From NCBI RefSeq assembly GCF_012999535.1, contig NZ_JABBWV010000010.1, forward strand, positions 124,001 through 188,000: a DNA stretch of 64,000 nucleotides. The letters run 5' to 3'. Made by a program: the position numbers and the translations under genes. The notes under the pieces are model-generated. The model worked only from the letters and a program-made list of their open reading frames with translations, was not told the origin of the DNA and did no database searches. The stretch is from Microbispora sp. H11081. GTDB taxonomy: Bacteria > Actinomycetota > Actinomycetes > Streptosporangiales > Streptosporangiaceae. Below are positions 1 through 64,000 of this stretch, piece by piece (position 1 is the first letter of the stretch; the number at the start of each line of letters is the position of its first letter).

Positions 1-1
1 C

Positions 2-1135
2 CCCCGCGACTCGATGGTGATGATCCCCGCCTGCTACTCCCGCGACAGGAGGCTCATCCCCGCACATCTCGGGATGATCAACTCCGCGTTCTCCGACGGC
101 GGGATGATCTGCACCCGCCGGACCATCGAGAGCCTCACCGGGATCCACGTCCACCACTACGTGAAGGTCGACTTCACCGGCTTCAAGAACATCGTCAACG
201 CGCTCGACGGCATCGAGATCTGCCTCCCGCAGGCCGTCAACGACAAGAAGTCGAAGCTGACGCTGCCGGCGGGCAGGCAGACCGTGCGGGGCGAGGCGGC
301 GCTGGGCTACGTGCGGCTGCGCTACGGCCTCGGCGACGGCAGCGACATCTCCAGGATCAAGCGCCAGCAGGTCTTCATCTCGCAGGTCGTGAAGAAGGCG
401 ACCAGCACCGCCCTGCTCACCGACGTCGGCAAGCTGCAGAACTTCATCGCCGCCGCCGCGAAGTCCGTCACGATGGACGACGCGCTCAACACCGAGGAGC
501 TCATCAAGATCGCGCAGAGCGCGCAGAAGCTCTCCGCGAAGGGCTTCAAGGCCACCACCGTGCCGTGGGAGCCTTACGTCGCCGACAAGAACCGCGTCCA
601 GTGGAAGCAGCCTGCCGCGGGCAACCTCTTCAGGGCCATCGCGAACGACACCGAGGTGGCGCCCACCGCGTCCGCGACGCCGTCCGCGGCGGCGTCGCCG
701 ACCGGGCCGGTGATCACCAAGCCGCAGCAGGTGAAGGTGCAGGTCTTCAACGGCACCAACACCGCCGGGCGCGCCAAGGAGGTGGCCGAGGAGCTGGCCG
801 GGCTCGGCTTCAACGTCGTCGGGATCGGCGACGCGAGGAAGCCCGACGGCACCGACCAGCCGAAGACGCTGGTCCGCTACACCGGTCAGGGCTGGAACTA
901 CTCGAAGATCCTGGTCGGCAAGCTGGTCAACCCCGTCAGCCCGGAGACCGGCAAGGTGGCGAGCGGCCCTGTCACGCCGTTCACCCCGGCCTCGCCGCCG
1001 CCGGACGCGCCGAAGGGCAAGGTGCGCGGGCCGATCATCCAGCTCGTCGTCGGCGCCGACTGGAAGGGCGTGCGCGTCCCCCTGCCGGTCGGTGACAACG
1101 CCGTGACCGCCGAGACCGACATCTGCGCGAGCTGA
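2..1135 (+). CDS. LCP (LytR-CpsA-Psr) family wall-polymer ligase, 5' partial
   Basis: The frame is open from base 2, so the gene begins upstream and lacks its N-terminal membrane anchor. Visible from the first residues are PRDS, INSAF, and a D-x2-R-x2-RQQ stretch near residue 120, all typical of the LCP catalytic domain. This domain transfers undecaprenyl-linked glycopolymers to peptidoglycan outside the membrane. A Ser/Pro/Thr/Ala-rich linker (about residues 220-240) leads to a LytR_C-type domain beginning at VQVFNGTNTAG. The tail carries an extra Pro-rich segment and ends in CAS, compared with CKA in the second LCP gene at 24547. The family is secure; the polymer handled is inferred from the wall locus downstream. 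ATG at 14 is internal to the domain and is not the true start. Confidence 0.9.
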   Translation, partial: PRDSMVMIPACYSRDRRLIPAHLGMINSAFSDGGMICTRRTIESLTGIHVHHYVKVDFTGFKNIVNALDGIEICLPQAVNDKKSKLTLPAGRQTVRGEAALGYVRLRYGLGDGSDISRIKRQQVFISQVVKKATSTALLTDVGKLQNFIAAAAKSVTMDDALNTEELIKIAQSAQKLSAKGFKATTVPWEPYVADKNRVQWKQPAAGNLFRAIANDTEVAPTASATPSAAASPTGPVITKPQQVKVQVFNGTNTAGRAKEVAEELAGLGFNVVGIGDARKPDGTDQPKTLVRYTGQGWNYSKILVGKLVNPVSPETGKVASGPVTPFTPASPPPDAPKGKVRGPIIQLVVGADWKGVRVPLPVGDNAVTAETDICAS

Positions 1136-1148
1136 CACCCGTCGCGAA

Positions 1149-1201
1149 CCGGGCCGGGGCCTGCCAAGCCGTCCTACCTGCACGAAGGCGCCCCGGCCCG
1201 G
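1149..1201 (+). terminator. GC-rich hairpin after the LCP gene
   Basis: A perfect 12-bp inverted repeat (1149-1160 with 1190-1201) encloses a 29-nt loop and starts 14 nt after the LCP stop. There is no U-tract, so termination is only plausible. The rest of the 301-nt gap to 1437 shows nothing else I can support, although it must hold the promoter of the acyltransferase gene. Confidence 0.45.
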
Positions 1202-1436
1202 CCCTTCTCCGGCGACCCGGCAGAAGGCGTACGGCCCTGTCACATCCGTCGCGTTCCACCGCGGAGGCGACATCGGTCTTCAAGAACGTTAGGGTGAACA
1301 CCTGGCGAACGCGCCCTGTTCGCCCGTTCGGGCTGATGCGCCGGGGCGCCTTTCGCTAGTGTCCGAAGGACGCGGCGACGCACCTGAGGCGTGGCCGTTC
1401 CCCCGAGCCTCCAACAGATAGCTGAGCGTTTCTCTC

Positions 1437-3683
1437 GTGAGTGACACCCGCCATCACCCCCCGGTTCCCGGTTCCCCGGACGGCGTCGACCCCGACGCGG
1501 AAGAGGCTCCCACCGGGGTCATAGGACGGATCACCGGAGACTGGCCCGCTCCCTACGGCGGCCCGCCGCAGCGGGAGCCGAAGCACGCGGACGGCCAGGA
1601 GGCCGATCGGGGCCCGGACGGCCAGGCGGGCCCGCCGTACGACGCGCACGGGCGCCACGGAAACGACCAGAGCTCCCCCGGGAGCACGACGGGAGGCCCG
1701 GCTCCCGCCGCGTCCCCCTACGACAAGCCGTACGAGAGGCAGCCGCTGCCCACCCGCAAACCGCGCGGCGCGGGGGGCCTCGGCGCCCCGCAGAACAGCG
1801 GCCCACAGAACAGCGGCCCGCAGCCCAGCGCCTCCCCCACCGGCCCCGCGCCGACCGGCCCCTCCCCCACCAGCCCCTCCCCGACCGGCCCCGCGCCTGC
1901 CGGCCCCGCGTCGCAGGACAGGCCGTACGAGAAGCAGCCTCTGCCCGTACGGCAGCCACGCAAGCCGGGCGCCTCCCGCCTGGGCATGCCGCCCGCCTCC
2001 GCGCCGCGTCCCGAGGGCTTCGACTACTTCTCCACCGGCCGGGGCCAGGAGCAGCCGAGCGCCGCTCCGAGCACGCCGAGCGCGGTGCCCGCCTCCGACG
2101 GCCCCGCCTGGCCGCAGGCGTTCCCCGACGACGGCCGGCCGTCGCCCGGTTTCGGCGCCGACGCCCCGACGCCGCCCTTCGGCGGCCCCCCGGCGTTCCC
2201 GACGCCGGCCTTCGGCGCCGGGGCCCAGCCCTCCGGCTTCCCCGAGCCCCCGGGCTTTCCCGAGCCCCCCGGGTTCCCCCAGCAGCAGGCCCCCGCGGAC
2301 AGGGCGGCCAACCCCTTCCTCGACGCTCCTCCGACAGGTGTGGGCCCGGCCATCGCACCGGACGACCCCTTCGGCGCTGCGCCGCCGTCCCCCGCGACCA
2401 CCCGCGGTCCCGCACCCGCCTGGCCGGGCCACGAGGCCGACCCCGCCCAGTGGGACCCCTGGCGGCGTTCCTCGCAGGACGGCGCCGGCGGTCAGGGCGA
2501 TCCCCGGCAGACCGGCCCGCTCGGCAGGCCGCTGAGCGCCCCGCTGCCCGCCTGGGCCGAGGTGCCGGTCCATCCTGACGATCCGGTCTCCCGTGAAAGG
2601 GGACGCGGCGACGGCCAGGAGGGCGAGCCCGAGCAGGAGCCCGCGCCCCGGGCCAGGAAGCCGCGCGACCCCTACCTGGACAACGTGAAGTTCATCGGCA
2701 TCGCCCTGGTGCCGATCGGGCACTCGCTGGTCCCGACGCTAGCCGCCGACTCCGCCCGGGCCACGTACCTGTTCATCTACGTCTTCCACATGCCGCTGTT
2801 CGTCATCATCAGCGGTTACCTGTCCAGGAACTTCTGGAACTCCAACGCGAAGACCAACAAGCTGGTCGACACGTTCCTGGTGCCGTACGTGATCGTCGAA
2901 CTGGGGTACGCGCTCCTGCGCACCGCCTTCGGGCACAAGTTCAGTCTCACGATCATGGATCCGGCCTGGCTGAACTGGTATCTGCTAGCGCTGCTGTTCT
3001 GGCGGCTGTCCACACCCGTGTGGAAGCGGATGAAGTATCCGTTCACCATCTCGATCGCCGTGTATCTGTTCGCCGGGTTCTCCCAGTTGTCCGGCGACTT
3101 CAGCATGGACCGCTTCTTCGGCCTGATGCCGTTCTTCGTCCTCGGCCTCGTGCTCAAGCCCGAGGTCTTCGACTTCCTCAAGCAGCGCTGGGTGATGGTG
3201 CTGTCGGTGTTCGTGCTGGTGGGCGCCGCGGGCGTGGCGATCTTCCTGGTCAAGAACTACTCGATCAAGCTCGGCCCGATCTACTACAAGAACAGCTACA
3301 AGGACCTCCACCTGGTCTGGTGGAAGGGCATGCTGCTGCGGACGGGCCTGCTGGTGGCGGCCCTGGCCATGTCGGCGGCCGTGATGTCGCTGATCCCCCG
3401 GCGCCAGACGTGGTTCACCGACCTCGGCACCCGCACGCTCTACTGCTACCTGCTGCACGGCGTGCCCGTGATGATCGCCAAGGAGATGGGCTGGCTCAGC
3501 TTCTCCTGGCTGTACGGCCCGCTCGGCGTGGCGGCCATCGCGTGCTCCTGCTTCGCCCTGGCGATCGTGCTGTGCCTGCCGATCACCCGCAAGGCGTTCA
3601 GGTGGCTGCTCGAACCACGGCTGGTCTGGCTGTACCGCAAGCCGCGCACGCAGGCGCCGGAGCCCGCGAGCACCGGAAGTTAA
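1437..3683 (+). CDS. Membrane acyltransferase (acyltransferase_3 family) with long disordered N-terminus
   Basis: The C-terminal part, from about residue 410, is an integral-membrane acyltransferase_3 domain with about ten hydrophobic segments. It opens with the family's YLDNVKFIGIALVPIGHS, carrying the usual early His, followed by FHMPLFVIISGYL. Such proteins O-acylate surface polysaccharides or lipids. The first 400 or so residues are low-complexity, rich in Pro, Ala, Gly and Ser, with repeats: a PYxKQPLPxR-type block near residues 94 and 160, PTGPSPT-type repeats near 140, and GFPEPP repeats near 270. Start GTG 1437 is the first in frame and has no strong ribosome site. A later start cannot be excluded, but codon use stays typical through the extension. 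It probably modifies the glycopolymer of the neighbouring locus (inference). Confidence 0.85.
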   Translation: MSDTRHHPPVPGSPDGVDPDAEEAPTGVIGRITGDWPAPYGGPPQREPKHADGQEADRGPDGQAGPPYDAHGRHGNDQSSPGSTTGGPAPAASPYDKPYERQPLPTRKPRGAGGLGAPQNSGPQNSGPQPSASPTGPAPTGPSPTSPSPTGPAPAGPASQDRPYEKQPLPVRQPRKPGASRLGMPPASAPRPEGFDYFSTGRGQEQPSAAPSTPSAVPASDGPAWPQAFPDDGRPSPGFGADAPTPPFGGPPAFPTPAFGAGAQPSGFPEPPGFPEPPGFPQQQAPADRAANPFLDAPPTGVGPAIAPDDPFGAAPPSPATTRGPAPAWPGHEADPAQWDPWRRSSQDGAGGQGDPRQTGPLGRPLSAPLPAWAEVPVHPDDPVSRERGRGDGQEGEPEQEPAPRARKPRDPYLDNVKFIGIALVPIGHSLVPTLAADSARATYLFIYVFHMPLFVIISGYLSRNFWNSNAKTNKLVDTFLVPYVIVELGYALLRTAFGHKFSLTIMDPAWLNWYLLALLFWRLSTPVWKRMKYPFTISIAVYLFAGFSQLSGDFSMDRFFGLMPFFVLGLVLKPEVFDFLKQRWVMVLSVFVLVGAAGVAIFLVKNYSIKLGPIYYKNSYKDLHLVWWKGMLLRTGLLVAALAMSAAVMSLIPRRQTWFTDLGTRTLYCYLLHGVPVMIAKEMGWLSFSWLYGPLGVAAIACSCFALAIVLCLPITRKAFRWLLEPRLVWLYRKPRTQAPEPASTGS

Positions 3684-3750
3684 GCCGTATTTCGAGGAGC
3701 ATTCACCCGGCGCATCCGGTCATTTCGGACGGCCGGGTCAGCCTCCCCCT

Positions 3751-4887
3751 ATGAGGGTATGCGTCGGCACCACAGTCCATCACCCGGAGGACGCCCGGAT
3801 CACCCACCGGCAGATCCGGGCGCTGCTCGACGCCGGGCACGAGGTGACCTTCGTCGCGCCCTTCACGCACTGCAACGTGACGCCGCGGCCGGGCATCAGG
3901 GCCGTCGACGTGCCGAGGGCGGTCGGGCTGCGCCGCGGCAAGGCGCTGCGGGCCGCCACCACGGCCCTGCGCCGGGCCGCGCGGGACGCCGACCTGCTGC
4001 TCGTGCACGACATCGAACTGCTCCTCGCGCTGCCGCGCAGCCGGCCGCCGACGGTCTGGGACGTCCACGAGGACACGATCGGCGCGCTGCGGGCCAAGTC
4101 GTACCTGCCCGGGCCGTTGCGGACCGTCCTTTCGCCCCTGGTCCGGGCGGTCGAGGGCCACGCGGAGCGGCGTCTCCACCTGATCCTCGCCGAGGAGTCC
4201 CACCGTGAGCGCTTCCCCGGCCCGCACCCCGTGGTGCCCGACCACACGTACGTTCCGTCCATGCCGCCCCCGCCGCCGGGGGACTCCCGCGTCGTCTACG
4301 TGGGGCACATCTCCCCGGCACGCGGCGCGGCCGAGATGGTGGAGATCGCCAGGCGGCTCCGGCCGCACGGCATCCGCCTTGACCTGATCGGACCGGCCGA
4401 CCCTGCGGTGCGCCCCATGCTGCGCGACGCGCAGCGCGCGGGGCTGCTCGACTGGTTCGGGTACGTCCCCAACAACCACGCGCTGCGGATGGCCGAGGGC
4501 GCGCTCGCCGGCCTGTCCCTGCTGCACGACGTGCCGAACTACCGCGCGTCGACGCCCACGAAGGTCGTCGAGTACATGGCCCGCGGCATCCCCGTCGTCA
4601 CGACCCCGCTGCCGAGGGCGGCGTCCCTGGTCGGGCGGGTCGACTGCGGGACGATCGTCTCCTTCGGCGACGTCGGCGCGGTGGCCGACGCGGTCGTGCG
4701 GGCCGTGCTCCGCCTGCGCGAGGACCCCGACCGGCGGGCGGCGATGGGCGCCCGTGGCTACGTCGAGGCGCTGAACCACTACAACTGGCCCGCCGTGGCC
4801 GGCGAGTTCGTCGCCCTGCTGGAGCGGTGGGCCAAGGCCCCCGGCACCGTCGCGGCCATGACGCCGGGCCGAACGGTTCCGGCCTGA
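3751..4887 (+). CDS. GT4-type glycosyltransferase
   Basis: This 378-residue protein has the GT-B two-domain layout. The N-terminal half starts MRVCVGTTVHHPED and contains DLLLVHDIE and WDVHED. The C-terminal half has VVYVGHISPARGAAEM, LIGPADP and a nucleotide-sugar-binding region around STPTKVVEYMARGIPVV (about residues 270-286), followed by the loop before an IVSFGDVGAV segment. GT4 enzymes transfer a sugar from an NDP-sugar with retention. It follows the acyltransferase by 67 nt on the same strand and ends 13 nt from the convergent sigma-factor gene. Substrate unknown; a role in surface glycan synthesis is inferred from context. Confidence 0.85.
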   Translation: MRVCVGTTVHHPEDARITHRQIRALLDAGHEVTFVAPFTHCNVTPRPGIRAVDVPRAVGLRRGKALRAATTALRRAARDADLLLVHDIELLLALPRSRPPTVWDVHEDTIGALRAKSYLPGPLRTVLSPLVRAVEGHAERRLHLILAEESHRERFPGPHPVVPDHTYVPSMPPPPPGDSRVVYVGHISPARGAAEMVEIARRLRPHGIRLDLIGPADPAVRPMLRDAQRAGLLDWFGYVPNNHALRMAEGALAGLSLLHDVPNYRASTPTKVVEYMARGIPVVTTPLPRAASLVGRVDCGTIVSFGDVGAVADAVVRAVLRLREDPDRRAAMGARGYVEALNHYNWPAVAGEFVALLERWAKAPGTVAAMTPGRTVPA

Positions 4888-4900
4888 CCACCGCTCCGCC

Positions 4901-6130
4901 TCAGCCGCCCAGGACCTGACGCAGGCGGCGGCCGAGGAAGGCGCGCTCGGAGACGTTGCGGGTGCGGGCGATCGCCGCCTCGTACGCCCGGGCCGCCTCC
5001 CCCGCCCGGCCGAGCCGCCGCAGCAGGTCGGCCCGTACGGCGTGGAACAGGTGATAGCCGGTCAGGTCGAGAGCGTCCACGAGGGCGAGCGCGGCCTCCG
5101 GCCCGTCGACCTCGGCCACCGCCACCGCGCGGTTCAGCGCGACGACCGGGTTCGGGGCGAGGGCCAGCAGGTGGTCGTACAGGCTCAGGATCTGCCTCCA
5201 GTCGGTGGCGGCGGCGGTCGGCGCGTCGGCGTGGACGGCGTTGATCGCGGCCTGGATCTGGTAGGGCCCCGGCCGGCCGCGCCGCAGGCACGCCCGCACG
5301 ATGTCCTGGCCCTCGGCGACGAGCGCCCGGTCCCACCTGCCGCGGTCCTGCTCAGGCAGCGGCACGAGGTCGCCGGCCGCGGTGCTGCGCGCGTCGCGCC
5401 GCGCGTGCAGGAGCAGCATGAGCGCGAGCAACCCCATCGCCTCCGGCTCGCCGGGCATCAGCGCGGCCAGCAGGCGGCCGAGCCTGATGGCCTCCGCGCA
5501 CAGGTCCTCGCGGACGAGCAGGTCGCCCGCGCTCGCCGTGTGCCCCTCGTTGAAGACCAGGTAGACGACGGCGAGCACGGCCCTGAGCCGGTCCGGCAGG
5601 TCGGCCTCGCCCGGGACGCGGTACGGGATGCCCGCGTCGCGGATCTTGGCCTTGGCCCGGACCAGCCGCTGGGCCATGGTCGGCTCGGGGACCAGGAACG
5701 CCCGGGCGATCTCGGCCGTGGTGAGGCCGCCCAGCAGGCGCAGCGTGAGCGCGACCCGGGCGGCCGGGGCGAGCGCGGGATGGCAGCAGGTGAAGATCAG
5801 GCGGAGCCTGTCGTCGTGCACGGGACCCTCCTCGGCCGGCTCGCCGTCCTGCGGGGGCGGCCCGGCCGCCAGCGCGTGCCGGTCCGCCCGCAGCGACTCC
5901 CGCCGGTGGCGGTCGATCAGGCGGTTGCGGGCGGTGGTGATGATCCAGCCGGCCGGGCTTGGCGGCATCCCGTCGCGCGGCCAGCGCCGCACCGCCTCGG
6001 CGAACGCGTCCTGGACCGCCTCCTCGGCGGCGCCGATGTCGCCGAAGTGGCGGACCAGGACCGCGACCGCGCGGCCGTACTCCTCCCGGAACACCCGCTC
6101 GACGCCGGGGTCCCTACCTCCGGTCGTCAT
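4901..6130 (-). CDS. ECF sigma factor with C-terminal helical extension (ECF42-like)
   Basis: This 409-residue sigma factor is far longer than a minimal ECF. The sigma-2 region covers roughly residues 10-75 ([30 protein letters not shown], given here only as the start of a helix-rich block) and sigma-4 covers about 110-165, including [21 protein letters not shown] as the DNA-reading helix-turn-helix. The remaining 240 residues are alpha-helical repeats, as in the ECF42 group. Start ATG 6130 overlaps the 3' end of the YCII gene by 17 nt, so the two are translationally coupled. ECF42 factors are characteristically paired with DGPF/YCII proteins, which this arrangement reproduces. The target regulon is unknown. 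Confidence 0.9.
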
Positions 6131-6482
6131 CGCCTTCCACGACGCCGGCGAAGGGGCGCACCTCCACGGGGAGCGTGGTGGCGCGGGCGAGCTTCCTGCC
6201 CCACTCCAGCGCCGCGTCGAGATCGGGCGCCCTGACGATCGTCAGCCCGCCGACGTGCTCCTTGCCCTCGGTGTACGGCCCGTCGGTGACGAGTTCCTCG
6301 CCGTCGCGCGCCCGCACGACCGTGGCCGTGGCCGGATCGTGCAGCCCTCCGGAGAAGACCCACGCGTCCGCGGCCCGCAGCTCCGCGTTGAGGGCCGCGA
6401 GGTCCCGCATGATCGGCTCGAGGACCTCCGGCGAGGGCGCCGGGCCGTCGGGCTGCTGGATGCTGAGCAGGTAGTGCCTCAT
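6114..6482 (-). CDS. YCII/DGPF-domain protein partnered with the sigma factor
   Basis: A 122-residue YCII-like protein with the family's [13 protein letters not shown] motif, then FAGVVEG near the end. The start at 6482 is fixed by an AGGAGGT ribosome site 8 nt upstream; in-frame upstream codons lack one. It is the first gene of a two-gene unit with the ECF sigma gene. The biochemical role of these partners is unsettled. Genetic linkage in the family suggests they help control or work with the sigma factor. Confidence 0.88.
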
Positions 6483-6633
6483 CGTCTCGAAACCTCCTGT
6501 GGCGGGCCCGCCGGATGCGGGCACCTTCACCCTCCACACGAACGGCCTCCCGTGATATCGACATCCGGCGGAAAACAGGTCTGGGACAACCTTGCCGCCG
6601 TACGACTGTCGCCCGGCCGCCGGGCTTGCTGTA

Positions 6634-6663
6634 CTGGACGACATGGCAAGCCATGTCGTCCAG
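6634..6663. promoter_or_regulatory. Perfect 30-bp palindrome spanning a start codon
   Basis: The arms 6634-6647 and 6650-6663 are perfect 14-bp inverted repeats separated by AA. The ATG of the next gene (6643-6645) lies inside the left arm. No ribosome site precedes this ATG. The element could be an operator for a dimeric repressor acting on a leaderless or near-leaderless transcript, or an mRNA hairpin that hides the start. The sequence shows the symmetry directly; the function is inferred. Confidence 0.7.
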
Positions 6664-7392
6664 GGTCGCAGGGTCGAGACGCCGGCGGAGGTGCGCGACG
6701 CCTCGGTGTGCCTCGCCGCCTACCTGGTGCGGGCCGACGCCGCCCGCGCGGTCCTCGCGTACTCCGGGATGGACGTCACCGAGGTCCTGCCGGGCAAGGC
6801 CCTGTGCTCGCTGGTGTTCGTCCGTTATCACGATTCCGATCTGGGCTCCTACAACGAGTTCGGCGTGACCTTCCTCGTACGGCCCGCCGACGCGGGACCC
6901 CCGCCGAGACGCGGGCCGCTGGGCGGGCTGAGGGACCTGCGCGGGGCGGGGACCGGCGTCTTCGTCCACTGGCTGCCGGTCGACCAGGGGTTCACCCTGG
7001 AGGCCGGGCGGAGTATCTGGGGCTTTCCCAAGGAGCTCGCCGACGTCGACCTGCGGCTCGGCTCGCCGTACAAGCGGTGCCTGCTGCGCAGGGACGGCCG
7101 GATGGTCGTCGACCTGCTGGTCAGGCCCGGTGTGCCGTCGACGCCCGCGCCGCTGCTCGGCGAGGCGCTGCCCGTGCCGGACGCGTACGCCCACCTGGAC
7201 GGGGTCACCCGCCGCATCCCCTGGACGGTCCGCGCCCGTGGCGTCCGCTGGCGGCCTGGCGGCGCGCTCGTCCGTCTCGGCAACCATCCGATCGCCAAGG
7301 AGCTGAGCGAGCTCGGCCTGCCCAGGCGGGCCATGCTGACGGTCACCGCCGAGCACGTGTCGATGACGTTCGGCGAGCCAGGGGCCGCCTGA
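6643..7392 (+). CDS. Acetoacetate decarboxylase-like protein
   Basis: This 249-residue protein resembles the acetoacetate decarboxylase (ADC) superfamily fold: EFGVTFLVRP, WLPVDQGFTLEAGRSIWGFPKELADVD and a C-terminal beta-rich segment. The WGFPKEL region is the part of ADC-like proteins that carries the Schiff-base Lys in true decarboxylases, and a Lys is present here. Many homologues have unknown substrates, so decarboxylase activity is only possible. I chose ATG 6643 over the in-frame TTG at 6592 because family similarity begins there. It is divergent from the YCII-sigma pair, and the palindrome over its start suggests tight control. Confidence 0.75.
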   Translation: MASHVVQGRRVETPAEVRDASVCLAAYLVRADAARAVLAYSGMDVTEVLPGKALCSLVFVRYHDSDLGSYNEFGVTFLVRPADAGPPPRRGPLGGLRDLRGAGTGVFVHWLPVDQGFTLEAGRSIWGFPKELADVDLRLGSPYKRCLLRRDGRMVVDLLVRPGVPSTPAPLLGEALPVPDAYAHLDGVTRRIPWTVRARGVRWRPGGALVRLGNHPIAKELSELGLPRRAMLTVTAEHVSMTFGEPGAA

Positions 7393-7450
7393 CGCCCCGG
7401 CGGGAGCCGGCGGAACCGGCGGGGTCGGGCTTTGCGCGACAATTACCGAT

Positions 7451-10400
7451 GTGCGAGTCGGATTGCTCGGGCCGTTCGAGGTCCGGAACAGCGATGGCGC
7501 CGTGGTGGAGGTTCCCGGGGTCCGGCTGCGCGCACTGCTCGCGGCGCTCGCCCTCGAACCCGGCCGGATCGTCACTCGCGCCAGGCTGGTGGACTGGATC
7601 TGGGGGCAGCGGCCGCCTGCGGACGAAGTGAACGCGCTGCAGGCGTTGGTCTCCAGACTGCGCAGAGTGCTGCCGGACGGCGTGATCCAGGCGGACTCCG
7701 GCGGCTATCGGCTGGCCGTGGCTCCCGATGCCGTGGACGCGTGCCGGTTCGAGCGGCTGGTCGGCCAGGCCCGCGCCGCCGAGCCCGCCGCGCGGGCCGA
7801 TCTGCTGCGCTCGGCCCTGGCGTTGTGGCGCGGCACGGCCATGGCGGACATCGCGCTACGTGACAGTGACGCGTTCGACGCCGCCGTCGCGCGCCTGGAC
7901 GAACTCCACGTCACCGCGCTCGGGGATCGGGTGGACGCGGACATCCGCCTCGGCCGCGGCTTCGAGCTGGTCTCCGAGCTGACCGAGCTGGTCGCCGCGC
8001 ATCCGCTGCGTGAGGGGTTCGTGGCCGCCCTGATGCGGGCGCTCGCCGAAGCGGGGCGTACGGCCGAGGCGTTGACCCTCTACCAGCGGACGCGCGAGCG
8101 GCTCGCCGATGAGCTGGGCACCGATCCGTCGGCCGAGCTCTCCGCGCTGCACACCGCGTTGCTGCGCGGCGAGCTGGGCGAGCGGGCGGAGAACGGCAGG
8201 ACGAACCTGCGCGCCGAGCTGACGAGTTTCGTCGGCAAGGACGACGACATCTCCGCGGTCGCCGGTCTCGCCACCACACACCGGCTGGTCACCTTGATAG
8301 GGGCGGGTGGCTCCGGCAAGACGCGGCTGGCCACCGAGACCGCGCGGGCGATGCTCGGCGAGCTACCGGACGGCGCGTGGCTGGTCGAGCTGGCCTCGGT
8401 TCCGGCGGGCGGTGAACCGGCGAAGGCCGCCCTCACCTCGATCGGCCTGCGTGACCAGGCGCTGCTCGGCGCCGCGCGAGGCGGGGAGCCGATGGATCAG
8501 CTCATCGCCGCGGTCCGGGAGCGCGCGATCCTGCTGATCCTGGACAACTGCGAGCACGTGATCGAGGAGGCCGCGGTCTTCGCCGATCGGCTCCTGGGCG
8601 AGTGCCGGAGGCTGCGGATCCTCGCCACGAGCAGGGAACCTCTCGGCATCACCGGAGAGGTGCTCTGGCAGGTCGAGCCGCTCGCACTGCCCCCGAAGGA
8701 AGCCGACGCCTCCGAGATCGGGTCCTCGCCCGCCGTACGGCTGCTGCGGGACCGCGCGGGCCTGGTCCGCAAGGACATCGGCTCCGACGCGCCCACCTTG
8801 TCGGCCATGGCCCGGATCTGCCGGGCGCTCGACGGGATCCCGCTGGCGATCGAACTGGCCGCGGCGCGGTTGCGCACCATGTCCGTCGATCAGCTGGCAC
8901 GCCGGCTCGACGACCGGTTCCACCTCTTGAGCAGCGGAAGCCGTACGGCGCTCCCCCGGCACAAGACGCTGCGCGCGGTCGTCGACTGGAGCTGGGATCT
9001 GCTGACCGACGCCGAACGCCGCGTGCTGCGGCGGCTCTCGGTGTTCTCAGGCGGGGCGAGCCTGGAGGCGGCAGAACGGGTCTGCGGGGACGAGGCGTCC
9101 GCCGGGGAGCGGGTGCTCGACGTGCTGACCGCGTTGATCGAGAAATCGCTGCTGCTCACCGACTGCGTGGGCACGCCGCGCTACCGGATGCTCGACACCA
9201 TCAGGGAGTACGCGGCGGACCGGCTCGCCGAAGCCGGGGAGACCGAGCGGGCGCGCCGGGCGCACCTCGCCTACTTCGCCGAACTGGCCGAGACGGCCGA
9301 TCCGTACCTGCGCCGGGCCGAGCAGCTGGAATGGCTGGCCAGGCTCGATGCCGAGCACGACAACATCGGCGCGGCCCTGCGCGGGGCGATCGCCGAGGGC
9401 TGGGCCCAGGAGGCGATGCGGCTGGCCGGGGCCGCCGGCTGGTACTGGTTCCTCAGCGGGCACAGGGCCGAGGGCACCGAGCTGAGCATCGCGGCGGCCT
9501 CGATGGACGGCGAAGTGCCCGACGAGGTGCGGGCGATGGCCTACCTCATGGTGACGATGTTCCTGACCTCCGGGGTCGGCGGCGACCAGTATCAGGCGCG
9601 GGAGTGGATCCACGAGGCGCACCGGCTCGCCCAGCGCAGCGGGTATCGCCACCCGCTGCTCGGGTTCGTCGGGGTGCTGGAGTCGATGCTGCGCGGCCCG
9701 GAGGAGTTCCTCCCGGCGTTCGAGCCGCTCATCGCCGACGACGATCCGTGGGTGCGCGCGCAGGCCAGGCTCGCTCGCGGCCGCCTGCGGCTCACGCTCG
9801 GCGGCGACGAGACCGACGTGGACGCCGACGCCGAGATCGCCCTCGCCGAGTTCCGCACGCTGGGTGAGCGGATGGGCATCTCGCTGGCGCTGACCTTCCT
9901 GGCCGATCGGCTCGCCATGCGCGGCGAGCCGGCACGCGCGTGTGAGCACCTCGAAGAGGCGATCGTGGCGCTGACCGAGGTGGGCGGGACCGAGGACGTG
10001 GTCGGCCTGCTCGCGCGGCAGGCCCAGCTCTACTGGCTGCTCGGCGACGAGCGGTCCAGCGCTCGCGCCATGGAGGAGGCGCGGCGGTGCGCAGGCGGCA
10101 TCTCCTGGCCGGACTCGCGTGCCGAACTGGCGCTCGCGCAGGCGCACCTGGCGCGCTGGCGCGGCGAGCCGGACCAGGCGCACGAGCACCTGGCGACGGT
10201 GCGCACGGTGCTGAACGACGCGGAAAGGGGCTACTCCGTCAATGCCGCGATCATGGACATGTACGGCTACCTCACCGAGGACCTCGACGAGGCCCATGCG
10301 TATCGGGCCGAGGCGCTCCGCGCGGTCATGAAGTATCGGCATCCGCCGGCGATCGCCGAGGTGCTGATCGGGATCGCGGATCTCGCGCTGCGCCGGGGAG

Positions 10401-10594
10401 ACCACGAGCAGGCGGTGCGGCTGCTCGGGGCGAGCGACGGCGTGCGCGGCACGCCGAACCAGTCGCACCCGGACGTCTCCAGAATCGCCGCGGACGCGCG
10501 GGAGCGCCTCGGTGAACCCGCGTTCACCGAGGCGATCCGTGACGGCCGGGGGCGGGACTGGCGCGAGCTGGCCGAGATCACGCTCGCTTGTTGA
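7451..10594 (+). CDS. SARP/AfsR-type transcriptional regulator with NB-ARC ATPase and TPR region
   Basis: This 1047-residue protein starts at GTG 7451. Residues 1-90 form the OmpR-like winged helix of SARP proteins (MRVGLLGPFEV start). The bacterial transcriptional activation domain spans about 95-240 (ending TDPSAELSALHTALL). The NB-ARC ATPase begins near 265, with a Walker A GAGGSGKTRLA at about 281-291 and LLILDNCEHV as Walker B. Helical repeats fill the C-terminus. Such large regulators activate specialised-metabolism or transport genes. It ends with a 17-nt convergent overlap with the ABC permease gene, so transcription of one could oppose the other. The targets are unknown. Confidence 0.93.
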   Translation: MRVGLLGPFEVRNSDGAVVEVPGVRLRALLAALALEPGRIVTRARLVDWIWGQRPPADEVNALQALVSRLRRVLPDGVIQADSGGYRLAVAPDAVDACRFERLVGQARAAEPAARADLLRSALALWRGTAMADIALRDSDAFDAAVARLDELHVTALGDRVDADIRLGRGFELVSELTELVAAHPLREGFVAALMRALAEAGRTAEALTLYQRTRERLADELGTDPSAELSALHTALLRGELGERAENGRTNLRAELTSFVGKDDDISAVAGLATTHRLVTLIGAGGSGKTRLATETARAMLGELPDGAWLVELASVPAGGEPAKAALTSIGLRDQALLGAARGGEPMDQLIAAVRERAILLILDNCEHVIEEAAVFADRLLGECRRLRILATSREPLGITGEVLWQVEPLALPPKEADASEIGSSPAVRLLRDRAGLVRKDIGSDAPTLSAMARICRALDGIPLAIELAAARLRTMSVDQLARRLDDRFHLLSSGSRTALPRHKTLRAVVDWSWDLLTDAERRVLRRLSVFSGGASLEAAERVCGDEASAGERVLDVLTALIEKSLLLTDCVGTPRYRMLDTIREYAADRLAEAGETERARRAHLAYFAELAETADPYLRRAEQLEWLARLDAEHDNIGAALRGAIAEGWAQEAMRLAGAAGWYWFLSGHRAEGTELSIAAASMDGEVPDEVRAMAYLMVTMFLTSGVGGDQYQAREWIHEAHRLAQRSGYRHPLLGFVGVLESMLRGPEEFLPAFEPLIADDDPWVRAQARLARGRLRLTLGGDETDVDADAEIALAEFRTLGERMGISLALTFLADRLAMRGEPARACEHLEEAIVALTEVGGTEDVVGLLARQAQLYWLLGDERSSARAMEEARRCAGGISWPDSRAELALAQAHLARWRGEPDQAHEHLATVRTVLNDAERGYSVNAAIMDMYGYLTEDLDEAHAYRAEALRAVMKYRHPPAIAEVLIGIADLALRRGDHEQAVRLLGASDGVRGTPNQSHPDVSRIAADARERLGEPAFTEAIRDGRGRDWRELAEITLAC

Positions 10595-11327
10595 ACGACG
10601 CGCGCGCCCACAGGTAGCCGATCAACGCCAGTCCCGCGCACCAGGCGATCGCCGCGACGGCCGGGCCCGCCGACGGCGAGCCGGTCAGCAACCCGCGCAG
10701 GGTTTCGATGATCGGGGTGAACGGCTGATACTCGGCGAACTGCCGCGCACCTGGGCCCATCGTCTCGGCCGGCACGAACGCGCTGCTCAAGAAGGGCAGG
10801 AGCATCAGCGGGACGGCGGCGAGGCCCGCGCTCTCCGGCGTCTTCGCCGCGAGGCCGAACGCGACGGTCAGCCAGCCGATCGCCAGCACCGTCAGCATGA
10901 CGACGCCGATCACGCCGAGCCATTCCGCTGGACCCGCCGACGGCCGGAATCCCATCAGGAACGCGACCCCGGTGACGAACGCGATGGCCACCAGGCTCCG
11001 CAGCATGGTGACGATCACGTGCGCGTTCAGCACCGCGGCCCTGGACACGTCCATGACGCGGAGCCGGTCGATGAATCCGGTCGTCATGTCGGAGTTCACC
11101 GAGATCGCGGTGGCGCCGACGCCGTAGCAGATGGTCGTCAGCATCAACCCCGGTGTCGCGTAGTCGGCGTAGTCGACGCCGACGCTGAACGCGTCGCCGA
11201 ACACGTAGACCATCAGGAACATCAGGAAGACCGGCATGACGATGCCGTTGAACAGCGCCACCGGGTTTCGCGTCGTGTGCCGGAGGTTGCGCCGGAGCAT
11301 GGTCCTGGAATCCGCGATGACGTTCAT
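10578..11327 (-). CDS. ABC-2 type exporter permease (DrrB-like)
   Basis: This 249-residue integral-membrane protein has about six transmembrane helices and the ABC-2 pattern: a cytoplasmic N-terminus (RRNLRHTTRNPVALF), a central FLMGFRPSAG loop and a C-terminal re-entrant region (EYQPFTPIIETLRGLLTG) typical of drug-resistance permeases. Its ATG overlaps the stop of the upstream ATPase gene by 4 nt. Together they should form a DrrAB-type exporter for a lipophilic compound. Substrate unknown. Confidence 0.9.
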   Translation of the reverse strand: MNVIADSRTMLRRNLRHTTRNPVALFNGIVMPVFLMFLMVYVFGDAFSVGVDYADYATPGLMLTTICYGVGATAISVNSDMTTGFIDRLRVMDVSRAAVLNAHVIVTMLRSLVAIAFVTGVAFLMGFRPSAGPAEWLGVIGVVMLTVLAIGWLTVAFGLAAKTPESAGLAAVPLMLLPFLSSAFVPAETMGPGARQFAEYQPFTPIIETLRGLLTGSPSAGPAVAAIAWCAGLALIGYLWARASFNKRA

Positions 11328-12268
11328 CGGGCGTCGGCCTCCTTGTTCGCGGTGCCGGTGAGGGCGAGGAAGACGTCGTCCAGGTCCGGGGTGTGCACCG
11401 ACAGCTCCTCGACGTCGACGGAGTGCGCGTCCAGCTCGTCGAGCAGCGCGCGCAGCGACCTCACCCCGCCGTCGCCTGGCACCCGCAAGGTCAGCTCTTC
11501 GTCGTCCCTCGTGGACCCGGGCAGGATCCGTGCCGCGGCGTCGAGCTCGTGCCGGCCGGTGAACCGCAGCCGGACATGGCTGCCGGGCATCCGGCGCTTG
11601 AGCTCGCCGGCGGTGCCCTCCGCGACCAGCCGGCCCTGGTCGAGCACCGCGATGCGGTCGGCGAGCTGGTCGGCCTCCTCCAGATACTGGGTGGTGAGGA
11701 AGACGGTCGTGCCACCGGCGACCAGCTCCCGGATGATCTCCCACATGGTGCGGCGGCTGCGGGGGTCGAGTCCCGTCGTGGGCTCGTCCAGGAAGATGAT
11801 CCGCGGCTCGCCGACCAGCGTCATGGCGAGGTCCAGCTTGCGGCGCATGCCGCCGGAGTAGGTCGCCGCGGGCTTGCTCGCCGCTTCGGCCAGATCGAAC
11901 CGGTCCAGCAGCCGGGCGGCGACTCGCCTGCCCTCCGCCTTGGGCAGGTGCAGGAGATCCGCCATCAGCAGCAGGTTCTCCTCGCCGGTGAGCAGGTCGT
12001 CCACAGAAGCGAACTGCCCGGTGACCCCGATCGCCGCTCGCACCGCCTTGGTGTCCTTCGCCACGTCGTGCCCGGCGACGACCACCGTGCCGGCGTCGGG
12101 GGCCAGCAGCGTGGTCAGCACGTTGACCGTCGTGGTCTTGCCTGAGCCGTTCGGCCCGAGCAGGGCGAAGATCGTGCCGACCCTGACGTCGAGGTCGATG
12201 CCGTCGAGCACGACCTTGTCCTTGTACGCCTTCCGCAGCCCCGAGGCCGCGATCGCTGATCCGTTCAT
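11324..12268 (-). CDS. ABC exporter ATP-binding protein (DrrA-like)
   Basis: This protein has a Walker A GPNGSGKTTT near residue 38, the signature YSGGMRRKLDLA near 140, Walker B IIFLDEPTTGLD and an H-loop region (FLTTQYLEEAD). The extra C-terminal 90 residues with HTPDLDDVFLALTG are typical of the DrrA group. I chose ATG 12268. GTG 12277, three codons earlier, is possible, and neither has a strong ribosome site. It is coupled to the permease by a 4-nt overlap. The exporter stands convergent to the SARP gene, but regulation by it is unproven. Confidence 0.9.
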   Translation of the reverse strand: MNGSAIAASGLRKAYKDKVVLDGIDLDVRVGTIFALLGPNGSGKTTTVNVLTTLLAPDAGTVVVAGHDVAKDTKAVRAAIGVTGQFASVDDLLTGEENLLLMADLLHLPKAEGRRVAARLLDRFDLAEAASKPAATYSGGMRRKLDLAMTLVGEPRIIFLDEPTTGLDPRSRRTMWEIIRELVAGGTTVFLTTQYLEEADQLADRIAVLDQGRLVAEGTAGELKRRMPGSHVRLRFTGRHELDAAARILPGSTRDDEELTLRVPGDGGVRSLRALLDELDAHSVDVEELSVHTPDLDDVFLALTGTANKEADAR

Positions 12269-12342
12269 GGCATTCACGATCGCCGGCCGCTCTGATATCG
12301 GGCCGTCGCCGGCCTGACACGGCCGCTGACGCGCCGGGGAGG

Positions 12343-13275
12343 TCAGGAATCCCGGGTGGCAGAGGTGTCGGCGTGGCCGGCGGCGCCGATCCCCACGTCC
12401 TCGGCCTCACCTCCGTCGTGGCGGCAGGAGCAGCGTCCATCGGGTGAGGACGCTCCGATGTCCGCGGACGCCGGGAGGGCCGCCGCCAGCCGGTCCACCT
12501 TCTCGTTCAGCGCCCTGATCTCGTTCATGACCGCGATGTGCTGCTCCAGCTCCAGCTCCTGGTCCTCCTGCCACCGCTGGGCGTTGACCTCCGCCTCCAT
12601 GGCGGAGACGATCACGCCGATGAGCAGGTTGAGCACGAAGAAGGCCGTGATCACGATAAAGGTGGCGAAGAAGATCCACGCCAGCGGCTCCTTGGCCATC
12701 ACGTCCTCGGCGACCTGCGGCCAGTTCTCCACCGTGAGCACCGTGAACATGGTGAACAGCGAGCGCCCGAGATCTCCGAAGTACTGGGGGGCCGCTTCGC
12801 GGAAGAGCTGTTCGCCGATCACGGACGCCGTGTAGAGCGACAGCAGCAGGAGGACCACGGCCGAGGCCAGTCCGGGCAGCGCGGCGAACAGCGCGGAGAC
12901 GACCCGTCGCATGCCCGGCACCACGGAGATCAGCCGCAGGACGCGCAGGAACCGGAACAGCCGCAGGATCGACAGCGACTCGGAGGCCGGCACGAGGGCC
13001 ACGCTGACGATGACCAGGTCGAACCAGCTCCAGGGGTCGCGGAAGAACGCCTTGCCGTGCGCGACGATCCGCAGGGCGATCTCAACGACGAAGACGGCGA
13101 GGATGACCCGGTCGATCAGGAGGAAGGCCGTGGCGTGACGGTCGGCCAGTTCGTGCGCCGTCTCCAGCCCGAGCGTGACGCCGTTCAGCGTGATGACGGC
13201 GATGACCGCACGTTGGAAGGCCGAGGAGTCGACGAAGACGCGGAGCCGTTCACGATCGAAAACCGGCAAACCCAC
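12343..13275 (-). CDS. Voltage-gated-type ion channel, single six-helix domain
   Basis: This protein of about 310 residues has the six-helix voltage-gated channel layout. S4 (about residues 100-125) has Arg at every third position (LRLFRFLRVLRL). The pore loop reads TVLTVENWPQ, comparable to the TLESW filter of bacterial sodium channels such as NaChBac, with Glu kept but Asn for Ser and a different tail. S6 (NLLIGVIVSAM) is followed by a cytosolic coiled coil (EDQELELEQHI to EKVDRLAAAL) that would hold the tetramer together, then a Cys-containing tail. Start GTG 13275 is the best guess; it lacks a clear ribosome site. Sodium or calcium selectivity cannot be told from sequence. Confidence 0.85.
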   Translation of the reverse strand: MGLPVFDRERLRVFVDSSAFQRAVIAVITLNGVTLGLETAHELADRHATAFLLIDRVILAVFVVEIALRIVAHGKAFFRDPWSWFDLVIVSVALVPASESLSILRLFRFLRVLRLISVVPGMRRVVSALFAALPGLASAVVLLLLSLYTASVIGEQLFREAAPQYFGDLGRSLFTMFTVLTVENWPQVAEDVMAKEPLAWIFFATFIVITAFFVLNLLIGVIVSAMEAEVNAQRWQEDQELELEQHIAVMNEIRALNEKVDRLAAALPASADIGASSPDGRCSCRHDGGEAEDVGIGAAGHADTSATRDS

Positions 13276-13364
13276 CCCAGGAGATCGGATCGAACAAACG
13301 CCCGAAATTGTACAGATCGGGGCTGACTTCGATCTCCACAAGGCCTGACCGGCCAGGCCCTGGC

Positions 13365-14246
13365 CTACACGATGGGCGGACGGCCGAGGCGGAGCATGCG
13401 CCAGGCGGTGCGCCAGGCCATCGGACGGCGCTCGCCGGCCGGCTCCCGCAGCCCTTCGACGAAGCCGCGGAACCACGCCTTGATCGCGGGCATCGAGCGC
13501 TCGCGCACGAGCGTGAGCACGACCCAGTTGAGCAGGTAGAGCAGCGCGAGTGGCCACGGCAGGTTGCGCCGGGCCAGCCACACCCGGTTGCGGGCGTTCA
13601 GCCGGTAGAAGTCCGTGTGCCGGGAGGGCAGCACCAGCGGGTGGTACATCACCGTCTGGGCGTCGTACTCGATGCGGTAGCCCTCGCCCAGCAGGCGCCA
13701 GGCGAGGTCGGTCTCCTCGTGGGCGTAGAAGAACTTCTCCGGCAACCCGCCGACCTGCAGGAACGCCGACTTGCGGATGGCGCAGGCGCCACCGAGGAAC
13801 GTCGTCACCGGGGAGGACCGCTCGGGGTCGCCGGCCCGCAGCCTGGGCACGTGCCGCCGCTGCACCACGCCGGCCTCGGGGTCCATCACCCGGAAGCTGA
13901 TCACCGCGAGGTCGGGCTCGTGCGTGAACCGCTCCCGCACGTGCGCGGCGACCTTGGCGTTGGCGTACCAGCCGTCGTCGTCGAGGAACAGGACGATGTC
14001 GCCAGAGCACTCCTGCACGCCGCGGTTGCGCCCTTCGGGGATGCCCGCGTTGCGCTCCAGCCGTACGGTCTTGACCCGGGCGGCCGAGCCGGGAAGCGGC
14101 CGCGCGGTCAGCTGCGGCACGTCCGCGCCGTTGCCGACGACGACCACCTCGATGTCGCCGTCCGTCTGAGTGAGCGCGGACTCCACCGCCCGGTCGAGCT
14201 CGGCGATCCTGTTGCCCATGGTGAGAATGACACAGGAGATTTTCAC
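13365..14246 (-). CDS. GT2-family glycosyltransferase
   Basis: A GT-A fold transferase of 293 residues. It begins VKISCVILTMGNR and has GNGADVP, an R-x-GIPEGRNRG sugar-nucleotide motif, the metal-binding FLDDDGWY (DxD equivalent), and the acceptor-side GGLPEKFFYAHEETDLAWRL (the ED-type catalytic region). Start GTG 14246 is preceded by GAGG; ATG 14279 is an alternative. The C-terminal part is hydrophobic (LALLYLLNWVVLTLV) and probably membrane-associated. It opens the wall-glycopolymer locus and likely decorates or initiates the polymer (inference). The 195 nt before it hold no recognised feature. Confidence 0.87.
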   Translation of the reverse strand: MKISCVILTMGNRIAELDRAVESALTQTDGDIEVVVVGNGADVPQLTARPLPGSAARVKTVRLERNAGIPEGRNRGVQECSGDIVLFLDDDGWYANAKVAAHVRERFTHEPDLAVISFRVMDPEAGVVQRRHVPRLRAGDPERSSPVTTFLGGACAIRKSAFLQVGGLPEKFFYAHEETDLAWRLLGEGYRIEYDAQTVMYHPLVLPSRHTDFYRLNARNRVWLARRNLPWPLALLYLLNWVVLTLVRERSMPAIKAWFRGFVEGLREPAGERRPMAWRTAWRMLRLGRPPIV

Positions 14247-14441
14247 CGCGTCACTGCCTCGATGCGGGGCGCACTGCACACGACTTCATGATCACCGAGT
14301 CTGTATGGCCGGGCAATCCGGGATCTGCCTGGTTTACCGTGGAACAAGGGTATCGGAACTGCCATCAAAGCCCTACCCAACCGCGAATGTACGGCCGATC
14401 GGCTACGCCGCTGGTGGAAGCCCCCGCGGAAACCGAGGCTC

Positions 14442-15200
14442 TCATGACAGCCGCCGTGACGCGAGGATGCTGACCAGGTGCAGCAGAAGCTGGACGGCCG
14501 CGATGACGACACAGGCGACCACGAGGATCCGCGTGGCCGAGAACCAGTTGTCGAGCACCGCCGCGACCACGACGATCAGCGACAGCTCGACGGCCTGGAT
14601 CACCCGGTGGAACCGCAGCGCCGCGGCGAACCTGCGGGCCAGCGCGAGCCGGGGCGAGGTGAACTGCTGCGCCGCCGCCTCGGTGGTCGCCACCAGGCCG
14701 GAGCGGGCGCGGGCGACGTCGACCAGGTCGGTCTCCGACTTGATCAGGATCGCGCCGAGCGCCGCCGCCACGCCCATGACCGTGTACCAGTCGGGCAGCG
14801 TCTCCGAGGCGCGGAAGCCCAGCCCGATCAGCAGGGCCGCCTCGGCGAAGTAGTGCCCGACCCGGTCGAGGTAGACCCCGGTGATCGAGGTGCGGCCGGT
14901 CCAGCGGGCGAGCTCCCCGTCGGAGCAGTCGAGCAGCAGGTAGACCTGGATGAGCAGGGCCGCGCCCAGCGCCGCCCACAGGCCGGGGAGTGCGAGCACG
15001 GCGCCCGCCGCCACCCCGCACACGATCATCAGGCCGGTGACCTGGTTCGGCGAGATCGGGGTCTTGGCCAGCGCCCAGGTCGCGTAGATGGACAGGCGCC
15101 GCATGTACAGCAGGCCGGCCCAGTGCTCACCGCTGCGACGGTCCATGGTGGTGTGCGGCTGGGCGACCGCGCGAAGCTCAGCGACCGACGGCGCGGACAT
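14442..15200 (-). CDS. CDP-alcohol phosphotransferase with altered last motif residue
   Basis: This 252-residue membrane protein has about six helices. The family motif D-x2-DG-x2-AR-x8-G-x3-D-x3-D is present as D91, D94-G95, A98-R99, G108 and D112, but the last Asp position is His116. Members move a phospho-alcohol from a CDP-linked donor onto an acceptor alcohol. ATG 15200 is preceded by GAGG and overlaps the upstream dehydrogenase gene by 23 nt, so the two are coupled. Together with the nucleotidyltransferase and polyol-phosphate dehydrogenase genes it may form a phosphodiester-linked polyol precursor. The exact donor and acceptor are unknown. Confidence 0.85.
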   Translation of the reverse strand: MSAPSVAELRAVAQPHTTMDRRSGEHWAGLLYMRRLSIYATWALAKTPISPNQVTGLMIVCGVAAGAVLALPGLWAALGAALLIQVYLLLDCSDGELARWTGRTSITGVYLDRVGHYFAEAALLIGLGFRASETLPDWYTVMGVAAALGAILIKSETDLVDVARARSGLVATTEAAAQQFTSPRLALARRFAAALRFHRVIQAVELSLIVVVAAVLDNWFSATRILVVACVVIAAVQLLLHLVSILASRRLS

Positions 15201-16236
15201 AGTCCTCAACTCTCCCACGGACCTCGTGCTCGGACAGCCTGAGGTGCTCAAGGATGGTGTAGCGGCCGGGACGGGTGCTGGGGGCCAGCATCACCGCGGC
15301 CGTGAACTGGTCGATCGTCAGGCCGACGTCGCCGGGTGCGACGGGCAGGCCGTGCCGCCTGAGGCAGCCGGTCACCTGGTCGAGCCGGTGCGCGTCCTCG
15401 CGGAGGAAGTAGCAGAACGCCGCGCCGATGCCCGCCAGCTCACCGTGATTGGAGGTGCCGGGGAAAAGCTGATCCACGGCATGAAGGATCTCATGGTCGC
15501 CACCGCTCGCCGGACGGCTTGAGCCCGCGATGACCATCGACATCCCCGAGAGGATCAGCGCCTCGGCGAGCACGGTCAGGAACGCGTCCGACTCGATCGT
15601 GTCCTGCCGGCCGAGCACGGCCTCGGCGGCCGTGCGCGACATGGAGACCGCGAGCCCGTCGATGGGCTCGCCCCGCTCGCTGTTGCCGAGCTGCCAGTCC
15701 TCGATGGCCGACAAATTGCTGAGCACGTCGCCGATCCCGGACCGTACGAGCGCGGGCGGTGCGTCGTGGACGAAGTCGAGGTCCACCATGATCGCCAACG
15801 GCATGGGCACGCCGAACGAGCCCTTGCCGCCCTCATAGACCAGCGAGGCCACCGGCGAGCAGATGCCGTCGTGCGAGAGGTTGGTGGCGACGGCGACGTT
15901 GGGGATGCCCGCGAGCGACGCGGCGTACTTGGTGGCGTCGATCGTCTTGCCGCCGCCGACCCCGACCACCGCCTCGAAGTTGCCCTTGCGCAGGTCGGCG
16001 CCGAGCGACACGGCCGCATCCACGGTGCCGTCCGCCACCCGGAACACCTTGGCCTCACCCAGCGACGGCGCGATGACCTCCGCGATGCGGTCGCCCTGCC
16101 CCACGCCGACCGCGACCGCGACCCGGCCGGAGGTGGCCACCCTGCTGTCGGCGAGCAGGGTGCCGAGCTGCGCGATCGCGCCCCGCCGCACCTCCATCGT
16201 CAGAGGCGCGGGGAGCATCCTTGCCAGAATCGGCAT
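15178..16236 (-). CDS. sn-glycerol-1-phosphate dehydrogenase-like enzyme (AraM/EgsA-type)
   Basis: This 352-residue member of the iron-containing alcohol dehydrogenase superfamily has the glycerol-1-phosphate dehydrogenase hallmarks: GGGKTIDATKYAA (NAD(P)-binding), NLSHDGICSP, and metal ligands in SGGDHEILHA and SNHGELAGIG. Known members reduce dihydroxyacetone phosphate to sn-glycerol-1-phosphate, the archaeal lipid stereoisomer. Bacterial homologues such as AraM exist. It lies between a nucleotidyltransferase gene (26 nt upstream) and a CDP-alcohol phosphotransferase (23-nt overlap), suggesting it supplies a polyol phosphate for CDP activation. Substrate specificity is inferred. Confidence 0.85.
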   Translation of the reverse strand: MPILARMLPAPLTMEVRRGAIAQLGTLLADSRVATSGRVAVAVGVGQGDRIAEVIAPSLGEAKVFRVADGTVDAAVSLGADLRKGNFEAVVGVGGGKTIDATKYAASLAGIPNVAVATNLSHDGICSPVASLVYEGGKGSFGVPMPLAIMVDLDFVHDAPPALVRSGIGDVLSNLSAIEDWQLGNSERGEPIDGLAVSMSRTAAEAVLGRQDTIESDAFLTVLAEALILSGMSMVIAGSSRPASGGDHEILHAVDQLFPGTSNHGELAGIGAAFCYFLREDAHRLDQVTGCLRRHGLPVAPGDVGLTIDQFTAAVMLAPSTRPGRYTILEHLRLSEHEVRGRVEDYVRAVGR

Positions 16237-16262
16237 GCGAACTCCTCAGCAGACCGCGGTAG

Positions 16263-16994
16263 TCAGTAACGGCACGCGATCTCACGGGCCTTCGCGAGGT
16301 CGTCGTGATTGTCCACCTCGACCCACTCGACCTTGCCGATCGGCGCGACGGCGATCTTCTCGCCACGGTCGACCAGCTCCTGGTAGCCGTCCTCGTAGTA
16401 GAGCTGCGGGTCGCGCTCGAAGGTGGTCTGCAGCGCGTCGGCGAGCCGCTCGGCCGCGCCCGGCCGGATCAGCGTGGCGCCGATGTACTCGCCGTAGGCG
16501 TCGGCGGGGTCCATCAGCTTGGTGATCCGCTTCAGCGCGCCCTCCTCCAGCGTGACCTTCATCTCCTCGTCCGCCAGCGACTTCACGTCGTCCACGGCGA
16601 GCAGGATGTCGGAGGTGTCCTCCGCGGCCAGCAGGGTCCGCTCCACCGACACGGGGTGGACGGTGTCTCCGTTGACCAGCAGCGCACCCTGGGAGAAGTA
16701 GTCACGGGCGCACCACAGCGAGTAGGCGTTGTTCCACTCCTCGGCCTTGTCGTTGTGGACAAGCGTGAGCTTCACCCCGTGGCGCCGCTCCAGGTCGGCC
16801 TGCCGTTCCCGTACGGCCCCGGCCTGGTAGCCGACGATCACCACGACCTCGCGGAGGTCCACGGCCGCCAGGTTGCGCAGGGCGATGTCGAGGATCGTCG
16901 TCTCACCGTCGACCGGCACCAGCGCCTTCGGCAGCGTGTCGGTGTACGGCCGCAGGCGACGTCCGGCTCCGGCGGCCAGCACCATTCCGAGCAA
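16263..16994 (-). CDS. Sugar/polyol-phosphate nucleotidyltransferase
   Basis: A 243-residue nucleotidyltransferase with LAAGAGRRLRPYTDTLPKA at the N-terminus, LLVNGDTVHP for metal binding and KVEWVEVDNHDDL near the end. The family includes inositol-1-phosphate and phosphocholine cytidylyltransferases. The start is TTG 16994, supported by AAGGAG 10 nt upstream; the in-frame ATG at 16985 would be too far from that site. It is likely the first gene of a three-gene unit with the dehydrogenase and CDP-alcohol phosphotransferase, giving a complete route: make the polyol phosphate, activate it with CTP, transfer it. Confidence 0.85.
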   Translation of the reverse strand: MLGMVLAAGAGRRLRPYTDTLPKALVPVDGETTILDIALRNLAAVDLREVVVIVGYQAGAVRERQADLERRHGVKLTLVHNDKAEEWNNAYSLWCARDYFSQGALLVNGDTVHPVSVERTLLAAEDTSDILLAVDDVKSLADEEMKVTLEEGALKRITKLMDPADAYGEYIGATLIRPGAAERLADALQTTFERDPQLYYEDGYQELVDRGEKIAVAPIGKVEWVEVDNHDDLAKAREIACRY

Positions 16995-17087
16995 TTTTCC
17001 GCACTCCTTGAGGTCGAGCGTCAGACAGTAACCCCAAAGGTTAGTTGGCTCGGCACCCCGTTTGGGTAATTCGCTGTTGGTCTGACG

Positions 17088-17750
17088 TTAATCCTGGGGT
17101 GCCGGTTCCACGGCCTCGTCGGGCGTCCGGGGGGCCGCGAGCCAGCAGGTGAGGCTCTCCCAGCCGAACAGACCCCAGAGATAGAGCGCCAGCAGCACGA
17201 AGACGGCGGTCATCACGTCGAGCAGGCCGCCGAGGGCGACGACGAGCATCCGGCCGTCCCAGCCCAGCCCGGCCGTCGCCAGCCACGGCGGCGGATACAC
17301 GTGCTGGCGCAGCCGGTAGACGATGTCGTAGTGGTGGAAGGCCATCGCGCCGAGCACCGCGACGACGAGCACCGGCGGAACGGAGCGCGCGAAGCCGGCG
17401 GAGGCGATGAAGCCGTACTCGGTCACCCGCAGGATCGGGGGGGCCAGCCAGTCGAGCCGGCCGTCGTGCCGGTGGGCGCTGCCCGCTCCGGCCAGCAGCA
17501 GGGCTATCGCAGGGGCGAAGACCGCGAAGTCGTCGGCCCCGGCGATGCCGAGCGTCAGCAGCACGGCGGTCACGAAGGCCCCCGCCAGCGCGGGCGGCAG
17601 GGGCGGGAGCTGCCCGGCGACGAGCAGCCCCATCGCCTTCGACAGCGGGCCGTCGTCGCGGTAGGCGACCACGACGCTGCGCGGCACCGGGGTCATGTGC
17701 ACCGCGATCGCGGCGCGGCTCCGCTCGCTCTCGTGCGGGCGACGACTCAT
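17088..17750 (-). CDS. DUF5941-like membrane protein
   Basis: A 220-residue membrane protein with five or six hydrophobic segments, RLDWLAPPILRVTEYGFIA in the middle and HHYDIVYRLRQ further on. It resembles the DUF5941 group found beside CDP-alcohol phosphotransferases in actinomycetes; the exact family name is recalled, not searched. ATG 17750 has a strong GAGGAGGT ribosome site and overlaps a mini-ORF by 4 nt. It lies directly downstream of the fused phosphotransferase, so it may be part of the same membrane complex. Function unknown. Confidence 0.75.
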   Translation of the reverse strand: MSRRPHESERSRAAIAVHMTPVPRSVVVAYRDDGPLSKAMGLLVAGQLPPLPPALAGAFVTAVLLTLGIAGADDFAVFAPAIALLLAGAGSAHRHDGRLDWLAPPILRVTEYGFIASAGFARSVPPVLVVAVLGAMAFHHYDIVYRLRQHVYPPPWLATAGLGWDGRMLVVALGGLLDVMTAVFVLLALYLWGLFGWESLTCWLAAPRTPDEAVEPAPQD

Positions 17751-17827
17751 GCCACCTCCTCGCCTTCGGCTCGGAGCGGCATGCGCCAGACGCCGTGTCC
17801 ATTGATTCGCTCGCTGCGCTCGCTCAT
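17747..17827 (-). CDS. 26-codon mini-ORF bridging two genes
   Basis: This ORF overlaps the stop of the upstream CDP-alcohol phosphotransferase (ATGA) and the start of the DUF5941-like gene (ATGA), so ribosomes could pass through all three. Its start is the repeat-like AGCGAGCGCAGCGAGCG, encoding MSERSER. That motif looks like a short dispersed sequence often placed at gene starts (recollection). It may be a coupling peptide, or just a spacer without a functional product. Confidence 0.35.
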   Translation of the reverse strand: MSERSERINGHGVWRMPLRAEGEEVA

Positions 17828-19380
17828 GCGAACGACCTCGCCATCCGTCCTGCGGCCGTGTAGGCCAGCGCCACCGAGCCCCAGCCCAGCAGCGCGAGGA
17901 ACGTCACCCGCGCGTCGAACAGCGCGGCCGCGACGGCGATCAGGGCCATCCGCTCTCCGATCGGCAGAATGATCATCTTCTTCGCCCAGTAGGCCACGCC
18001 CCTCGCGCCGCTCAGCGCGTCGAGCCGCCGCGACAGCGCCAGCACCGACCCGGTGCCCTTGGCCGCCGCCGCCGCGGGCGCCTCGTCCCACGGCACGGCC
18101 ATCGACCGCGGAGCGGCCGCGCGCAGGCCCGCCTCCCTGGCGCGGTCGGTCACCGCCCCCGCGTAGGAGAAGTCGACCATGTGGCGGACCGACTGCAGGA
18201 CCATGGCGGCCACGGCCAGGGCCCAGATCTCCCACGCCTTGCCGGGCACGCTCACGTATCCGGCCGCGAGCCCCACGTACACCAGGTATTCCTTGAGCCG
18301 GTCGCAGATCGCGTCGAGCCAGCCGCCCAGTGGGGAGAAGCGGCGCGTGTACCGGGCGAGCTGGCCGTCCAGGCAGTCGAGCACGAACGACAGGTAGAGC
18401 GCGACGGCGCCGATCACGAGCCCGGCCCGGTCCCCAGCGGAGAACCAGATCGCGGCGATGGCGGCGAACCCGACCGAGATGCCGGTGACCGTGTTGGGGG
18501 TCAGGCCGAGCCGGGCGGCCGGGCGGATGAGGTGCCGCGACCACGAGCTGACGCAGTGCGTGGTGAAGAAGCCGTCGCCGCTCTTCACGGCGGCGTCGAG
18601 CCTGGCCTGCGCCTCGTCGACGTCGGCGAGCTCGCGCACCGCTCGCTCTGCGGCCCCGCGCGTGCCTGCCCGCCCGCAGTGCAGGGTGCCAAGGGCGACG
18701 GCGTGCACCTGGACGCCGGCCCGCACCAGGCCGGTGAGCAGCAGTTCGGGCACCTCGCCGTCGCCGACCCGCCCGAGATGGCGGCGCTGGGCCAGGTCGG
18801 CCAGCTCCTCGGCGATATCGGCCAGCCCGGCGAGGTGGGCCTCCCCCACCTGCAGCACCCCGCGGAAGGTGCCGTTGGCCCACTCGACCTCGTGGAAGGA
18901 CGTGCCCGCCGACACGACGCGGCCCCACTCGGTCCGTACGGGCGGGCGCAGCGGGGCCGGGTCGCCGCTGGCGACGATCGCGCCGGTCGGGCGGGCTGGG
19001 TGGCCGAGCAGCAGCGACAGCGCCTCGGTGTGCGCGATCACGTCGGCCGCCAGCACGGCGACCGGGGAGGTCGAGGCGCGGGCCGTCTTGGCCACGATCC
19101 GCAGGTCCTCGGCGAGCCCGTCGCTGACGCAGATCTGACGCGCCGGGCCGCTCTCCGCGCTCCTGTCCCACCCGCCCGGCTGCGCGTCCTGGCTGCGCAC
19201 CACGACCAGCACCTCGCGCACCGGCAGGGTGCGGAGCTGTTCTGAGATCCGCTCCAGGAGGCTGCCCTCCGACCGGGCGCCGTCGGACCAGGGCAGCCCG
19301 GCGGCCGGCGAGGTCGCGAGGACGACCGCCACCGTCTCTGTGTCCCGTGACGTACCGGGCTTACTCGGATCCGCCCCCAT
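17824..19380 (-). CDS. Nucleotidyltransferase-like domain fused to CDP-alcohol phosphotransferase
   Basis: This 518-residue protein has an N-terminal MobA-like nucleotidyltransferase-type domain (about residues 18-230, beginning TVAVVLATSPAAGLPW) that lacks the clear GGxGxRxxP motif and may be degenerate. A membrane CDP-alcohol phosphotransferase domain follows, with all motif residues: D335, D338-G339, A342-R343, G352, D356 and D360. The layout resembles the fused inositol-phosphate cytidylyltransferase/phosphotransferase enzymes of some thermophiles (IPCT-DIPPS). Start ATG 19380 is chosen because similarity begins just after it; the ribosome site is weak. It is divergent from the CDP-ribitol synthase gene. 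Substrate unknown. Confidence 0.8.
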   Translation of the reverse strand: MGADPSKPGTSRDTETVAVVLATSPAAGLPWSDGARSEGSLLERISEQLRTLPVREVLVVVRSQDAQPGGWDRSAESGPARQICVSDGLAEDLRIVAKTARASTSPVAVLAADVIAHTEALSLLLGHPARPTGAIVASGDPAPLRPPVRTEWGRVVSAGTSFHEVEWANGTFRGVLQVGEAHLAGLADIAEELADLAQRRHLGRVGDGEVPELLLTGLVRAGVQVHAVALGTLHCGRAGTRGAAERAVRELADVDEAQARLDAAVKSGDGFFTTHCVSSWSRHLIRPAARLGLTPNTVTGISVGFAAIAAIWFSAGDRAGLVIGAVALYLSFVLDCLDGQLARYTRRFSPLGGWLDAICDRLKEYLVYVGLAAGYVSVPGKAWEIWALAVAAMVLQSVRHMVDFSYAGAVTDRAREAGLRAAAPRSMAVPWDEAPAAAAAKGTGSVLALSRRLDALSGARGVAYWAKKMIILPIGERMALIAVAAALFDARVTFLALLGWGSVALAYTAAGRMARSFA

Positions 19381-19501
19381 ATGGAAACCCGTTTCACGTT
19401 GACCGCACGTGCTCACCTCGCAAAGTAACCGAGTGATCACTAGGTGGCAATCACCTTCTCCGGCTTCCGGCACGGGTATGGTCTCCTCCGGGGAGGACAT
19501 C

Positions 19502-20908
19502 ATGATCGCCGAATCGCGTCTGCGCAGGGTGGGGGTGGTGCTGGCCGGCGGTGTCGGCCAGCGCATCGGCCTCAACACCCCGAAACAGCTTCTGAAGATC
19601 GCCGGGAAGACGATCCTTGAGCACACCCTCGACGTGTTCGACGGCCATCCGGAGATCGACGAGGTGGTCGTCCTGATGGCCCCCGGCTTCGTCTACGAGG
19701 CGGAGGAGCTCGTCAGGAGGAACGGCTACACCAAGGTCGTCAAGGTGCTCGAAGGAGGCGCGAGCCGTACGGAGACGACCTGGCGCGCGCTGCGCGCGCT
19801 GGGCGAGCAGGAGTGCGACGTGCTGCTGCACGACGCGGTGCGGCCGCTGGTCGAGCCGCGCATCATCAGCGAGTGCGTGGCCGCCCTCGAACGCTACGAG
19901 GCGGTCGAGGTGGCGATCCCGTCGTCCGACACGATCGTGGTGGCCGCGCCGGGCCCGCGGGGCGACATCATCCGCGACATCCCCGACCGCTCCCGGCTGC
20001 GCCGCGGCCAGACTCCCCAGTGCTTCCGGCTGTCGGTGATCAGGGCGGCGTACGAGCGCGCCCTCGCCGACCCCGAGTTCCCCACGCTGCCCACCACGGA
20101 CGACTGCGGCGTCGTGCTGCGCTACCTGCCCGACGTGCCGATCTACATTGTCCCCGGCAGCGAGCACAACATGAAGGTGACCCACCCCGTCGACGTCTTC
20201 ATCGCCGACAAGCTCTTCCAGCTCGCCGAGCACGCGGCGCCCGCGCTGGACGAGGAGGACTACCGGGCCGGGCTGGCCGGCCGCACGCTCGTCGTCTTCG
20301 GCGGCAGCTACGGCATCGGCGCGGACGTCGTCGCGCTGGCCAGGGGCTACGGCGCGAGCGTCCACTCGTTCTCCCGCAGCCAGAACGGCGTGCGCGTCGA
20401 GGACGTCGCCGCCGTGGAGGACGCGCTCGCCCGCGTGTACGCCGAGACCGGCAGGATCGACTACGTCGTCAACACGGCGGGCGTGCTGCACATGGGCAAG
20501 TTGGGCGAGTCTGGGCAGCACACGATCGAAGAGACCATCGGGGTGAACTACCTCGGCCCGGTCAACATCGCCCGCGCCTCCGTGAAATACCTGATGGAGA
20601 CGCGCGGCCACCTCCTGCTCTACACCTCCTCGTCCTACACCCGGGGCAGGGCCGACTACAGCCTCTACTCCTCCACGAAGGCCGCCGTCGTCAACCTCAC
20701 CCAGGCGCTCGCCGACGAGTGGGCCTGCCAGGGTGTCCGCGTGAACTGCGTCAACCCCGAGCGCACCGCCACCCCCATGCGGCTGCGCGCGTTCGGCGAC
20801 GAACCCGCCGGAACGCTTCTCTCCCCCGCCGCCGTCGCCCGCACGAGCCTCGACGTGCTGCTGTCCCGCCTCACGGGACAGGTCGTGGACGTGCGGCTCA
20901 GCCGATGA
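19502..20908 (+). CDS. Bifunctional IspD-like cytidylyltransferase / SDR reductase (CDP-ribitol synthesis, Bcs1/Acs1 type)
   Basis: Residues 1-235 form an IspD-like cytidylyltransferase (LAGGVGQRIGLNTPKQ at 14-29, HDAVRPLV, and IPSSDTI). Residues 258-468 form a short-chain dehydrogenase with a GGSYGIG dinucleotide motif near 267 and the catalytic Tyr389-x3-Lys393. This order matches Haemophilus Bcs1/Acs1, which reduce ribulose-5-phosphate and make CDP-ribitol; the 468-residue length also fits. A GGGGAGG ribosome site decides ATG 19502 over ATG 19478. The next gene is a TagF-like polymerase, consistent with a ribitol-phosphate wall polymer. Confidence 0.88.
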   Translation: MIAESRLRRVGVVLAGGVGQRIGLNTPKQLLKIAGKTILEHTLDVFDGHPEIDEVVVLMAPGFVYEAEELVRRNGYTKVVKVLEGGASRTETTWRALRALGEQECDVLLHDAVRPLVEPRIISECVAALERYEAVEVAIPSSDTIVVAAPGPRGDIIRDIPDRSRLRRGQTPQCFRLSVIRAAYERALADPEFPTLPTTDDCGVVLRYLPDVPIYIVPGSEHNMKVTHPVDVFIADKLFQLAEHAAPALDEEDYRAGLAGRTLVVFGGSYGIGADVVALARGYGASVHSFSRSQNGVRVEDVAAVEDALARVYAETGRIDYVVNTAGVLHMGKLGESGQHTIEETIGVNYLGPVNIARASVKYLMETRGHLLLYTSSSYTRGRADYSLYSSTKAAVVNLTQALADEWACQGVRVNCVNPERTATPMRLRAFGDEPAGTLLSPAAVARTSLDVLLSRLTGQVVDVRLSR

Positions 20909-20941
20909 CCGCAACCATCACGGAGGGACGGGCGCTCGCCC

Positions 20942-22789
20942 ATGGGGGGAAACATCAGGGGGCGCGGTGCCCCGAACGCACTGGTCGCGCTGGTCCGGCG
21001 GCCGGCGCTGAGAAGCCTGACCGGTGGGCGCAGGGGGGCGTTCACCGCGCTCACGCTCGCGTCGTACCCGGCCCTGCTCGCGGCCGCCGTGTGGCCGCTG
21101 CCCGCGACCTTCGCGGTGCTCGTGCCGCTGTCGTACGCCGCGGAGGCCGCGCTGCCCGGCCGGGCGGCGGGGGCGCTGAGCCGGGCCCATCTCGGGGCGA
21201 CGGTCCGCTTCCTGTCGCGTGAGACGGCCGTCGTCGTGCTGCTGGCGCGGCTCGACGCGGGGCCGCCGTGGTGGTTCGCGGCGTTCGCGGCCGGGCTGTT
21301 CCTCTTCCACGGCGTGCGCGCGGTGCAGACGTGGCTCTCCGAGCACGTCGACCGCAGGCACAACCAACTGCCTGCGGTGACCCGCAACATCGACCTGCCC
21401 GCGCTGCGGATCCCGCCCCCGCCCCGCGCCCTGCTCACCTGGCGGGGCGCCAAGCTGCTCTATCTCGACGCGCTCGCGGTCGTGCCCGCCGCCGCCGGGG
21501 CGACCGTGGGCCTGGGCTGGACGGGCGTGGCCGGCGCCGCCGCGGCCCTGGCGATCGAGGTCGCCTCGGTCGTCGCGCTGCTCGCGCACGCGCGGCGGGC
21601 CAGGCACCTGGGCGACCGGCGCCGGGTCCTCGCGGCCGTGGACGACTGGGTCGCCGCCTACCGGCCCGAGGTCGTCATGTACTTCTCCGGGCCGGTCACC
21701 GCGGCCTACCAGGCCACGATGTGGCTCGGCACGCTGGAGCGGATCACGCCGAGGACGCTGGTGGTGCTGCGCGAGCGGTCGCTGGCGACGGCCCTCGGGG
21801 CGACGACGCTGCCGGTGGTGTGCGTCCCCTCCTCCGTCGACCTGATGAACTTCCGCGCGCTCGACGGCGTGCGGGTCGCGCTGTTCCCCGCCAACGTCGG
21901 CAACAACATCCACATGCTCCGGGTGCCGGGCGTGCGGAGCGTGTTCATCGGCCACGGCGACAGCGACAAGGAGGCGTCCTTCAACCCGTACACGAAGGTG
22001 TACGACGAGGTCTGGGTGGCCGGGCCCGCCGGGCGGGACCGCTACCTGCGCGCCCAGGTGGGCGTGCGGGACGAGGCCGTCGAGGAGGTCGGCCGCCCCC
22101 AGCTGGCCGCCGTCCGGCGCACCAGCCCGTACGCCGAGGGGGCGGCGCCGTACCGGACCGTCCTGTACGCGCCCACGTGGGAGGGGTGGAGCGACGACCT
22201 GTTCCACAGCTCGCTCGCCGCCATGGGCCCCGCGATCGTGCGCGCCCTGCTCGGCCGGCCGGTGCGGGTGATCTACAAGCCGCACCCGCTGACCGGCCAC
22301 CGCTCGCAGGCCGCCCGCACCGCGCACCGCAAGATCATGGCTCTGCTGCAGGAGAACACCGCGATGCCGCACCTCGTCGTGTCCGGCCGCGAGCCGTCCC
22401 TGTACGAGTGCTTCAACGAGGCAGACGTGCTGTTCTCCGACATCTCCAGCGTGGTGTCGGACTTCGTGGCCAGCGGCAAGCCGTACGTCGTGGCCAATGT
22501 GGCGGGCCTGCCCGAGGACCGGTTCAGGGAGCGCTATCCGGCCGCGGGAGCGGCGTACCTGCTCGGGCCCGACCTGGCGGAACTGCCGGACATCCTGCGC
22601 CGTCTCGACGCCAAGGGAGAGGACGACATGGCCGCCGCGCGGCGGGCCCTGCGCGCCTACCTGCTCGGCGCCGACCACCAGGACCCGCTGGCCCGCTTCG
22701 AGGAGGCCGTACGGCGTGCCGCCGCCCGCGCCGAGGACCGCGCCCGCTCCCTGGGCCTCGGAGCCCTCGCCCCTGTCGTCCGCGAGTGA
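20942..22789 (+). CDS. TagF/TarL-like CDP-glycerol/CDP-ribitol polyol-phosphate polymerase
   Basis: This 615-residue protein has an N-terminal segment with several hydrophobic stretches (residues 1-230) and a C-terminal glycerophosphotransferase domain of the CDP-glycerol family. Motifs visible are FIGHGDSDKEASFNPY (the catalytic His region), VLYAPTWEGW, VIYKPHPLT and VLFSDISSVVSDF (acidic/Ser loop). Enzymes of this family polymerise glycerol- or ribitol-phosphate on wall teichoic acid chains. It starts 33 nt after the CDP-ribitol synthase, so ribitol phosphate is the likely unit (inference). The N-terminal membrane region is unusual beside the soluble TagF, and may anchor the enzyme. Confidence 0.87.
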   Translation: MGGNIRGRGAPNALVALVRRPALRSLTGGRRGAFTALTLASYPALLAAAVWPLPATFAVLVPLSYAAEAALPGRAAGALSRAHLGATVRFLSRETAVVVLLARLDAGPPWWFAAFAAGLFLFHGVRAVQTWLSEHVDRRHNQLPAVTRNIDLPALRIPPPPRALLTWRGAKLLYLDALAVVPAAAGATVGLGWTGVAGAAAALAIEVASVVALLAHARRARHLGDRRRVLAAVDDWVAAYRPEVVMYFSGPVTAAYQATMWLGTLERITPRTLVVLRERSLATALGATTLPVVCVPSSVDLMNFRALDGVRVALFPANVGNNIHMLRVPGVRSVFIGHGDSDKEASFNPYTKVYDEVWVAGPAGRDRYLRAQVGVRDEAVEEVGRPQLAAVRRTSPYAEGAAPYRTVLYAPTWEGWSDDLFHSSLAAMGPAIVRALLGRPVRVIYKPHPLTGHRSQAARTAHRKIMALLQENTAMPHLVVSGREPSLYECFNEADVLFSDISSVVSDFVASGKPYVVANVAGLPEDRFRERYPAAGAAYLLGPDLAELPDILRRLDAKGEDDMAAARRALRAYLLGADHQDPLARFEEAVRRAAARAEDRARSLGLGALAPVVRE

Positions 22790-22842
22790 AATACTGGCCG
22801 CGTCAACTCAGCGTATCGACACGGACACGAAGGGATACACCC

Positions 22843-23457
22843 ATGGTCGCGACCTCACGCGACTCCCACGGTCCGGCCTTGACCCCCGTGCCCGGTCATC
22901 GGCTGCCCAGGACTCCGCGCGAACTGTTCGATGCGCTGCCCCCGCTGCCCGGTCTGCAGATGGAAGTCGTGGACGGGAGGTTCGTCGCTCGCCGCCGAGA
23001 CGCTCTCGAGCACGCCTCGGCCGCGATGCGGCTGTTCGAGGCGCTCCTGCCGCTCGTGGACGACCGCGACTGGCAGGGATGGGCGGGAAACGTGGGCGTG
23101 TGCCTCGACGGAACCCACGAGCCGGTGGTGCCGGATCTCGTGCTCGCTCCGCGAAGCTGCCCCCGTTGGCAGGAGCGCGAGCTGCTGTCGTCGGGGCTGA
23201 TGCTGGTGGCCGAGGTGGTGTCGAAGGGGAGCGCGGAGGACGACCGCAACAAGAAGCCGGCGATCTACGCCGATGGCGGCGTCCCAGTGATGCTCCTGGC
23301 GGACCCGCTGACGAAGCCCGCGTCTGTCACTGTCTACAGCGACCCCAAGGAGGGCCGGTATCAGGTGACGTCCACGGTGCCGTTCGGGCGGGAGATCTTC
23401 GTCCCCCACCCGATCGGCTTCACGCTGGACACCTCAGTTTTCGAAGAGGTCGTCTAG
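22843..23457 (+). CDS. Uma2-family PD-(D/E)XK protein
   Basis: A 204-residue Uma2-family protein. Restriction-endonuclease-like residues are visible in PDLVLAP (about 108) and AEVVSKGSAEDDRNKKPAIYADGG, the family's E-V-S core. Start ATG 22843 follows AAGGGA with 8-nt spacing. Uma2 proteins are abundant in actinomycetes and cyanobacteria; their biological role is poorly known. It overlaps the convergent GT2 gene by 24 nt and interrupts the wall locus, so it is probably unrelated to it. Confidence 0.88.
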   Translation: MVATSRDSHGPALTPVPGHRLPRTPRELFDALPPLPGLQMEVVDGRFVARRRDALEHASAAMRLFEALLPLVDDRDWQGWAGNVGVCLDGTHEPVVPDLVLAPRSCPRWQERELLSSGLMLVAEVVSKGSAEDDRNKKPAIYADGGVPVMLLADPLTKPASVTVYSDPKEGRYQVTSTVPFGREIFVPHPIGFTLDTSVFEEVV

Positions 23458-24492
23458 GCTCGCCCGCTCCGGCTTGGGACGGGGCTTGCTGAGCTTCGGG
23501 GGGCTGGTCAGGAAGCCGGTCCCCCACGAGATGTGCATGGTGGCGTACACCAGCGGCAGCCGTAAGAGCGCGGCGCCGGGCAGCCCGCGGCCGGTCAAGA
23601 CCGAGCCCGCGAGTATCGCCGCGAGGTAGCCGCCGGGGATCAGCAGGCCGGGCCAGAAGAACGGCGAGACCACCAGGCCAAGCGCCATCGCCGCCACCGC
23701 GGCGGGCGGCGCGAGATAACGCAGGTTGATCGTGCCCTGGTGCGTGCGGGAGACGACCCGCCGCCAGCGGCCGTAGTGGAAGTACTGCTTGGCCAGGGCG
23801 CGCACGTTGGGCCGGGGACGGTAGGTGACGCGCATCCTCGGCTGGAACCACACCAGCCCGCCGGTCTCCCGGATGCGGTGGTTCATCTCCCAGTCCTGCG
23901 CGCGCAGGAAGTGCTCGTCGTAGCCGCCCACCCTGTCGAGTGCGCTGCGGCGGAAGACGCCCAGGTAGACGGTGTCGGCCGGGCCCGCCTCCCCGCCCGT
24001 GTGGAACCGCGCGTTGCCCACGCCGATCTTCGACGTCATGGCGCAGGCCACCGCCTGCTCGAACGGCGTGATCCCCTCGGCGGCCATGATGCCGCCGACG
24101 TTGTCGGCCCCGGTCTGCTCCAGCGTCTCCACCGCCGTACGGAGGTAGTCGCGGGGCAGGATGGCGTGCCCGTCCACCCGCGCGATGACGGGGTTGCGGG
24201 ACGCGGCGATGGCGGCGTTCAGCGCGTTGGGGGTGCGGCCGGTGGGGTTCGGCACGACGACGACGCGGGGGTCCGCGGCCGCGATGGCGTCGGCCACCTC
24301 CTGCGTGCGGTCATGGGAGGGCCCCACGCTGATGACGACCTCGAGCGGGCCCTCGTAGTCCTGTTCGAGTACCTGCCGGACGGCGTCGCGCAGGTGCCGC
24401 TCCTCGTTGAGCACCGGCATGATCACCGAGATCGGCGGCCAGGTCCGCGCGGGATTCTGGCTCGACTGTCGCGAGTCGGGAAAGGGCTTCAT
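23434..24492 (-). CDS. GT2 glycosyltransferase (ExoA-like) with membrane tail
   Basis: This 352-residue protein has a GT-A domain: ISVIMPVLNEERHL, ISVGPSHDRTQEV, ARVDGHAILP (DxD-like), and a QDWEMNHRIRETGG acceptor/catalytic region. Three hydrophobic segments after residue 255 anchor it in the membrane. The pattern is like succinoglycan ExoA-type transferases. ATG 24492 is the probable start; GTG 24504 is possible. It is divergent from the second LCP gene across a 54-nt gap, and likely adds sugars to the same wall polymer. Confidence 0.87.
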   Translation of the reverse strand: MKPFPDSRQSSQNPARTWPPISVIMPVLNEERHLRDAVRQVLEQDYEGPLEVVISVGPSHDRTQEVADAIAAADPRVVVVPNPTGRTPNALNAAIAASRNPVIARVDGHAILPRDYLRTAVETLEQTGADNVGGIMAAEGITPFEQAVACAMTSKIGVGNARFHTGGEAGPADTVYLGVFRRSALDRVGGYDEHFLRAQDWEMNHRIRETGGLVWFQPRMRVTYRPRPNVRALAKQYFHYGRWRRVVSRTHQGTINLRYLAPPAAVAAMALGLVVSPFFWPGLLIPGGYLAAILAGSVLTGRGLPGAALLRLPLVYATMHISWGTGFLTSPPKLSKPRPKPERASLDDLFEN

Positions 24493-24546
24493 GGCGGCGC
24501 TCACGCTACTGTACGGAGGGGTGGAGAAGGCAAGCGGAGGACGGGA

Positions 24547-26049
24547 ATGCCCGGCGACGATGGGGAGGACTCCGGCGTCCGCATAGGGGGCGACGGGTAC
24601 GGCGGGGTGAGGCTGGCGGCTCGACGCGTCCGCCCGCGGAGGGCGAACCTCCGATCCCTCGTCATTTCGGGCTCGCTGTCCGGAGTCGTGCTGATCGGCT
24701 CGGGCGTCGCGTGGGTGACGTCGGACTACGCCACGAGCCGGATCCAGGCGGTGGACGCGGGCACGAGCGACGCCGGCTCCCGGGGCGCGATGAACATCCT
24801 GCTCGTGGGCGTGGACCGGCGGGACGACCTGACCAGGCGCCAGCAGAACCAGCTCCACCTCGGCCGCGACGTCGGCGAGCGCACCGACACGATGATGGTG
24901 GTCCACCTGTCGGAGGACCACAGCAAGGTCACCGTCGTCAGCCTGCCGCGGGACACCTGGACGACGATTCCCGGCAAGGGCGAACACAAGATCAACTCCG
25001 CGTACCAGTTCGGCGGCGCGAAGCTGGCCGTGAAGACGGTGGAGCAGGCGACGGGGCTGCGCATCAACCACTACGTCGAGGTCAACGTGCTCGGCTTCAT
25101 CGACGTGGTGGAGTCGCTGGGCGGCGTCACCGTCTGCACGCCGGTGCCCATCGACGACCCGAAGACCAAGCTGAACCTGCAGCCGGGGACGTACACGCTG
25201 GACGGCGTCAACGCGCTCGCGTACGCCCGCACGAGGGCCACCGCGCGCTCCGACCTCGACCGCATCGACCGGCAGCAGCAGGTCGTCTCCGCGCTGCTCG
25301 GCAAGGCGCTCAGCGGCGGCACGCTGGCCAACCCGATCAAGCTCAAGGGATTCCTCGACTCCACCTTCAAGACGCTCAGGGTGGACCCGGGGCTGCAGAA
25401 GGACCTGCTCGGCATGCTCGACCAGTTCAAGGCCGTCTCGACCGACGACGTGTCGTTCGCGACCGTGCCGCTGGCCGACGTGAACTACCAGGCGCCGACA
25501 GGCGAGTCCGCGGTGCTGTGGGACAAGGCCGCCGCCCGCGACCTGTTCCGGCGGATCGACGCCGACCAGCCCCTCGTCAAGCCGTCTGCGAAGGCCACGA
25601 CGTCCCCCTCCGCCGGCCCCGCCTCCTCGGCCACCCCCTCGGCCACGCCGACGGCGCTCACGATCCCGCCCGGCCGGATCTCGGTCAAGGTGCTCAACGG
25701 GACGTCCGTCACCGGCCTCGGCGCGGCCACGAAGGCCCGCCTCGTCGAGGCGGGCTTCATGGTCCCCTCGACCCCCGGCAACACGCCCCGCCGCGACTTC
25801 GCCACCACCGTCGTCCGCTACCCGCCCGGCCGCGAGGACTCGGCGCGTACGGTGGCCGCCGCCATCCCGGGGTCGGAGTTGCGCGAGCAACCGGACGTGA
25901 ACGGCATCGAGGTCGTGGTGGGCCAGCGGAACCACGACGTGAAGAAGGTGACCGTGGCCGCGCCGGAGGGCGCCACCGCCTCGGCCGCGCCCACGCCGCA
26001 CGCCACCCCCACGGCCCGCACCGCCACGCAGAACATCTGCAAGGCCTGA
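24547..26049 (+). CDS. LCP (LytR-CpsA-Psr) family wall-polymer ligase with LytR_C domain
   Basis: A full-length 500-residue LCP protein. A single transmembrane anchor spans about residues 38-60 after a basic cytosolic segment. The catalytic domain has NILLVGVDRRDD, RTDTMMVVHL, SLPRDTWTTIPG, KINSAYQFGG and AYARTRATARSDLDRIDRQQQ, including the Arg/Asp residues that bind the lipid pyrophosphate. A Ser/Pro/Ala linker (near 355) leads to a LytR_C domain (ISVKVLNGTSVTG). GGAGG six nt before ATG 24547 fixes the start. Such enzymes attach wall teichoic acid-like polymers to peptidoglycan, which is the last step predicted for this locus. Confidence 0.95.
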   Translation: MPGDDGEDSGVRIGGDGYGGVRLAARRVRPRRANLRSLVISGSLSGVVLIGSGVAWVTSDYATSRIQAVDAGTSDAGSRGAMNILLVGVDRRDDLTRRQQNQLHLGRDVGERTDTMMVVHLSEDHSKVTVVSLPRDTWTTIPGKGEHKINSAYQFGGAKLAVKTVEQATGLRINHYVEVNVLGFIDVVESLGGVTVCTPVPIDDPKTKLNLQPGTYTLDGVNALAYARTRATARSDLDRIDRQQQVVSALLGKALSGGTLANPIKLKGFLDSTFKTLRVDPGLQKDLLGMLDQFKAVSTDDVSFATVPLADVNYQAPTGESAVLWDKAAARDLFRRIDADQPLVKPSAKATTSPSAGPASSATPSATPTALTIPPGRISVKVLNGTSVTGLGAATKARLVEAGFMVPSTPGNTPRRDFATTVVRYPPGREDSARTVAAAIPGSELREQPDVNGIEVVVGQRNHDVKKVTVAAPEGATASAAPTPHATPTARTATQNICKA

Positions 26050-26148
26050 CCACCGGGGACAGCGCCGGCCGGCCCGGCGAGGGCGGGCGCATCGGTCACC
26101 GCCTCGGCGGGCGGCTGAAGTGAGAGGCCTCCTGAGCGGCCGTCCACC

Positions 26149-26616
26149 CTACGCGTAGATCTCGTCGAGACCGATGAGACGGAGGCGGCGGTCCGACGCG
26201 GCCGAGGCCCGCAACTCGGCGGTGAAGCCCGAGCCGCTGTAGCAGGCCAGGACCGTGTCACGGGTGTCGTAGCCCTTGGCGGCGAGGAGGTCGCGGGCCC
26301 GGGCCAGCCGTCCCACGTGGTGGTGGCCCACCGTCTCACCCCACTTCACCTCCCCCAGGGACAGCACCCTGCCCGTCCGGCCTCCGTCAGGAGGAGAGAA
26401 GACCGCCACGTCGATCTCTAACGGCTCCGCGATCGCGTCGTTCCAGTCGCGGAAGGGACGCTCAAGCACCTCCCGCGTATGCCCGACGAGCGCGTCCCGT
26501 GTCCGGGACTGTTCCGGACAGCCGCGCGCCTTGCGGGAGGTCGTCCCGGCGGGGATCTTCGTTGTGCTCCTCTCAGACGCTCCCGCCGAGACACCCACGG
26601 AGGTCCTTTCGTGCAC
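26149..26616 (-). pseudogene. 3' remnant of an ATPase with DUF234-like nuclease-fold C-terminus
   Basis: The last 100 or so codons (ending DEIYA) read WNDAIAEPLEIDVAVFSP, LSLGEVKWGE and a SGFTAEL segment. These match the C-terminal restriction-endonuclease-like part of AAA ATPases of the DUF234 group. No P-loop or other ATPase sequence occurs upstream, where the frame runs into the SARP promoter region. It is therefore a 5'-truncated remnant. The first 45 codons of the open frame have no similarity I recognise. Confidence 0.65.
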
Positions 26617-26666
26617 CGATCACCCGGCCGCGAGCCGCCGTCCGCCTCAGGCCCGGGGAGGGCGGG

Positions 26667-28514
26667 ATGACCCTCCGGTTCCGGCTGCTCGGCCCGGTCG
26701 AGGTCAGGAGGAACGACGCGCCGGTCCCGCTCGGCTCGCCCAAGCAGCGCGCCCTGCTGACCGCGCTGCTGCTCGAACCGAACCGGGTCGTGTCGATCGA
26801 CCGGCTGGTCGCGGCCATGTGGGACGAGGAGCCGCCCCGCTCGGCCGTCGCCAACGTCCGCACCTACGTCAACCGGCTGCGGCGGGCGCTCGGGGACGGT
26901 GACCGGCTGACGGCCCGGCCACCTGGCTACCTCCTCACCGTACGGGACGGTGAACTCGATGTGGCCGGGTTCGCCGACGCGCTGCGGCAGGGCAGGCAGG
27001 AGCTGTCGGCCGGGCGGCCCGAGGCGGCGCTGCGGCACCTGTCGGCGGCGCTCACCTGCTGGCGCGGCGCGCCGGCCGAGGACGTGCCGAGGACGGCGGC
27101 GCTCGGCCCGCGCCTCGACGCCCTCGCCGAGCAGCGCTGCCTGGCCCTGGAGGCGCGGGCCGAGGCCCGTCTCCTGCTGGGAGAGCACGCCGACGCGGTG
27201 CCGGAACTGCGCGAGACGGTCGCCGCCCATCCCACCAGGGAGCGGCTGTGGGGCGCCCTCATGCTCGCGTTGTACCGCACCGGGGACTCCGCGGCGGCGC
27301 TGGCCGCCTACGGGCGGGCGCGCGCGTTCCTCGCGGCGGAACTCGGCGTCGAACCCGGCCCGGAGCTGGCCGAGCTGCACCGGCGCGTACTCAACCGCGA
27401 CCCCGCGCTCGTGACCGCGGCCCTCGCCCGCGACCCGGCCCGCCCGGCGCCCGTACGCAAGACGGCGCCGGCCGCGGGTCCCGGATGCCTCGTGGGCCGG
27501 GACGCGGAGCTGAAGGAGCTCGTCGCCGCGATCACCGCCTCTCCCCTGCGGCCCGTCGCCGTGCACGGCCCCGCTGGAGTGGGGAAGTCGGCCCTGGCCC
27601 TGCATGCCGTCCGGGCGGCGGCGCCGGACTTCCCCGGCGGCGTGCTCCACGTCGACCTGCGCTCCCTTCCCAGGCCCGGCGCGTACGAGACGCTGGCGCG
27701 GTTGCTGACCCTGCTGGGAGTGCCGGGCGGCCGGATCGCTCCGGACCTCGACGACGCGGTGCTCCAGCTCAGGGCCGCCACGGACGCCGAGCGCGTGCTG
27801 GTCCTCCTCGACAACGCGACCGGCGAGGGGCAACTGCGTCCTGTCGTCGGCGCCTGCCCCGGCTGGCAGTTCGTGGTCACCAGCAGGACGGTACTCGCGG
27901 CGCTCGACGACGTCGTCCACGTGCCGCTCGATCCCCTCTCCGACGACGCGGCGTACGAACTGCTGTCCGGGCTCTGCGGCCGGGCCAGGGTCGACCCAGA
28001 ACAGGTGAGGAGAATCGCCGGGCTCTGCGACAACCTGCCTCTCGCGCTGCGGATAGCGGGCAAGCGGCTGGCCGTACGGCGGGAGTGGACGCTGGCGGCG
28101 TTCGCCGACATGCTGGCCGACGACGAGCACCGGCTCGACCTGCTGACCTGCGGCGACCTTTCCGTGCGGAGCGCACTCGACCTCGACTACCAGGCCCTGC
28201 TGCGGTGCGGGGGAACGGCGGGCGGCGGCGCGCTCGCCCTGTTCCAGCGCCTCGGCGAGCGCGGCCTGGCCGACTGCCGGTCGGCGCTCGCCGCGGAACT
28301 CCTCGGATGCGACCGGCGTACGGCGTGGGCCGCGCTCGGCGGGCTGGCCGATCTCCGCCTGATGAGGCCGGTGGCCCCCGACCACTACCGGATGAACGAC
28401 CTCACCCGCCTCTACGCCGCGGAAATCGCCAGGAAATCGCCACGGATCCGCCGAGACGAGCACGGACGCGGAGCGCCCCGCCCCAGCCCGAGGCGCTCCG
28501 CCCTGCCCTGCTAG
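26667..28514 (+). CDS. SARP/BTAD regulator with NB-ARC domain, candidate controller of the peptide cluster
   Basis: This 615-residue protein has an OmpR-like winged helix (1-90), a bacterial transcriptional activation domain (95-250, ending LGVEPGPELAELHRRVL) and an NB-ARC ATPase with Walker A GPAGVGKSALA (about 299-309) and VLVLLDNA. Unlike the 7451 SARP it has no long TPR tail. Start ATG 26667 follows GGGGAGG. Its stop is one nucleotide from the stop of the Cys-rich peptide gene on the other strand. SARPs bind 11-bp-spaced direct repeats, and such repeats occur ahead of the export operon. That it controls both peptide and operon is an inference. Confidence 0.92.
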   Translation: MTLRFRLLGPVEVRRNDAPVPLGSPKQRALLTALLLEPNRVVSIDRLVAAMWDEEPPRSAVANVRTYVNRLRRALGDGDRLTARPPGYLLTVRDGELDVAGFADALRQGRQELSAGRPEAALRHLSAALTCWRGAPAEDVPRTAALGPRLDALAEQRCLALEARAEARLLLGEHADAVPELRETVAAHPTRERLWGALMLALYRTGDSAAALAAYGRARAFLAAELGVEPGPELAELHRRVLNRDPALVTAALARDPARPAPVRKTAPAAGPGCLVGRDAELKELVAAITASPLRPVAVHGPAGVGKSALALHAVRAAAPDFPGGVLHVDLRSLPRPGAYETLARLLTLLGVPGGRIAPDLDDAVLQLRAATDAERVLVLLDNATGEGQLRPVVGACPGWQFVVTSRTVLAALDDVVHVPLDPLSDDAAYELLSGLCGRARVDPEQVRRIAGLCDNLPLALRIAGKRLAVRREWTLAAFADMLADDEHRLDLLTCGDLSVRSALDLDYQALLRCGGTAGGGALALFQRLGERGLADCRSALAAELLGCDRRTAWAALGGLADLRLMRPVAPDHYRMNDLTRLYAAEIARKSPRIRRDEHGRGAPRPSPRRSALPC

Positions 28515-28515
28515 G

Positions 28516-28692
28516 TCAGCAGGTGTACTGCCACGGGGTGCAGTAGCCGCTGGGGATGCCCGTCCCGGTGCAGCAGTAGCGGCGGACGCAGTTCCCCGAG
28601 TACTCGTACCAGCAGTTGACGGCCTCCGCGCGGGTGGCCGGGACCAGCCGGGCGACCATCCGGTCCGCCAGCCGCTGAATCGTCCGCGTCAT
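28516..28692 (-). CDS. Six-cysteine secreted peptide precursor (58 aa)
   Basis: A 58-codon gene with a strong AGGAGGA ribosome site 6 nt before ATG 28692. The first 24 residues look like a leader with basic and aliphatic residues (MTRTIQRLADRMVARL) and end AEA, an AxA-type signal peptidase site. The predicted 34-residue product has cysteines at 3, 11, 16, 17, 27 and 34, spaced C-x7-C-x4-CC-x9-C-x6-C, and is rich in Tyr and Trp. The C-C-CC-C-C framework matches inhibitor-cystine-knot peptides such as the conotoxin VI/VII framework, although no homology is claimed. The leader lacks a long hydrophobic core, so export probably uses the adjacent ABC transporter. No activity can be predicted with confidence; a bacteriocin or signalling peptide is plausible. 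Confidence 0.8.
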   Translation of the reverse strand: MTRTIQRLADRMVARLVPATRAEAVNCWYEYSGNCVRRYCCTGTGIPSGYCTPWQYTC

Positions 28693-28729
28693 CTGGTTCC
28701 TCCTAAGCGGGACTCTTCGACGTTCACCG

Positions 28730-28773
28730 ACCTTAGGAACCGCTTCGACGGCCGACGTACCAGTCCGATACAC
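28730..28773 (-). promoter_or_regulatory. Promoter of the Cys-rich peptide gene, shared architecture with the mauE promoter
   Basis: On the minus strand, GTGTATC (28773-28767) is followed 33 nt later by GTTCCTA (from 28740), with TAAGGT (28735-28730) as a possible -10. A start near 28723 would give a 5' leader of about 30 nt carrying the ribosome site. The operon promoter at 32251-32294 has GTGTAGC and GTTCCTA at exactly the same 33-nt distance. About 27 of 46 aligned bases agree, which points to one shared activator, most likely the adjacent SARP. Confidence 0.6.
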
Positions 28774-28799
28774 GTTCTCCTATATCGCGTTCGTCGGGC

Positions 28800-29246
28800 T
28801 CACGCGGTCAGCCGCCGGAGCACGACGCCGGTGACCCTGCTCTCGGGAAGCGGGCCCCACTGGCGGGAGTCGGTGCTCCGCGACGGGTTGTCCCCGAGGA
28901 CGAGCAGCCGCCCCGGCGGCACGCGCGCCTCCCCCAGCGCCTCGAAACCCGGGGGGACCGGGTCACCGGCCAGAGCCGCGGCCCGCTTGATCACCAGGTT
29001 GGCGCCGCCGTCGAGCACCACCCCCTCCCCCGGGCCCACACGGGCGATGACGACGACGTCCCCGCGCCGGACGCGCCGGCCGGCCCGCCCGGGGCGCAAC
29101 GTCCGTACGAGGACCCGGTCGCCGGGCCGCAGGCCGGGCTCCATGCTGTGCCCGTGCACCTCGACGACGCGGAGGGTCCGCCGGACCGCCGTCACGGCGA
29201 CGGCCGGGATCGCCGTCGCGAGGAGGACGAGCAGGACCGGCGTCAC
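28800..29246 (-). CDS. S26-family (type I) signal peptidase of the peptide cluster
   Basis: A 148-residue S26 peptidase. An N-terminal membrane segment (2-20) is followed by the catalytic HGHSMEPGLRPGD with Ser34, the general base Lys87 in LVIKR, and the box LVLGDNPSRSTDSRQWG. It is smaller than the housekeeping LepB enzymes. Its GTG start overlaps the ABC transporter stop by 4 nt. The AEA site at residue 24 of the peptide precursor is a fitting substrate, so it probably removes the leader outside the membrane. Confidence 0.9.
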   Translation of the reverse strand: MTPVLLVLLATAIPAVAVTAVRRTLRVVEVHGHSMEPGLRPGDRVLVRTLRPGRAGRRVRRGDVVVIARVGPGEGVVLDGGANLVIKRAAALAGDPVPPGFEALGEARVPPGRLLVLGDNPSRSTDSRQWGPLPESRVTGVVLRRLTA

Positions 29247-31117
29247 CGTGCCTCCGAGAGCCGGTCGCGCTCGTCCAGGTCCTCCCGCTGCCGGTATCCC
29301 TCCGCCTGCAGGGCGAACAGGTGGGCGTAGATCCCGCCACGCGCCAGCAGCGCGGCGTGCGTGCCCTGCTCGGCGACCTGCCCGCCGTCGAGGACGACGA
29401 TGTGGTCCGCGTCGCGTACGGCGCCGAGCCGGTGGCTGATCAGCACGCTGGTGCGCCCGCGGCGGTGCTCCCTCAGGCCCTGGTGGATCTCGTGCTCCGC
29501 CTCGGCGTCGAGGCCCGAGCTCGGCTCGTCCAGGATCAGCAGGTCCCGCTCACCCCGCAGGTAGGCGCGAGCGAGGGCGAGCCGCTGCCACTGCCCGCCC
29601 GACAGGTGGACGCCCGTCCCTGCGCAGTCGTCCTCCGCGCTGTTCTGGGGCTCGGCGAAGACCCGCGACAGCATGGTGTCGTACCCCCTGGGCAGACCGC
29701 TCACCGTGCCGTGCGCGCCCGCCCGCCGCGCCGCCGCCTCGATCCTGCCCCGGTCGTCCAACGCGGCCAGATCGCCCAGGCCGATGTTCTCGGCCGCGGT
29801 CATGTCGTACTCCATGTAGTCCTGGAACACCGCCCCGATCCGGGAGCGCAGCTCTGCCGGGTCCATCTCCCTGAGGTCGACCCCGTCCCAGAGGATCGAG
29901 CCGCGTACGGGGTCGTACATGCGGCACAGGAGCTTGACCACGGTGCTCTTGCCCGCGCCGTTCCTGCCGACGAACGCCACCGCCGCGCCGTACGGGATGG
30001 TCAGGCTCACCCCGCGCAGGGCCCAGGGGTGGCCGGGCGAGTAGCGGAACCAGACGTCCCGCAGCTCGATCCCCCGGCGCAGCGGGCCGGCCCGCCGTGG
30101 CCGGGCAGGGACCGGCAGATCCGGCCCGGCGTCCAGGACGGCGAGATAGTGGCCGAACAGCAGCACCTGCTGGTGCGCGGTGACGAGTTCGACGACGAGA
30201 CCGCTCACCGCCGCCTGGACTCCGGCGACGGCGGCGACGAACAGGGCCACGTCTCCGACGCTGCCCGTGCCGTTCGCGACGGAGACGAGTACCCACACCA
30301 GGCCGCCACCGGCGGCCAGCGCCGCCGTGGTCCCTGTGATGGCCTGGACGCCGAGCTCGCGCCGGTCGGTGCGGCTCCGTTCGGCGTTCGCGGCCCGCCG
30401 CTGGGCGTTCATGAGCCCGCGCAGGTGCGCTCCGGTGCCGAAGAGCCTCAGCTCCTTGGCCGCCCGCACGTTGACGAGGAGCTCCCCGAAGAAGAACTCA
30501 CGGCGCTCGACCGGGCCGATGCCCCACAGCATCGCGGCCCGCCGCCGCGACAGCCACAGCTCCGCGGCCAGCGAAGGTGCCGCCGCGCCGACCACGAGGA
30601 CGGCCATCCACGGATTGATCGTCACAAGGGAGACGAGGAACCCGGCGCCGGTCAGCACCGTCCTGGCGCCGCCCAGGGCGGCGGAGACCACCATGCCCGG
30701 CGTCGCCCCGCCGTACTGCTGCGCCATCCGGATCCGGTCCAGGAACGCGGGGTCCTCGAACCTGGCGAGACCGACGAACCGCTCGGTGGCCAGGAAGAGA
30801 CGGTCCTGCGCGACGAGGCCGACCCTGCGCCCGCTCTCGTCCCTGACGTACTGGACGACCTGCGGCCCGAGCGCCGTCAGCACCCCGCACCCGGCGAGCG
30901 CCGCGCCCAGAACCGCCGTCGCGCCGGCCTCGGGCCGTCCGCCGCCGACCTCGTCGAGCACCAGCTTGGTGCACCAGGCGATCGTCACCGGCAGGGCGGC
31001 CATGAGCACGCTGAGGAACGCGAAGGCGATCGTCAGGGCCCTGCTCGCCCGCCAGGCCAGGCCGAGAGCGGTGACCACCGCCCGCGCGCCGGCCGGGACC
31101 CTCGGCCGCGCCGTCAC
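29243..31117 (-). CDS. ABC transporter, permease-ATPase fusion, of the peptide cluster
   Basis: This 624-residue half-transporter has a six-helix membrane domain (about residues 10-330) and a C-terminal ATPase with Walker A FVGRNGAGKST, a signature HLSGGQWQRLALARA, Walker B LLILDEPSSGLD, and a Q-loop FQDYMEYD. There is no N-terminal C39 peptidase domain, so leader removal must be separate, consistent with the S26 gene. Its GTG start overlaps the TlpA stop by 4 nt. The likely cargo is the Cys-rich peptide. Confidence 0.92.
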   Translation of the reverse strand: MTARPRVPAGARAVVTALGLAWRASRALTIAFAFLSVLMAALPVTIAWCTKLVLDEVGGGRPEAGATAVLGAALAGCGVLTALGPQVVQYVRDESGRRVGLVAQDRLFLATERFVGLARFEDPAFLDRIRMAQQYGGATPGMVVSAALGGARTVLTGAGFLVSLVTINPWMAVLVVGAAAPSLAAELWLSRRRAAMLWGIGPVERREFFFGELLVNVRAAKELRLFGTGAHLRGLMNAQRRAANAERSRTDRRELGVQAITGTTAALAAGGGLVWVLVSVANGTGSVGDVALFVAAVAGVQAAVSGLVVELVTAHQQVLLFGHYLAVLDAGPDLPVPARPRRAGPLRRGIELRDVWFRYSPGHPWALRGVSLTIPYGAAVAFVGRNGAGKSTVVKLLCRMYDPVRGSILWDGVDLREMDPAELRSRIGAVFQDYMEYDMTAAENIGLGDLAALDDRGRIEAAARRAGAHGTVSGLPRGYDTMLSRVFAEPQNSAEDDCAGTGVHLSGGQWQRLALARAYLRGERDLLILDEPSSGLDAEAEHEIHQGLREHRRGRTSVLISHRLGAVRDADHIVVLDGGQVAEQGTHAALLARGGIYAHLFALQAEGYRQREDLDERDRLSEAR

Positions 31118-31656
31118 GCGTGCACGGGGATCTTGTCGAGGTCCTCCGGCGTGGCCCCGCTGGCGAGGACCCGCCCGTCCGCGGCGACCACGGCGAAGGA
31201 CGGGAAGCCCTTCACCCGCAACGCCTCCGTCAGGCCGGTGCCGTAGTCCTCGATCACCACCAGGGCGACCGGCTCCAGCGTCCGCCGCTGGCCGGCCACC
31301 TCGTCCTCCGTACCGACCAGCACGGCGAGCACGTTGCCGCGTCCGCCGGGGAAGGTGCGTGCGCGCTCGGCGAACTGCGGCAGGCGGTCGTGGCAGGCGG
31401 GGCAGTCGGGCGAGAAGACGCCGACGAGGACCGGCTCGGTCAGCGTCCCGTCGGAGACGTGGACGCCGTCGGTGCTCACCGCCGAGAAGCCGCCGATCGT
31501 CGCCCCTGGCGGGAGCACGATCGGCGGGGACGTCACCGGTCGCGCCGCCAGGATCTCCTGGTGCTCCCGCAACCGCCGGATCACCCCGACCGTCAGCACC
31601 AGGTCGACCAGGCACAGGACGCCGACGCCCAGCACGAGAGCTGTCAGGAACGGCAT
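31114..31656 (-). CDS. TlpA/MauD-like thioredoxin-fold protein of the peptide cluster
   Basis: A 180-residue protein with one N-terminal membrane helix (1-25) and an extracytoplasmic thioredoxin fold with the redox motif SPDC85-PAC88. GGAGG lies 9 nt before ATG 31656. In methylamine utilisation, MauD and MauE act together to form disulfides in the small subunit. The pairing with the MauE-like gene 15 nt upstream suggests a disulfide-forming couple here, probably acting on the six-Cys peptide. This is an inference from gene pairing. Confidence 0.9.
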   Translation of the reverse strand: MPFLTALVLGVGVLCLVDLVLTVGVIRRLREHQEILAARPVTSPPIVLPPGATIGGFSAVSTDGVHVSDGTLTEPVLVGVFSPDCPACHDRLPQFAERARTFPGGRGNVLAVLVGTEDEVAGQRRTLEPVALVVIEDYGTGLTEALRVKGFPSFAVVAADGRVLASGATPEDLDKIPVHA

Positions 31657-31671
31657 GAGGGACCACCTCCG

Positions 31672-32223
31672 TCAGGGTGTACGGGTGAACAGACCGGTGA
31701 TCTCACCGCTCGCGGCCAGCAGGACCGCCGTGGCTCCGGCCGCGAGCGCGACCGCGGCGAGCCCTGCCGGTCCGATGCCCGTCGGCCCGAGACCCGTCGG
31801 CCCGAGACCCGCGAGGACCGCTCCGGCCGCCGTCGCCACGACGAGCACGGCGTTGCGGGCGAGATGAGCAGGGCCCACCGGTGCGGCGGACGCGCCGAAG
31901 CAGCGGCAGGGGACCGGCCGGCCGCGCCGCAGCGCGGCGACGATGGCCGCGGTGAAGGCCGCGAGCAGCCCGAGCGCGACGCAGAAGCCGGCGAGCACCG
32001 TGGGCCCCCAGGCCAGCAGCGGCGCCACGGCGACCTCGGCCGCGACGACGAGCGCCGCGATCGGCTGGGCCCGCCGCGCCGGCAGGCGCGCGAGTGCGCG
32101 AGTGGCCGCCGTGAACTCCTCGTACGCCGCCCGCCCGCGCAGCTTGCCCACGGCGGACATGAGGAAGACGATCCCCGTGAGCAGCCGGCAGAAGGCGTAG
32201 AGATAGGCCACGGGCGTCCTCAT
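31672..32223 (-). CDS. MauE/DoxX-like redox-associated membrane protein
   Basis: A 183-residue protein with four membrane helices. It begins YLYAFCRLLTGIVFLMSAVGKL, with Cys12, and carries the conserved PVPC106-R-C108-FG at the end of helix 3. MauE-type proteins are thought to recycle thioredoxin-like partners by passing electrons to quinones. It is the first gene of the operon and is preceded by a promoter with 11-bp-spaced repeats. No strong ribosome site is seen; a GGGG lies just before ATG 32223. Confidence 0.87.
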   Translation of the reverse strand: MRTPVAYLYAFCRLLTGIVFLMSAVGKLRGRAAYEEFTAATRALARLPARRAQPIAALVVAAEVAVAPLLAWGPTVLAGFCVALGLLAAFTAAIVAALRRGRPVPCRCFGASAAPVGPAHLARNAVLVVATAAGAVLAGLGPTGLGPTGIGPAGLAAVALAAGATAVLLAASGEITGLFTRTP

Positions 32224-32250
32224 CCCCGGTCGGGCGGGCGGTCGCCCTCC

Positions 32251-32294
32251 ACGCTAGGAACCACCGCGGGACACCGGGTACACGACGGCTACAC
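32251..32294 (-). promoter_or_regulatory. SARP-box-like direct repeats and promoter of the mauE-tlpA-ABC-sip operon
   Basis: On the minus strand the heptamers GTGTAGC, GTGTACC and GTCCCGC start at exact 11-nt steps (32294, 32283, 32272). The last is 9 nt before TAGCGT (32256-32251), a possible -10, and transcription would start near 32244, 21 nt before the mauE start. Eleven-nt periodic heptamers just upstream of the -10 are the known SARP operator layout. A 12-bp palindrome ACAGCGCGCTGT overlaps the upstream edge. The first two heptamers match in six of seven bases; the third is weak. Confidence 0.6.
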
Positions 32295-32392
32295 AGCGCG
32301 CTGTATCCGCCGCGCGGACCGCTGTGCGTGTTTCCCACGTGCTTGTTCCCCGCGTGCTTGTTCCCGGGCCTTGCGGCCGGGCGGAGAGGTGG

Positions 32393-32671
32393 TCAGGCCG
32401 TCCAGTCCAGGAACGCCTCACCGGCCGAGACGCCGCCCAGCCACACGCCGACGCCGACGAACGGCACCGCCAGGCCCCAGGCGGAGCGCCTGCGCACGGC
32501 CCATATGGCCACGCCGGCCAGCCCCGCCCACACCACGAGAAGGACGACGATCGCCCAGAGCGGGGCGACCAGGCCGCTCGCCAGGTAGAACGGCAACGTG
32601 CACAGCTGACCGGCGAGTCCCAACCAGCTGACCACCCTGGACACCACCGCCGCCTCCGAACGCGTTCGCAT
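32393..32671 (-). CDS. Small membrane protein of unknown function
   Basis: A 92-residue protein with three hydrophobic segments (SWLGLAGQLCTLPFYLAS, PLWAIVVLLVVWAGLAG, WGLAVPFVGVGVWLGG). No family recognised. It lies beyond the mauE promoter on the same strand, 169 nt upstream of it, and is divergent from the PBP-like gene. It may or may not belong to the peptide cluster. Confidence 0.6.
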   Translation of the reverse strand: MRTRSEAAVVSRVVSWLGLAGQLCTLPFYLASGLVAPLWAIVVLLVVWAGLAGVAIWAVRRRSAWGLAVPFVGVGVWLGGVSAGEAFLDWTA

Positions 32672-32774
32672 TTCCGCTCACCGTACCGATCTGAGTCGCA
32701 CCGAGGTAGAGCGATTCCGGCCGATCCCGGGATGCTCTAGAAGTCGAGTGAGGCGCGCGCACCGGAGGGCGACG

Positions 32775-34112
32775 ATGAAGGCATTCCTGGGCTTCCTGGC
32801 CGTCGCCGGGGTCGGTGCGGTGATCGCGGTTCTCCTGCTGTTGCGGAACGCGCCGGGCGGCGGTGCGGACCGGGCACTCGTGGCCTCGGCCCCCACGACC
32901 ACGGCCTCCGCCTCCCCCGTGGCAGGGAAGAACGTGCTGCTGGATGCCGAGGGCGCCGTCATCGAGGAGTTCTCCGGTGACTGCACCGGCAGCGGACATC
33001 CCTACCTCTGCCGGTATGTCGGAGAGCGGCTTCGCGCCGAGGATCCGCAGTTGCTCTCTCGTGGCGGCCTCACGATCCGGACGACGATCGACCGGCGGGT
33101 CCAGCGAGCTGCGCAGCGGGCCGTCGACGCTTACGTCCACCGCGACGACCCGCAGCTCGCCACACAGGTCGTGATCGTCCCAGGCGAAGGGGCCGTCAAG
33201 GCCATGGTCACCAGCCGTGCTCCCGCCACCGGTCCGGGCTTCTATCAGGGGACGACGGCGATGCCCTACGCCCTGGCCGCCGCGCTCGCCGCCGGTCTGC
33301 GGTACGACGACGGCTTCGCCGTCTCGGACGAATACCGCGCCCGGAGCTACTCGACGTTCAAGACCTGCGCGAACCAGGCCGTCGGGGATCCGGCCGTCAG
33401 CATCTACAACCGGAAGAAGGGCGGTGCCCGGTTCGTCACCCTGCGATCGGGCACCCTGAACGCGATCAACACCTTCTACATGCGGTTACAGCAGAAGGTG
33501 GGCCTGTGCGAGACCGTCGAAACGGCCCGGCGGCTCGGGCTCAGGAGCGTGGACGGAAAGCCGCTTCCTGAGATGGAGACGTTCGCACTGGGCCCCATCG
33601 AGGCCGACCCCGTCTCGGTGGCCAACTCCTACGCGAGCCTCGCCGCCCGCGGTCGCTTCTGCGAGCCGAGGGTGATCACGGAGATCCGCGACGGTTCAGG
33701 CGCCGTACGCGGCTTTCCTGCGCACTGTACGCAGGTCCTGGACGCGGCGGTCGCCGACGCGGTCACGGGAGTGCTGACGGACGTCCTGGCGAACAGCACG
33801 CTCGAAGGCATCGGCCGCGAGGCGGCGGGCATGCCCGGCGACGGCGACATCTTCCGCACCGCCTGGTACGCCGGTTACACGCCCGACCTGGCCTCCGTGG
33901 TCAGTCTCGGTGACCCTCGCGGCCCGAACCGGCACCCGCTGATCGACGTCACCATCGGCGGCCGCCGCTATTCGCACGTGGACGGCACGTCGGTTCCCGG
34001 TCTGATCTGGAAGAAGGCCATGACCGACGCGCTCCGGGGGACGCGGGAGACCCGCTTCACCCGGCCGGACGCCGAGCGCTTCGGCGGCTGCCACGACGCC
34101 TGCCCGCCCTGA
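32775..34112 (+). CDS. Catalytically dead penicillin-binding-protein transpeptidase homologue
   Basis: A 445-residue protein with an N-terminal membrane anchor (3-24) and a transpeptidase fold (LTIRTTIDRRVQRAAQRAV, ADPVSVANSYASLAARGRFC, AWYAGYTPDLASVVSLGDP). All three active-site motifs are lost: SxxK is T160-T-A-M163, SxN is A230-I-N232, and KTG is M353-P-G355. GGAGG six nt before ATG 32775 decides the start over GTG 32748. The reading frame is intact and codon use is normal, so it is a pseudoenzyme, not a decayed gene. It may bind peptidoglycan precursors or act as a scaffold. Confidence 0.85.
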   Translation: MKAFLGFLAVAGVGAVIAVLLLLRNAPGGGADRALVASAPTTTASASPVAGKNVLLDAEGAVIEEFSGDCTGSGHPYLCRYVGERLRAEDPQLLSRGGLTIRTTIDRRVQRAAQRAVDAYVHRDDPQLATQVVIVPGEGAVKAMVTSRAPATGPGFYQGTTAMPYALAAALAAGLRYDDGFAVSDEYRARSYSTFKTCANQAVGDPAVSIYNRKKGGARFVTLRSGTLNAINTFYMRLQQKVGLCETVETARRLGLRSVDGKPLPEMETFALGPIEADPVSVANSYASLAARGRFCEPRVITEIRDGSGAVRGFPAHCTQVLDAAVADAVTGVLTDVLANSTLEGIGREAAGMPGDGDIFRTAWYAGYTPDLASVVSLGDPRGPNRHPLIDVTIGGRRYSHVDGTSVPGLIWKKAMTDALRGTRETRFTRPDAERFGGCHDACPP

Positions 34113-34219
34113 GCGCCGCTGGACCTGGTGTCGAACTCGATGCCGCCTGACGGCTCATCACGACTTGTCGATGCGACCGGCGGGGGGCCTTCGAGACGAC
34201 GGTGAGCATGCGTCGGCCC

Positions 34220-35332
34220 TCAGCCGCGCATGCTCTCGTCGCTCAGCGGGGTCAGCGCGGCCGAGGCCTCGTCGTGATCCATCCCGGTCGCCTGGAGCAG
34301 GTCGACGGCGATGGAGCGCAGCTGCGCGATGATGACGTTCGCCGAGAAGCCCAGGTTCTTGGGCCGCTCCCGCGCGGCGACGGCGAGCAACGCCTGCCTG
34401 GCCAGCATCGGCTCGCGCCCGGCCCCGAGTTCGAGCTGGAGCAGCAGCGCCGCCTCCGAGACCTCGCGCAGGATCTCGGCTAGCGCGACCGGCGGCGGGC
34501 TTGGCTCCCCCATAGCGGCGAGCGTACGGCGGACCAGGACCCGGGCGTTGCGTAGCGCCAGGTCCACCGGTAAGGCGGCGGTCTGGTATCTCGCCAGCCT
34601 GGCCCGGTGATGCCGGCGCAGCGGCGAGATCCTGATGATCTCCTTGCTGTTCTCCAGCGCCGCCGTGAAGTCCTCCACCGCCGACTGGGTCCGGCGTCCG
34701 CACTCCAATGCCTCGGCGGCCAGGTCCGCGTCACCCTTCTCGATCGCCTCCGCCGCCTGTTCCAGCACGGTGGAGAAGGCGTCCAGCACGCCGGACAGGT
34801 GTCTGCCCGCGATGCCGAGCGGACTTGCGGGCAGCAGCGCGACCGCGGCGATGCCGATGATGCCGCCGGTGAGCGTGTCGGCCATCCGGTCCAGCCCGCC
34901 GGCGTCCGCGCCGGGCACGAGCATGGTGACCAGCACCGCGGACGACCCCGCCTGCGACACGAACAGCTCGCCGCTGTTCAGCAGCGCCGCGACGGTCATC
35001 GCCAGCGCGATCACGAGCGCCAGTTGCCAGGGCCCGGAGCCGATCCAGGAGACGAGCAGGTCGCCGATGCCCACGCCCAGGCTGACGCCGACCACCAGTT
35101 CCGCCAGCCTGCGCAGCCGTCGCCCGAATCCCACCCCGACGCAGATCATCACGGAGACGGGCGCGAAGAGAGGGTGGGGGTGGCCGAGCAGATGAACGGC
35201 GACGACCCAGGCCAGCGCGGCGCCCACGGCGCACTGCGCGATGGAGGGGCCGATGAGACCGAACGTGCCCAGCCGCTTACTCACCTGATCACCGAGCCAC
35301 GTTCGCACTCCTCTACGATGGCGAAACTTCAT
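34220..35332 (-). CDS. FUSC / aromatic-acid-exporter-like membrane protein
   Basis: A 370-residue protein with six membrane helices in the first half (LIGPSIAQCAVGAALAWVVAV onward) and a helical cytosolic half. VMICVGVGFGRRLRRLAELVVGVSLGVGIGD is the characteristic helix-loop-helix of the FUSC/YccS-like group. Members are proposed to export aromatic acids or similar anions, with little direct proof. The start is taken as ATG 35332, where family similarity begins. Confidence 0.75.
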   Translation of the reverse strand: MKFRHRRGVRTWLGDQVSKRLGTFGLIGPSIAQCAVGAALAWVVAVHLLGHPHPLFAPVSVMICVGVGFGRRLRRLAELVVGVSLGVGIGDLLVSWIGSGPWQLALVIALAMTVAALLNSGELFVSQAGSSAVLVTMLVPGADAGGLDRMADTLTGGIIGIAAVALLPASPLGIAGRHLSGVLDAFSTVLEQAAEAIEKGDADLAAEALECGRRTQSAVEDFTAALENSKEIIRISPLRRHHRARLARYQTAALPVDLALRNARVLVRRTLAAMGEPSPPPVALAEILREVSEAALLLQLELGAGREPMLARQALLAVAARERPKNLGFSANVIIAQLRSIAVDLLQATGMDHDEASAALTPLSDESMRG

Positions 35333-35416
35333 GACGTTGGGATCACATTTGCCCCAGATTCTTCTTGTCTGAGCCACTGGCGGCCGATGAGGGCCCAGGA
35401 GCCTTTTGACCACGCG

Positions 35417-35767
35417 TCACGGGCGCTGGGCGTCGAGGAGCGCGGGCAGTGCCTCCGCGGCCCGGTCCTTCCCGAGGAAGGCCACGGCGCCGGCCGTACG
35501 GGCGGCGTCCTCGGCGGTGACGTCGGTGCACACCGCGATCACCCTCGTGCCGAGGGCGGCGAGGGCGGTGGTGGTGGCCAGGCCCTCCTCCAGGGTCGGC
35601 AGGTGCAGGTCGACCAGGCAGGCGTCGGGCCGCGACCGCTCGGCGAGTGCCTCGGCCTCGGCCCCGGTCGCGCACACGGCCACGACGGAGACGTACGGCA
35701 GGGCGTCAAGGAAGATCGCCAGTGCGTGCCTGACCCGGCGGTCGGGGTCGACGACCAGCAGGTTCAA
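35417..35767 (-). CDS. Stand-alone response-regulator receiver domain
   Basis: A single receiver domain of 116 residues with the phosphorylation site Asp53 (LVDLHLP), acidic pocket Asp7/Asp9, Thr81 and Lys100. There is no output domain. The first ATG-type codon is TTG 35767 without a ribosome site. A GGAGGGGGAG sequence sits at the right distance before an in-frame CTG at 35800, so translation may begin there and add 11 residues. It lies beside a NarL-type pair and may act as a phosphate sink or a partner of its kinase. Confidence 0.75.
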   Translation of the reverse strand: MNLLVVDPDRRVRHALAIFLDALPYVSVVAVCATGAEAEALAERSRPDACLVDLHLPTLEEGLATTTALAALGTRVIAVCTDVTAEDAARTAGAVAFLGKDRAAEALPALLDAQRP

Positions 35768-35965
35768 CGACTGCGGCGTCTCGGCCGGTGTGATGGACAG
35801 GCGACTCTCCCCCTCCGCAGCCGGCCGCGCACGTCACAGGTTCAAGACTGCACGATCGCGGGGGCGGAGGAAATCGACCGAAGGACTGCCGCCTGCTCGG
35901 CGGTTTGTACCGGCTCTTATCGGTGGAATGACGTAGAACCCAGCGCCAATGAGGGTGATGCCCGC

Positions 35966-36631
35966 TCAGCCGGGCGGGACGATGCCCTCCCTGGTCGCCC
36001 ACAGGGCCGCCTGGGTGCGGGAGGACAGGTCGAGTTTCGCGAGGATGTTGCTGACGTGGGTGCGTGCCGTACGTTCGCTGACCGACAGAGCCGCGGCGAT
36101 CTCCCGGTTGGACCGGCCGTCGGCGACGAGGGCCAGCACTTCCCGTTCGCGTGGGGTCAAGCTCGGCACGGGCGTCGCGGGCGCCCGCATCGCGGCCGTC
36201 AACTGGCGGGCGGCGGCCGGGTCGAGGTGCACCTCGCCGCGGACCGCGGCGCGAAGGGCCCGCCCAACCTCGTCCGCCTCCGCGTCCTTGAGCAGGTAGC
36301 CGGCGGCTCCCGCCTCCAGGGCGGCACGGACCTTCCGCTCCTCGACGAAGCTTGTCATCGCGACGACCTCGACGGCGGGAAACCTGACCTTGACCTCCCG
36401 GGTCGCCTCGATGCCGTCCATGACCGGCATCATCAGGTCCATCAGGACTACGTCGGGCAGCGCGCCGGAACGGTCCAGAACCGCCAGACGGTCGATCGCC
36501 TCCTTTCCCGTCGCCGCCTCGCCGACCACCTCCATGTCTTCGAGCATGTCCAGGAAGGCCCGCATGCCCGTACGGACGACGCGGTGGTCGTCGACGAGAA
36601 ACACCCTGATCGTGCGTTCCGAGGTGCTCAC
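35966..36631 (-). CDS. NarL/FixJ-family response regulator
   Basis: A 221-residue regulator. The receiver domain carries Asp65 (VVLMDLMMP), Thr/Ser and Lys positions, and the C-terminal LuxR-type helix-turn-helix begins LTPREREVLALVADGRSNREIA. The GTG start overlaps the kinase stop by 4 nt (GTGA), so the two are coupled and form one two-component system. Targets unknown. Confidence 0.93.
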   Translation of the reverse strand: MSTSERTIRVFLVDDHRVVRTGMRAFLDMLEDMEVVGEAATGKEAIDRLAVLDRSGALPDVVLMDLMMPVMDGIEATREVKVRFPAVEVVAMTSFVEERKVRAALEAGAAGYLLKDAEADEVGRALRAAVRGEVHLDPAAARQLTAAMRAPATPVPSLTPREREVLALVADGRSNREIAAALSVSERTARTHVSNILAKLDLSSRTQAALWATREGIVPPG

Positions 36632-38739
36632 CGGCTGTCCGTCTCCATCTGGTTCCTGATCGGCCCGGTGACCATGACCCTGGTGCCGGCGCCGGCCGCG
36701 CTCACAATTCGCAGGTCGGCGCCCATACGTGCCGCCCGCTCCCGCATCGTTCCAAGTCCCATGTGCCCGGGAAAAGCGGCAGTGGGGTCGAAGCCGCGGC
36801 CGTCGTCCTCGACCACGATCGTCAGGTCGGACTCCGTCCGGCCGAACGTCACGGTGACCCGCTGGGCGTCGGCGTGCTTGACGGTGTTGTGCAGCGCCTC
36901 GACGACGATTCTGTAGAGGTGCTCTTCGGCCTCTTCGTCCAGATCGGGACGCTCCTCCGTCTCGTCGACGACGACGATGGGCAGGCCTTCGCGGGCCGCG
37001 ATCGCGGCGGCCTGTTTGCGGACCGCGCTGATCAGCCCTTCCTCGGCCAGCGCCCCGGGACGCAGCTCGAAGATGAGGGCGCGCATCTCCGCCAGCGCTC
37101 CCTGCGTCAGCTCCCGGAGCTGCGCCACCGCTCGTCCGAGTGGACCGTTCCCTTCGATGCCCTGCTTGGCCATGGCGAGCTCGGCGGCGCGGGCGTGCAG
37201 CGTCATCGAGAACAGCGCCTGGGACACCGAGTCGTGGAGTTCCCTGGCCAGCCGCTGGCGTTCCAGGAGCGCGGCGTTCTGCCGGCCTTCGGCCAGCAAG
37301 GTGGCGTTCTCGACCGCCACGGCGATCTGGTCCGCGAACGCCTTGAGAAACCTGAGCTCCTCGTCGGCCGGCTCGTCATGCGGCAGGTAGTAGACGTGGA
37401 GCGCGCCGATCATCTGGCCCATGGTCCCGAGGGGTACGGCCACGAGGATGTCCCACTCGACATGAGGCAGGAACCGGTGGATCGGCTTGGCCGCCGGCCG
37501 TGCCAGGGTCCGCGCCGGGGCGCCGCGGATCACCTCCAGGCGCTGCTCACGAAGCGCGTGCACGGCGGGCGAGTCGACCCCGAGTTCCCAGCACGCTCGT
37601 AGACCGTCCTCGTAGCCGTCGGGCAGCCCGTGGGTGGCCAGGAACCGTACCCGGCCGGCGCCGCCCTCCATCACGTGGACCGCGGCGGCGACACCCCCGC
37701 TCGCCCGCACCACCGTCGCCACGGCGTTCCGCAACGTGGTCTCCGGCGGCTGGTCCACCACCATGTCGCTCGCGACGAGGGCCAGCGCGGCCACCCGCCG
37801 ATGCAGGAGGTCCATGGCGTTGGCGGTCTCCGTGGCGTCCCGCACCACCGTGAGCGTGTGTGGTTCGCCGGAGAAGACGACGGAATCCGCGCGAACGTCC
37901 ACGGGGAAGATCGTGCCGTCCTTGCGGACGTGACGGACCCGTATCGCGGCCCCGGCCTGAGGCACGGCCGAGAGGAAGTCGGTGACGGCGGTCAGGTCCG
38001 CGGGATGCGTCCACGTCTCGGGACGAGCGCCCACCAGTTCCCCGGGCGAGTACGCGTGCATCCGGTGGAAGGCGGGGTTCGCCTCGACGAGCCGGCCCTG
38101 GGGGTCGCTGATGACCAGCCCGTCGCCGGTCGCCTCGAACACGGCGCGGTACTGCGCCTGCTGCGCGCGCAACCGCCGCTCGGTGCGCGTACGTTGGATC
38201 GCGGCGGCCAGGGTGTCCGCGGCCGCCCGCAGCGCCGCCACGTCGCTGGGCAGCCACTCGCGTTCCGTCGTGCACTCGTCGAACCCGATGAATCCCCACC
38301 AGACGCCCTCGACGTGGATCGGCACGAGCGCGATCGACCTGACGTCCTGAGCCTCCAGCTCGGGGCGCTCCGCGGCGGGAAGGTCGCGGGTGTCGGCGGC
38401 CATCACGTCCCCGCGCGACAGCGCCTCGGCCCACCGGCCCCAGCCGACGTCCACATAGTCGAACCCTTTGAGCAGGGGGTTGTCGATCTGCGGGGTGATG
38501 CCTTCCGCGACCCATTCGTACCGCTGGCGACTGCACAGGCGGCCGTACGCGTCGAGATGGTTCTCGAAGATGTACACCCGGCTCACTCCGGCCGCCGTCC
38601 CGAGACGCGCCAGGACCTCGGCGATGTCCGTCTCCCACGGCGCGGCGCCGGCGAGGAACCGGTCGGCGGCGAACTGCACGGCGGCCAGGATGGCGTCCGG
38701 GCCGGGAACCAGGTCGGCATCCTCTTGGGCGGCTGCCAA
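36628..38739 (-). CDS. GAF-PAS-GAF sensor histidine kinase (NarL-type partner)
   Basis: This soluble 703-residue kinase has an N-terminal GAF domain (about 20-190), a PAS domain (about 195-315), a second GAF domain (about 330-490) and a HisKA_3 dimerisation domain with the phosphorylation His502 in ELHDSVSQALFS, followed by a HATPase_c domain (EALHNTVKHADA, DDGRGFD). It has no membrane segment. Start TTG 38739 is chosen because AGGAGGA lies 7 nt upstream; no ATG in frame has one. It probably senses a small ligand or gas inside the cell. Confidence 0.9.
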   Translation of the reverse strand: MAAAQEDADLVPGPDAILAAVQFAADRFLAGAAPWETDIAEVLARLGTAAGVSRVYIFENHLDAYGRLCSRQRYEWVAEGITPQIDNPLLKGFDYVDVGWGRWAEALSRGDVMAADTRDLPAAERPELEAQDVRSIALVPIHVEGVWWGFIGFDECTTEREWLPSDVAALRAAADTLAAAIQRTRTERRLRAQQAQYRAVFEATGDGLVISDPQGRLVEANPAFHRMHAYSPGELVGARPETWTHPADLTAVTDFLSAVPQAGAAIRVRHVRKDGTIFPVDVRADSVVFSGEPHTLTVVRDATETANAMDLLHRRVAALALVASDMVVDQPPETTLRNAVATVVRASGGVAAAVHVMEGGAGRVRFLATHGLPDGYEDGLRACWELGVDSPAVHALREQRLEVIRGAPARTLARPAAKPIHRFLPHVEWDILVAVPLGTMGQMIGALHVYYLPHDEPADEELRFLKAFADQIAVAVENATLLAEGRQNAALLERQRLARELHDSVSQALFSMTLHARAAELAMAKQGIEGNGPLGRAVAQLRELTQGALAEMRALIFELRPGALAEEGLISAVRKQAAAIAAREGLPIVVVDETEERPDLDEEAEEHLYRIVVEALHNTVKHADAQRVTVTFGRTESDLTIVVEDDGRGFDPTAAFPGHMGLGTMRERAARMGADLRIVSAAGAGTRVMVTGPIRNQMETDSR

Positions 38740-39008
38740 CTTCGTTCCTCCTGACAATCCCGGCACGGTCGAGACACCCCCGTAGGAGTGGCCCAGGGAG
38801 ATGTTACTCCCTGTCACTTTTCGACATGAAACCTCCCCACTGGTGGGAATGTCGGATCGCACGGCGATCTGAGGCTTTTGACGTAGGAAGCCCATGGCGG
38901 ATCGGCTGATCCGGGTGTCGTCTGTCTGCCGATCCGGTGAAGCCCGCGCCTCCGAGACCATCGACGCACGGCCGGTGGCCGCGACAGGGAATCACGGAGG
39001 TATCTGAC

Positions 39009-39797
39009 ATGACGGCTGATCTGGCGGTCCGATCCGCCCGCCAGGAGACCGCGCCCGGCGCACTGGCCTGGGCCGCGCCGAGTTGGGTGGAGCGGCGGCC
39101 GTTCACGGCGACGTCAGCGATCACGGCCGGCGTATGCGTGCTGGTCCTCGCGAGCGCCGGCGTTCTCGCCTGGTTCTTCCCGGAACTGGGCGAGACGACG
39201 CGTCGCCAGATCGCCACCCTCGTGCTCGCGGCGGCCGTCCTCGTCCTGTTGTTCCGCTGGTCGGCGTGGCGGGCCGTCGGCCTCACCCGCGTGCCGCGGC
39301 TGCGCGATCTGACCCTCATCGCGCTCCCCCTGGCGATCGCCGCCTGGCCGCTCGGCTTCGGGATCGAAGGAGGGGCACTGGCCCTGGGCACGGCACTCCT
39401 CGCCGAACTGCCCAACTCCTTCGCGGAGGAGGCCCTGATGCGAGGGGTGGTCGTCAGGGCGTTCGCACGCCGCAAGCGGTGGCTGACCGCTGTCGTCTCC
39501 GGCGTCAGTTTCGGCGTGTTGCACCTGGTCGTCCTGGTCTGGGGTGCCCCGGTGGCGGACGTCGTGCCGCTGATCGTCATCGCCGGCCTGTTCGGGATCG
39601 GTTACGCCTGCGTGCGCCTGGTCACCGGCAGCCTGTGGGCGCCGATCGCCCTGCACGCGCTGTTCAACGTGAGCCAGGAAGTCGGCCGCGGAATCGACAC
39701 CCTCGGCGAGGTCCCCTCCACCCTGATCCTGCTCGCGGGCGCGGTGGTCCTCCCGGCGTACGGCCTGCTTCTCCTGCGCCGAGCGCCGCGGAACTGA
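39009..39797 (+). CDS. CPBP-family intramembrane metalloprotease (Abi/CAAX type)
   Basis: A 262-residue membrane protein with about eight helices. The catalytic residues of the family are all present: E140-E141-x3-R145 (FAEEALMRG), H172 (GVLHLV) and H216-x3-N220 (HALFN). GGAGG lies 8 nt before ATG 39009. In actinomycetes such proteins are linked to prenyl-CAAX-like processing, bacteriocin immunity or stress; the substrate here is unknown. The 269-nt region to the upstream kinase gene holds the divergent promoters, but no motif I can place. Confidence 0.88.
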   Translation: MTADLAVRSARQETAPGALAWAAPSWVERRPFTATSAITAGVCVLVLASAGVLAWFFPELGETTRRQIATLVLAAAVLVLLFRWSAWRAVGLTRVPRLRDLTLIALPLAIAAWPLGFGIEGGALALGTALLAELPNSFAEEALMRGVVVRAFARRKRWLTAVVSGVSFGVLHLVVLVWGAPVADVVPLIVIAGLFGIGYACVRLVTGSLWAPIALHALFNVSQEVGRGIDTLGEVPSTLILLAGAVVLPAYGLLLLRRAPRN

Positions 39798-39836
39798 GCG
39801 ACGGCATCCATCGGCAGCGGGCAAGGCGGGCTTCCA

Positions 39837-40490
39837 ATGACCATGCAAATGACGACGAGACCTGCGATCACGTGGGACCGTACGGACACCATCCCGGCAG
39901 GCGAGACCTTGGACAGCACCTTCAGCACCACCGGCGTGAGCCGTACCCGGCTCCTGTCGCGCCGGGACGACGCCCCGGCGCGGGCGGCCGACCCGTTCGC
40001 CGTCCACGTCGCGATCGGGACGGGCCTGCTCATGGCGACGTGGTTCGGCCGGGGCATCCCGCTCGTCATGGCCGGCACGATCGTGGCGCTCGTTCTGCTC
40101 CTGACCTCGATGACCGATCTCCCCAAGAAGATGGGCAGCTTCGTCTGGCGGCCGGTCAGCGCGGACCCGGGCCAGTGTCACACCGTGAGCGTGGGCGAGG
40201 GCCGGCTCGACCTCACCGATCTCCAGCTCGCACCGGGCACCCGGGTCACGTTCACCGCGTCGGTGTCGATCGGCCGGCTCAAGGTGATCGTGCCGCCCGC
40301 CGCCCGAGTCGAAGTGCACGGTTTCACGCGGCTGGGCGAGGTGGAGATCGACCACAAGGTCGAAACCGGCGCGCACCTCCGGGTCGACCGCGTGCTGGAG
40401 CCCGAGCTGATCAGCACCGGCCAGGCGCCCACGGTCGAACTGCGCGTCACCGCCGGGGTCGGAGACCTGGAGGTGCGGCGCGCGCCCTGA
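39837..40490 (+). CDS. LiaF/toast-rack-like membrane protein of unknown function
   Basis: A 217-residue protein with two closely spaced hydrophobic segments (about residues 55-90) after an N-terminal soluble part. The C-terminal beta-rich domain (VSIGRLKVIVPPAARVEVHGF, GVGDLEVRR) resembles the toast-rack/LiaF-like C-terminal fold. It follows the CPBP gene by 39 nt on the same strand and is probably cotranscribed. Function unknown. Confidence 0.7.
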   Translation: MTMQMTTRPAITWDRTDTIPAGETLDSTFSTTGVSRTRLLSRRDDAPARAADPFAVHVAIGTGLLMATWFGRGIPLVMAGTIVALVLLLTSMTDLPKKMGSFVWRPVSADPGQCHTVSVGEGRLDLTDLQLAPGTRVTFTASVSIGRLKVIVPPAARVEVHGFTRLGEVEIDHKVETGAHLRVDRVLEPELISTGQAPTVELRVTAGVGDLEVRRAP

Positions 40491-40555
40491 CCCGGAGCCC
40501 CGCCCTCCGGCTTACCCGACCGGCGCCACTTGCCCCAACTTCGCCCCTAAGACCT

Positions 40556-40990
40556 CTAGTTGATACGGAAGACGGGAAATCCCGGAGCGATCGCCCGCAC
40601 CTGTTCCTCGGACGCACTCGCGTTGATTCCCTCGAAGAACCTTCCGACCTCCCAGCCCCAGCGCTTCAGGTACGCCCGGAGAACGGCCGGCTTCTCGTCG
40701 TCTGAGAGCTCGGTGGCGGTGAACGTCTCGATGCGGCGGCCCACGCGCAGCTCACCGTTCCCGGCGACGCGCAGGTTGCGGACCCACTGAGTGATGCCTC
40801 GGGGTGCGACCAGATAGCGGGAGCCGTTCAACGTCAGCACGTTCACCGGCGTGGTGCGCCATTCGCCGCTGGACCGGCCGCGAACGTACAGAATCCGGGA
40901 TCCCCAGAGGCTGATCCCGAGCCGGGTCAGCCCTGCAACCGTACGGTTGAACAGGTGATCCATGCGGGTCGGTTCGATGTAGCGGGACAT
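40556..40990 (-). CDS. Deazaflavin-dependent nitroreductase-family oxidoreductase
   Basis: A 144-residue protein of the F420-dependent Ddn-like split-barrel family: RILYVRGRSSGEWRTTPVNVL, and RYLVAPRGITQWVRNLRVAG in the middle, which is the cofactor-binding loop. GAGGAG before ATG 40990 fixes the start. Family members reduce quinones or nitro compounds with F420H2. The upstream region has two matched palindromes that look like operator sites. Confidence 0.85.
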   Translation of the reverse strand: MSRYIEPTRMDHLFNRTVAGLTRLGISLWGSRILYVRGRSSGEWRTTPVNVLTLNGSRYLVAPRGITQWVRNLRVAGNGELRVGRRIETFTATELSDDEKPAVLRAYLKRWGWEVGRFFEGINASASEEQVRAIAPGFPVFRIN

Positions 40991-41015
40991 GGCCAGCTCC
41001 TCGGCATATCTCTTC

Positions 41016-41082
41016 GAGAGCACTGCTCTCGCCTTAAGGCAAGCATGATTAGAAATGCGCTCACAGTCAAGAGCGATGCTCT
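41016..41082 (-). promoter_or_regulatory. Paired operator and promoter upstream of the deazaflavin oxidoreductase
   Basis: GAGAGC-act-GCTCTC (41016-41030) and AGAGC-gat-GCTCT (41070-41082) share the same AGAGCnnnGCTCT core, with centres 53 bp apart, about five helical turns. TTGACT (41065-41070, minus strand) and a weak -10 at 41042-41047 are separated by 17 bp. The distal site touches the -35; the proximal one lies downstream of the transcription start. The layout fits a dimeric repressor of TetR or GntR type. No such regulator gene is nearby. Confidence 0.6.
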
Positions 41083-41145
41083 CTGATTTGTGCGCTGGTC
41101 TCGGTGGAAGCATGGACCCGGATGGCTCCCCCAGACACAGATGAC

Positions 41146-41179
41146 AAACCCCGCCTCCCCACGAGGAGAGACGGGGTTT
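41146..41179 (-). terminator. Terminator after the acyl-CoA dehydrogenase
   Basis: AAACCCCG (41146-41153) pairs with CGGGGTTT (41172-41179), with a further short inner stem. On the minus strand a TTTGT follows. It lies just after the acyl-CoA dehydrogenase stop at 41194. Confidence 0.6.
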
Positions 41180-41193
41180 CTGCACGTCAATGA

Positions 41194-42357
41194 CTACTTG
41201 AGGAGCTGGCGGGCCATGACCATGCGCTGGATCTGGTTGGTGCCCTCGTAGATCTGGGTGATCTTGGCGTCGCGCATCATGCGCTCGACCGGGAACTCGC
41301 GCGTGTAGCCGTACCCGCCCAGGAGCTGGACGGCGTCGGTGGTGATCTCCATCGCGGCGTCGGAGGCGGCGCACTTGGCCGCGCTGGAGAAGAACGTGAG
41401 GTCCTTGACCGGGGTGCCGTTCATGGCCAGCTCCGACTTGGCCGCGGCGGCGTACGTGAGCTGCCGGGCGGCCTCCAGCTTCATGGCCATGTCGGCGAGC
41501 ATGAACTGCAGGCCCTGGAAGTCGGCGATCGGCTTGCCGAACTGCTTGCGCTCCTTGACGTACCCGATGGCGTAGTCGAGGGCGCCCTGCGCGATGCCGA
41601 GCGCCTGCGCGGCGATCGTGACGCGGGTGTGGTCGAGCGTCGCCAGCGCGGTCTTGAACCCGGTGCCCGGCTCGCCGATCATCCGGGAGGCCGGGATGCG
41701 GACGTTCTCCAGGATGACCTGGCGGGTGGGCGAGCCCTTGATGCCGAGCTTCTTCTCCTTGGGCCCGAACGAGACGCCCTCGTCGTCCTTCTCCACCACG
41801 AACGCGGAGATGCCCCGGCCGCCGGCCGACGGGTCGGTCACGGCCATGACGGTGTAGTACTCCGACACACCGGCGTTGGTGATCCACATCTTGGTGCCGT
41901 TGAGCACGTAGTGGTCGCCGTCGCGTTCGGCCCTGGTCTTCATCGCGGCGGCGTCGGAACCCGCCTCAGGCTCGCTCAGGGCGTAGGAGAACATGGCCTC
42001 ACCGCGCGCGACCGGTGTCAGGTAGCGCTGCTTGAGCTCCTCGGACGCCGACAGCAGCAGCGGAACCGTGCCCAGCTTGTTGACGGCGGGGATCAGCGAG
42101 GACGAGGCGCACGCGCGGGCGACCTCCTCGATCACGATCACGGTCGCGAGCGCGTCGGCTCCCGCCCCTCCGTACGCCTCGGGGACGTGGACGGCGTGCA
42201 GGTCGGCGGCGACGAGGTCCTTGTAGACCTCCCAGGGGAACTCCTCGTTCTCGTCGGCCGCCGCGGCACGCGGGGCGATCTTCTCGTCGGCCAGGGCCCG
42301 GACCGTCTCGCGGAGCATTTCGTGCTCCTCAGCGGGCGCGTAGAGAGGGAAGCTCAT
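41194..42357 (-). CDS. Acyl-CoA dehydrogenase
   Basis: A 387-residue FAD-dependent acyl-CoA dehydrogenase: YALSEPEAGSDAAAMKTRA and WITNAG in the FAD/acyl binding site, and the C-terminal YEGTNQIQRMVMARQLL, where the Glu is the catalytic base of the short/medium-chain group. It oxidises an acyl-CoA at the alpha-beta position. There is no ribosome site: a TAGTAT -10 ends 6 nt before ATG 42357, which suggests a leaderless transcript. Chain-length preference is not visible from sequence. Confidence 0.95.
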   Translation of the reverse strand: MSFPLYAPAEEHEMLRETVRALADEKIAPRAAAADENEEFPWEVYKDLVAADLHAVHVPEAYGGAGADALATVIVIEEVARACASSSLIPAVNKLGTVPLLLSASEELKQRYLTPVARGEAMFSYALSEPEAGSDAAAMKTRAERDGDHYVLNGTKMWITNAGVSEYYTVMAVTDPSAGGRGISAFVVEKDDEGVSFGPKEKKLGIKGSPTRQVILENVRIPASRMIGEPGTGFKTALATLDHTRVTIAAQALGIAQGALDYAIGYVKERKQFGKPIADFQGLQFMLADMAMKLEAARQLTYAAAAKSELAMNGTPVKDLTFFSSAAKCAASDAAMEITTDAVQLLGGYGYTREFPVERMMRDAKITQIYEGTNQIQRMVMARQLLK

Positions 42358-42362
42358 AGCGC

Positions 42363-42368
42363 GATACT
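42363..42368 (-). promoter_or_regulatory. -10 element of a probable leaderless transcript
   Basis: TAGTAT followed by six nucleotides and then ATG is the standard layout of actinobacterial leaderless promoters. No Shine-Dalgarno sequence precedes the ATG. No convincing -35 was identified. Confidence 0.5.
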
Positions 42369-42585
42369 AGGACGTCCGACCAGAAAGTTACCAGTCAGTA
42401 CGACCGCCTTCTTGACAGCGCTCCTGACTGGGAGCCGGAGAAACCAGGGCTCCGGGCGTCGACCAGGCGGGCCGAGAGCCGTACCGTGGGGGCCAGGGCG
42501 CCGGTTTGCCCAGGTGGCTCTCAGGGCAGTTGCCGGGGCCGGTACCATGCCAGATCACAAAGAGTCGGTAAGAGGGGAGCATGCC

Positions 42586-43899
42586 GTGCCGTACCGCCTC
42601 ACTGTGCTGGGGACCGGATACCTGGGTGCTACGCACGCGGCGTGCATGGCCGAATTGGGCTTCGAAGTGCTCGGTCTGGATGTGGACCAGAGCAAGGTCG
42701 AGCGGCTGCAACGCGGTGAGCTGCCGATCCACGAGCCCGGCCTGGAGGAGCTCCTCCGCCGCAACCTCGACTCCGGCAGGCTGCGCTTCACCACCTCGTA
42801 CGAGGAGGCCGCGAAGTTCGGCGACGTCCACTTCATCTGCGTGGGCACCCCCCAGAAGAAGGACGGGTACGCCGCCGACGTCTCCTACCTCGACGCGGTC
42901 GTCGAGTCGCTTGCCCCCTACCTCGACCGCGAGTGCCTCGTCGTGGGCAAGTCCACCGTGCCGGTCGGCACCGCCGAGCGCCTCGCGGACAAGCTCGTAC
43001 GGCTCTCGCCCGCCGGCATGCAGGTCGAGCTGGCCTGGAACCCCGAGTTCCTGCGCGAGGGCTTCGCAGTGCAGGACACGCTCCACCCCGACCGGATCGT
43101 CCTCGGGGTCGTCTCCGAGCGGGCCGAGAAGGTGCTGCGGGACGTCTACGCGCGGCTGGGCGAGGTCCCGATCGTGGTGACCGACTTCCCCACGGCCGAG
43201 CTGGTGAAGTCGGCGGCCAATGCGTTCCTGGCCACGAAGATCTCGTTCATCAACGCCATGGCCGAGGTCTGCGAGGCCGCGGGCGGCGACGTCACCCAGT
43301 TGGCGCAGGCGCTGTCGTACGACGAGCGGATCGGCGGCAGGTATCTCAACCCCGGCCTCGGCTTCGGCGGCGGCTGCCTGCCGAAGGACATCAGGGCGTT
43401 CACGGCCAGGGCCGACGAACTGGGCGCCACGAACGCGCTCGCCTTCCTCCGCGAGGTCGACGAGATCAACATGCGGCGCCGGAGCCGGACCGTCGACCTC
43501 ACCCGCGACATCCTGGGCGGGCCTTTCGAGGGCCGCAGGGTGGCGGTGCTGGGCGCGGCTTTCAAGCCCAACTCCGACGACATCCGCGACTCGCCGGCGC
43601 TCGACGTGGCCGTGAAGATCGCCGAGCAGGGAGGGCACGTCACGGTCTGCGACCCGGCCGCCCTGCCCAACGCGCGTAGGGCCTATCCCCACCTGGGGTA
43701 CGCCGAGTCGGCCATGGAGGCCGCCGAGGGGGCCGAGATCGTGCTGCTGCTCACCGAGTGGCCGGAGTTCGTCGGCCTCGACCCGGAGGAGCTGGGGGCG
43801 ACCGTCGCGGCACGCGTCATCCTCGACGGCCGCAACGCGCTGGACACGGAGAGCTGGCGGGACGCCGGTTGGGACTACCACGCCCTCGGCCGCCCCTAA
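42586..43899 (+). CDS. UDP-glucose 6-dehydrogenase
   Basis: A 437-residue NAD-dependent UDP-sugar dehydrogenase: N-terminal GTGYLGATHAACMAELG (Rossmann fold), GKSTVPVGTAERL, EFLREGFAVQD, and the catalytic Cys264 in GFGGGCLPKD. It oxidises UDP-glucose twice to UDP-glucuronate, for exopolysaccharide or wall glycans. Start GTG 42586 has GAGGGGAG 6 nt upstream; the ATG at 42547 has no such site. The gene ends 14 nt before repeat element A. Confidence 0.93.
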   Translation: MPYRLTVLGTGYLGATHAACMAELGFEVLGLDVDQSKVERLQRGELPIHEPGLEELLRRNLDSGRLRFTTSYEEAAKFGDVHFICVGTPQKKDGYAADVSYLDAVVESLAPYLDRECLVVGKSTVPVGTAERLADKLVRLSPAGMQVELAWNPEFLREGFAVQDTLHPDRIVLGVVSERAEKVLRDVYARLGEVPIVVTDFPTAELVKSAANAFLATKISFINAMAEVCEAAGGDVTQLAQALSYDERIGGRYLNPGLGFGGGCLPKDIRAFTARADELGATNALAFLREVDEINMRRRSRTVDLTRDILGGPFEGRRVAVLGAAFKPNSDDIRDSPALDVAVKIAEQGGHVTVCDPAALPNARRAYPHLGYAESAMEAAEGAEIVLLLTEWPEFVGLDPEELGATVAARVILDGRNALDTESWRDAGWDYHALGRP

Positions 43900-43912
43900 C
43901 CCTTCCCCTCCG

Positions 43913-44152
43913 GCGTGATCTTGTAGTTTGTCGCAGCGAGGGTGGCTGACCTGCGCGAACACCTCCCGTGATCTTACAGCGAAACCGCACAGCACCACGC
44001 TGACCTGCGCCCCCTCGGTTCGTGATCTTGCGATTGCAAGATCACGAACCGTGTTTCCGCAGGTCGAGCGGAACGTCTCACAATTCGCGCAAGATCACGG
44101 AGCATATTCGCGAAGGTCAGCGACTCGCGTGCGACAAACTACAAGATCACGC
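43913..44152. repeat. Inverted array of 53-nt units (element A), three units per half
   Basis: CGTGATCTTG-type cores start at 43914, 43967 and 44021. Their inverted form CAAGATCACG occurs at 44037, 44090 and 44142, giving steps of 52-54 nt. The outer 23 bp (43913-43935 and 44130-44152) are perfect inverted repeats. The centre is a perfect 16-bp hairpin (44016-44031 and 44036-44051) with a 4-nt loop. The outer units read GTGATCTTGTAGTTTGTCGC and are followed by a conserved GACCTGCG-type segment; the inner ones are degenerate. The element lies between the convergent ugd and purE genes, and its outer right copy supplies the purE stop codon. It has no coding potential. Element B (58684) has the same design. 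Confidence 0.9.
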
Positions 44153-44662
44153 GCGGGGGGCGGGGTGGAGGGTGGCGGCTTCGGCGCGGAGACGCTCGCC
44201 CTTGGCGTGCGCCTGGTCCCGCAGGGCGGCCTGGAACTCCTCCATCCGCCGCCGCAGCCCTTCGTCCGACGCCGCCAGGATTCGTACGGCGAGCAGTCCC
44301 GCGTTGCGGGCCCCGCCCACAGCGACCGTCGCCACGGGCACCCCGGCCGGCATCTGGACGATCGACAGCAGCGAGTCCATGCCGTCCAGATACTTGAGCG
44401 GCACCGGGACCCCGATCACGGGCAGCGGGGTGACCGACGCCAGCATGCCCGGCAGGTGAGCGGCGCCGCCCGCACCCGCGATGATCACCTTCAGCCCGCG
44501 CCCGGCCGCGCGGGAGCCGTACTCGATCATCTCCGTGGGCATCCGGTGCGCGGAGACCACGTCGGCTTCGAAGGACACGCCGAACTCGGCGACCGCCTCG
44601 GCGGCCAGGCGCATGACCGGCCAGTCCGAGTCGCTCCCCATGACGATCCCGACGTCAGGCAT
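44147..44662 (-). CDS. purE: N5-carboxyaminoimidazole ribonucleotide mutase PurE
   Basis: A 171-residue class I Pur[25 protein letters not shown] and [14 protein letters not shown] contain the active-site Ser, His and Gly loops. It moves the carboxyl group of N5-CAIR to CAIR in purine synthesis. It overlaps the purK 3' end by 8 nt. Its TGA lies inside the outer arm of repeat element A, so the last codons are shaped by that element. Confidence 0.95.
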
Positions 44663-45821
44663 CCTCAGGTCCTCTCAGGCAGGTGACGGCGTGGTGCGCG
44701 CGGGCCCTAACCTCGTCCAGGTCGGTCCCGAGGGCGGTGACGTGCCCGATCTTGCGGCCGGGCCTGACGTCCTTGCCGTAGAAGTGGATCTTGATGCCCG
44801 GGTCGTTCGCCATCACGTGCTCATACCGGGAGTACACGTCGGGGTCGGGTCCGCCGAGCAGGTTGGCCATGACGACGACCGGCGCGGTCAGCGACGGCGA
44901 TCCGAGCGGCAGGTCGAGCACGGCCCGCAGGTGCTGCTCGAACTGCGAGGTGCGGGCGCCCTCGATCGTCCAGTGGCCGCTGTTGTGGGGGCGCATGGCC
45001 AGTTCGTTGACCACGAGCCCGGACTTCGTCACGAACATCTCGACCGCGAGCAGCCCGGTCACCCCGAGGTCGCGGGCGATGGTGAGCGCGACACGCTGGG
45101 CGTCGGCCGCCTCCTCCTCGCTTATGTCGGGCGCGGGCGCGATGACCTCGACGCAGATGCCGTCCTTCTGGACCGTCTCGACCACGGGATAGCTGACGCC
45201 CTGGCCGTGCGGGGACCGGGCGACGAGCACGGCGACCTCCTGCTCGAAGGGGACGAACGCCTCGGCCAGCATCTCGACCCCGGTGGCGAGCGCCTCGCGC
45301 GCCTCGTCGGGGGTGGCGCAGACCCACACGCCCCGGCCGTCGTAGCCGCCGCGCACGGCCTTCAGCACCACCGGCCAGCCGTGCTCCCCGGCGAACGCCT
45401 CGACGCCGGAGACGTCGTCCACCCGGGCCCAGGCGGGGCAGGGCGCGCCGATCGCGGTGAGCCGCTCGCGCATGACCGCCTTGTCCTGCGCGTGGACGAG
45501 GGCGTCTGCCCCCGGGTGTACGGCGTGCCCGTCGGCGGCCAGGGCCTGGATGTGCCCGGTCGGCACGTGCTCGTGGTCGAAGGTGACGGCGTCGCACCCC
45601 TTGGCGAACTCCCGGAGGTCGTCCAGGTCGCGGTAGTCGCCGAGACGGGTGTCCACGATGACCTTGGCGGCGCTCTCGTCACGGGTGTTCGCGAGCACGC
45701 GCAGGTCGACGCCGAGCGCGATGGCGGCCTGCTGGGTCATCCTCGCGAGCTGGCCCGCGCCGACCATGCCCACCACGGGCGCGGTCACGGGCGTGTAAGG
45801 GGGAACGTTCTGGCTGTTCAC
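44655..45821 (-). CDS. purK: 5-(carboxyamino)imidazole ribonucleotide synthase PurK
   Basis: A 388-residue ATP-grasp enzyme: [20 protein letters not shown] at the N-terminus, [13 protein letters not shown] and [25 protein letters not shown] (metal/ATP binding; quoted in parts). It makes N5-CAIR from AIR, ATP and bicarbonate. With purE it forms the two-gene unit found in most bacteria. Confidence 0.95.
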
Positions 45822-45857
45822 GACTCGTCAGCCTACCTATTGCGCGGGTACGACCTG

Positions 45858-46820
45858 TCAGCCGGAGCCCTCTGTGACGTCGGCGAGCACCCGCCGCAGA
45901 CCCACGGTCGTCATGGTGTCGTCCTCCGCCACCTTGGTGGCCAGCACCACGATCTCGCTGCCGGTGAAGGACTTGGGCGTGCCGCCCGTGAAGGCGCGCA
46001 CCTCCGCGGCGCGATAGCGGGGATGGGCCAGTGAGGAGCGGCCGGAGCGCGGCTTCTGCGTGAAGACGACGCGCAGCGCGTGGAACACCAGCGACCCGCC
46101 GCCGGGCAGCGCGAGCGCGCGGGCCGGTCCCTCGATGCGGACGTCGGTGGACAGGTGGTCGGGGCGGGCCCTGCCGGGGGCGCGGACCAGTTCCGCGAGG
46201 AGGTCGCGCACGGGGTCGCCCGAGGCGAACCGCACCCCGCTGATCCCCGTCCCGTTCACTGCGGTGGGGTCGGTGAGGAAGGCCACGTGGCGGGTCGGCG
46301 CGAGGCTCGCCCCGACGGTCGCCTCCGGTTCGGCCGCCGCGTCGACGACCTCGCCCTCCACGTCGGGTGTCTTGCCCACGACGGGGATCGGCCCGGCGGC
46401 GAGCCGCCACGAGCCCTCCACTCGTACGAAGACGAGGTAGGCCGGTTTCGGCTTCCTGGCGAGCACGGCGAACCAGGGGTCGCCGTCGCCGTCCTGCCGC
46501 GCGGGCAGCAGGAACTCCGGGTCCGAGTACGCGGGCAGGGCGGGCGCGTCGAGGCCCTCGCGGGCGGCCGGGCAGACGCGGCTCCCGACGGTGCTCTCCA
46601 CACCGGTCGTGAGGTGCTCGATCTTGGCGCAGTCCTGGTCCCGCCAGGCGCCGGCGAGGTCGCCGAGGCCGTCGAAGGCCGCCCGCGCCTCGGCCGTGGT
46701 GATCTCGGCCGCCGCCGGGGACGTCTCACCTGGGCCGGCCGGGATCTCGCGCACGCCCTCGGTCCCGCACCCCGCGAGCAGGACGAGGGCGAGACCGAGG
46801 ATCGTGAATCTCCGCAACAC
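45858..46820 (-). CDS. Lipoprotein of unknown function
   Basis: A 320-residue secreted lipoprotein: MLRRFTILGLALVLLAGC18 gives a signal peptide and lipobox. The mature part has no family I recognise, but contains two similar-sized halves, with WFAVLARKPKPAYLVFVR and ALRVVFTQKPRS as beta-rich stretches. GTG 46820 is chosen for the signal peptide; GGAGG is 12 nt upstream. GTG 46832 is the alternative, though it sits too near that site. It follows purK on the same strand, 36 nt downstream of the purK start. Confidence 0.75.
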   Translation of the reverse strand: MLRRFTILGLALVLLAGCGTEGVREIPAGPGETSPAAAEITTAEARAAFDGLGDLAGAWRDQDCAKIEHLTTGVESTVGSRVCPAAREGLDAPALPAYSDPEFLLPARQDGDGDPWFAVLARKPKPAYLVFVRVEGSWRLAAGPIPVVGKTPDVEGEVVDAAAEPEATVGASLAPTRHVAFLTDPTAVNGTGISGVRFASGDPVRDLLAELVRAPGRARPDHLSTDVRIEGPARALALPGGGSLVFHALRVVFTQKPRSGRSSLAHPRYRAAEVRAFTGGTPKSFTGSEIVVLATKVAEDDTMTTVGLRRVLADVTEGSG

Positions 46821-47053
46821 GGTGAAGGCCACCCCTCCAGAACGCGCGCGTCCTCGAACGAAGTGATCCTGGTTGGGCGAGAGCGTAGTGCGAAGACCGC
46901 CCACTCATCCCAGATAGAGGGATTTTTCTTGAAATGTTCTTTGATGACCTGGGACGAAGCGGGCCAAGGTTGCGGTAAGACACCGATTTGTGCTTGCGAC
47001 CGGTAGCCTGAGAAGACCTCGCCGCCGACCATGGCCGCCGATCAGGAAGGACC

Positions 47054-47581
47054 GTGCGGGACGTGCAGCTTCTACGACGTGCCTACGAGCGGTTCGCCAC
47101 GCTCATCCACGAGTTGCTCAAGTTCGGTACGGTGGGCGCTCTCGCGTTCGTCATCGACTTCGGCGGCACCAACCTGCTGCGCTTCGGCGTCGGCCTGGGC
47201 CCGCTGACCTCGAAGGTCGTGGCCACCATCGCCGCCGCCACGTTCGCGTACGCGGGCAACCGCTTCTGGACCTACCGGCATCGCCAGCAGAGCGGCCTGG
47301 CCCGCGAGTACGTCCTGTTCTTCGTGCTGAACGGCATCGGCCTGCTGCCCTCGCTGATCACCATCGGCTTCGTGTCGTACGCGCTGGGCCTGCACGACAC
47401 GGTGAGCTACAACATCGCGCAGGCCGTCGGCCTGGTCCTCGGCACGTTGTTCCGCCTGTGGTCGTACAAGAAGTGGGTGTTCCTGGCGGTCCCCGAACTG
47501 GCGGACGAGCCCGTCGAGGGGGCCGGCGCGCGGCCCCACCCCGAGGTGAAGGCACAGGCCGACCCCGTCACCACCCGCTGA
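47054..47581 (+). CDS. GtrA-family membrane protein
   Basis: A 175-residue GtrA-like protein with four membrane helices: LLKFGTVGALAFVIDFGGTNLLRF, then FAYAGNRFWTYRHR, and a C-terminal LGTLFRLWSYKKWVF. GtrA proteins move lipid-linked sugars across the membrane for surface glycan decoration. Start GTG 47054 follows AGGAAGG. Here it could supply sugars to wall polymers, though no glycosyltransferase lies beside it. Confidence 0.9.
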   Translation: MRDVQLLRRAYERFATLIHELLKFGTVGALAFVIDFGGTNLLRFGVGLGPLTSKVVATIAAATFAYAGNRFWTYRHRQQSGLAREYVLFFVLNGIGLLPSLITIGFVSYALGLHDTVSYNIAQAVGLVLGTLFRLWSYKKWVFLAVPELADEPVEGAGARPHPEVKAQADPVTTR

Positions 47582-47605
47582 ACGCACCCCTCTGAACGTC
47601 GTCCG

Positions 47606-48874
47606 TCACGCTGGGCCGCTGACCACCCGCCGCCGGTCGCCTTCGCGGGTGTGACGTAAGAAGATGGCGAACGTCGCGGGCCGGCGCTTGACCAGCTCCA
47701 GCCGCCCGCCGTCGGCCGCGACCAGGGCACGCGCGAGGGTGAGCCCCAGGCCCGTGCCGCCTCCGCCGCTCACACTCCGCTCGAAGACCCGGTGGCCGAG
47801 CGCCTCCGGGATGCCCGGCCCCTCGTCGGCCACCTCGATCACCACAGACCTGCCCGTACTCGATGTGTTGATCGTCAGCACGCCGTCGCCGTGCTTGAGG
47901 GAGTTCTCCAGCAGGGTGGACAGCACCTGGCTGAGCCCGCCCGTCGTGCCGAGCGCGCGGAGGCCGCGGTCGCCCGCGAGCACCAGCGACCGGTGGGCCC
48001 GGCGGAACGCCGGCTCCCACTCGACGATCTGCTGCCCCACCACGTCGTCCACGTCGATCGGTCCCGCCTGGGCGTGCCGCTGCCTGCGGGCGGCGGCCAG
48101 CAGTTCGTCGATCACCGCCGTCAGCCGCTCGACCTGCACCACCGCGGCCTCGCCCTCCTCGCGGACCACCTCCGGCTGGTCGGCCGCCGCGACGATCTCC
48201 TCCAGGCGCATGCTCAGCCCGGTCAGCGGCGTACGCAGCTGGTGGGAGGCGTCGGTGGCGAACTCGCGTTCCCGCCCGAGCAGGTCGGAGATCCGTAACG
48301 CGCTGCGGTCGAGCACCTCGGCCACGAGATCCAGCTCCGGGATTCCGTACCGGTGCCTGCTGGGTCTGGCGTCGCCTGAGCCGAGCCGCTCCGCGATCCT
48401 GGTGAGATCTTGGAGCGGCAGGCTCAGGCGACGCGAGGTGACGGTCGCCAGGCCGATCGCGGCCCCGAGGGCCACGACGGCGAGCGCCATGATGAGCACC
48501 AGCCGCGCCTGGGTGTCCTGTTGGATCTGGGCCGCGTCGCGGCTGACGCGTACGTATCCGTTCTCCGAGCGCGCCTCCTCGGTCAGGTCACGGCCCGCCG
48601 GAGGAGGCGCGCCCACGACGATCGGCGGGTTCCCTCGGACGAACACCTGGAGGTATCGGTCCGGGTAGTTCCGCGCGAGCTGGTCGGGACTTATCTCCTG
48701 CCGCTGGCTCACGGAGTACTCGACTCCGAGCAGCAGCCGGTTCGCATCCGTCCTGAGCTCCTGGGCGACCTCGTCGTTGATCAGACGCACGACGACCACG
48801 CCCAGGGGCACGCCTAACAGCAGTACCGCGATGACCGCGACGAGCAGCATGGAGGAAAGCAGGCGCCGGCGCAC
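47606..48874 (-). CDS. Sensor histidine kinase
   Basis: A 422-residue membrane kinase with two transmembrane helices (about 7-30 and 122-145) flanking an extracytoplasmic sensor region of about 90 residues. A HAMP segment follows, then HisKA with the phosphorylation His in FATDASHQLRTPLTGL, and HATPase_c with NSLKHGDG, DEGPGIP and GGTGLGLTLA. It follows the OmpR-type regulator gene on the same strand, so the two form one system. The signal is unknown. Confidence 0.93.
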   Translation of the reverse strand: MRRRLLSSMLLVAVIAVLLLGVPLGVVVVRLINDEVAQELRTDANRLLLGVEYSVSQRQEISPDQLARNYPDRYLQVFVRGNPPIVVGAPPPAGRDLTEEARSENGYVRVSRDAAQIQQDTQARLVLIMALAVVALGAAIGLATVTSRRLSLPLQDLTRIAERLGSGDARPSRHRYGIPELDLVAEVLDRSALRISDLLGREREFATDASHQLRTPLTGLSMRLEEIVAAADQPEVVREEGEAAVVQVERLTAVIDELLAAARRQRHAQAGPIDVDDVVGQQIVEWEPAFRRAHRSLVLAGDRGLRALGTTGGLSQVLSTLLENSLKHGDGVLTINTSSTGRSVVIEVADEGPGIPEALGHRVFERSVSGGGGTGLGLTLARALVAADGGRLELVKRRPATFAIFLRHTREGDRRRVVSGPA

Positions 48875-48909
48875 GTGCTAGCCCCTCCCCCGCAACCGCC
48901 CCACGGCGG

Positions 48910-49578
48910 CTACTCGCGCTCGAAACGGAAGCCGACTCCGCGGACGGTCGTTATGTAGCGCGGTTTGGCCGCGTCGTCGCCTAGCTTTCGTCGCAGCCAC
49001 GAGATGTGCATGTCCAGTGTCTTGGTCGACCCCCACCAGTTGGTGTCCCACACCTCGCGCATGATCTGCTCACGCGTGACGACCTTGCCGGCGTCCCGTA
49101 CGAGCACGCGCAGCAGGTCGAACTCCTTGGTGGTCAGGTGCAGTTCCTTGTCTCCCATCCAGGCCCGGCGCGAGTCGGCGTCGATACGGACGCCTTGCAC
49201 CACCGGGGTCTCCGATGTTCCGCGCCGGAGCAGGGCCCGCACGCGGGCGAGCAACTCCGCCAGGCGGAACGGCTTGGTCACGTAGTCGTCGGCCCCGGCA
49301 TCGAGACCGACCACGGTGTCGACTTCGTCGACGCGGGCGGTGAGGATCAGGACCGGAGTCCCGTGCCCCTCCGCGCGAATCCGGCGTGCGACCTCGAGCC
49401 CGTCCATCTCTGGAAGGCCGAGGTCGAGAACAATCAGGTCGACGCCCCCCGACAAGGCCCTCTCCAGGGCCTGCGGGCCATCGGGGCTCACCTCCACCTG
49501 ATAGCCCTCCCGGCGCAGGGCACGCGCCAGGGGCTCGGATATCGAGGTGTCATCCTCGGCGAGAAGTACGCAGGTCAT
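48910..49578 (-). CDS. OmpR-family response regulator
   Basis: A 222-residue regulator: receiver domain with phospho-Asp in LIVLDLGLPEMDG (about residue 53), Thr and Lys in YVTKPF, and a C-terminal winged helix (LTTKEFDLLRVLVRDAGKVV; DMHISWLRRKLG). It is the first gene of the pair with the sensor kinase. TTGAC direct repeats upstream (49629-49656) may be its own binding sites. Confidence 0.94.
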   Translation of the reverse strand: MTCVLLAEDDTSISEPLARALRREGYQVEVSPDGPQALERALSGGVDLIVLDLGLPEMDGLEVARRIRAEGHGTPVLILTARVDEVDTVVGLDAGADDYVTKPFRLAELLARVRALLRRGTSETPVVQGVRIDADSRRAWMGDKELHLTTKEFDLLRVLVRDAGKVVTREQIMREVWDTNWWGSTKTLDMHISWLRRKLGDDAAKPRYITTVRGVGFRFERE

Positions 49579-49628
49579 GGTGCGATCGTAGGACCTTAAG
49601 CGATCGTTTCCCGGCTACAGCGCGCCTT

Positions 49629-49656
49629 TTGACTTGTCGTTGACCCATCAATTGAC
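49629..49656. promoter_or_regulatory. Three TTGAC direct repeats at 11-12 nt spacing
   Basis: TTGAC occurs at 49629, 49640 and 49652. Direct repeats with 11-nt steps are typical of OmpR/PhoP-family binding sites. They lie 51-78 nt before the regulator start, so autoregulation is possible. The remaining part of the 258-nt gap holds only the bfr terminator. Confidence 0.35.
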
Positions 49657-49767
49657 CTGGGCAAACACTGATAAATCCGGGATAGTCAGCACGGAAGCCA
49701 CGCGATCTTCTACTGCATTTTCGACCATTATCGACATCACGCGAGAAAAACGGATGAGGGCATGAAA

Positions 49768-49798
49768 AACGCCCGCCGAGTCGATGACGGCGGGCGTT
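49768..49798 (-). terminator. Rho-independent terminator of bfd-bfr
   Basis: A perfect 11-bp stem (49768-49778 with 49788-49798) has a 9-nt loop and is followed on the minus strand by a T-run. It lies 39 nt after the bfr stop. Confidence 0.85.
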
Positions 49799-49836
49799 GT
49801 CGATCTGAATTCCCGTCAGACCTCCGGTGCGGCGGC

Positions 49837-50319
49837 TCAGGAAGCCGACGGCGGCTCGGCGTACCGCTGCAGATACAGCTGCTCGCCGAGGCTCTCCAGG
49901 AGGCCGAGCTCGGTCTCCAGATAGTCGATGTGGTGCTCCTCGTCGGCCAGGATGCTCTCGAAGAGCGTCGCCGAGGTGATGTCTCCCCGCTCCCGCATCA
50001 GGGCGATCCCCGGCCGCAGCCGCTTGACCACGCCCAGCTCCAGCTCCAGGTCCGCCTGGAGCTGCTCCCTGACGGTCTGGCCGATGTGCAGCGTGTTGAG
50101 CTTCTGGTAGTTCGGCAGGCCTTCCAGGAACAGGATCCGGTCGGTGAGTTCCTCCGCGTGCCGCATCTCGTCGATCGACTCCGCCCGCGTGAGGGCGGCG
50201 AGCTTCGTATATCCCCAGTTCTCCTGTAGCTTCGCGTGCAGGAAGTACTGGTTGATGGCGGTCAGCTCGGAGGTGAGCTGCTCGTTGAGCAGCGCGATGA
50301 TCTCTTTGTCGCCCTGCAT
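49837..50319 (-). CDS. bfr: Bacterioferritin
   Basis: A 160-residue bacterioferritin. The dinuclear iron ligands E18, E51, H54, E94, E127 and H130 are all present, as is the haem-ligating M52 (ESIDEMRHAEE). It oxidises and stores iron in a 24-mer. It follows bfd by 13 nt and is probably cotranscribed from a promoter with two DtxR/IdeR-like boxes. Confidence 0.95.
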   Translation of the reverse strand: MQGDKEIIALLNEQLTSELTAINQYFLHAKLQENWGYTKLAALTRAESIDEMRHAEELTDRILFLEGLPNYQKLNTLHIGQTVREQLQADLELELGVVKRLRPGIALMRERGDITSATLFESILADEEHHIDYLETELGLLESLGEQLYLQRYAEPPSAS

Positions 50320-50332
50320 GTGCTTCCTCGAT

Positions 50333-50512
50333 CTATGCGCTGGTTACCAGGTCCTCTGACCGTTTCAGGATCGCACAGATCTTCCGGACACAAGACGCGC
50401 AGTCCCCGCCCGCGCCCGTGGCGTCCCGCACCTGGCGGGCCGTCCTCGCCCCGCCGGCGATGCAGTCGTGCACCTCGCTCTCGGTGACCGCGCGGCAGAC
50501 ACAGACGTACAT
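50333..50512 (-). CDS. bfd: Bacterioferritin-associated [2Fe-2S] ferredoxin
   Basis: A 59-residue Bfd-type ferredoxin with cluster ligands C4, C6, C38 and C41. It passes electrons to bacterioferritin to release stored iron. ATG 50512 gives the standard family start (MYVCVCRAVT); the longer frame has no support. Confidence 0.93.
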   Translation of the reverse strand: MYVCVCRAVTESEVHDCIAGGARTARQVRDATGAGGDCASCVRKICAILKRSEDLVTSA

Positions 50513-50536
50513 GGGCCGCCTCTCAGGGATCATTAG

Positions 50537-50584
50537 GAAGGTTAGGCATACCTAAGATAACCCACTCAGGTAAGGCTTGCCTAT
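50537..50584 (-). promoter_or_regulatory. Two tandem DtxR/IdeR-like iron boxes upstream of bfd-bfr
   Basis: 50537-50555 matches the 19-bp DtxR/IdeR consensus at 15 positions (GGTTAGGCATACCTAA core) and 50566-50584 at 14. Their centres are 29 bp apart. In mycobacteria, tandem boxes ahead of a ferritin gene act in iron-dependent activation (known for bfrB). The same mode is likely here. Confidence 0.8.
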
Positions 50585-50604
50585 GTGACCCGGGGCACAA
50601 AAAA

Positions 50605-50637
50605 CGGGGCGGCGCCGCTGCGCGCGGCGCCGCCCCG
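50605..50637 (-). terminator. Rho-independent terminator after the mycothiol-dependent dehydrogenase gene
   Basis: A perfect 14-bp stem (50605-50618 with 50624-50637) with a 5-nt loop is followed on the minus strand by TTTTTT. It serves the dehydrogenase gene that ends at 50649 and separates it from the bfd promoter. Confidence 0.92.
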
Positions 50638-50648
50638 CCGGATGCCCG

Positions 50649-51734
50649 TCAGAGCACCACGACCGAACGCAGCACCTCCCCGCGATGCATCTTGCCGAAG
50701 GCCTCCTCGACCTGGTCGAGACCGATGGTCTCGGTGACGAACCCGTCCAGGTCGAGCCGTCCCTGCAGGTAGAGGTCGATCAGCATGGGGAAGTCGCGGC
50801 TGGGCAGGCAGTCGCCGTACCAGGAGGACTTCAGCGCGCCGCCACGGCCGAAGACGTCGAGCAGCGGCAGTTCCAGCGTCATCTCCGGGGTCGGCACGCC
50901 GACCAGCACGACGGTCCCGGCCAGGTCACGGGCGTAGAACGCCTGCTTGTACGTCTCGGGACGGCCCACCGCCTCGATCACGACGTCGGCGCCGAACCCG
51001 CCGGTCAGGTCGCGGATCGCCTCCACCGGGTCGGCCTCGCGGGAGTTGACGGTGTGGGTGGCGCCGAAGCCGCGCGCCCAGTCGAGCTTGCGGTCGTCCA
51101 CGTCCACCGCGATGATCGTCCGGGCGCCGGCGAGGCGCGCACCCGCGATGGCCGCGTCACCCACGCCACCACAGCCGATCACCGCGACCGTGTCGCCCCG
51201 GGTGACGGCACCGGTGTTGATCGTGGCCCCCAGACCGGCCATCACGCCGCAGCCGAGCAGACCGGCGACGGCCGGCCTGGCCGCCGGGTCGACCTTCGTG
51301 CACTGCCCGGCCGCCACGAGGGTCTTCTCCAGGAAGGCCCCGATGCCGAGCGCCGGGCTGAGCACGGTGCCGTCGGCCAGCGTCATCTTCTGCGTGGCGT
51401 TGTGGGTCGCGAAGCAGTACCACGGCCGGCCGCGCAGGCAGGCGCGGCACTGCCCGCACACCGCCCGCCAGTTCAGGATCACGTAGTCGCCGGGCTCGAC
51501 CTCGGTCACGCCCTCGCCCACCGCCTCGACGACTCCCGCGGCCTCGTGGCCGAGCAGGAACGGGAAGTCGTCGTTGATGCCGCCCTCCCGGTAGTGCAGG
51601 TCGGTGTGACAGACCCCGCAGGCCTGCACGTTCACGACCGCCTCGCCCGGCCCCGGGTCCGGCACGACGACCGTCTCCAGCGTCACCGCCTCTCCCTTGC
51701 CGCGCGCCACCACACCCTGGACTTCGTACGGCAT
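50649..51734 (-). CDS. mscR: S-(hydroxymethyl)mycothiol dehydrogenase (zinc, NAD-dependent)
   Basis: A 361-residue zinc alcohol dehydrogenase. [13 protein letters not shown] has the catalytic Cys, GHEAAG the catalytic His, and [10 protein letters not shown] with GRPWYC the structural zinc Cys residues. [12 protein letters not shown] binds NAD. The motif order and spacing match mycothiol-dependent formaldehyde dehydrogenase, which also reduces S-nitrosomycothiol. GAGG 9 nt before ATG 51734 fixes the start. It lies 10 nt after the cyclase-domain gene. Confidence 0.88.
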
Positions 51735-51744
51735 GTCCCGCACC

Positions 51745-52791
51745 TCAACTTTCTCGGCTGGATCTCCTGAGAACATACGGCTCCACCACGCCGAGCCCGC
51801 GCGCGGGACGGCGGCGGAGCCTGACCAGATCGACGCCGGACGCGCCGGCGAGGCCCGCGGCCAACTCGGTGTCGGCGAGGATCGTGCCCGGGCGGGCGAT
51901 GGCCGTCAGCCGCGCCGCCAGGTTGACCGTCGTGCCGAACACGTCGCCCATGGCCGGCAGCACCGGCCCGTACGCCAGCCCGACCCGCACGTCCGGCCCC
52001 TCGGCGTCCCGCTTGAGCTCGTCGAGCAGGTCGAGCGCGATGCGGGCCGCGGTCGGCGGGTCCGCGGCGGTGAAGAGCACCTCGTCCCCCAGCGTCTTGA
52101 CCAGCCGCCCGCCGTGCGCCGCGATCACGTCGGAGGCCCGCGACTCGAACCCCTCGACCAGGTCGGCCAGGGCCAGCTCGTCCAGCTCACGCGACACGCG
52201 GGTGAAGGCGACGAGGTCGGCGAACCCGACGGCGATTTTCGGACGGGCCGCCGAGACGTCCTCCCCGGGCTCGGCCAGGGAGACCAGCCGGCCCGCGGTC
52301 GCGGCGAGCTGGGAGCGCCAGACGTGCACCAGCGTCTCTTCGAAGTCCGGCAGCAGACGGCTGACGGTGTCCATCACCTGCCGCATCGCGTCCTCGCCCG
52401 CCCGCACGCCGGGCTCGATCAGGGCGTCCACCATGATCTCGGCCTGCCACTGCGCGAGGCGGGCCGTCGTACGGCCGAGGGCGCGGGCCATGCGGATGAC
52501 GGTCCGCTCGTCGAGCGTCTCCGAGTCGAGCAGGTCGCGGATGCGGTGCAGGGCCGCCAGGTCGGCCTCGGTGAACGCCACGGCGTCGTCGGCGAACGTG
52601 GCGAAGCCGAGGGCCCGCCAGATCCGCGCCGCCAGTTCCTGCGGGACGCCGGCCGCCTCGGCCACCTGCCGTCGCGTGTAGGCCGGCGGCGGCCCCAGGA
52701 ACAGCCGCCGCATGTCGTCGGCGCCGGGGCGCCCGCTCTTGTCCACGTCCCCCTCCCCCGTGTCCTGCCTGTCCTTCTCGTCCGCGGCCAT
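51745..52791 (-). CDS. Class III adenylate/guanylate cyclase-domain protein
   Basis: A 348-residue protein. The C-terminal 190 residues form a class III cyclase domain: [11 protein letters not shown] holds a metal-binding Asp, KTLGDEVLF holds the substrate-specifying Lys and second Asp, and [10 protein letters not shown] the transition-state Asn and Arg. The N-terminal part begins with a helix-turn-helix-like [11 protein letters not shown] segment and a helical region, as in the actinobacterial cyclases with an N-terminal regulatory domain. The Lys suggests cAMP. The N-terminal part is not assigned to a family with certainty. Confidence 0.85.
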
Positions 52792-52819
52792 CGCCGGGAT
52801 CCCGGCCGCCGCGCCGCGC

Positions 52820-53332
52820 TCAGTCCCCGTCGATGTTCCCGTCCGCGGCGTCCTCCACCAGCCGGAACAGCTCGTGCCTTACGCGCTGGATCTGGGGGAT
52901 GTCCCGGTAGTCGATGTCGCCCTTCTCGGACGCCGACTCGACCCGGAGCGTGCCGCAGCCGAGGATCCGCTCGATGAGCCTCTGGTCGGAGCTCACGCTG
53001 CTGACCTTGGCCAGCGGGATGTCGTCCTCCGACTTGTTCAGCACTCCCGTGCTGATAGCGAAGCGGTGCGAGGTCAGCGTGTAGGACGTCGTCACCCAGC
53101 GCAGGTAGGGGATGATCGTCCAGAGGACCAGCGCCACGAAGGCGACCACGCCCACCGTGCCGCGGGCGTACCCCGCGTACTCGTAGTCGCCGGGGATGAG
53201 GAAGAAGGCCGCGCCGACGGCGGCGAGCACGACGAGGAGGGCGAGGAACGGCAGGATCAGCCGCTTCCAGTGCGGATGGAACGATAGAACGATCCGCTCG
53301 CCGTCGGCCAGGTATTGATCAGGGAGACCCAT
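52820..53332 (-). CDS. Bacterial PH-domain (bPH_2) membrane protein
   Basis: A 170-residue protein with two adjacent membrane helices (about 27-80) and a bPH_2 domain (TTSYTLTSHRFAISTGVLNKSEDDIPLAKVSSV, quoted in part; residues about 82-150). Such proteins are widespread in actinomycetes next to biotin ligase and cyclase genes. Function unknown. Confidence 0.85.
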   Translation of the reverse strand: MGLPDQYLADGERIVLSFHPHWKRLILPFLALLVVLAAVGAAFFLIPGDYEYAGYARGTVGVVAFVALVLWTIIPYLRWVTTSYTLTSHRFAISTGVLNKSEDDIPLAKVSSVSSDQRLIERILGCGTLRVESASEKGDIDYRDIPQIQRVRHELFRLVEDAADGNIDGD

Positions 53333-53376
53333 GGCGCAAATCGTGACACGATCGCCGGTCGATTGCATGCGTTCGG

Positions 53377-54222
53377 TCAGCGGGCCGCGCCGTTCTCCGT
53401 GACGGTGTGGGGGCGTACGTGGACGACGTCGCCCGCGCTGAGCGCGTGCTCGCCGTCCCGGTCGCGTACGAGCAGGTGGCCGGACGCGTCGACGCCGGTC
53501 GCCAGGCCGGTCAGCACGCGGTCGCCGGGCAGTTCGACCCTGACCTCCTGCCCCACGGTGGACGACCAGGCGAGGTAGGCGGCACGCAGGCCCGAGGCGT
53601 CCGGGTCGCCGCCCGCGGCCACCCAGTCGCGGTAGCGCGTCTCGATCTCCCGCAGGATCCCGCGCAGCAGCGGGTCGCGGTCGGTGCAGGCGGCGTTCTC
53701 GATCGCGAGGGACGTCGCCCGGTCGACGGGCAGTTCCTCCCGCCGCATCGAGACGTTGAGCCCCATGCCGACGATCACCGCGTGGTCGGCCCGCTCGGCG
53801 AGGATGCCGGCGAGCTTGCGCTCCCCCACCATCAGGTCGTTGGGCCACTTGAGCCGCACGTCGACCTCCGCGATCCGCCGTACGGCCGACGCGGCGGCGA
53901 GGCCGGTCAGCAGCGCCAGCCAGCCCTGCCGGGCGGGCGGCGCGTCCGGCCGCAGCAGCATCGAGAACGTCAGCCCGGAGCGCGGCGGAGCGCTCCACGG
54001 CCTGCCGAGCCGTCCCCTGCCCGCGACCTGCTCCTCCGCGACCAGCACGGCGCCCTCGGCCGGGTTCTCCCGCACGGTCCTGGCCAGGTCGGCGTTGGTC
54101 GAGCCGGTCCGCTCGACGACGCGTACGGACGTCCACAGCGCGCCGGGGCGCACCAACGCCCTGGTCAGCGCGGTCTCGGACAGCGGAGGACGATCCAGGT
54201 CGGCGTACGGCGAGTCGGGCAC
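53377..54222 (-). CDS. birA: Biotin-protein ligase BirA
   Basis: A 281-residue ligase without the DNA-binding domain of the E. coli protein. The BPL catalytic core has RTGSTNADL, the biotinyl-AMP loop GRGRLGRPW and the K-W-P-N-D motif (LKWPNDLM). It attaches biotin to carboxylase carrier subunits, fitting the acyl-CoA carboxylase genes at 61.6 kb. The 259-nt gap to fdhD shows no supported feature. Confidence 0.93.
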   Translation of the reverse strand: MPDSPYADLDRPPLSETALTRALVRPGALWTSVRVVERTGSTNADLARTVRENPAEGAVLVAEEQVAGRGRLGRPWSAPPRSGLTFSMLLRPDAPPARQGWLALLTGLAAASAVRRIAEVDVRLKWPNDLMVGERKLAGILAERADHAVIVGMGLNVSMRREELPVDRATSLAIENAACTDRDPLLRGILREIETRYRDWVAAGGDPDASGLRAAYLAWSSTVGQEVRVELPGDRVLTGLATGVDASGHLLVRDRDGEHALSAGDVVHVRPHTVTENGAAR

Positions 54223-54481
54223 CCGATCAGGCTATCGGCCCCCGGGGCCGCCTTCGCCGCCCCATCCGCCCCTTCTGCCACCTTCGCCCTGTCCACCCCG
54301 CGCGCCCGCCGACGCGGCGAGCGAAAGGGAGCCGGGGCGGGTGGCATTCTCGACCGGGCGTTCCACCAGGTGCGGCGCGGGATGCGTCCTCCTCCCGCCA
54401 CCCGGCGGACGACGCCTGAGACGGGGCGTGACAGGCTGCGTACCGGAAAGAACGGCAGCCATCCCTCGAAGGAGGCGGCAC

Positions 54482-55357
54482 ATGGAACGGGACATCGCGG
54501 CGCGGCCCACCGCTCGTCCGGGGCCCGTCACGCGATCACGCGTCCGGAGGGTGTCCGGATCGGCCGTACACGACCGGCGGGACGACCTCGCCACCGAGGA
54601 ACCGCTGGAGATCCGGCTCCTGGCCGGTGGCGAGAGCCGTACGGTGGCGATCACGATGCGGACGCCGGGCGCGGACTTCGAACTCGCGGCGGGCTTCCTG
54701 AACGGCGAGGGGATCGCCAGCCCCGGCGACATCGCCGCCATCGGCTACTGCACGGACGAGGACCTGGACCCCGAGGCGCGCTACAACACGGTGACCGTAC
54801 GGCTCACCACCCCGCACCTGCCCGACCTGGGCGCCCGGGCGCGCAACTTCCTGACGTCGAGCGCGTGCGGCGTCTGCGGCACGGCGAGCCTCGACGCGTT
54901 GCGCGACCGCTGCGCCGTGCCGACCGTGCGCCCGCCGGTCGGTGTGTCCGCCGCCACCCTGTACGGCCTGCCCGACCTGCTGCGGAAGGCCCAGGGGGTC
55001 TTCGGCAGGACGGGCGGGCTGCACGCCGCCGGGCTGTTCACCCCCGACGGGACACCCGTCGTCGTACGCGAGGACGTCGGGCGGCACAACGCCGTGGACA
55101 AGCTCGTCGGCTGGGCGCTGCTCAGCGGCCGTACCCCCCTCGACCTACACATTCTGCTGGTGAGCGGCCGGGTCAGCTACGAGATCATGCAGAAGGCGGC
55201 GAGCGCCGGCGTACAGATCGTCTGCGCCGTGTCCGCGCCCTCCTCGCTCGCCGTCGACCTGGCGCGGGAGTTCGGCATCACCCTCGTGGGGTTCCTGCGC
55301 GAAGAACGCTTCAACATCTACGCCTGCCCCGAACGGATCGACGTCGGGCGGCTCTGA
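54482..55357 (+). CDS. fdhD: Formate dehydrogenase accessory sulfurtransferase FdhD
   Basis: A 291-residue FdhD. The sulfur-transfer Cys pair is present in SSACGVCGTAS, with the family motifs GFLNGEGI, FGRTGGLHAAGL, REDVGRHNAVDKL and LLVSGRVSYEIMQKAA. It passes sulfur to the molybdenum cofactor of formate dehydrogenase. GGAGG before ATG 54482 fixes the start. No formate dehydrogenase gene is in the window. Confidence 0.95.
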   Translation: MERDIAARPTARPGPVTRSRVRRVSGSAVHDRRDDLATEEPLEIRLLAGGESRTVAITMRTPGADFELAAGFLNGEGIASPGDIAAIGYCTDEDLDPEARYNTVTVRLTTPHLPDLGARARNFLTSSACGVCGTASLDALRDRCAVPTVRPPVGVSAATLYGLPDLLRKAQGVFGRTGGLHAAGLFTPDGTPVVVREDVGRHNAVDKLVGWALLSGRTPLDLHILLVSGRVSYEIMQKAASAGVQIVCAVSAPSSLAVDLAREFGITLVGFLREERFNIYACPERIDVGRL

Positions 55358-55366
55358 AGGACGCGG

Positions 55367-55398
55367 CCGGGGCCGGTCGGGCACCCGACCGGCCCCGG
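55367..55398. terminator. Bidirectional terminator hairpin between fdhD and ppc
   Basis: A perfect 15-bp inverted repeat (55367-55381 with 55384-55398) with a 2-nt centre lies between two convergent genes, 9 nt after each stop. It lacks a U-tract, but its placement argues for a shared terminator. Confidence 0.75.
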
Positions 55399-55406
55399 TC
55401 CCGCCG

Positions 55407-58040
<2,634 letters not shown>

Positions 58041-58118
58041 GCTTCGAAGGCTAGCGAATCGCGCTCGGTGACCCGAGAGCGGTCTCACCAATTGGACTAG
58101 ACCACTGAACCGCGCAGG

Positions 58119-58580
58119 TCAGGCCAGCTGCGCGTCCGGGGTCCCGGCGGCCTCGGGAAGCGCCCGCAGGCGGCAGGTGAGGTATTGGGTGAGCCGGCCG
58201 TGCGCCACCACGATCGCGCCGAACGCGAAGATCAGCATGGAGATCGTCGTCAACTGGTCGTCGTCGGCCAGCAGGATGGTCTTGGCGTCACCGACCCCCG
58301 TCCTGGCCGACAGCAGCCCTGTCACCAGGACGGTCAGCCACCGGCCAGCATGCTTGATCAACGGACGCGCGGTCGCGGTGACCGCGGCGGGCAGGGCGAA
58401 CACGCCGAAGGCGACGAGGATGATGGCGGTGCCCGCCGTGGAGATTTCGACCCGTCCGTCGATGGCGACTACGATCCCGCGCATCAGAAGACGGGCCAGC
58501 GCCCCGATGACCAGGCCGCTCAGCACCGCCGCGACCAGCGGCGCCCAGATCGCACGGCCCGTCAGGCCACGTTCGCGCAT
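58119..58580 (-). CDS. Small membrane protein of unknown function
   Basis: A 153-residue protein with four hydrophobic segments (VAAVLSGLVIGALARLL, AIILVAFGVFALPAAV, WLTVLVTGLLS, ISMLIFAFGAIVVAHG). GGGGAGA 6 nt before ATG 58580 decides the start; ATG 58595 has none. No family recognised. Its upstream region is repeat element B. Confidence 0.65.
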   Translation of the reverse strand: MRERGLTGRAIWAPLVAAVLSGLVIGALARLLMRGIVVAIDGRVEISTAGTAIILVAFGVFALPAAVTATARPLIKHAGRWLTVLVTGLLSARTGVGDAKTILLADDDQLTTISMLIFAFGAIVVAHGRLTQYLTCRLRALPEAAGTPDAQLA

Positions 58581-58683
58581 ATCGAATCTCCCCATAAGAA
58601 CGGTCCAAATGGTTATAAGGGCGGACCAGATCCCCCGCAACACCGCAAGAACTTCGCAACCCCCCCGTTACCCACCCCCCCAC

Positions 58684-59026
58684 CGTGATCTTGCAGTTTG
58701 TCGCAGCCGCAGCGCCGACCTGCACCTAGACCCGTCGTGATCTTGCAGTTTGTCGCACACCATAGGCCCGACCTGCGCGTGCGTACTTCACGATCTTGCA
58801 TTCTGCCGCCCTATCCGCGCCTGGCCAGCAACGTACGCGTCCTCGATCTTGCATTTGCAAGATCACGACACCGCTTCGCGCAGGCAGTGGCGGCAACGGG
58901 CGCATTTCTGCAAGATCACGAGATGCCTACACCCAGGCCAGCGTGAGTGCGTGCGACAAATTGCAAGATCACGTAGTGGATATGCGCAGGTCAACATGGG
59001 CGCCTGCGACTAATTACAAGATCACC
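58684..59026. repeat. Inverted array of 53-nt units (element B), four units per half
   Basis: Cores of the CGTGATCTTG type start at 58684, 58736, 58789 and 58842 (the last two degenerate). Inverted cores CAAGATCAC(G) start at 58858, 58911, 58964 and 59017. Every step is 52 or 53 nt. The centre is GATCTTGCA-tt-TGCAAGATC (58845-58864). The best units carry GTGATCTTGCAGTTTGTCGC, about 12 variable nt, GACCTGCGC and about 10 variable nt. Flanks are C-rich on the left and G-rich on the right, extending the symmetry. This fills most of the 463-nt gap between 58580 and 59044. The flanking genes are on the same strand, unlike those of element A. Confidence 0.9.
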
Positions 59027-59043
59027 GCGGGGGTTAGGGGGGG

Positions 59044-60630
59044 TTAGGTGGGGCGGGAGACGGCGGTGAGGAGTTCGGGGAGGCGGGCGAAGCCGATGCC
59101 GGCGGCGAGCCGGCGGCCCGCCCAGGCGGCCACCGCGCCGTACGGCACGGCGAGCACGGCCCACCAGGTGAAGCCGAGCATGACGGGCAGCGCGATCGGC
59201 AGCGCGAGCACACCGGTCACCAGCATCGTGGCGGTGGAGGAGGCGAACGCCTGCCCGCCCTGCCCGGGGGCGGCTCCGGAGAAGGCGTTCATCCGCTCGG
59301 GATAGGTGTACGGCACGAGCACGCTGGTAATGGAGCCGACCCCCATCGCCACGCCGAGCACGCCCCACGCCGTGAGCGCGGCGGCGGGCGCCCACGCGGC
59401 GTTCCCCGCCACGAGGGCGGCGGCCACCGACGCCAGCGCCAGCAGCGGCACGGCGACGACCGCCATGGCCAGGTGCCGCCCGGCCAGGTCGGTACGCAGG
59501 CCGCGCGGGGTCGCGACGGCCACGACGTTCATCCACAGCGACCTGCCGTCGATGCCGAAGAGGTTGGCCGCCTGCAGCCCCATCACCACGGCCGCCAGGC
59601 ACGCCGGGCCGATCGCGGCCCATGACCCGTTACCGCCGCCGGGACCCCTGAGGGAGAACATGAAGACGGCGCTCACGAAGACCGCGCTGAGCCAGTTCAC
59701 CCGGGCCCGCGGTTCGCGTCTCGCGTACTTCAGCTCCTTGGCGACGACCGCGCCGAGCATGCCGCCGGGCAGGAACCGGCTCGTCTTTGAACGGCGGACG
59801 GAGCCGCCACCCCCGGTGGAGGAGTCGGGCCGCACCAGCGCGTACCGCAGCGCCGCGATCCACAGCCGGGCGAGAACGACGACCGACGCCGCGACGACGA
59901 CCAGCTCGGCGAGACCTGCGAACCCTCCGTCGGCGATCGCGTGCGCGGCCATCCCCGGCGGCGTCCAGCGCAGGAAGTCCCCCGCCGACGCCAGGACGCG
60001 CACGGGATCGCCGGACAGGCCGCGGTTCAGCAGCAGGTTCGGCACCTGGACGAGCAGCAGGCCGAGGATCGCGACCACCGCGAGCAGGTCACGTCCCCTG
60101 CGGGTGCGCAGCACGCCGGACAACGCGGTGGTCACGAGGCGGGAGGCCGTGAGGCAGAAGGCGAAGAGAAGGAGCACCGCGGGCACCCCGATCAGCACTC
60201 CGCCCGGTCCGTGGGCGAGCGCGACCACGCCTCCGCACAGCGCGGCAAGCGAGGCGAGCGGCCACGGCCCCGCGGCCGACGCCGCGAACATGCCGGTGGC
60301 GAGTTGCCGGGTGGTCAGCGGGAACAGCGCGAGCCTGGCCGGGTCGAGCGTCTCGTCCAGCCCGAAGGCCATGAGCGGCACGACGACCCAGCCGGCGGCG
60401 AACACCGCGAACGCCACCGACACCAGGTCGAGGGCGATGCCGGACGGCGCGAGCCGGGCGAGGGACAGCAGCGCGAAGCCCGCGACGGCGGCGAGGAACG
60501 CGGCGACCAGCGAGATGACGAAACCGGCCTGCCTGCCCGCGTCGCCGCGCAGTCCCCCGCGGATCAGGCTGAGCTTGAGCCGGACGAACAGCCGGGCCGT
60601 CGTCACGGGGTGCTCCCGGAGCCGAGCCAC
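59044..60630 (-). CDS. ABC exporter permease
   Basis: A 528-residue membrane protein with about twelve hydrophobic segments and no ATPase domain. It begins RLFVRLKLSLIRGGLRGDAG, a typical cytosolic start for large ABC-2-like actinobacterial permeases. The ATG overlaps the upstream ATPase gene by 28 nt, so the pair is coupled. Substrate unknown. Confidence 0.88.
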   Translation of the reverse strand: MARLREHPVTTARLFVRLKLSLIRGGLRGDAGRQAGFVISLVAAFLAAVAGFALLSLARLAPSGIALDLVSVAFAVFAAGWVVVPLMAFGLDETLDPARLALFPLTTRQLATGMFAASAAGPWPLASLAALCGGVVALAHGPGGVLIGVPAVLLLFAFCLTASRLVTTALSGVLRTRRGRDLLAVVAILGLLLVQVPNLLLNRGLSGDPVRVLASAGDFLRWTPPGMAAHAIADGGFAGLAELVVVAASVVVLARLWIAALRYALVRPDSSTGGGGSVRRSKTSRFLPGGMLGAVVAKELKYARREPRARVNWLSAVFVSAVFMFSLRGPGGGNGSWAAIGPACLAAVVMGLQAANLFGIDGRSLWMNVVAVATPRGLRTDLAGRHLAMAVVAVPLLALASVAAALVAGNAAWAPAAALTAWGVLGVAMGVGSITSVLVPYTYPERMNAFSGAAPGQGGQAFASSTATMLVTGVLALPIALPVMLGFTWWAVLAVPYGAVAAWAGRRLAAGIGFARLPELLTAVSRPT

Positions 60631-61370
60631 GACAGTCCCTCTTCACCGTTGCCGCGTACGCCGACGAGGTCGAGGAACGCCTCGTTGAGCGTGCGGCCCC
60701 GCCGTACGTCGTCGAGCGGGCCCTGGGCGACGACGAGACCCCTGTTCATCACCGACACCCAGTCGCACAGCCGCTCGACCAGGTCCATCACGTGGCTGGA
60801 GAACACGACGGTGGAGCCGGACGCGGTGAACCTGCGCAGCACCTCGACCAGCGTGTTGGCGGAGACGGGGTCGACCCCCTCGAACGGCTCGTCGAGGAAC
60901 AGCACGCGCGGATTGTGCAGCAGCGCCGCCGCGAGGCCGATCTTCTTGCGCATGCCGGTGGAGTAGTCGACCACCAGCTTGTCCTGCGCCTCGGCCAGGT
61001 CCATGACCTTGAGCAGCTCGTCGGCGCGCCGGCCGACCTCGTCCAGGGGGATGCCGCGGAGCTGACCGCCGTACGTCAGCAGTTCGCGGCCGGACAGCCG
61101 TTCGAACAGCCGCAGGCCCTCGGGCAGCACCCCGATGTGGGCCTTGACGCTGATGGGGTCGGCCCACACGTCGTGGCCGTCGATCTCGATCCGCCCGCCG
61201 TCCGGGCGCAGCAGCCCGGTGATCATGCTCAGGGTCGTCGTCTTGCCGGCGCCGTTGGGGCCGACAAGGCCGGCGAAGCTGCCTCTCGGCACCACCAGGT
61301 CGACCCCGCCGACCGCCACCTGCTGCCCGAAGCGCTTGTACAACCCCTGTGTGCGTACGGCGTCCGCCAT
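60603..61370 (-). CDS. ABC exporter ATP-binding protein
   Basis: A 255-residue ATPase with Walker A GPNGAGKTTT, signature DYSTGMRKKIGLAAALL, Walker B VLFLDEPFEGVD and H-loop FSSHVMDLVERLC. GGGGGA lies just before ATG 61370. It pairs with the permease downstream. The signature STGM in place of SGGQ is common in this subfamily. Confidence 0.92.
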   Translation of the reverse strand: MADAVRTQGLYKRFGQQVAVGGVDLVVPRGSFAGLVGPNGAGKTTTLSMITGLLRPDGGRIEIDGHDVWADPISVKAHIGVLPEGLRLFERLSGRELLTYGGQLRGIPLDEVGRRADELLKVMDLAEAQDKLVVDYSTGMRKKIGLAAALLHNPRVLFLDEPFEGVDPVSANTLVEVLRRFTASGSTVVFSSHVMDLVERLCDWVSVMNRGLVVAQGPLDDVRRGRTLNEAFLDLVGVRGNGEEGLSWLGSGSTP

Positions 61371-61582
61371 GGATCCCCCGTTCGTCCCCAAGCCGTCGTG
61401 GATCCGAACGAACGGGACGTCAACCCCGTTCCTGGTACGGCCCATGAGGCGTCGCGGTGGCGTGACCCGGCGCGACCACGCGACGCCGGGCTGGTTACCC
61501 TGTCCGCCATGGATTCGACGCGACCAGGAGCGGCGTCCGGGACCCGAGGGCCGCTGGGCATGCGAGGAACGGTGAGCGGGCG

Positions 61583-63172
61583 ATGAGCGCGGAAAGCGCC
61601 CCCGGGATCGACATCCACACCACCGCGGGAAAGATCGCCGACCTGGAGCGCCGCCAGCGTGAGGCGGCCCACGCCGGCTCCCAGCGGGCGGTGGACAAGC
61701 AGCACGCCAAGGGGAAGATGACGGCCCGCGAGCGCCTGGCGGCCTTCCTCGACGAGGGCTCCTTCGTGGAGTTCGACGAGCTGGCCAGGCACCGGGCGAC
61801 CGCCTTCGGCCTCGACCGCGAACGCCCGTACGGCGACGGGGTCGTGACCGGGTACGGCACGGTGGACGGCCGGCCTGTCGCGGTGTTCGCGCAGGACTTC
61901 ACCGTGTTCGGCGGGTCTCTCGGCGAGGTCTTCGGCGAGAAGATCGTGAAGGTCATGGACCACGCGCTCAAGACCGGCTGCCCGGTGATCGGCATCAACG
62001 ACTCGGGCGGGGCGCGCATCCAGGAGGGCGTGGTCTCCCTCGGCCTGTACGCGGAGATCTTCAAGCGCAACGTGCACGCCTCCGGAGTGATCCCGCAGAT
62101 CTCGCTGATCATGGGCCCGTGCGCGGGCGGCGCCGTGTACTCCCCCGCGCTGACCGACTTCGTCCTGATGGTGCAGGAGAAGTCGCACATGTTCATCACC
62201 GGGCCGGACGTCATCAAGACCGTGACCGGCGAGGAGGTGACGTTCGAGGAACTGGGCGGCGCGCACACGCACAACTCGAAGAGCGGCGTCGCCCACTACG
62301 AGGCGTCCGACGAGCAGGACTGCCTCGACTTCGCCAGGGCGCTGCTGTCGTACCTGCCGTCCAACAACATGGACGACCCGCCGGCCTTCGACACCGAGGC
62401 GGACCTGGAGACGACCGACGCGGACCGCGAGCTCGACACGCTGATCCCCGACTCGGCCAACCAGCCGTACGACATGCACACGGTCATCGGGCACGTCCTC
62501 GACGACGGCGAGTTCCTCGAGGTCCACGCGGGCTTCGCGCCGAACATCGTGGTCGGATTCGGCCGGGTCGAGGGGCGTTCGGTGGGCGTCGTCGCGAACC
62601 AGCCGATGCGGTTCGCCGGCACGCTCGACATCGACGCCAGCGAGAAGGCCGCCCGGTTCGTCCGCACCTGCGACGCCTTCAACATCCCGGTGCTGACCTT
62701 CGTCGACGTGCCGGGCTTCCTGCCGGGCACCGGCCAGGAGTGGAACGGCATCATCAGGCGCGGCGCCAAGCTGCTCTACGCCTACGCGGAGGCGACCGTG
62801 CCGCTGGTCACGGTCATCACCCGCAAGGCGTACGGCGGGGCGTACGACGTCATGGGGTCCAAGCACCTCGGCGCGGACGTCAACCTCGCCTGGCCCACCG
62901 CCCAGATCGCCGTGATGGGCGCGCAGGGCGCGGTCAACATCCTCTACCGGCGCGAACTGGCCGCCGCGGACGACCCGGACGCCGCGCGGGCCCGTTTCGT
63001 CGGCGAGTACGAGGACACGCTGGCCAATCCGTATCTCGCGGCGGAACGCGGCTACGTCGACGCGGTCATCCGGCCCTCCGACACCCGGGTCCAGGTCGTC
63101 CGCGCGCTGCGCGCACTCCGCAACAAGCGGGCCGCGCTGCCCCCGAAGAAGCACGGGAACATCCCGCTGTGA
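61583..63172 (+). CDS. pccB: Propionyl-CoA carboxylase beta subunit (carboxyltransferase)
   Basis: A 529-residue carboxyltransferase. [13 protein letters not shown] and [14 protein letters not shown] form the acyl-CoA site and [14 protein letters not shown] the biotin site. Asp422 in AYGGAYD is the residue that, in the Streptomyces enzyme, favours propionyl-CoA over acetyl-CoA. It makes methylmalonyl-CoA for lipids and polyketides. The alpha subunit is not in the window; the epsilon subunit follows with a 4-nt overlap. Confidence 0.93.
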
Positions 63173-63390
63173 GCGACCGGGATCCTTATCTCAGCATCGT
63201 GCGGGGGGAGGCCACCCCCGAGGAGACCGCCGCCCTGGTCGCCGCGCTGGCCGCCAGGGCGGCGGCGCCCGGCGGCCGGCCCACGCCGCCGCCGGCCGCG
63301 GCGCACTGGGGGAACCCGGCGCATCGGCTGCGTCCCGGGCTCCGGCACGGACCGGGGGCCTGGCGGCGTGCCTTCTTCCCGGGCGGCTGA
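63169..63390 (+). CDS. Acyl-CoA carboxylase epsilon subunit
   Basis: A 73-residue protein starting at GTG 63169, overlapping the pccB stop (GTGA). It has the family's [20 protein letters not shown] start, an Ala/Pro-rich middle and W-x5-R-x3-GxxGW-like end ([13 protein letters not shown]). Epsilon subunits stimulate the actinobacterial carboxylase. Confidence 0.92.
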
Positions 63391-63533
63391 CGCCGTCTGG
63401 CCCGTCATCCGCGACGACCACGGTCGGATTACATCGACGGAACAGGGTGTCAACTGGCTCAAGAGTTGGGACTATCTAGAAAGCGGGGGAATATAGTCAG
63501 CCGATCATCTAGTGACGAGTCCAGGAGGACACC

Positions 63534-64000
63534 ATGGCCATCCCGGACTTCAGCGCACATGGCATTTCGGCCAAGTATGCCGTTCTAGTGGACGTTGGTT
63601 ACCTTTACGCGGCCGCCGGTGAAGTTCTCTTAGCGGCCAAGGAGCGTAAGGAGTACCGCGTCGCGGCGGATGAGCTGATCCAGGCGCTGCAGAAACACGC
63701 GGTCGATCGCATCCAGGGTGAGCTGCTGCGGGTCTACTGGTACGACGCCGCCCGTGACCGTGTGCCCACCGTGGACCAGCGTGTGATCGCCCAGTTGCCC
63801 TGGGTCAAGGTGCGATTGGGCAACCTCAACGCCCGTGGCCAGCAGAAGGGCGTGGACGCGCAGATCCGCAGTGACCTTGAGGCCCTCGCCCGGCACCACG
63901 CTGTGAGCGACACCGTTTTGATCGCCGGGGACGAGGACATGGTGCCCGCCGTGGAGGCCGCGCAGGCGTACGGCGTGCGCGTCCATCTGTGGGGGGTGGA
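63534..64000 (+). CDS. NYN-domain (PIN-like) protein, 3' partial
   Basis: This frame is open from ATG 63534 to the window end; GGAGG lies 6 nt before the ATG. The 155 visible residues include YAVLVDVGYLYAAAG (the first acidic residue), VYWYDAARD, KGVDAQIRSDLEALA and DTVLIAGDEDMVPAVEAAQ, which carry the acidic metal ligands of NYN nucleases. These act on RNA or DNA. The 143-nt gap upstream contains no other gene. The C-terminal part is outside the window. Confidence 0.88.
   Translation, partial: MAIPDFSAHGISAKYAVLVDVGYLYAAAGEVLLAAKERKEYRVAADELIQALQKHAVDRIQGELLRVYWYDAARDRVPTVDQRVIAQLPWVKVRLGNLNARGQQKGVDAQIRSDLEALARHHAVSDTVLIAGDEDMVPAVEAAQAYGVRVHLWGV

What the first reader, a model, noticed from the sequence alone, without database searches (positions are those of the whole stretch)
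28516..32294. Disulfide-rich peptide system: six-Cys precursor with dedicated redox, export and cleavage genes
Seen: a 58-residue peptide gene with a strong ribosome site, an AxA cut site and six Cys in a C-C-CC-C-C framework. Upstream on the same strand a 4-nt-coupled operon encodes MauE-like, TlpA-like, ABC exporter and S26 peptidase proteins, and a SARP gene converges on the peptide gene. Known: MauE and MauD together form disulfides in methylamine dehydrogenase; S26 peptidases cut AxA sites. Inference: the redox pair oxidises the peptide, the ABC protein exports it and the S26 enzyme removes the leader. The framework matches knottin peptides, which are rare in bacteria. No lanthipeptide or other modification enzyme is present.
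Basis: partly seen in the sequence, partly recalled or inferred. Interest (0 to 1): 0.88.

Follow-up and report, generated by a model that had tools for sequence, protein, structure and literature searches.

The report
Hidden disulfide-rich peptide family in actinomycetes
The window holds one member of a large, unnamed family of small, probably exported peptides in soil bacteria that share a front end and processing genes but have ever-changing cysteine-rich cores, almost always with an even number of cysteines, which suggests a bacterial counterpart of venom-like disulfide peptides.

Summary
A 58-aa six-Cys precursor (28516-28692, minus) follows a MauE-TlpA-ABC-S26 operon. Of 13 Microbispora ortholog loci read, 13 keep TlpA, ABC, S26 and the peptide, 12 full MauE. 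The system is far wider than the finding says. Eighty loci fetched by the ABC protein (best of 429 relatives) gave 80 precursors in 75 loci: a shared, weakly hydrophobic leader ending AxA, then a hypervariable core. In 40 further loci (at least 3 repeats), 34 carry one. Of 72 non-redundant cores 69 have an even number of Cys, over 23 Cys patterns, as expected for fully paired disulfides. MauE CxC, TlpA CxxC and S26 Ser/Lys are invariant in aligned copies. Crude gene clustering shows no other recurrent enzyme or immunity gene. MauE was not found in 26 of 120 loci. Prior art: decRiPPter (PMC7794033) listed three mauE-containing Streptomyces candidate families with precursors of at least 8 Cys. 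Pfam and NCBIfam gave no fitting model. Product and activity are unknown.

The parts
28516..28692 (-). Precursor peptide gene, 58 aa, six Cys (stop included)
   Evidence: strong matches in 14 of 15 genus genomes, own included
28621..28692 (-). 24-residue leader, amphipathic, ends Ala-Glu-Ala; class-defining
28519..28620 (-). Predicted mature core, 34 aa, C-C-CC-C-C, three predicted disulfides
   Evidence: cleavage and pairing inferred
28699..28704 (-). Shine-Dalgarno AGGAGG of the precursor gene
   Evidence: sequence; similar sites before the orthologs
28800..29246 (-). S26 signal-peptidase-like protease, N-terminal hydrophobic stretch, Ser34/Lys87
29243..31117 (-). ABC exporter (permease/ATPase type, no C39 peptidase domain in the Pfam scan)
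31114..31656 (-). TlpA/MauD-like thioredoxin-fold protein with N-terminal hydrophobic stretch, CPAC at 85-88, Pro152 (likely the cis-Pro, recalled)
31672..32223 (-). MauE-family membrane protein, CxCFG motif (Cys106/108)
26667..28514 (+). SARP/BTAD regulator converging on the precursor; likely cluster regulator
   Evidence: present in 12 of 13 ortholog loci

Best explanation
This is a member of a broad actinomycete class of ribosomal, disulfide-rich secreted peptides. Proposed steps: (1) the precursor is made with a charged amphipathic leader that does not look like a Sec signal and is read by the dedicated ABC exporter, which moves it across the membrane; (2) outside, the membrane-tethered thioredoxin-like protein (TlpA), re-oxidised by MauE or another membrane oxidase, pairs the cysteines into disulfides; (3) the membrane-anchored S26 protease cuts after A-x-A and releases the core (here 34 aa, three disulfides, calculated 3926.55 Da). 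The leader is kept while the core diversifies, so one machine serves many products. Shown: gene set, conservation, catalytic residues, even-Cys rule, leader/core contrast. Inferred: each step, their order, the product, and its role as an antagonistic or signalling peptide.
For: TlpA, ABC, S26 and peptide in 13 of 13 ortholog loci; all four partner genes at 11 of 14 fetched loci of weaker peptide hits, in several gene orders. Within 6 kb of the ABC, TlpA plus S26 in 74 of 80 and MauE+TlpA+S26 in 62 of 80; in the second set 33 and 27 of 40. Leader-class precursors in 75 of 80 and 34 of 40 second-set loci, where Cys was not asked for: 44 of 45 hits over 15 bits are Cys-rich, all 44 even. Even Cys in 69 of 72 non-redundant cores; twelve other residues even in 30-46 of 72. 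Invariant: MauE CxC 65 of 65, TlpA CxxC 77 of 77, S26 Ser and Lys 78 of 78 (first set plus window). No Cys in the 24-aa leaders of 80. Leaders are weakly hydrophobic: best 12-aa Kyte-Doolittle mean has median 0.89, 90th percentile 1.49, maximum 1.88. In genome G037, found by the precursor profile alone, the ABC hit lies 1.3 kb away.
Against: I know of no transcript, product, disulfide map or activity. TlpA-like proteins are often reductases (recalled), so direction is not given by sequence. In 22 loci with other partner genes no CxCFG membrane protein was found nearby. L172, L177, L178 and L105 keep MauE and TlpA but I found no precursor. TlpA was not found in 4 of 80 and 3 of 40 loci. Three non-redundant cores have odd Cys (7, 9, 11).
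Confidence: 0.78

Rival explanations
1. The product is disulfide-rich, but TlpA/MauE act as reductase or isomerase (proof-reading wrong pairs) while oxidation is done by general enzymes or by air.
For: TlpA relatives are often reductases (recalled); the nearest solved relatives are generic thioredoxins at weak E-values (0.001-0.045); no MauE was found near 22 clusters.
Against: The own genome has no VKOR match (the control rang in 3 of 14 genomes), so the MauE/TlpA pair is a plausible main oxidant. All 8 genomes tested have MauE matches elsewhere, 7 of them holding a MauE-less cluster.
Confidence: 0.25
2. The Cys-rich core is a metal or cofactor binder kept reduced by TlpA/MauE and exported as a metallophore or metal carrier.
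For: Very high Cys content (20% of core residues); CxC and CC motifs.
Against: Counts of 6 or 10 occur in 33 of 72 cores, counts of 4, 8 or 12 in 36; the evenness holds over 23 patterns; no metal-handling family stood out among recurrent neighbours (crude).
Confidence: 0.08
3. The peptide goes out by Sec with the S26 protein as its signal peptidase; the ABC protein moves something else.
For: A-x-A before the core is a signal-peptidase-type site; a few leaders reach moderate hydrophobicity (maximum 1.88).
Against: 95 of 108 distinct leaders have no more than 8 consecutive residues free of R, K, D, E, H, N, Q. The ABC is as closely linked to the precursor as the protease (the loci were chosen by the ABC, so only and G037 count for this).
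Confidence: 0.07
4. The core adopts an inhibitor-cystine-knot (knottin) fold.
For: Cys order C-C-CC-C-C is that of many knottins (recalled).
Against: Loop 4 of nine residues; only weak trefoil-factor hits in PDB sequences (best E 0.11); class-mates show 23 patterns in all.
Confidence: 0.25

Closest known systems
decRiPPter mauE candidate RiPP families in Streptomyces (PMC7794033; section 7 read; passages)
   Same: mauE, in one case also mauD, beside predicted precursors with at least 8 Cys; authors suggest a role in precursor modification
   Different: Three machine-learning candidates in Streptomyces; the text I read names no common leader, S26/ABC core set, even-Cys rule, or spread beyond Streptomyces. 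Its supplementary table was not read, so identity with this class is likely but untested
Sublancin / glycocin F type bacteriocins (BdbAB, GccCD; PMC12457901, passages seen)
   Same: Exported Cys-rich peptide with dedicated thiol-disulfide oxidoreductases and an ABC transporter
   Different: Those have a glycosyltransferase and a bifunctional protease-transporter; here an S26 protease, an ABC without a C39 hit and MauE+TlpA, and no sugar enzyme among the genes scanned
mau operon of methylamine dehydrogenase (MauE, MauD)
   Same: Same MauE family and a TlpA/MauD-like partner
   Different: No match for the dehydrogenase light chain in the genome (but the control rang nowhere); partners are precursor, ABC and S26 genes
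Conotoxin-type venom gene families (recalled)
   Same: Conserved leader, hypervariable core, Cys kept in even frameworks
   Different: No homology shown; bacterial, clustered with its own processing genes, amphipathic leader instead of a Sec signal

Membership tests
Actinomycete MauE-TlpA-ABC-S26 disulfide-peptide class (defined here) | Precursor with the shared leader (D-R, R-L/V-x-P, A-x-A region) within 6 kb of the ABC | tested here: met
   the window scores 43.6 bits, 551 nt from the ABC
Actinomycete MauE-TlpA-ABC-S26 disulfide-peptide class (defined here) | Even number of Cys in the core, none in the leader | tested here: met
   six Cys in the window core; 69 of 72 cores even
Actinomycete MauE-TlpA-ABC-S26 disulfide-peptide class (defined here) | Catalytic Cys pairs and Ser/Lys dyad intact | tested here: met
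decRiPPter mauE candidate families | mauE plus Cys-rich precursor in one cluster | tested here: met
decRiPPter mauE candidate families | Precursor with at least 8 Cys | tested here: not met
   window core has 6; other members here have 8-12
decRiPPter mauE candidate families | Sequence similarity to their S2 Table precursors | not tested
Knottin (inhibitor cystine knot) | C-C-CC-C-C order | tested here: met
Knottin (inhibitor cystine knot) | Loop lengths of the usual consensus | tested here: inconclusive
   loops 7-4-0-9-6; the consensus limit is recalled
Knottin (inhibitor cystine knot) | 1-4, 2-5, 3-6 pairing with a threaded disulfide | not testable with these tools
   structure prediction off
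Lanthipeptide | Dehydratase/cyclase beside the precursor | tested here: not met
   none among the 14 window ORFs scanned with Pfam, none among recurrent neighbours; the rest of the genome was not searched for it
Double-glycine (C39) bacteriocin | GG site and C39 peptidase domain in the ABC | tested here: not met
Methylamine dehydrogenase maturation (mau) | Light chain gene in the genome | tested here: inconclusive
   no match, but no control rang

The most novel reading that the evidence does not exclude
Actinomycetes carry an unnamed class of disulfide-rich peptides built like venom families: one conserved leader, one four-protein machine for export, oxidation and release, and a hypervariable core (4-12 Cys, 23 Cys patterns seen). 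Six ABC copies were found in two genomes, the most that the search scored, and some copies lie on plasmids. No immunity gene was seen to recur, so targets may lie outside the producer's kin, or the exporter gives self-protection.
Probability: 0.6. Interest if true: 0.88.

Novelty: new variant of a known kind. Interest (0 to 1): 0.74.

Why it matters
Highly disulfide-bonded peptide families are generally thought of as an animal and plant speciality (recalled). A bacterial class with one leader and many natural cores would give a readable rule for finding many new stable peptides, a possible general secretion-oxidation-release machine, and a clear candidate substrate for MauE/TlpA pairs outside methylamine dehydrogenase. 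The four precursors in the three annotated plasmid regions that I read are all called 'hypothetical protein', so the class is easy to miss.

Tried and rejected
Family models: no Pfam or NCBIfam model fits the precursors (among 29 members one weak trefoil and one unrelated hit, each E 0.025); PHROGs none for the peptide. PDB sequence searches gave nothing for the core alone and four weak trefoil-type sequences for the profile (E 0.11-0.34); I do not read these as kinship.

Searching 396 phylum genomes with the precursor alignment proved insensitive: 6 of 396 matched, and besides the own genome and G037 the hits are weak and probably chance. With the ABC alignment 2 of 396 matched, the own genome included, against 82 of 200 in the family; both are lower bounds because only 3 and 6 candidates per genome were scored.

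Replacement of MauE by another CxCFG membrane protein in 22 MauE-less clusters: none found (seven of these loci read gene by gene). Parity control by other SD-bearing small ORFs of the first-set loci: 103 of 149 even, because 85 have exactly four Cys; with at least five Cys 18 of 64 even, against 66 of 69 cores.

Missing precursors: a looser look by eye at L105, L109, L111, L172, L177, L178 and L208, found likely ones in L109, L111 and L208; none in the other four. L123, L179 and L193, ABC relatives without matches to the partner genes, have no precursor. L086 is a contig end. False leader hits without Cys in real loci reach 14.7 bits (L102) and 15.8 bits (L208), more than in the controls, so scores near 15 are not safe alone.

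The pSCL4 'Hymenoptera AMP' paper (PMC6406012; outline and passages seen) seems to concern other genes; sequences were not compared. Passages of PMC5702194 and PMC4514598 said nothing on this class. PMC13192320 matched only an author name. Paper searches; most listed papers were judged by listing only.

Full report
What is there. The minus strand of the window carries, in order, mauE (31672-32223), tlpA (31114-31656), an ABC exporter (29243-31117), an S26 protease (28800-29246) and a 58-codon gene (28516-28692) for a precursor with six Cys behind an Ala-Glu-Ala site. Pfam gives MauE (E 2.2e-27), ABC_tran (3.5e-28), Peptidase_S26 (1.5e-20) and only weak thioredoxin-fold hits for TlpA. The SARP gene on the plus strand ends 1 nt from the end of the precursor gene.

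Conservation in the genus. The named loci place the window in or near Microbispora. The peptide is found at E <= 3.4e-14 in 14 of 15 genus genomes, own included; the miss is a genome in about 810 contigs. In the 13 ortholog loci read (L024-L036), TlpA, ABC, S26 and peptide are present in 13 of 13, full MauE in 12 (in L026 only a 25-residue tail matches), SARP in 12 (L029 ends at a contig end). The leader is nearly frozen: in the window and 12 orthologs 10 of 24 codons vary in DNA, 3 in protein, with 223 synonymous against 36 non-synonymous codon differences over all pairs, while 18 of 33 core columns vary in protein (L036 left out). One search also listed 48 weaker rows (E 6e-7 to 1). I fetched long stretches for 14 of them, chosen for low E or a match from near residue 1 (L037-L043 and L046-L052): 11 have all four partner genes, often in other orders and strands; L043 lacks the ABC within the stretch, L046 is an orphan precursor, L052 is chance. 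Precursors there share the leader but mostly not the Cys pattern.

The wider class. The ABC protein found 429 relatives among candidate stretches of the genome collection; the best 80 were kept, all in actinomycetes by their titles. Within 6 kb of the ABC, TlpA lies in 76 of 80, S26 in 77, MauE in 64, all three in 62, SARP in 38 (a MauE profile also finds 64). A leader model first made from ten Microbispora leaders, then iterated on SD-bearing ORFs near the ABC, found 80 precursors in 75 of the 80 loci (filter: over 15 bits and at least 3 Cys). Misses are L086 (contig end), L105, L109, L111 and L123; a looser look found likely precursors in L109 and L111.

Second set. Forty further loci, picked from the ABC hits in 200 family genomes, were scored with the frozen leader model, with no Cys, distance or ribosome-site demand. 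35 of 40 had a hit over 15 bits; one (L208) has no Cys and is false, so 34 are real, and one search found a likely true L208 precursor. 44 of the 45 hits have a Cys-rich core, all 44 with an even count. The set is not fully independent: L169, L176 and L202 repeat first-set loci, and 4 cores are identical to first-set cores, leaving 40. MauE lies in 30 of 40, TlpA in 37, S26 in 34, all three in 27. Controls: the best other ORF in the 64-kb window scores 7.5 bits, the best of 20120 shuffled ORFs 7.7; but false hits in real loci reach 14.7 and 15.8 bits.

The even-Cys rule. Among the 80 first-set precursors 77 are even. After removing cores more than 0.6 alike over both sets, 69 of 72 are even (binomial p about 1e-17, which treats cores as independent and so overstates) across 23 Cys patterns; twelve other residues are even in 30 to 46 of 72. 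The three exceptions have 7, 9 and 11. Other SD-bearing small ORFs of the first-set loci are even in 103 of 149, as 85 have exactly four; with at least five Cys, 18 of 64, against 66 of 69 cores. No Cys occurs in the 80 leaders. Complete pairing of Cys explains this best. Metal sites in fours would not give 6 or 10 in 33 of 72.

The machine. In all first-set copies aligned plus the window, MauE Cys106 and Cys108 are invariant (65 of 65), TlpA Cys85, Cys88 and Pro152 (77 of 77), S26 Ser34 and Lys87 (78 of 78). Leaders are amphipathic (window hydrophobic moment 0.65) and mostly lack a Sec-like hydrophobic core. The ABC has no C39 domain hit. Clustering 1241 genes, called by a simple third-position GC rule, from 111 loci shows no other recurrent family beyond ABC, MauE, TlpA, S26, SARP (41 loci) and precursors; the next is in 8 loci. 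The caller missed some known cluster genes and all under 60 aa, so a small immunity gene could escape.

Against. MauE was not found in 26 of 120 loci. Four of these (L086, a contig end, and L123, L179, L193, without the partner set) are set aside; in the other 22 no CxCFG membrane protein lies nearby (L060 and L169 are probably one locus). All 8 genomes tested have MauE elsewhere, 7 of them with a MauE-less cluster. L105, L172, L177 and L178 keep MauE and TlpA but no precursor was found. The own genome lacks VKOR by Pfam, which makes MauE/TlpA a plausible oxidant but proves nothing. Direction of electron flow, order of steps, pairing and function are not shown.

Spread. The ABC subfamily is in 82 of 200 family genomes, up to 6 copies each, 6 being the number scored, but only in 2 of 396 phylum genomes, own included, with 3 scored. 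In one of these, G037, the precursor profile had found its own hit 1.3 kb from the ABC. Plasmid relatives lie in 24 records: 21 Streptomyces (many of them S. clavuligerus), 2 Embleya, 1 Nonomuraea; pSCL4 of S. clavuligerus has two six-Cys precursors, annotated hypothetical. In the ABC tree families are clustered but mixed (19 label changes against a minimum of 6), which may reflect paralogs or transfer.

Prior art. decRiPPter (PMC7794033; section 7 read) reported three Streptomyces candidate families with mauE, one also with mauD, and precursors of at least 8 Cys. It is the only prior art that I recognised in my searches of open PMC papers, most listed papers being judged by their listing. Sublancin and glycocins also use dedicated oxidoreductases (PMC12457901, passages) but a different protease and a sugar enzyme. 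I therefore call this a new variant of a known kind, whose breadth, leader and even-Cys rule I did not find in print.

Noticed in passing
window 32775-34112 (+): Penicillin-binding-protein-like transpeptidase gene divergent from mauE; matched in 8 of 13 Microbispora ortholog loci, in pieces in L028. Probably only a neighbour.
   Followed up: partly
window 32393-32671 (-): 92-aa membrane-like ORF upstream of mauE, matched in only 1 of 13 ortholog loci (L034, 87%); a possible strain-specific immunity gene or a chance neighbour.
   Followed up: partly
L026 8300-12800: In one Microbispora genome a block of about 4.5 kb, with ORFs that look by eye like a response regulator and a histidine kinase, separates the precursor from the S26 gene, and MauE is reduced to a short match.
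   Followed up: partly
L033 8043-8506; L209 2925-3417: Tandem precursor genes with different cores beside one processing gene set.
   Followed up: partly
L046 8058-8240: Orphan precursor of this class with none of the processing genes matched in its 16.5-kb stretch.
   Followed up: no
L123, L179, L193: ABC relatives with no MauE, TlpA or S26 matches and no precursor; L123 nests inside the class in the tree, so it may be a remnant or re-used exporter.
   Followed up: partly
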